Assembly (NCBI GenBank): GCA_030630935.1
Contig: DAOVMD010000112.1
Location: forward strand, 1 to 8,526
Direction of reading: 5' to 3'
From: Candidatus Mcinerneyibacteriota bacterium
Lineage (GTDB): Bacteria; AUK180; JAQVHJ01
Length of the DNA stretch: 8,526 bases
The notes beneath the pieces are model-generated. The model did not search any database. It was not told the DNA's origin and worked only from the letters and a program-made list of their open reading frames with translations. This document shows positions 1-8,526 of the stretch, piece by piece. Numbering within the stretch: position 1 is the first letter of the stretch; the number at the start of each line of letters is the position of its first letter. The position numbers and the translations under genes were made by a program.

Positions 1-2144
1 ATAACCGATCTCGATTCTGATTCAAAATTTTTAAATTCCTCAGAATACAAATCTATATCATCAGGATTATCCGGGTTACGGCAGATTTCTGAACCACCGG
101 ATGGATCATAAAAATATCCCGATGCACCACCAGATGATTTACTAATTGCTTTCTCGAATAGAGTGTTTCTCAAACTTCTGGTTGGATCATTATAATAGGG
201 ATGTTGTTCAGTTTTATTACCGGCCAAGTCGGTTGCATAAGTATAAAAATAATATCTTTTTGGATTCCCTTTTAATGCACATACCTTGTCTTTAAGCTCT
301 TCATTATTATTTGTACATGGCACTTCAAGTGTAACTTTGTAAGGAAATGTTGATTCTTCATTAATTAATTTTATTCCTGGTATAAAATCTACTTTTTCAA
401 GTGAATTTAGCGGAAAACTCGGGTCAACATTTTCCTCTAAATAGATAAAAGCACCATTAACAAAACTGCTCAACATCCTGATTGTGTCATTTTCCTTATC
501 AGGATCATAAATCCCCGAACCTATCTCAGAATCATTAATTGTAAATTTCTTTGAGTGTTCACCCTTTATCTTGGAAACTGGGAATCTCTTCTCGTCTTCT
601 TCTATTGTTGGAGGGATTGTATCAACTTTAAATTTATGAAGTTCATCAATCCCACCAGTTCCTTGCATAATACCGACAGAATCTCTAACTAAATTATCTG
701 TTGGAGTAATTTTATGATCATCAGAGGATATTCTAAGGTTAAGATTGCCTGCTAAGTCAATTGCAGATATTTCCATTTTTTCATCATAACAAGAATCATC
801 TAAATTAATCGTAACTTTTCCTTCCCATTTAATTTTTTCGTTGGTTGACTCTTTAGATGTTAAATCTATTAAACCATATTCTTCAAGCTCTAATTTAGCA
901 TCGGAAACTGGTTCACTAAAAAGTATTTCTATTAGATACTTTCCATTTTTTAATCCCCAATCAATTGTAGGTGTTTCAGAATTTAAATACTGACCATCAA
1001 ACTCCCAATTCCTTTCATATAAAATCTTTTCATTATTGATTTCGCGAATCAACACTTTTTCTACATAAGGTCTAAAATTATCAACTATTACTTTCTTAGT
1101 TTGTTGCATTGTAATATTCCTATATGCTTCTCCTTCAATCTCAATTGTATATTCACCATCTTTATATTTGGCATTTGTATTTATTTTTGCATTTTGGGAA
1201 GATTGAATTCCTCCATTTGAATCATCAACTTCAGATCTTACTTTTGTAAACCATGCATTTTCAATAACATTTATTAATGGATCGGTACTTGTAGGTTCGT
1301 TAGTTCCACAATTTGTAACAATATAGTGACCATGGAAAAAATCAGAAGGCGTTTCCGAATATATCAATTTATACTTATCATCCTTTGATATTAATTCATC
1401 AAATTTTACTAAAGTCTTCTCTGGTACTATTGATGAATTAGGTGGAGGATTAGAAATTTCATATTTCAGTGAATAAATTCCAGATCTAATATCAGAATTT
1501 ATTTCAGTATGAGCTTCAACAACAATATCAACATTTCCATAAATTATTTTTTTCCCAGAAATTGCTTGATAGTGGTGGAGATTCCAAGCTTTATCGGGCA
1601 TAAAATATATGTTTTCACTATTTATTATTACATTTTGGGCTGGCAAAAAACCTGAATCATAAAAACTAAAAGGATTTCTCCACTTTACACCGTTAATATC
1701 ATATGCAAAATGAAGGTGATCAAAGCTATCAAGAGCTCCACCCGGATCGAAATCAGCAACAAGACCAATTATTTCTCCTTCATCAACTTTTGCGTCTAAT
1801 TTACGTAAGTCAGGTGGAGTTTTCATTATATGATCATATTTAAATCCTTCCCTACAACCACTTTTATGTGTTTCATCACCAATAATTATTGTTCCCATAT
1901 CACCGCCAGGATCTGGAAGAAAGCAAAGAACATACCCAGATTTCACACTTTTTATTGGTGTATTTTTATTTTTGGGAATATCTACACCAAGATGAAATTG
2001 TTTGTTATTATAATCTCCAAAGGTTATAGATATTGGGGGTGGTGAATTTTGAGGTTCAAATGGCCATTTTTGAAGAGAATATACACTAATAAATAGAGCT
2101 AATTGAATAGCTATTAAAAAGGTTATTTTTCTAAATATTTTCAT
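1..2144 (-). CDS. Secreted M23 (LytM-type) metallopeptidase with Ig-like tail, 3' end outside window
   Basis: The frame is open for 714 codons from the ATG at 2144 and leaves the window without a stop. Residues 1-23 form a signal peptide (basic MKIFRK, then a hydrophobic run). Residues about 38-163 are a peptidase M23 domain with all expected zinc and catalytic motifs: HLGVD (H51, D55), YDHI (H105) and HLHF (H143, H145), closing with RNPFSFYD. M23 enzymes usually cut peptide cross-links of peptidoglycan or other glycine-rich peptides, so a cell-wall or extracellular role is likely. The remaining 550 residues are beta-rich and low in motif content; two DLAGN strings (463-467 and 639-643) and a DNFRPYVEKV segment near 355 are typical of repeated bacterial Ig-like domains. 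The gene starts 17 bp after the propeller gene with only a weak GGGA ribosome site, so it is probably co-transcribed and perhaps translationally coupled. The family call is firm; the substrate is unknown. Confidence 0.87.
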   Translation of the reverse strand, partial: MKIFRKITFLIAIQLALFISVYSLQKWPFEPQNSPPPISITFGDYNNKQFHLGVDIPKNKNTPIKSVKSGYVLCFLPDPGGDMGTIIIGDETHKSGCREGFKYDHIMKTPPDLRKLDAKVDEGEIIGLVADFDPGGALDSFDHLHFAYDINGVKWRNPFSFYDSGFLPAQNVIINSENIYFMPDKAWNLHHYQAISGKKIIYGNVDIVVEAHTEINSDIRSGIYSLKYEISNPPPNSSIVPEKTLVKFDELISKDDKYKLIYSETPSDFFHGHYIVTNCGTNEPTSTDPLINVIENAWFTKVRSEVDDSNGGIQSSQNAKINTNAKYKDGEYTIEIEGEAYRNITMQQTKKVIVDNFRPYVEKVLIREINNEKILYERNWEFDGQYLNSETPTIDWGLKNGKYLIEILFSEPVSDAKLELEEYGLIDLTSKESTNEKIKWEGKVTINLDDSCYDEKMEISAIDLAGNLNLRISSDDHKITPTDNLVRDSVGIMQGTGGIDELHKFKVDTIPPTIEEDEKRFPVSKIKGEHSKKFTINDSEIGSGIYDPDKENDTIRMLSSFVNGAFIYLEENVDPSFPLNSLEKVDFIPGIKLINEESTFPYKVTLEVPCTNNNEELKDKVCALKGNPKRYYFYTYATDLAGNKTEQHPYYNDPTRSLRNTLFEKAISKSSGGASGYFYDPSGGSEICRNPDNPDDIDLYSEEFKNFESESRSV

Positions 2145-2161
2145 AGTACTGTTCCCGCTTT

Positions 2162-3286
2162 TTATTCTAAGATTTCAAATACTTTAGGTTTATCATCAAT
2201 GCTTATAATAATCTTATTATTAAAATAATGAAAATCAAGAAAACAAAGGGTGTAAAATAATCTTTTCAACTTACATTTTCTTATTAATTTTTCATTAATT
2301 GAGAGTAAATATAAATTATCGACATAACCACCAATCTTCTTATCGGAATATACTTCAGAAATAAGAATATCATTACCGTTTTCTGTTATATATTCTATAA
2401 TATAAGTTGCCTTAGTAGGAAAAATTACAGAATACAACTTTTTATTTTCTAACAAATTAAAAACAAATATCTCGTTATCATTATAAAAGCCGGCTATTTT
2501 TTCATTAGACGATATAATAGATAAATATCTCTTTTCAATTGTCTTTAAGAAATTTCCCTTTTTATCTATTATATATGTTGTCCAAAATAATTCATTGTTT
2601 TTTACTTCAAGTAAAATAAATATTATATAATTTCCTTTTGATGAGACTGTAAATATTGCCTTTGGCATTGCACCAATGAATTTATCTTTGAATTCCTTTT
2701 TCCACAATTCATTTCCTCTTACATCAAATGCTTGTAAAATAACTTTTTCAACCTCATGATCTTTAGTTATCTCATATAAAAATACAGCAATACTATTATC
2801 AAAAGAAAGTCTCCCTATCATATAGCCATAATAACCAAGATTTATTTCTTTAATAACAGTACCGTCACCATTCAGGAAATAAATAACTTTATCATTTTGA
2901 TTCCATCTCCCCCCTTCATAAGTTATATAAGATTCTCCATTATTGACTATTATTAAGTTACTTTTATATCTATTATCCCAATCATTAACCTGCGTTATCT
3001 TCCCTTTTGTATAATGATTACAATTTCTCACAAGCTCTTTTTTTTCTTCATATGTAAATTTCTTTAATTTTTTATTTTTATAAATAAAATCAGTATAGAT
3101 TTCCATGTTTTCTTTAAGTAGGATTTCATTAGTAACATCTTTTAATACAACTTCCTTTTTTTTGAAATTTGGATAATCTTCTATTTTCAACATTGTATTA
3201 TTAAATAATTTATCCTCTGCAAATATTGTAAAAGTAACAGCAAACAATAAAATTACGATTCCTATTTTTATTATACCCTTGTCCAT
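2162..3286 (-). CDS. Secreted protein, probable beta-propeller, unknown function
   Basis: This gene encodes 374 aa. I chose the ATG at 3286 because GGAGGT (3291-3296) lies 4 bases upstream; the TTG at 3298 overlaps that ribosome site and is unlikely to be used. Residues 1-23 are a signal peptide ending TIFA before EDK. The body is rich in beta strands separated by loops, with phrases such as FDVRGNELWKKEF, INLGYYGYMIGRLSFDNS and IIDKKGNFLKTIEK. These resemble blades of WD40-like or PQQ-like propellers, where a strand ends in D-x-x-G-N/K followed by a hydrophobic strand. I recognise no catalytic motif. It is first in a unit with the M23 peptidase gene (17 bp downstream) and sits behind a good promoter and a possible short leader ORF. 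A scaffold or ligand-binding role beside the peptidase is inference. The fold call is moderate and the gene itself is secure. Confidence 0.8.
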   Translation of the reverse strand: MDKGIIKIGIVILLFAVTFTIFAEDKLFNNTMLKIEDYPNFKKKEVVLKDVTNEILLKENMEIYTDFIYKNKKLKKFTYEEKKELVRNCNHYTKGKITQVNDWDNRYKSNLIIVNNGESYITYEGGRWNQNDKVIYFLNGDGTVIKEINLGYYGYMIGRLSFDNSIAVFLYEITKDHEVEKVILQAFDVRGNELWKKEFKDKFIGAMPKAIFTVSSKGNYIIFILLEVKNNELFWTTYIIDKKGNFLKTIEKRYLSIISSNEKIAGFYNDNEIFVFNLLENKKLYSVIFPTKATYIIEYITENGNDILISEVYSDKKIGGYVDNLYLLSINEKLIRKCKLKRLFYTLCFLDFHYFNNKIIISIDDKPKVFEILE

Positions 3287-3299
3287 TTGTACCTCCAAT

Positions 3300-3386
3300 T
3301 TAGATTTTTATTTTAAATTTGATTAGTGTTAATAAATTAATGAAACCTTTCCTTGTTGGTTTCTGACCTTTATTGTGTTTGTTCAT
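3300..3386 (-). CDS. Possible 28-aa basic leader peptide upstream of the propeller gene
   Basis: A short ORF lies in the roughly 145-base untranslated leader of the propeller gene. It begins ATG at 3386 with AAGGA (3393-3397) 6 bases upstream and ends TAA at 3300. The peptide starts MNKHNKGQKPTRKG and ends LIKFKIKI: a strongly basic first half, then a hydrophobic and basic tail. An in-frame ATG at 3410 would lengthen it by 8 residues. The stop sits immediately before the GGAGGT of the next gene, leaving 13 bases to its ATG, so ribosomes finishing the leader could promote or block the next start. It is in a different frame from the downstream gene and so is not an extension of it. I recognise no family. 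It may be chance in AT-rich DNA. Confidence 0.4.
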   Translation of the reverse strand: MNKHNKGQKPTRKGFINLLTLIKFKIKI

Positions 3387-3436
3387 CTCTAATCCTTGTA
3401 TAACATTCATTCTTACTCTTATTTAATTTGTGTTAA

Positions 3437-3465
3437 AGTTTATCATATAACTGTACCATAGTCAA
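3437..3465 (-). promoter_or_regulatory. Sigma-70-type promoter for the propeller/M23 unit
   Basis: On the minus strand TTGACT (3460-3465) is followed after exactly 17 bases by TAAACT (3437-3442), with TG one base before the -10 box (extended -10). Transcription would begin near 3430, giving a leader of about 145 bases that contains the 28-aa ORF. Confidence 0.7.
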
Positions 3466-3679
3466 GCCATTTTTACTTTGAAAACACGGATCATCTTTGC
3501 CCCCCGAAGTGAATTCGGGGTAAACTCCACGCATCGGGAGATTAAAAGGATTAAATTATTTCTAATTGTTTTACTCTTAGTTCTTTTTTATTTAAATAAA
3601 GGAAAGGTATTTATTTTCGTGTTCTTCGTGTTTTCGTGGCTGAGTCTATTTTGGAATTTCTTGGTTTCGTAGTTTATAC
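3466..3679. other. Non-coding gap with dispersed repeat fragments
   Basis: I see no gene here. A 64-codon plus-strand frame crosses it but starts at TTG, has no ribosome site and is made of repeat sequence. The stretch holds a CCCCGAA hairpin (listed separately) and a cgtgttcttcgtgttttcg phrase near 3620-3640 that looks like a degenerate short tandem duplication of ttcgtg(t). It separates the propeller/M23 promoter from the terminator of the cysteine-rich cassette. Confidence 0.6.
3502..3533. repeat. CCCCGAA hairpin repeat, copy 1
   Basis: CCCCGAA (3502-3508) and TTCGGGG (3514-3520) form a 7-bp stem with a 5-base loop, followed by TAAACTCCACGC. The same stem and trailing sequence recur at 5761-5799 with an 11-base loop, so this is a dispersed palindromic element rather than a local accident. 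Confidence 0.65.
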
Positions 3680-3712
3680 AAAAAAAAAGGGTTGACCAAT
3701 TGGCCAACCCTT
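3680..3712 (-). terminator. Rho-independent terminator of the cysteine-rich cassette
   Basis: Read on the minus strand, AAGGGTTGGCC, loop AATT and GGTCAACCCTT form an 11-bp stem with one G-T wobble, followed directly by a run of T bases (plus-strand A run 3680-3688). It lies 26 bases after the stop of the last cysteine-rich gene. A weaker T-rich stretch on the other side could make it partly bidirectional. Confidence 0.88.
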
Positions 3713-3737
3713 AATTTTTTATTTTATTGTACTACAA

Positions 3738-3953
3738 CTAGAGTAGTGAATCATCACCACCACAGAATTTTGGATCTTCTGAACAAAGTGCGCACATTGT
3801 TACATACTCTGTACCACATGCATTTTCCTGTGGGCATGGATTACCATTAAATAATGCGGGGCACTTCTTACATACTGCATAATTGTTGCAATGTCCTAAT
3901 GCTGGGCAGTAGGAATAATCTTTTTTGCTTTCTGGGGTTACTATATACTTCAT
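3738..3953 (-). CDS. Cysteine-rich peptide, tandem copy 3 (distal)
   Basis: This is the last of three tandem paralogues and encodes 71 aa. The ATG at 3953 is preceded by GAGGAG, 6 bases upstream. There is no signal peptide or membrane segment. The first 15 residues (MKYIVTPESKKDYSY) are shared with the other copies; then come nine cysteines at about 16, 22, 28, 31, 40, 46, 54, 57 and 64, including two CxxC pairs. It is the most divergent copy: H for N at 21, F for G at 35, N for S at 44, T for E at 48, and a different tail (CGGDDSLL instead of CPPDSI). The gene is followed by a strong terminator. I do not recognise the family with certainty. Small size, tandem copies and conserved cysteines recall ribosomal peptides matured by radical SAM enzymes (the MKYIV start is reminiscent of the Clo7bot group, from memory), or a metal-binding peptide; no maturase is in view. 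Confidence 0.85.
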   Translation of the reverse strand: MKYIVTPESKKDYSYCPALGHCNNYAVCKKCPALFNGNPCPQENACGTEYVTMCALCSEDPKFCGGDDSLL

Positions 3954-4241
3954 TTACTTCTCCTCTTTTTGGTTTTTGGTTATTATTACAAATTAAATTG
4001 AATCTGGGGGACAGAATTTTGGATCTTCTGAACAGAGTGCGCACATTGTTACGAACTCTTCACCACATGCACTTTCCTGTGGGCATGGATTACCATTACC
4101 TAATGCGGGGCACTTCTTACATATTGCATAATTGTTGCAGTTACCTAATGCGGGGCAGTAGGAATAATCTTTTTTGCTTTCTGGGGTTACGATATACTTC
4201 ATTTACTTCTCCTCTTTTTGGTTTTTGGTTATTATTACAAA
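3954..4241 (-). repeat. Tandem duplication with identical 39-bp spacers
   Basis: The cassette repeats with a period of 249-255 bp. The spacers 3954-3992 and 4203-4241 are identical over all 39 bases and carry the ribosome site GAGGAG plus an ACCAAAAACCAAAAAG tract on the minus strand. The genes on either side differ at roughly 7 percent of bases. Confidence 0.9.
3993..4202 (-). CDS. Cysteine-rich peptide, tandem copy 2
   Basis: The middle paralogue encodes 69 aa with ATG at 4202 and the same GAGGAG ribosome site 6 bases upstream. All nine cysteines are kept. By eye it differs from copy 1 at four residues (S9 for N, I27 for V, F50 for Y, P66 for S) but at about 14 bases, so most changes are silent. 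The half-repeat CPALGN occurs twice (16-21 and 31-36), suggesting an internal duplication that makes two related cysteine knots or clusters. The 39-bp spacer to copy 3 is identical to the one between copies 1 and 2. The likely setting is the cytoplasm, because no export signal is visible. Function is unknown; a modified-peptide precursor or a metal-binding protein are the two readings I consider. Confidence 0.87.
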   Translation of the reverse strand: MKYIVTPESKKDYSYCPALGNCNNYAICKKCPALGNGNPCPQESACGEEFVTMCALCSEDPKFCPPDSI

Positions 4242-4451
4242 TTAAATTGAATCTGAGGGACAGAATTTTGGATCTTCTGAACAGAGTGCGCACATTGTTA
4301 CGTACTCTTCACCACACGCACTTTCCTGTGGACAGGGATTACCATTACCTAATGCGGGGCACTTCTTACATACTGCATAGTTGTTACAGTTTCCTAATGC
4401 CGGGCAGTAGGAGTAATCTTTTTTGTTCTCTGGGGTTACTATATACTTCAT
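4242..4451 (-). CDS. Cysteine-rich peptide, tandem copy 1 (promoter-proximal)
   Basis: The first gene of the cassette encodes 69 aa. I place the start at ATG 4451: it aligns with the starts of the other two copies, follows GGAGG (9 bases away), and an upstream ATG at 4520 would lie inside the -10 box and could not be transcribed. Nine cysteines, two CxxC pairs (28/31 and 54/57) and the duplicated CPALGN block are present; the segment VTMCALCSEDPKFC is invariant in all copies. An odd number of cysteines means they cannot all pair as disulfides within one chain, which favours metal coordination, thioether cross-links or a free reactive thiol. The untranslated leader is about 54 bases and differs from the spacers before copies 2 and 3. 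The gene is certain; the role is not. Confidence 0.88.
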   Translation of the reverse strand: MKYIVTPENKKDYSYCPALGNCNNYAVCKKCPALGNGNPCPQESACGEEYVTMCALCSEDPKFCPSDSI

Positions 4452-4511
4452 ACCTTGAATCCTCCAAGTTTTGTTATTAGTTAAATATTTCACATAACTT
4501 AATTTTGTATA

Positions 4512-4560
4512 AGTATACATTAAATATCTTCATTTGTCAAGTGTTTTTTTTATTTTTTTT
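4512..4560 (-). promoter_or_regulatory. Strong sigma-70-type promoter of the cysteine-rich cassette
   Basis: On the minus strand a perfect TTGACA (4535-4540) and TATACT (4512-4517, 5 of 6 consensus bases) are separated by 17 bases. Directly upstream of the -35 box are two long A-tracts (4544-4560) that look like an UP element. Transcription should begin near 4505. This is the best promoter in the window and suggests high expression. Confidence 0.85.
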
Positions 4561-4576
4561 ATTTTCTATAATAGTG

Positions 4577-4589
4577 CCCAATATATGGG
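4577..4589. promoter_or_regulatory. Possible operator: CCCA-N5-TGGG inverted repeat
   Basis: CCCAATATATGGG lies 37 bases upstream of the -35 box of the cysteine-rich promoter. A short two-fold symmetric site at this distance could bind an activator. The match is only 4 bp per arm, so chance is quite possible. Confidence 0.25.
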
Positions 4590-4715
4590 TAGATATGGAA
4601 GTGTCAAAAATCAATTATTTTTGTTGAAATACTAAATAAATCACTATATATTAAAACAAATTAATACTTTTGCATGTTTTTAATAACTTGAATTCAGTAT
4701 AATATTGTATTTTTT

Positions 4716-4785
4716 ATCCCAGGATATTGACCATACGTCCCAGCACTTTATTATATTATCCCAGCAATATCATTAAATATCCCAT
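4716..4785. repeat. Direct repeats with exact 21-bp phasing, (A/G)TCCCA(G)
   Basis: Four copies of (A/G)TCCCA begin at 4716, 4737, 4758 and 4779, exactly 21 bases apart; the first three continue with G, and the second and third with GCA. The rest of each unit is AT-rich. A 21-bp period is two helical turns, so the conserved words face the same side of the helix, as in iterons or multi-site protein binding arrays. The last unit runs into hairpin/purine module 1. Confidence 0.6.
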
Positions 4786-4873
4786 TCTCAAGCAACCATG
4801 TTGCTTGAACAGAGAATAGAGAACAGAGAGCAGAAAGCTGTTGTTTTTTGTAATCCTCTCATTCGGGAGGATT
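4784..4873 (+). repeat. Hairpin/purine-tail module, copy 1
   Basis: Stem CAAGCAAC/GTTGCTTG (4789-4807, 3-base loop) is followed by a purine tail of GAGAAtaGAGAACAGAGAGCAG type, then CTGTTGTTTTTTG. A second hairpin AATCCTC/GAGGATT (4852-4873, 8-base loop) closes the module. Confidence 0.7.
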
Positions 4874-4880
4874 AAATTCA

Positions 4881-4912
4881 TATGATCAGGGCGACCGGCC
4901 GGTAACACCTAC
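4881..4912. repeat. GGGCG-CCGGCCGG element, decayed copy
   Basis: TATGATCAGGGCGACCGGCC and the following GGTAACACCTAC align with 7406-7436, where the palindrome is nearly intact. Here the core ACCGGCCGGT (4894-4903) is kept but the outer right arm CGCCC is lost. Confidence 0.6.
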
Positions 4913-5000
4913 TTTGTTTGGCAAACAATTCTTTTGTTCTTGAATTTAACAGATTGCCGCACTTTGCTTTAGCGCGTGGCTGGAGTGTAACGGAAGTCAT

Positions 5001-5014
5001 CCCGACGCGTCGGG
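5001..5014. repeat. Perfect 14-bp palindrome CCCGACGCGTCGGG
   Basis: The palindrome is flanked by GTCAT on the left and, after four more bases, ATGAC on the right, which extends the symmetry. Its high G+C stands out from the AT-rich surroundings. It resembles the other dispersed palindromes of this window, but only one copy is present. Confidence 0.5.
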
Positions 5015-5088
5015 ACAATGACATTCAGATGTTTTATTAAGCAACAATCGCTCTAAACTAAAGCATCATTAATACATAATGCAAATTC

Positions 5089-5175
5089 GGTTAACTCTGT
5101 TAACCTCGTAGAGAATAGATAGCAGAGAGCAGATAGCAGTTGTTTTATAGAAATAAGCATTGTAATATATAATGC
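5089..5175 (+). repeat. Hairpin/purine-tail module, copy 2
   Basis: Stem GGTTAAC/GTTAACC (5089-5105, loop TCT) is followed by GAGAATAGATAGCAGAGAGC and AGATAGCAG, then TTGTTTTATAG. A second hairpin GCATT/AATGC (5157-5175) follows. The stem differs completely from copy 1 while the tail is clearly the same. Confidence 0.65.
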
Positions 5176-5212
5176 AAAAACAATCTTCAATTAACAATTA
5201 TCAATCATAAAT
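5157..5212. repeat. AT-rich element GCATT...ATCATAAAT, copy 1
   Basis: This element aligns along its whole length with 7438-7492: a GCATT/AATGC inverted repeat, then a stretch of CAATTA/TTATCAAT words ending ATCATAAAT. A partial third copy, GCATcattaatacataATGC, lies at 5063-5082. Confidence 0.65.
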
Positions 5213-5217
5213 TAGGA

Positions 5218-5276
5218 GCAAAACGAAGCTGTTCTCTGTTCTCTGCTATCAGTTCTCTATGAGCTCTATAGCTCAT
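5218..5276 (-). repeat. Hairpin/purine-tail module, copy 3, inverted
   Basis: Read on the minus strand, hairpin ATGAGCT-ATAG-AGCTCAT (5259-5276) is followed by AGAGAACTGATAGCAGAGAA and CAGAGAACAG, then CTTCGTTTTGC. It starts two bases after the stop codon of the lipoprotein gene, so the hairpin may shape that transcript's 3' end, although it has no immediate U-run. Confidence 0.6.
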
Positions 5277-5278
5277 TT

Positions 5279-5668
5279 TTATTCCCCGTATCCGGTGACT
5301 TCAACTTTTTCTGTTTGGAAATTTACTTTAACAAAAATCTCTCCGCCGGCGCCTATTGCTTCTTTATTAGTGTCCGGGATTAATGATCTGAGTTTATAAG
5401 TAAGGTACCAAACATCCGGGTCAAGATCGGCTTTCCCTTTTATTACGAGGTTCTCTATTAGAATTAATTTATAATCTTCCGGGTTAATATCCAGGGTTGT
5501 TAGATGTTCATCTGCCAATTCAATTACATATAAACACTCAGCACTGGGTTCAAGCTCTAACTCATCACTTGAATCGGAAGGATTAATATTAACACCAATG
5601 TGAATACACGAAGAAAAACCTAATAACATTATACATATTAAAATAAAAAACAATTTTGTGACCTTCAT
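5279..5668 (-). CDS. Small predicted lipoprotein, unknown function
   Basis: The gene encodes 129 aa. I chose ATG 5668 because AAGGAG lies 6 bases upstream and because a lipoprotein signal follows at once: MKVTK, a hydrophobic run, then LLGFSSC with the lipid-bearing cysteine at 21. Extending to a GTG- or TTG-type start further upstream adds a non-signal hydrophobic segment and lacks a ribosome site. After an acidic serine-rich linker (31-42) the mature domain of about 85 residues has an alpha segment (YVIELADEHL) and strands ending DPDVWYLTYK, GGEIFVKVNF and KVEVTGYGE. This alternation, with a tryptophan strand and a V-x-V near the end, is like PepSY/YpmB-type folds, but I cannot assign it. 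It would be membrane-anchored and face the periplasm or outside. No clear promoter is visible upstream. Confidence 0.8.
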   Translation of the reverse strand: MKVTKLFFILICIMLLGFSSCIHIGVNINPSDSSDELELEPSAECLYVIELADEHLTTLDINPEDYKLILIENLVIKGKADLDPDVWYLTYKLRSLIPDTNKEAIGAGGEIFVKVNFQTEKVEVTGYGE

Positions 5669-5760
5669 AATCTTCTCCTTATTTAATTTTGGGTCATGTT
5701 CCCTCTTGCGAGTGTGTTGGATAATCACAAAGAAAAAGTAAAAAAATAAAGAATTAACCA

Positions 5761-5799
5761 CCCCGAACTACGTAGAGATTCGGGGTAAACTTCACACGC
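5761..5799. repeat. CCCCGAA hairpin repeat, copy 2
   Basis: CCCCGAA (5761-5767) and TTCGGGG (5779-5785) enclose an 11-base loop that itself contains CTACGTAG, then TAAACTTCACACGC. It matches the element at 3502-3533 in stem and trailing sequence, while the loop differs in length and sequence. Confidence 0.65.
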
Positions 5800-5810
5800 T
5801 GAACACGCCG

Positions 5811-5899
5811 CATTCTCAAGCAACTACGTCGCTTGAATAGAGAGCAGAAATCAGAGAACCGACAGCAGTCGTTTTATAGATAGTATACAGTTTCTCTGT
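5811..5899 (+). repeat. Hairpin/purine-tail module, copy 4
   Basis: Stem CAAGCAAC/GTCGCTTG (5817-5835, loop TAC, one mismatch) is followed by AGAGAGCAGAAATCAGAGAA and a CAGCAG end, then TCGTTTTATAG. A weaker second hairpin ACAG/CTGT (5887-5899) follows. The leading CATTCTCAAGCAAC is shared with copy 1. Confidence 0.65.
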
Positions 5900-5964
5900 T
5901 AAAAACTATCACTCTAAACCAAAGCAGTGAAATATCTGTGGTTTTGTTTTTTAATTATTTTATC

Positions 5965-5986
5965 GAGACGTGCAATTGCACGTCTC
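5965..5986. repeat. Perfect 22-bp palindrome, arm GAGACGTGCAA
   Basis: GAGACGTGCAA is followed at once by its exact reverse complement with no loop. An 11-bp perfect two-fold site is long for chance. It is followed by TACAATAAC and the left octamer block. A single copy is present in the window. Confidence 0.65.
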
Positions 5987-5991
5987 TACAA

Positions 5992-6041
5992 TAACATTTG
6001 AACATTTGAACACTTGAACGCATGCGAAGCATGCCTTGAAC
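5992..6041 (-). repeat. GTTCAA octamer block with GCATGC hairpin, inverted
   Basis: On the minus strand the block reads GTTCAAG, GCATGC-TTC-GCATGC (6020-6034), GTTCAAGT, GTTCAAAT, GTTCAAAT. It is the inverted counterpart of the larger array at 6833-7098, so the metallopeptidase gene lies between inverted copies. Confidence 0.7.
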
Positions 6042-6110
6042 TCTTTAATGTGTAGCGAAGCGAAACTATGTCAAAGAACGGATTTATATTAAATCATCAA
6101 CATTTTTACA

Positions 6111-6767
6111 TTATTTATTTTCAGATTGTAACCAAGTATTAAAATTCTTTTCCCGGGCTTGTTCTATCATTTTATTTAACGGGATTTTTTCAAGAAAATA
6201 TCTAAAAATATAACCGTACTTTTTATAACTGCCTCTTACAGTACTATTTACAATTTCCCAAATCTCATTCTCCGTAAGTCTAAGTTTGGAGTTACTAAAC
6301 TGACCTGCGGCATGGATTGCAAACCCTTCAAAGAACCAGATAGGTCCCATTGCATCTTCATCACCATCAAGTAATCTGATATGAAATCTATGAGCCATTT
6401 CATGAGTTAATAATTTTTCAAAACTATTCTCTTCGATTCCATCAGGATAATTCTCCGCATATATCTCTGGAGAGATTGTAATCAACCGTCTTTTCTCAAG
6501 AGCAGCTGAAAATGTCTTATCTAATTTAACAGTTGGTTTTAATTCGCAGACTTCTCTAATTATTTTATCAAATTCTTCTTTTGAATCATAGATCTCTACA
6601 CTATCAGCGAAGCTTTCTCCTATGTGATTCTTCCAGTTATTTTCTAATGTAAAAGACTTCAATCTAACCTGGGCTGCAATAAAAACCTGCTCAAATTTCT
6701 GTCTGTCTCCTTCAAGTGAATTAGAAAGTTTGATTGGAATTTTAAATATACCGTAATTCTTATTCAT
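6111..6767 (-). CDS. Cytoplasmic HExxH zinc metallopeptidase (gluzincin-like)
   Basis: The gene encodes 218 aa. I chose ATG 6767 because AAAGGT lies 6 bases upstream; the upstream ATG codons at about 6794 and 6806 overlap the promoter. There is no signal peptide or membrane segment. The zinc site is LLTHEMAHRFH (H122, E123, H126), followed 21 residues later by WFFEGFA with E147 as the probable third ligand. H-E-x-x-H plus a downstream W-x-x-E-G is the pattern of gluzincin peptidases of the peptidase-MA/M1-like kind. The first 100 residues are predicted helix and strand with no motif I can name, and the C-terminal 60 are helical. Substrate and partners are unknown. It has its own promoter with a 5' leader of only about 19 bases and lies between inverted octamer/hairpin blocks, which could mean it moved as a unit. 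Confidence 0.85.
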   Translation of the reverse strand: MNKNYGIFKIPIKLSNSLEGDRQKFEQVFIAAQVRLKSFTLENNWKNHIGESFADSVEIYDSKEEFDKIIREVCELKPTVKLDKTFSAALEKRRLITISPEIYAENYPDGIEENSFEKLLTHEMAHRFHIRLLDGDEDAMGPIWFFEGFAIHAAGQFSNSKLRLTENEIWEIVNSTVRGSYKKYGYIFRYFLEKIPLNKMIEQAREKNFNTWLQSENK

Positions 6768-6792
6768 AATTGTACCTTTAATACTTAAGAGC

Positions 6793-6822
6793 ATTTTAGC
6801 ATACATTTAAATATAAAGTCAA
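6793..6822 (-). promoter_or_regulatory. Promoter of the metallopeptidase gene
   Basis: On the minus strand TTGACT (6817-6822) and TAAAAT (6793-6798, 5 of 6 consensus bases) are separated by 18 bases, with TG one base before the -10 box. The predicted start near 6786 leaves a leader of about 19 bases, just enough for the AAAGGT ribosome site. Confidence 0.75.
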
Positions 6823-6832
6823 GATAAAAAAA

Positions 6833-7098
6833 GTTCAAGATCCAAGAGTTCAAATGTTCAAGTGTTAAAGTGTTCAATAGTTAACAAAACCGTTAAAGTG
6901 TTAAACCAGCTTTGATAGTTAAATCGTTCAAGAGTTAATAAGGCATGCTTCGCATGCGTTCAAGATCAAGGCATGCTTCGCATGCGTTCAAATGTTGAAG
7001 TGTTCAATGGTTCAAATGTTAATAAAAAAGTTCAAAAGTTAATAAGTTAAGATAGTTCAAGTGTTAAAGTGTTAAAGGCATGCTTCGCATGCGTTCAA
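6833..7098 (+). repeat. Degenerate octamer array GTT(C/A)AA(G/A)T with GCATGC hairpins
   Basis: About twenty GTT(C/A)AA words follow one another, most of them 8 bases apart (for example GTTCAAAT, GTTCAAGT, GTTAAAGT). Interruptions usually add a few bases or a whole GCATGC-TTC-GCATGC hairpin; three such hairpins sit at 6943-6957, 6971-6985 and 7078-7092. The hairpins are always preceded by AAGG and followed by GTTCAA or GTTCAAG. No coding frame of interest runs through it. Confidence 0.8.
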
Positions 7099-7105
7099 GT
7101 GTGCG

Positions 7106-7195
7106 ATACTCAAACAACTTTGTTGCTTGAACAGAGAGCAGATATCAGAGAGCAGAGAACAGTCGCTTGATAGATGACTTACAGCTTCGCTGTAA
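7106..7195 (+). repeat. Hairpin/purine-tail module, copy 5
   Basis: Stem CAAACAAC/GTTGCTTG (7111-7129, loop TTT, one mismatch) is followed by AGAGAGCAGATATCAGAGAG and CAGAGAACAG, then TCGCTTGATAG. A strong second hairpin TTACAGC-TTC-GCTGTAA (7179-7195) follows. Confidence 0.68.
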
Positions 7196-7200
7196 ATAAC

Positions 7201-7245
7201 ACAAGGGCACAAGTAACAAGAGCACAAGTAACAAGAGCACAAAAG
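7201..7245. repeat. 15-bp minisatellite, three units
   Basis: Three head-to-tail units of ACAAG(A/G)GCACAAGTA begin at 7201, 7216 and 7231; the last ends AAAAG. A minus-strand frame across it reads as repeated CSCYL, which is an artefact of the repeat. Confidence 0.8.
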
Positions 7246-7405
7246 CGCGCTCAAGTGCTGTGTTTCAAATTCATTTTATTCAAGGAGTAGTCTCATATGT
7301 ATTGAATTATTCTCTTTTTATTTTTTTCAGCGTGTTCAGTGTGTTCAGTGGTTAATTTTTATTTTTACTTTTCTCTTTTTTTATCATTCGGGTGTTTTAT
7401 TTCTT

Positions 7406-7436
7406 ATGGTCAGGGCGCCCGGCCGGTCGCCCCTAC
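7406..7436. repeat. GGGCG-CCGGCCGG palindrome, intact copy
   Basis: GGGCGCCCGGCCGGTCGCCC (7413-7432) is a 20-bp inverted repeat with one mismatched pair. It is flanked by TATGGTCA and CCTAC, which also flank the decayed copy at 4881-4912. It is much richer in G+C than its surroundings. Confidence 0.7.
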
Positions 7437-7437
7437 T

Positions 7438-7492
7438 GCATTGTCATATATAATGCAAATTAATTATCAATTAATAATTATCAATCATAAAT
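7438..7492. repeat. AT-rich element GCATT...ATCATAAAT, copy 2
   Basis: It matches 5157-5212 from the GCATT/AATGC inverted repeat through TTATCAATCATAAAT with a few changes and one base of length difference. It starts two bases after the GGGCG element, whereas copy 1 starts after a hairpin/purine module, so the elements are joined in different orders. Confidence 0.65.
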
Positions 7493-7536
7493 CTTAATTG
7501 CAGAGCGAAGCGATGCTATTTTCCCTGTCCCTGATT

Positions 7537-7568
7537 TAAAAGAAAAGGGCGCCATTGTTGACGCCCTT
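7537..7568 (-). terminator. Rho-independent terminator of the VIT/VWA-family gene
   Basis: On the minus strand AAGGGCG, a 10-base loop and CGCCCTT are followed by TTCTTTTAAA. The hairpin lies about 32 bases after the TAA at 7600. Confidence 0.8.
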
Positions 7569-7599
7569 GTATCTGAATTATGTGTTCAAAACCGGAAGT

Positions 7600-8526
7600 T
7601 TATCTGTATTTAATTACCAGCTTGATCTTTCCTTTTATTGTGGTTGGGAATTTTAATTTTTCAAATATCTTTTCGAATTCTGAACTTTTAAATTTGCTGC
7701 CCTTTGAAGACAGAGTTTTGAAATCCTTAACCTTCCCATTTTCAACAACAAACTCCACAGAAATCAAGGTAACTTTTAAAGCACCGAATTTCTTTTCAAG
7801 TTCATTACGAATCTGAGCATATATAACCTTTTCAACATCACTTAAAGAAATACCTGCCGGAACACTTCCACCCGTGATGTACATTTTATTAATCTTAATA
7901 GCTGGACCGTTAAAGGTTCCATCTTCATCAACAGATTTTTCCTCAGAAATAGGCATTGGAGCTCCTGCAGGCATACGACCGCCACGGACTTTTTTGTATG
8001 AAGAATATTTATCACCAACTGCATAGTTACTTACGCCTTCGGGTAATGGTAACGGTTGTTTTACTGTTACAACTTCACCGGTCTCCCTGATAATCTTATC
8101 AACCGCTACGAATGAAGTATACTCGGTCATCAGATGATATTTCAAGCCGAGATCTGTGATCTCCTTCTTAACTTCCACTCCAACTCTGCTGTAATCACCT
8201 AACCGTGCAATCTTCTCTCTTGCCCATAAATATTGAATCGCCATATTCTTTTCATCTTCAAATTCCTTCTTAACTTCAATCACCTTCTTATAAGATCCAT
8301 CGGCTGTATTACCTGTGATAATAATTTTTCCATAGGCATGTCTATACTTTCCGAAAAGCACGAGTGGTCTCAAAGCAAACAGGTCAGGCATCTCAACAGG
8401 CTCAATCTCATACCCGCTGAATCCTACAAACTTAACTTTAATATCAGTTAATAATGGATACTTCACATATTCTTTAAATTTCGCAGCTGCTTCTTCAGCA
8501 TCACCTTTATTCGTAACTACAAAAGG
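7600..8526 (-). CDS. VIT/VWA-family protein, C-terminal part with TonB/AgmX-like tail (5' end outside window)
   Basis: The frame is open from the right edge for 308 codons to TAA at 7600; an internal GTG at 8466 is not needed as a start. The fragment opens with PFVVTNKGDAEEAAAKF, which fits the end of a von Willebrand A domain. It then carries the segments I associate with bacterial relatives of inter-alpha-trypsin inhibitor heavy chains: PDLFALRPLVLFGKY (47-61), LWAREKIARLGD (100-111), TSFVAVD (137-143) and QPLPLPEGVSN (156-166). After a glycine/proline-rich linker comes a domain of about 85 residues (VEFVVENGKVKDFK, then FEKLKFPTTIKGKIKLVIKY) resembling the TonB or AgmX C-terminal fold, which binds partner proteins in the cell envelope. 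The missing part should hold the signal peptide, VIT domain and MIDAS site. Such proteins are envelope-associated; the ligand is unknown. Confidence 0.85.
   Translation of the reverse strand, partial: PFVVTNKGDAEEAAAKFKEYVKYPLLTDIKVKFVGFSGYEIEPVEMPDLFALRPLVLFGKYRHAYGKIIITGNTADGSYKKVIEVKKEFEDEKNMAIQYLWAREKIARLGDYSRVGVEVKKEITDLGLKYHLMTEYTSFVAVDKIIRETGEVVTVKQPLPLPEGVSNYAVGDKYSSYKKVRGGRMPAGAPMPISEEKSVDEDGTFNGPAIKINKMYITGGSVPAGISLSDVEKVIYAQIRNELEKKFGALKVTLISVEFVVENGKVKDFKTLSSKGSKFKSSEFEKIFEKLKFPTTIKGKIKLVIKYR

Follow-up and report, generated by a model that had tools for sequence, protein, structure and literature searches.

The window, that is, the whole 8,526-nucleotide stretch that was analysed (contig C275), contained three tandem genes on the minus strand that encode short cysteine-rich peptides. 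Precursor gene 1 (4242..4451) encodes 69 aa, with an MKYIVTPE leader, a Cys-rich region and the module VTMCALCSEDPKFC; precursor gene 2 (3993..4202) also encodes 69 aa and is 94% identical to gene 1; precursor gene 3 (3738..3953) encodes 71 aa and ends in CGGDDSLL, which resembles the CGFDDLL and CGSDELL termini of relatives. Nine cysteines occupied residues 16, 22, 28, 31, 40, 46, 54, 57 and 64 in all three peptides, and a GGAG-type ribosome-binding site (RBS) preceded each of the three starts, so that the tandem arrangement, fixed cysteines and ribosome sites described in an earlier note were all confirmed, with the genes intact. No signal peptide was apparent by eye, as that note had also claimed. 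The spacer between genes 1 and 2 (4203..4241, minus strand), which bears the RBS AGAGGAG, was a 39-mer identical to the spacer at 3954-3992, suggesting a recent tandem duplication.

The pN/pS values between copies were 0.10, 0.21 and 0.37, most differences being synonymous, which points to purifying selection on the peptides and, together with the homologues found in other genomes, argues that the array did not arise by chance. The automatic ORF call for gene 1 gave 92 aa from a start at 4520, 23 codons too early; the start at 4451 is likelier because of its RBS and its agreement with the paralogues and homologues. A 208-aa plus-strand ORF running across the array (3854-4480) was discarded as an antisense by-product of the repeats.

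A sigma-70-like promoter site (4512..4540, minus strand; TTGACA, 17 nt, TATACT; 11 of 12 matches) preceded the array, and an intrinsic terminator-like hairpin with an 11-bp stem and a T-run (3687..3712, minus strand) lay directly after gene 3; the region scanned contained no second site of this kind. These sites suggest that the array may be one short transcript, and they are regarded as no more than suggestive because they showed no enrichment over shuffled sequence. On both sides the contig carried other, unrelated genes (3.7 and 4.1 kb), and examination of the ORFs and a Pfam search revealed no radical SAM, ATP-grasp or transporter gene in the window. Short repeats, among them GGCATGCTTCGCATGCGTTCAA and TTCAAGTGTT, occurred many times over in the intergenic region at 6800-7260.

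Homologues of the peptides and their gene neighbourhoods

No Pfam family matched the window peptides at E values up to 1, and no PDB chain at E values up to 10; the zinc-ribbon or ferredoxin-like relative that the earlier note had named as evidence against its own proposal thus did not appear. Within the own genome, a metagenome-assembled genome (MAG) of 3.16 Mb in 471 contigs and about 80% complete, only these three copies were found. Homologues were present in three relatives of the same class (G001, G002 and G003), and a further one was found in a Holophagales (Acidobacteriota) MAG, UBA2201 (locus L055), where a maturase with 43% identity follows it about 1 kb downstream. No relatives were found in viral contigs and plasmids, and a weak match in G015 (E 0.0085) was rejected, as it lay antisense to a formate-tetrahydrofolate-ligase-like gene.

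The homologues shared an MK[YF]IxTP leader and one or two copies of a TxCxxCxEDxx[FA]C module, in which the Thr, the three Cys, the Glu and the Asp were invariant in 13 of 13 modules; the skeleton C..C.ED..C turned up in no more than about 0.1% of shuffled peptides. Each window peptide has a single, C-terminal module, and its six other cysteines lie in a stretch that contains two CPAL repeats. Outside the module the homologues differed in the number and spacing of their cysteines.

The maturase and the ATP-grasp ligase adjoined precursors in three of the four homologue-bearing genomes (G002, G003 and L055), and an ABC exporter set did so in G001, G003 and L055; of the two kinds of partner that the earlier note had proposed to look for beside homologues, radical SAM/SPASM enzymes and transporters, both recurred. 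On contig C102 of G002, two precursor genes were divergent from genes for a 306-aa protein, a 458-aa radical SAM/SPASM protein and a 312-aa ATP-grasp protein, and the same gene order was found on C3 of G003; the 306-aa position in both genomes corresponds to a second ATP-grasp-like gene. Contig C2 of G003 carried ABC, HlyD, AhpD-like and protease genes with another precursor at the contig end, and the ends of C2 and C3 would be compatible with one cluster broken at repeats. In G001, a precursor was followed by AhpD-like, HlyD and ABC genes on C14, and the maturase and ligase were on C351.

The Holophagales locus presented the run precursor, 238-aa protein, maturase, ATP-grasp, HExxGH protein, PrdB-like, HlyD-like (assigned by eye) and ABC transporter. 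Its 238-aa protein occupies the place of the 306-aa protein (20% identity by alignment), and its HExxGH protein is 17% identical to the protease of the own genome; the HMMs found neither. The gene at L055:10914-11669, inside this cluster, resembles the D-proline reductase subunit PrdB (98 bits, cut-off 300), and the cluster is without the AhpD-like gene present in the other genomes. The PrdB-like and AhpD-like proteins may both be thiol redox partners.

Searches of the own genome detected, side by side on C320, a maturase (55% identical, E 2e-123) and a ligase (48% identical, E 1e-93), and ABC, HlyD, AhpD-like and HExxH protease genes grouped together on C192. The earlier statement that the peptides have no obvious partner therefore holds for the window and fails for the genome. 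The own maturase is cut by the end of C320, its N-terminus and CxxxCxxC site lying beyond it; searches of the own genome for this N-terminus and for the second ATP-grasp-like protein gave nothing specific, and the gene order of the relatives suggests that both lie just past the broken end. An HExxH gene within the window (6111-6806) was set aside as a leader protease, since the exporter-linked protease is on C192. Following the C320 ligase and a 98-aa response-regulator-like gene, a nitroreductase/BluB-like gene (L032:234-791) might encode a further modification enzyme or be unrelated. Two other contig ends of this genome (L033:1-939 and L034:3711-4349) carried mutually similar fragments of a radical SAM maturase of another type, with no clear precursor near them.

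In this assembly the precursors lie apart from the enzyme genes, which counts against reading the array as part of a biosynthetic system. It seems somewhat probable that the array genuinely stands alone as a substrate locus, served by a maturase in trans, and is not a fragment of a single cluster that the assembly broke up, since unrelated genes of C275 lie on both sides and the array has its own promoter-like site and terminator; against this, the precursors of the relatives are close to partner genes. Because the assembly is fragmented, the MAG cannot show the distances between precursors and enzymes.

The enzymes and their relation to known systems

The maturases of G002, G003 and G001 (STE_202) contained the motifs CNFRCEYC and CxxCxxxPICMGGC, corresponding to radical SAM and SPASM sites, and the own maturase scored above the cut-off for a SPASM domain. 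The best NCBIfam model was the Clo7bot maturase TIGR04334 (cut-off 600), with 361.5 bits for the full-length G002 protein, 324.6 for the L055 copy and 261 for the truncated own copy; Clo7bot, which the earlier note had named as an example, was thus the best model for the enzyme found beside homologues. The second-best family, the TIGR04463 maturase of C-rich RiPPs, gave 320 bits against a cut-off of 525, and CefB, geopeptide and PapB maturases completed the nearest families. The SCIFF, CcpM, CefB and geopeptide maturases belong to the same broad SPASM peptide-maturase superfamily, all scoring below their cut-offs here. Maturase, ligase and precursor alike remained below every specific curated cut-off.

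The ligase reached the Pfam RimK threshold (46 vs 21 bits) and scored below cut-off with the curated graspetide models TIGR04187 (78.9, cut-off 350), TIGR04192 (27, cut-off 230) and TIGR04184/04185. It belongs to the RimK/graspetide-like ATP-grasp group, and may either form an ester or amide or add an amino acid. The second ATP-grasp-like protein matched the ligase along most of its length in a profile comparison (95% probability over 272 columns); its AlphaFold model was too poor for use (pLDDT 46). The C-terminal E-x-N of the ligase (ECNSSPM/EANSSPM) is replaced by QMTPSPD in this protein, which may therefore be a non-catalytic partner. The protease carries HExxGH, and in Foldseek its model came closest to a functionally uncharacterised Shewanella lipoprotein (E 0.003) and, at E 0.04, to a DUF885 structure, each with probability 1.0.

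A radical-SAM cysteine-rich RiPP whose ATP-grasp proteins, instead of cross-linking the core, add residues in the style of RimK, MptN or LysX, or act elsewhere, is conceivable but less probable than not. In its favour, the bit scores of the own ligase were nearly the same for the MptN glutamate ligase (71.2), graspetide-type TIGR04187 (70.6) and the RimK family (67.0), none of them reaching its cut-off; against it, none of the 13 modules departs from the Thr, Glu and Asp that an ester or amide link needs, although radical-SAM chemistry could also explain the Asp and Glu.

The likeness to Clo7bot (TIGR04333/TIGR04334) consisted of its being the best-scoring maturase family (361 bits over the full length) and of its short Cys-rich precursors, and the N-terminal 24 residues of one window peptide gave a sub-threshold match to the Clo7bot precursor model TIGR04333 (8.4 bits, E 1.9, cut-off 31), the other two copies giving no match. 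Unlike Clo7bot, the present maturase and precursor do not reach these cut-offs, ATP-grasp, AhpD-like and HExxH protease genes accompany them, and the precursor has the TxCxxCxEDxx[FA]C module.

Ranthipeptides carry a thioether from Cys to a non-alpha carbon, such as the Asp beta carbon, and what may correspond to this here is the sequence pattern C-x-E-D of all 13 modules. PapB joins Cys to Asp or Glu over 0-6 residues (PMC9413430), which makes C-x-E-D a plausible cross-link site. As in PapA/PapB, Cys lies close to Asp/Glu, and the maturase is related to PapB, although its 149 bits fell short of the NF047865 cut-off (340); the PapA motifs are CX3D/E.

Bacteroides clusters with ATP-grasp and SPASM enzymes have been described (branch 5, PMC8939145), so that the combination of enzymes has a precedent. 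These clusters, represented by the TIGR04192 grasp-with-spasm family, resemble the present ones in having ATP-grasp and SPASM proteins in one cluster, HlyD-type export and, in some cases, precursors with conserved Thr/Ser, Asp/Glu and Cys; the conserved Thr/Ser and Asp/Glu of a graspetide core are likewise found in our module. They differ in the low TIGR04192 score of the present ligase, the lack of a GG motif here and the Clo7bot-group maturase: maturase type, precursor and host phyla are all different. A literature search, with most subscription journals outside it, returned no such maturase/ATP-grasp hybrid and no mention of Clo7bot, TIGR04334 or grasp-with-spasm. By cut-off, then, the system is neither Clo7bot, nor PapB-type, nor a curated graspetide, and it appears to work like a radical-SAM cysteine-rich RiPP with an ATP-grasp step.

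Distribution of the genes and a proposed pathway

Of the seven genomes in the class, four carried precursor and maturase together and three carried neither, a small sample in which two genomes of one genus are not fully independent. In an HMM scan of 93 loci, 90 of them with a radical SAM gene, strong ligase matches came only with a single clade of five maturases (SH-aLRT 94), and precursor matches only with this clade and at the exporter loci of the family; the next-nearest maturases (Aminicenantes, Zixibacteria, G272 and G142) were without such a ligase. Small RBS-preceded ORFs starting with M[KERNQ][YFWKMLIV][ILV]xxP were counted in the scanned loci: the 463 kb lying no more than 2 kb from a radical-SAM gene contained 41, and the other 711 kb of these loci contained one, an approximately 60-fold enrichment near maturases of the group, suggesting that MKYIVTPE is the family's form of a leader start common to this maturase group. 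Five of the 41 come from the family described here, and a few of the 41 resemble chance ORFs.

Two further observations were made. In Caldisericota (L076-L078, and L083 at about 6100-7590), tandem precursor-like ORFs of 104-111 aa with 15-16 Cys (MKWIVNPMDEF..., MNWIVKPG...) adjoined a maturase of the same group. On a Desulfobacterales contig (L050:3552-8984), four consecutive, related radical SAM maturase genes were accompanied by a 45-aa ORF starting MEWIVEPEDE.

The earlier note had proposed either precursors of radical-SAM-modified peptides or metal-binding proteins; the former option was supported by the homologues beside the maturase, and the latter found no Pfam or PDB relative. A reading in which the peptides stay unmodified and serve as small redox or metal-binding proteins (zinc or iron-sulfur), the maturase cluster being coincidental, is highly improbable: nine Cys with CxxC spacings and no enzyme adjacent on the contig would fit, but the homologues vary in Cys outside the module and adjoin maturase or exporter in four other genomes, and the presence of the peptide tracks that of the maturase in the class.

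The short precursors have a conserved leader and a variable core, and modification enzymes are adjacent in the relatives and encoded in the same genome here, as is generally expected of a RiPP system. We consider it very probable that the peptides are RiPP precursors, modified by the maturase and ligase of C320, trimmed by the protease and exported by the C192 proteins, even though the window peptides have extra Cys outside the shared module. The N-terminal MKYIVTPE would be the leader recognised by the Clo7bot-related radical SAM/SPASM maturase, which would form thioether (sulfur-to-carbon) cross-links from Cys, plausibly to the nearby Glu or Asp of the CxED motif. The ATP-grasp ligase, accompanied in relatives by the second, degenerate ATP-grasp-like protein, would either form an ester or amide bond or attach an amino acid, by way of the invariant Thr and Glu/Asp of the module. 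Removal of the leader would fall to the HExxH protease, and the ABC/HlyD pair would export the product, which could act as an antibiotic, a signal or a metal-binding compound.

A more specific version, which we hold tentatively as falling somewhat short of probable, is that TxCxxCxEDxx[FA]C is doubly cross-linked, by radical thioethers from Cys and by an ATP-dependent Thr-Glu/Asp ester or amide, and that it defines a distinct RiPP class with one active and one degenerate ATP-grasp protein. If true, such a module would be a compact peptide scaffold. The gene sets L020/L021/L022 and L055 could be expressed in E. coli, and the leader pattern offers a simple way to find precursors, even far from their enzymes. 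The orphan trio of peptides would thus become the substrate of an identifiable and apparently undescribed pathway, which occurs in an uncultured lineage and in Acidobacteriota.
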